A stretch of DNA of 5,300 nucleotides. Source: a bacterium. GTDB lineage: Bacteria > UBA9089 > CG2-30-40-21 > SBAY01. The translations under genes and the position numbers were made by a program. The DNA lies in contig JBFLYA010000258.1 in the NCBI GenBank assembly GCA_040757115.1, positions 1 through 5,300 of the forward strand, given 5' to 3'. The notes under the pieces are model-generated. The model did no database searches, was not told where the DNA came from, and was given only the letters and a program-made list of their open reading frames with translations. Positions 1 through 5,300 of this stretch are shown here, piece after piece (the stretch's first letter is position 1; every line of letters begins with the position of its first letter).

Positions 1-52
1 TTATCTCCTTATCCCCTTTCTTACACTTTTGATATATAGCCTGAACGGTTAC
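1..52. mobile_element. End of a GTAACCGTTCAGG-family miniature element (partial)
   Basis: Positions 1-52 are the exact reverse complement of 5065-5116. They end in CCTGAACGGTTAC (40-52), the terminal inverted repeat seen at five other elements here. Only this end is in the window; the rest lies to the left. By analogy with the complete copies, the flanking 8-bp target duplication should be CCCACAAG (53-60). No protein is encoded. The element ends 20 bases from the cas6 stop codon. Known of the family: GTAA-type ends with 8-bp duplications are typical of IS66-family insertion sequences, so this is probably a non-autonomous relative (inference). Confidence 0.75.
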
Positions 53-72
53 CCCACAAGTTCCTCCATAGT

Positions 73-846
73 TCACACCACCTCCACCATCCCAAATCCT
101 TGATTTCGTCTGAAGCCAAGCCCGAGTTGGTAGATTTTATATAAGTCATCCGGATTACCTTTTAGAATGAACTTACCTTTAAATCCGATAAGTTTCATTG
201 GTACTTTAGTTTTTAGATGGTCGCTAATGGTATATTTGATGACCTCTTTTTTTAAGTCAACCGGGATAAATTCCAATTGGGTAATATTAAGTTCTTTCAG
301 GCTAAAGATAAGTTCCTTAAGAAATCGAGATTCATCAAAGGAGATAGTATTTTCGGGACCAGAAAAGCGGCTGATTTTATTCTTTGTTTGTGGATGTAAA
401 ACAGGCTTTTTGTCTTTGTCAACAACAATGATGGGTGACATAGTTTTAAAACAAATCTCTCCTTGAGTAAAATAGGTCTTATTTTTTTCATTGAGAGGAA
501 AGATATTAATTAGATGAAGAGTTTCGTCAAGAGGAAAATCCATAGTTTTTACTTTAAGTAATCCATTATAAATCTTTATACCAGTGGCTTGTGGGTCTTC
601 TGAGATATTCAGAGTAGAAAGATAGAGTCTGGTATTGCGTCTTATTGTTAGAATATCAGCCGAGATTTGGACACACTCAAAGAAGACACTAAAACAGAAC
701 GGTTTGGTCTGGTGATGGTTAGATAAATAAAATTGTTCATATAATTCCGCAGATTCTTGTTTAATTGCCTCTTTTATCAGGCTAAAAAAACAAGACCGAT
801 ACTCTATAGGTAATTTATCAATCTTATAAACAACCCCTATCCTCAT
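73..846 (-). CDS. cas6: Cas6-family CRISPR precursor RNA endoribonuclease
   Basis: Probable Cas6, the metal-independent ribonuclease that cuts CRISPR precursor transcripts within each repeat to make guide RNAs for type I or III effector complexes in the cytoplasm. The 257-residue length fits the family. The C-terminus (residues 242-252) has the glycine-rich loop GLGFRRNQGFG, followed by MVEVV, the diagnostic Cas6 signature. The N-terminal half has a candidate catalytic cluster at about residues 36-48 (Tyr36/Tyr40, His44/His45, Lys48), in the order of the Tyr-His-Lys triad known from archaeal Cas6; the assignment is by analogy. I chose the ATG at 846 over the upstream ATG at 882 because a good promoter (TTGCCT, 17 bp, TATAAT) lies between them and overlaps 882, so the longer form would not be transcribed. 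No cas gene or CRISPR array is adjacent: upstream is repeat-rich noncoding DNA, and a repeat element begins 20 bp downstream. It is either an orphan or a remnant of a dismantled locus. The reading frame is intact. Confidence 0.88.
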   Translation of the reverse strand: MRIGVVYKIDKLPIEYRSCFFSLIKEAIKQESAELYEQFYLSNHHQTKPFCFSVFFECVQISADILTIRRNTRLYLSTLNISEDPQATGIKIYNGLLKVKTMDFPLDETLHLINIFPLNEKNKTYFTQGEICFKTMSPIIVVDKDKKPVLHPQTKNKISRFSGPENTISFDESRFLKELIFSLKELNITQLEFIPVDLKKEVIKYTISDHLKTKVPMKLIGFKGKFILKGNPDDLYKIYQLGLGFRRNQGFGMVEVV

Positions 847-853
847 ATTGAAT

Positions 854-882
854 ATTATACCAGAGTTTATCATAAAAGGCAA
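854..882 (-). promoter_or_regulatory. Promoter of cas6, leaderless layout
   Basis: On the minus strand there is a -35 TTGCCT (877-882; 4 of 6 consensus), a 17-bp spacer and a perfect -10 TATAAT (854-859) preceded by TGG, the extended -10 form. Seven bases separate the -10 from the ATG at 846, so the expected transcription start falls on or beside the A of the start codon. No Shine-Dalgarno sequence fits between them, so the message is probably leaderless (inference). This also decides the start codon of cas6. Confidence 0.72.
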
Positions 883-1191
883 GTGTCATTTGTGTGAAAC
901 TGTGATTCAGACAGTAGACTATAGACATCAGACCTCAGACTAAAGCGGGCAGAAATTGCAGAAGAATGAAGGCTTGAAAGACCTACCTATACTTCTGTAG
1001 TCTGGACTTTCGTAAATTTTATGCTACTATTGAGGCTATCTAAAATTCTCTTTATCCTTATCAATCTGTTTATTTTGCTCAAAGATGGTAAAATTAGGTT
1101 CAAAAGCCTGATGATTTTTTTGCAACTTATCCTTTGAAGTTGAGTTGATAAAAAATGCTTCACCTATTTTCTTCCCTTTATCTCCTTTGCG
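883..1191. other. Repeat-flanked intergenic stretch; no convincing gene
   Basis: I recognise no gene here. Positions 928-962 carry a degenerate run of AGACTATAGAC/CAGACC-like units, and a partly complementary CTGTAGTCTGGAC lies at about 995-1007, so this is probably another decayed palindromic repeat. On the minus strand, 1036-1224 is open for 62 codons. Its first part (1192-1224) lies in the inserted repeat element, and the rest (about 50 codons, rich in Lys, Asn, Gln and Phe) matches nothing I recognise. It could be the tail of a gene cut by the element or chance, so I do not call it as a gene. Confidence 0.4.
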
Positions 1192-1421
1192 GTAACCGTT
1201 CAGCCACAGAGGCACAGAGTTCACAGAGAATTAGAGAAATTAGCCACAAATGGACACGAATTAACCTGTGACATTCGATAAATGGTAACCGTTCAGGTAA
1301 TCCTTTACCGCAGAGACGCAGAGAAACAGAGAGAAAAATATCTTTTTTTCGTGTTTTTCGCGTTTTTCGGTGTTTAAAAAGGCTTAAAAACAGTTATAGC
1401 GGTTATTAACTGGAAGTCTAC

Positions 1422-1505
1422 ATAGGATAATACCCATAAATAAGGCATGAGAATAATCGTTCCGTTAGGAACATAATATCGGTAGGAATAGATAGACAAA
1501 TCAAT
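1422..1505 (+). repeat. 84-bp dispersed direct repeat, copy 1
   Basis: Matches 2186-2269 at 83 of 84 positions (A at 1499, G at 2263). It contains the hairpin GTTCCGTTAGGAAC (1459-1472), and its GGTAG (from 1481) can pair with CTACC (1510-1514) just beyond its end. Copy 1 lies inside the nested mobile element, while copy 2 lies outside any element I can delimit, just upstream of the recombinase promoter. This suggests the module moves or is captured separately. Confidence 0.85.
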
Positions 1506-1507
1506 CA

Positions 1508-1587
1508 TTCTACCAATATATTGTCCCTATGGGACATTATTTGTATGATATTTATTTCTACCAATATATTGTCCCTATGGGACATTA
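1508..1587 (+). repeat. Two identical 32-bp repeats containing a hairpin
   Basis: Positions 1508-1539 and 1556-1587 are identical 32-mers separated by 16 bases. Each contains the hairpin GTCCCTATGGGAC. With only two copies and a 16-base gap, this is not a CRISPR array. It looks like a duplicated palindromic module within the nested element. Confidence 0.85.
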
Positions 1588-1741
1588 AATGAAGCAAAGC
1601 CCAAAACTACAACTAAAAATTTCTCCATCAGTCGCAATAAATCTCAATGAATCTATTAGTTTTAAGGTTTTGAGTTTTGACATTTGGGTTTTGAGTTGAT
1701 ATTGTCCCATCAGAGGGACACGGCTGAACGCTTACGATAAA

Positions 1742-1806
1742 TGTAGTGCGAACCATTAGGTTCGCTTTCCTGCTTGCCAGAAGCGAGGCTAAAGTCTCGC
1801 ACTACA
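1742..1806. repeat. 65-bp cloverleaf-like palindrome
   Basis: The outer arms TGTAGTGCGA (1742-1751) and TCGCACTACA (1797-1806) are a perfect 10-bp inverted repeat. Inside are two smaller hairpins: GCGAACC with GGTTCGC (1749-1766 region, ATTA loop) and GCGAGGC with GTCTCGC (1783-1800, one G-T pair). Folded, this gives a stem with two side hairpins. It lacks tRNA features such as a TTC-type loop and a CCA end, so I treat it as a repetitive palindromic unit. Confidence 0.7.
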
Positions 1807-1814
1807 AATCTTTT

Positions 1815-1992
1815 CGACCTGTGCGGTTAAATGTAAAATGGATAATGTAAAATGAGAAATGTAAAATGTATAACTGAAAGGTAATGAGTCTTGCGAAGTC
1901 CTAAAATTTCCCATTTTTCATTTCCTATTTTACATTTTACATTTATTTTTCCTTTGCGTCTCTGCGATGAATTAGTCTAATCGCACAGGTCG
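1815..1992. mobile_element. 178-bp miniature inverted-repeat element, second family
   Basis: The ends CGACCTGTGCG (1815-1825) and CGCACAGGTCG (1982-1992) are an exact 11-bp inverted repeat. Next to them is the perfect 8-bp direct repeat AATCTTTT (1807-1814 and 1993-2000), consistent with a target duplication. The interior is a long imperfect hairpin made of repeated ATGTAAAATG units (about 1830-1870) and their complements (about 1910-1943). It has no coding capacity. It inserted into the 1192-2078 element and does not share the GTAACCG ends, so it is a different family. Confidence 0.75.
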
Positions 1993-2079
1993 AATCTTTT
2001 TATTATTCGTGTTCATTCGTGGTTATATATTCCCTCTGTGTTCTCTGTGACTCTGTGGCTATATCCCTGAACGGTTACC

Positions 2080-2143
2080 CTTTGCGTTACTACTTTGTGC
2101 CCTTTGTGGTTTATCCTTTTTTTTAACCGCAAAGAACGCAAAG
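2080..2143. repeat. Older palindromic repeat next to the composite element
   Basis: CTTTGCGTT (2080-2088) pairs with AACGCAAAG (2135-2143). Internal tracts such as TTTGTGGTT and AACCGCAAA also pair around an oligo-T centre at 2117-2124. The target duplication CCTTTGCG of the 1192-2078 element is formed from its left edge, so this palindrome was probably the target. Confidence 0.6.
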
Positions 2144-2185
2144 ATTAAATGAGAAAGGAATCATAGAAAATTCACGAAACTCCAG

Positions 2186-2269
2186 ATAGGATAATACCCA
2201 TAAATAAGGCATGAGAATAATCGTTCCGTTAGGAACATAATATCGGTAGGAATAGATAGACAGATCAAT
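2186..2269 (+). repeat. 84-bp dispersed direct repeat, copy 2
   Basis: The partner of 1422-1505 with one mismatch. It is followed directly by a palindrome: GATCAAT (2263-2269) with ATTGATC (2290-2296), enclosing GTTCC-GTA-GGAAC (2272-2284). This hairpin ends 13 bases before the -35 box of the recombinase gene. Confidence 0.85.
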
Positions 2270-2309
2270 TAGTTCCGTAGGAACGATATATTGATCAGTA
2301 GAAAAAAAG

Positions 2310-2338
2310 TTGACAATATTTAAGGACTTTGTTATAAT
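2310..2338 (+). promoter_or_regulatory. Consensus promoter of the recombinase pseudogene
   Basis: TTGACA (2310-2315), a 17-bp spacer and TATAAT (2333-2338) are a perfect sigma-70-type promoter, with TGT before the -10 making it an extended -10. The ATG is at 2345, six bases after the -10, so the expected transcription start coincides with the start codon and no ribosome binding site fits. This matches the layout at cas6. Confidence 0.82.
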
Positions 2339-2344
2339 GAAATT

Positions 2345-2717
2345 ATGAAAGGTGTAGAAATTAAGAAGGGAACAGATGGTAGAGTAATAATTACTTCCCC
2401 TTATAAATCCTGACTATGTTGCCAAGATGAAGACTATTAAGGAACATTGGTGGCATTCTGATAAGAAATATTGGAGCTTTCCAGATAAAGATGAAATTTT
2501 AGAGAAGATCTTCAAAATCTTTGAAGGCGAAGAAATCTATTTAAATTCGGCCTTACACACCGGATTTTCTAATGCTGTCATTACGAAGGCTGAAAGCCCG
2601 AAGCTATCTCAAATCTATTATACTTCACGCATAACACAACATCACAATTTTGAAGACCTGCGTAGAGAACTTGTTTCAAGGGGAACCGTTCAGGTAGTCT
2701 GGTGTCTAAGTGTCTGA
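2345..2717 (+). pseudogene. Tyrosine recombinase (phage-integrase/XerD-like), N-terminal fragment
   Basis: Start of a site-specific tyrosine recombinase of a type I recall from uncultivated bacteria: a short N-terminal region (MKGVEIKKGTDGRVIIT, then PDYVAKMKTIKEHWW and KYWSFPDKDEILEKIFKIF) followed by the beginning of the SAM-like DNA-binding domain (DFEDLRRELVSR-like). It carries two lesions. First, the frame opened at the ATG at 2345 stops at 2411-2413. The homologous frame continues one base over (NPDYVAKMK, then the 2427 ATG), so one extra base, probably in the AAA at 2405-2407, breaks it. Second, after codon AGG at 2679-2681 it runs into a repeat element and ends at 2717 with element-encoded residues. 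The catalytic Arg-His-Arg-Tyr domain is absent, so no recombinase activity is expected. The strong leaderless promoter remains. Family assignment is from remembered similarity of the N-terminal region and has moderate support. Confidence 0.72.
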
Positions 2718-2831
2718 GGTACATAGACTACCAGACACATAGACACCCTTTACGCAAAATTGTAGGATTTGTGACTATCCTGATTTCCTGGATGTTAACT
2801 GATTGCTGATACCTGATGGTTGAACGCTTAC
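2682..2831. mobile_element. 150-bp miniature element interrupting the recombinase gene
   Basis: Left end GGAACCGTTCAGG (2682-2694; one change from GTAACCGTTCAGG) and right end TTGAACGCTTAC (2820-2831). Near the left end is a strong hairpin, GGTGTCTAAGTGTCTG (2701-2716) with CAGACACATAGACACC (2732-2747), pairing at 15 of 16. AAGG flanks both sides (2678-2681, 2832-2835), but a full 8-bp duplication is not visible, unlike the other copies. One flank may have decayed or been deleted. Removing the element leaves only five more codons before a stop, with no clear recombinase similarity. Confidence 0.68.
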
Positions 2832-2901
2832 AAGGCAAGATAGTAATAAATAAGAGAATTGGTAAAGAAAAACAATCTTTGGCACTTCAGCCAGAGTTAA
2901 T

Positions 2902-2975
2902 ATAAACGAAATATTTCGTTTAGCCTCCCAAATTGGGAGCATAAACGAACTTGTTCGGTTATGAATAAGTTATAT
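2902..2975 (+). other. Degenerate attC-like (or attI-like) junction before cassette 1
   Basis: ATAAACGAA (2902-2910) can pair with TTCGGTTAT (2954-2962) with one mismatch. A central hairpin, CTCCCAAATTGGGAG (2925-2939), lies between them, and the core site GTTATAT (2969-2975) follows, so cutting after G2969 would begin cassette 1. Like the two better sites it has CCCAAAT in the centre and ACTT just before the right arm. The left core site (RYAYAAC) is not recognisable, so it is a worn attC or a primary integration site. Confidence 0.45.
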
Positions 2976-3020
2976 GAAATTCGGCAACATAAAAAGATTG
3001 TGAAGTTAAGGTAATCTATA

Positions 3021-3500
3021 ATGGAGAGAAAAGAAAAGTTGAAATTATATCTGGAAACAACTATTCCTAATTATAAATTTGCTGATGATACTCCAAGAGA
3101 AAGAGATATTACCAAACAGTTCCTGCAAAGGGTTACCAGGGGAGATTACAGAGTATTTATATCTGAACTTGTAACAAGGGAGATTGAAAAAACTTCTGAT
3201 TTAGCCAAGAGAAAAAAATTACTTGATGTTGTCTCGGGGATAGCGGTGCTTCCTATCACTCACGAAAGCAAAGAATTAGGGAAGGCTTATGTCTCTTTAG
3301 GCATTATTCCACCACGATATGAACCTGATGGTATACATTTGGCAATAGCAACCCTCAATGAGATGGATGTATTGGTTACTTGGAATATGGAACATTTAGC
3401 CAATTCTGAAACGAGGATCAGTGTTAGAGAAGAGAACCTAAAAAGAGGACTAAAGGTGATAGATATAGCAACGCCAGAGGAGGTGATGGCAAGTGGATAG
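3021..3500 (+). CDS. PIN-domain protein, probable VapC-like toxin ribonuclease
   Basis: 159-residue protein with a PIN-like nuclease fold. The first strand LKLYLETTIPNY (residues 7-18) carries an acidic residue (Glu12) where VapC proteins usually have Asp. SELVTREIE (48-56) supplies the second acidic position (Glu54 or Glu56), and EPDGIHLAIAT (101-111) supplies Asp103 in the usual D-x-x-x-A helix. LVTWNMEHLAN (118-128) ends the domain with Asn122 in place of Asp; I recall TWN-x-x-H as normal for this PIN subgroup. PIN toxins typically cut RNA in a Mg2+-dependent way, and the substrate here is unknown. It overlaps the next gene by 8 bases, implying translational coupling. The start at 3021 has a weak AAGG site 9 bases upstream; no good promoter was found. 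Both genes sit in cassette 1 of an integron-like array, a common home for toxin-antitoxin pairs. Confidence 0.72.
   Translation: MERKEKLKLYLETTIPNYKFADDTPRERDITKQFLQRVTRGDYRVFISELVTREIEKTSDLAKRKKLLDVVSGIAVLPITHESKELGKAYVSLGIIPPRYEPDGIHLAIATLNEMDVLVTWNMEHLANSETRISVREENLKRGLKVIDIATPEEVMASG
3478..3487 (+). promoter_or_regulatory. Perfect Shine-Dalgarno site setting a GTG start
   Basis: AGGAGGTGAT is fully complementary to the 3' end of 16S rRNA and lies inside the last codons of the PIN gene. The GTG at 3493 is 9 bases beyond the AGGAGG. The nearer ATG at 3486 opens only a 4-codon frame, so GTG at 3493 is the start of the downstream gene. Confidence 0.75.
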
Positions 3501-3690
3501 ACCTTTGTGGAAATCAGTTGTCTTCGATGATCTCCACCATATCCGAGAGGAATTGACTAAGGAAATGAGTAATATAACCACAAGAGAGGATATGGAGAGG
3601 TGGAGAAAGCAAGACATCGAAAGATTAAAAAAAGACGGTTATAAATATGAAAAGATCTCTGAGGGCTATAATGTTCTTCGCCGTATTTGA
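3493..3690 (+). CDS. Small partner of the PIN protein, possible antitoxin
   Basis: 65 residues, GTG start, placed directly behind the PIN gene with an 8-base overlap and an excellent Shine-Dalgarno site. Residues 12-24 (DDLHHIREELTKE) resemble the D-x-x-H-x-I-R-E-E region of short proteins I recall next to PIN toxins. The rest is highly charged and predicted helical (REDMERWRKQDIERLKK, 31-47), with no transmembrane segment or recognised DNA-binding domain. The context suggests an antitoxin that binds and blocks the PIN nuclease, although toxin-first order is the less usual arrangement. Its function is inferred from position only. The reading frame is intact and ends just before the cassette boundary palindrome. 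Confidence 0.6.
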   Translation: MDRPLWKSVVFDDLHHIREELTKEMSNITTREDMERWRKQDIERLKKDGYKYEKISEGYNVLRRI

Positions 3691-3697
3691 TAAAAAC

Positions 3698-3804
3698 ATG
3701 TTGCCGAACTTCACATAACACGGTGTTTGTGGTTCGCTACGCTTACCCAAATGCTCGCTTCCGCTCGCACTTCACAAACACCGGAACCGTTGTGCGAAAT
3801 TCCA
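3698..3804 (+). other. attC-like recombination site between cassettes 1 and 2
   Basis: The left core ACATAAC (3713-3719), one spacer base and arm CGGTGTTTGTG (3721-3731) face arm CACAAACACCG (3773-3783), a five-base spacer GAACC and right core GTTGTGC (3789-3795). The arms pair perfectly over 11 bp. The variable centre (3732-3772) has CCCAAAT. This is the order known for integron attC sites, with the crossover expected between G3789 and T3790. Outside the cores, 3698-3712 matches the beginning of cassette 1 in inverted orientation, and 3796-3804 matches the end of cassette 2. The cores deviate slightly from the classical RYYYAAC and GTTRRRY. Confidence 0.7.
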
Positions 3805-3827
3805 GCCAACTAAGGTGAAAGAAAAAT

Positions 3828-4589
3828 ATGTCTACTATGTACGACAATCCAAAATATTATGAAATAGCTTTTTCCTTTCGAGATATTCCTGTTGAAGTTG
3901 ATGTGTTTGAAAAGTGTATCAAGCTTTTTTCTCAGATCCCAGTAAAATCTGTCTTGGAATTAGGATGTGGAAATAGTCCTCATATGGAAGAACTTATCAA
4001 AAGGGGATACCAATATACTGGGCTTGACTTAAGCAAAGCCATGCTGGAGTATAGCAGACAAAAAACTTTACGCATTGGTGCAGAGGCAAATCTCATTTAT
4101 GGAAACATGGTAGATTTTTCTCTTGAAACATTAGTCGATTTTGTATACATTAATCTTGGTTCTTTGTATGTCAAGAATACATCAGAGCTTATGACACATT
4201 TTAATTCGGTCTCTGCGATATTGAAGAAAGGCGGTTTATATCTGCTCGACTGGTGCATTCAATTTAGTCCACCATCAGGAAATGGAGAAACTTGGGAGAT
4301 AGAAAAAGAGGGAATTCGCGTTAAAACTACGGTGAAATCAAAAGTCATAAATCCTGTTGAGCAAACTTTTGAAGAAACCATCGCCCTTGAAATCGATGAT
4401 CATGGCAAATATCACATTATTACTGGAAAAAATGTTAAAAGAGCTATCTACCCCCAAGAGTTTTTATGCTTGGTGTGTAGTCTCAAAGATTTTGAGTTTG
4501 TTGGTTGGTGGAATAACTGGGATCTTAGTCAACCATTAGAACAAACGAGCGAGATTAACCGACCAATCACACTTGTTCGGAGGATATAA
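3828..4589 (+). CDS. SAM-dependent methyltransferase, class I
   Basis: 253-residue soluble class I methyltransferase. Motif I is VLELGCG (residues 42-48), the S-adenosylmethionine-binding loop. The following strand TGLDLS (64-69) carries the acidic residue (Asp67) expected to bind the ribose hydroxyls. GNMVDF (92-97) fits the adenine-binding region, DFVYINLGSLYV (104-115) motif IV, and LKKGGLYLLDW (132-142) the post-motif strand. The C-terminal third (about 150-253) is a beta-rich region that probably shapes the substrate pocket. I do not recognise the substrate; small molecules are usual for this UbiE-like type. The ATG at 3828 has AAGGTGA 9 bases upstream; Met4 is a weaker alternative. It is the only gene of cassette 2 (3790-4697), bounded on both sides by attC-like sites, so it was probably acquired as a mobile cassette. 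No promoter of its own is evident. Confidence 0.85.
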   Translation: MSTMYDNPKYYEIAFSFRDIPVEVDVFEKCIKLFSQIPVKSVLELGCGNSPHMEELIKRGYQYTGLDLSKAMLEYSRQKTLRIGAEANLIYGNMVDFSLETLVDFVYINLGSLYVKNTSELMTHFNSVSAILKKGGLYLLDWCIQFSPPSGNGETWEIEKEGIRVKTTVKSKVINPVEQTFEETIALEIDDHGKYHIITGKNVKRAIYPQEFLCLVCSLKDFEFVGWWNNWDLSQPLEQTSEINRPITLVRRI

Positions 4590-4612
4590 ATTGCATCACA
4601 AAGAAGAATGCT

Positions 4613-4712
4613 TGGAACTTCGCACAACAGCGGATAAAAGGGAAATCAAAGATTTCCCAAATCCCGACAAGTCGGGACTTCTTTTATCCGCAATCCGTTA
4701 TATGAAATTGCA
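4613..4712 (+). other. attC-like recombination site between cassettes 2 and 3
   Basis: The left core GCACAAC (4622-4628), one spacer base and arm GCGGATAAAAG (4630-4640) face arm CTTTTATCCGC (4681-4691), spacer AATCC and right core GTTATAT (4697-4703). The arms pair perfectly over 11 bp. The centre contains two hairpins, GGAAATC-AAA-GATTTCC (4641-4657) and CCCGACAAGTCGGG (4663-4676). Spacing (1 base left, 5 bases right), core spelling and the central CCCAAAT are the same as at the 3713-3795 site, although the arms differ. This is the hallmark of attC sites: conserved structure with variable sequence. Confidence 0.72.
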
Positions 4713-4736
4713 GGCTAAATAAAAGGAGGGATTAAA

Positions 4737-4955
4737 ATGCTCAATACAAATACGGAAATAATTTATAAAGAAATTTCACAACTTGCAAATAATGAAAAGA
4801 TGATTCTTCTTTCTAAATTGATGTTGGAAATCTCTGTATATGTAGAAAGAGATCGAAAGTTCAATATTTATGATATAAAAGGGGTGGGGAAAGAAATGTG
4901 GGAAGGAATAGACGCTCAAGAATATGTTAATAAGGAAAGGGCATCATGGGAATAA
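4737..4955 (+). CDS. Antitoxin-like protein, VapB-type partner of a PIN toxin
   Basis: 72-residue protein. The N-terminal part (about 5-36) is helical, and the C-terminal tail IKGVGKEMWEGIDAQEYVNK (about 47-66) resembles the tails of short antitoxins I recall upstream of VapC PIN toxins; in such systems the tail enters the toxin's active site. It has a strong ribosome site, AAGGAGGG (4723-4730), 6 bases before the ATG. Its end overlaps the start of the truncated PIN gene by 10 bases, the classical coupled antitoxin-first order. The gene itself is intact. With its toxin cut, it can no longer act as a normal pair, but it might still counter related toxins elsewhere (inference). Confidence 0.7.
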   Translation: MLNTNTEIIYKEISQLANNEKMILLSKLMLEISVYVERDRKFNIYDIKGVGKEMWEGIDAQEYVNKERASWE

Positions 4956-5068
4956 AGAGAATAATCAAACGACATAGAAGAATAATGTTTGATACTGCTC
5001 CCATCATATACTTTATTGAAGAACATAAGGATTTTGGGAAAATTACAGATGAGATATTCAAATTGTAA
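4946..5068 (+). pseudogene. VapC-type PIN toxin truncated by a repeat element
   Basis: Only 40 codons remain of a gene expected to encode about 130-150 residues. RIMFDTAPIIYFIEEHKDFG (residues 12-31) is the first strand and helix of a VapC PIN domain, with the first catalytic Asp at residue 16. The rest, including the other acidic residues, is missing. The frame is cut at 5064, and its stop TAA (5066-5068) comes from the terminal repeat of the inserted element (GTAACC). Translation would be coupled to the antitoxin gene through their 10-base overlap. The product should be inactive. The insertion removes the toxin's far side, and with it the right end of cassette 3, from view. Confidence 0.78.
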
Positions 5069-5300
5069 CCGTTCAGGCTATATATCAAAAGTGTAAGAAA
5101 GGGGATAAGGAGATAAGAGTGATATGGAGATAAGATAATAGAAATAGATTGAAATTTATAGAAATAGGTAGAAATTGATTGTGGAAAACAACAAATTTCC
5201 ATAAATTTCTATTAGTTTCTATTAATTTCAATTTTTTTAATAATATCTCCCTATCTCCTTAATCTCCACATCTCCTTTTGTTACACCACCTGAACGCTTA
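5065..5300. mobile_element. About 237-bp miniature element that disrupts the VapC gene
   Basis: It starts GTAACCGTTCAGG (5065) and runs to CCTGAACGCTTA (5289-5300); the final C of the terminal repeat would be base 5301. The two halves are an imperfect inverted repeat: GTGTAAGAAAGGGGATAAGG-like and AGAAATAG-like tracts on the left recur as reverse complements on the right (ATCTCC and TTTCTATT tracts, TGTTACACC near the end). The whole could therefore fold into one long hairpin. It codes for nothing. Its first 52 bp are the exact inverse of window positions 1-52. The left flank TTCAAATT (5057-5064) should recur just after 5301 if the insertion made an 8-bp duplication. Confidence 0.75.

Follow-up and report, generated by a model that had tools for sequence, protein, structure and literature searches.

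The DNA analysed here (the window) is a whole contig of 5300 bases (C258) from a 4.3-Mb genome of 462 contigs. It carries a recombinase remnant, an attI-like site and a row of gene cassettes, interspersed with copies of a short repeat (Table 1). The remnant aligns with the recombinase of another locus, L230, at 44% identity over 102 amino acids (E=2e-21; BLASTP E=2e-22) and ends where the repeat insertion at 2681-2831 begins. The annotation of cassette 1 is based on tblastn to VapC-annotated proteins, and its borders on the match between its own two ends and on an attC model. The start of cassette 3, GTTATATGAAATT, is common to cassette 1. Among the examined loci, no relatives of the window's own cassettes were found beyond their attCs, and an Rfam search of the window gave no match.

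Table 1. Features of the window (positions count from its first base)
Feature	Position	Strand	Description
Recombinase remnant	2374-2681	+	N-terminal part of a recombinase lacking I2; one frameshift, then truncated; ORF 2427-2717
Short repeat insertion	2681-2831	n/a	ends AACCGTTCAGG / TTGAACGCTTA; apparent 5-bp target duplication CAAGG
attI-like site	2902-2968	+	two imperfect palindromes (2902-2922, 2941-2961), then TATGAATAA directly before G^TT
Cassette 1	2970-3789	+	VapC-like PIN ORF 3021-3500, small ORF 3493-3690
5' own-end arm, cassette 1	2969-2990	+	20/22 complementary to 3698-3719
3' own-end arm, cassette 1	3698-3719	+	partner of 2969-2990
attC, cassette 1	3713-3795	+	R'' ACATAAC, 11-bp uninterrupted stem, R' GTTGTGC; R1 76.9 bits
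Cassette 2	3790-4697	+	SAM-dependent methyltransferase ORF 3828-4589 (PF13649, E=3e-12)
5' own-end arm, cassette 2	3789-3804	+	15/16 complementary to 4613-4628
3' own-end arm, cassette 2	4613-4628	+	partner of 3789-3804
attC, cassette 2	4622-4703	+	R'' GCACAAC, 11-bp stem, R' GTTATAT; R1 57.6 bits
Cassette 3, start only	4698-5063	+	ORF 4737-4955 and beginning of next ORF; cut by repeat
Second repeat-insertion copy	5064-5300	n/a	interrupts cassette 3, runs to contig end

Ends of the repeat (GTAACCGTTCAGG) occur in 642 copies in the 4.3-Mb genome at up to one mismatch, compared with 3 for a reversed control; in the window they were found at 39-52, 1191, 1284, 1722, 2065, 2681-2831 and 5064-5300. 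This dispersed repeat looks like a very abundant MITE-like element, and contigs of the genome may break at it. Near both contig ends lies a perfect 52-bp inverted repeat (1-52 and 5065-5116), probably two copies of the same repeat family. The contig additionally encodes a Cas6-like protein (73-882, minus strand; PF01881, E=1.4e-15).

Own-end pairing and the attC family

Pairing of a cassette's own two ends at the core is established for integrons. An earlier note on this DNA had described such pairing in the window and interpreted it as the footprint of a circular cassette form. Recomputation gave the same counts for both cassettes, in each case as the sole such stretch in the window, with chance expectations of about 3e-6 (cassette 1, 20/22) and 2e-4 (cassette 2, 15/16). 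The weaker pairing noted for the cores at the junctions was borne out as well, with 5/7 positions for the first attC (ACATAAC / GTTGTGC) and 4/7 for the second. Full complementarity of the R boxes is not required of sites within arrays (PMC5371416). As had also been claimed, pairing continues beyond the 7-bp core, by 15 positions in cassette 1 and by at least 9 in cassette 2. In case of the proposed borders, the own-end pairing stood while the cassette limits were corrected with the G^TT rule to those listed in Table 1. Both matches are broken at position 11 (numbering starts at the G of G^TT), with A in the start and C in the end; this pair forms a T.G wobble on the bottom strand and an A.C mismatch on the top strand.

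When public genomes were searched with a pattern derived from the window's attC, 55 stretches matched, most of them in archaeal (Methanophagales, Methanocellales, Thorarchaeota, Altiarchaeum, Micrarchaeota) and bacterial MAGs (Dehalococcoidia, Aminicenantes, Nitrospira, Neomarinimicrobiota and others), while the few matches in isolate genomes look like chance. A plain consensus search for GTTRTRYGAARTT was discarded as too noisy (48+71 matches vs 36+40 in the control). An alignment of 46 sites of the window's attC type served to build the covariance model R1, which matched both window attCs, found 28 sites in the window's genome and detected sites in 31/31 other bacterial and archaeal genomes, which had been picked for carrying the pattern. 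Nearly all genomes searched were MAGs, a point against the model. Each site begins with R'' (RYYYAAC) and a single base; then a perfect stem of ~11 bp encloses a variable top, and five bases separate the second arm of the stem from R' (GTT...). Across the 46 sites, 9 of 12 predicted stem pairs showed compensatory changes. Core boxes around GTT/AAC and a hairpin are thereby present as in integron attCs. An uninterrupted stem of 9-13 bp with no extrahelical bases was found in 43 of the 46 window-type sites, whereas the L'' arm carried two or more extra bases in all 14 conventional attCs from the same genome. At two loci of one genome, L021 (G000:C65) and L022 (G000:C224), composite attC regions contain as many as three hairpins in a row, together with a mini-unit that carries no gene, GATAACCAAAATG...CATTTTGGTTATC. 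The own ends of this mini-unit pair perfectly, and its core reads GAT/ATC instead of GTT/AAC.

Own-end pairing was then scored across the family. For intervals between consecutive R1 sites, the 99th percentile found with swapped ends was exceeded by 27 of 77 own-end pairs, compared with 2 of 126 neighbour pairs. No own-end match was seen in about half of the intervals, which counts against the model; in these cases, intervening attCs were probably missed by R1 or the sites are composite. Because circular selection had to be avoided, 48 cassettes were chosen on positions 4-8 alone and evaluated at positions 9, 10 and 12-18, where 266 of 432 positions matched against a shuffled mean of 153 (sd 9, maximum 187 of 5000). 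Rotating ends within arrays yielded a mean of 102 and a maximum of 114, with 174 observed. The match fades past about position 16-18. At position 11, 116/126 cassette starts have A and 90/126 reverse-complemented ends have G; outside this position wobble mismatches had no strand bias (15:15).

Own-end matches in conventional attCs of the same genome reached at most about 7-11 bases and those of two class 1 cassettes 7-8 bases; 9-11 nt has been reported for known attCs (PMC2727003). The earlier remark that the match is longer than expected of a minimal attC therefore holds, given about 16-18 positions here vs 7-11 in the conventional attCs tested. Own-end pairing is known in principle; what differs here is its length and the fixed mismatch at position 11. 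A distinct attC family is marked by this extension of the own-end match. When conventional contigs were searched freely for inverted ends, the pairs returned were mostly at chance level.

Imperfect inverted ends on each unit would also be expected if the units were non-autonomous transposons with terminal inverted repeats. Transposon ends are shared between copies, but here no terminal repeat is the same in all of them: ends differ between units and covary within each (MI of 0.6-1.4 bits at varying positions vs 0.1-0.25 shuffled, in a set selected for own-end match). Further, the units lie head to tail on one strand, with a single shared attC between them, beside the attI-like site. We consider the transposon explanation scarcely credible.

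The reading as integron-type cassettes with a circular form is supported by the family-wide attC covariance model, by tandem same-strand arrays, by own-end matches far exceeding neighbour matches and by the same cassettes recurring next to different neighbours, where their edges coincide with the predicted borders. In one such case, two archaeal MAGs share an 819-base cassette at 90.5% identity, aligned from the predicted G to the attC end, though the two MAGs carry similar sample labels (Yes46) and a binning error is possible. Another cassette showed 70% identity between a Dehalococcoidia MAG and a Nitrospira MAG, here too over the stretch between predicted start and attC. The cassettes follow one another in tandem on a single strand, with precise G^TT borders, and from these sequences we infer recombination in the arrays, including the strand used and the reaction itself.

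Recombinase and attI-like site associated with the arrays

Searching 31 genomes for IntI gave sub-threshold matches on the same contigs as the arrays. These array-linked proteins are tyrosine recombinases, mostly of ~350 aa, with an N-terminal extension, and their genes lie directly ahead of the array and usually share its strand. The opposite orientation at G005:C115 and G028:C152 counts against the model. The resemblance of the N-terminal extension to the HARP domain stays below the Pfam cut-off (22.7 vs 25), and no role is claimed for it. The distance between the KGRKDR and HSLRHSFA motifs was 59 aa in 13/13 members, compared with 100-103 in 6/6 IntIs and ~63-66 in most Xer proteins, and ~41 residues of the IntI-specific (I2) region were missing in all 13 proteins compared. 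The best PDB match was VchIntIA (2a3v), in two blocks flanking the missing IntI insertion. As judged from these alignments, the IntI-specific region carrying the I2 helix (I2 / patch III) is absent from the recombinase. In known integrons, I2 docks the extrahelical attC bases (PMC7790495, PMC2727003). A recombinase without the I2 helix is found here together with attCs without its ligand, so that two absences coincide.

Members score below the TIGR02249 cut-off and at 227-247 against NF040815 (XerA; cut-off 220), a family which at NCBI already bears the loose label 'tyrosine recombinase/integron integrase'. Scores above the XerA cut-off would fit a Xer/dif-type module system, similar to pdif modules and moved by host XerC/XerD/XerA, and in our own judgement the attI-like palindromes resemble double-strand recombinase sites. 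In the tree, however, the recombinases group with IntI against ten Xer-like proteins (100/99), their nearest relatives being IntI integrases, and the sites are hairpins of ~80 bp with a GTT/AAC core rather than 28-bp dif-like sites. A Xer/dif system is thus a very improbable explanation. Within the grouping with IntI, the family forms one side of a branch only weakly (76/67), and the tree therefore fits both loss of I2 and descent from before I2.

To link recombinase and arrays, 294 genomes of one archaeal phylum were searched blindly, by protein alone. This yielded 12 new genomes beyond the known ones, and loci from all 12 were examined. Wherever at least 2.5 kb was available downstream of the gene, same-strand R1 attCs were present (7/7 loci), compared with two weak R1 matches in 201 kb mostly around conventional IntI genes, plasmid controls included. 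Recombinase family and attC family thus belong together. Four more distant relatives were found without use of attC information; one of them (G050) adjoins attC and attI-like sites, while no such sites were seen in the flanking DNA examined for the other three.

Before the first cassette lies a stretch with palindromes, then TATGAACRA, then G^TT. This layout recurs at 12 further loci, as a rule 60-250 bp past the end of the recombinase gene if one is present. By its sequence and placement, this conserved element is an attI-like site. The first reading as integron-type cassettes is thus extended by a truncated recombinase and an attI-like site upstream, and the lack of the IntI-specific region in the recombinase changes the classification.

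In the window's genome, no intact family member was found, the best recombinase match being a fragment of the C-terminal part on C154, where an R1 attC lies ~0.7 kb away. The genome also encodes a conventional IntI (C39, 368 bits), and archaeal attCs are used by IntI1 in E. coli (PMC9668308). Both points would suit an ordinary integron array (CALIN) whose cassettes were moved by the conventional IntI elsewhere in the genome, with an incidental Xer-like recombinase nearby. The distribution of R1 sites, beside the recombinase without I2 in 7/7 loci with hardly a match around IntI, points the other way, as does the lack of the extrahelical bases that IntI uses. In the window, moreover, remnant, attI-like site and array make up a single unit, and this association recurs at other loci. 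An ordinary integron is therefore unlikely, although of the alternatives it is the one we take most seriously.

Proposed mechanism and relation to known integrons

We interpret the window as a decayed integron of a distinct kind, with a recombinase lacking I2, an attI-like site, attCs without extrahelical bases and a proposed long-hairpin mechanism, and assign this reading a probability of roughly 0.8. The array would work like an integron but lacks two IntI-type features, I2 and extrahelical bases, and we therefore class it as an integron variant. On this reading, a gene for a Xer/IntI-like tyrosine recombinase without I2 preceded the array and shared its strand. In the proposed mechanism, a cassette would first be excised as a circle. 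Here, its own start would follow its own attC, allowing the bottom strand to fold into one long hairpin with an outer arm of ~16-22 nt that takes in the R box, a bulge formed by the spacers (1 vs 5 nt) and the 11-bp stem. The recombinase would then integrate the circle into attI, the exchange taking place at G^TT, and insertion would part the two arms, leaving them at opposite ends of the linear cassette. The long arm together with the position-11 wobble may serve recognition and strand choice, in place of I2 and the extrahelical bases.

Folding was predicted for 34 cassettes. The stability of the circle form exceeded that of the integrated form by an average of 10 kcal/mol, a gain to be expected because the cassettes were selected for own-end match. 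In the circle form, the bottom strand was predicted to fold better than the top strand in 34/34 cassettes, a property that had not been selected for and from which a bottom-strand preference is predicted.

In terms of overall organization, the system resembles chromosomal IntI integrons (TIGR02249), sharing a tyrosine recombinase, an attI-like site, tandem single-gene cassettes, attCs with an R''/R' core and G^TT and a predicted bottom-strand bias. It differs from them in a recombinase without the I2/patch III insertion, in attCs without extrahelical bases on the L'' arm, in own-end pairing over ~16-18 instead of 7-11 positions and in the recombinase usually being on the same strand as the array. 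Reversed orientation of the recombinase compared with most integrons is also a feature of Treponema-type integrons (PMC9668308), but those encode IntIs whereas the recombinases described here lack I2. Archaeal XerA (NF040815) has the same domain layout without I2; unlike it, the present family is linked to attC arrays and attI-like sites and groups with IntI in the tree. Closest in distribution are the archaeal integrons of Ghaly et al. 2022 (PMC9668308), which comprise attC arrays in archaeal MAGs with cross-domain sharing, mostly without a recognised IntI. The IntIs reported there carry the IntI-specific domain, short or partial-domain matches having been excluded, and neither a recombinase without I2 nor a long own-end arm was found described in the main text of that paper. 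We likewise found no description of an integron kind without I2 in the literature, with most subscription papers, preprints and supplements outside the scope of this search. The kind is apparently undescribed and widespread in bacteria and archaea.

According to PMC7790495, cassette capture requires the I2 helix, IntI1 loses activity when the helix is deleted, and integrons are held to have arisen through its gain. We lean, by a modest degree, towards a separate integron lineage in bacteria and archaea, sister or ancestral to IntI integrons, that would capture cassettes via folded single-stranded sites without the I2 helix and extrahelical bases and would use a long own-end arm instead. If this is true, an array system without I2 would represent either another route to the same reaction or a preserved state from before I2, and this kind of array tests how integrons arose. 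As intact copies of the recombinase exist in other genomes, the system lends itself to direct tests. Among the integrase-less arrays of archaeal and candidate-phylum MAGs, many may be of this kind, and standard searches requiring the IntI-specific domain would miss the recombinase. At one locus (L277, G031:C41), a conventional IntI and a distant member without I2 lie ~0.7 kb apart on opposite strands.
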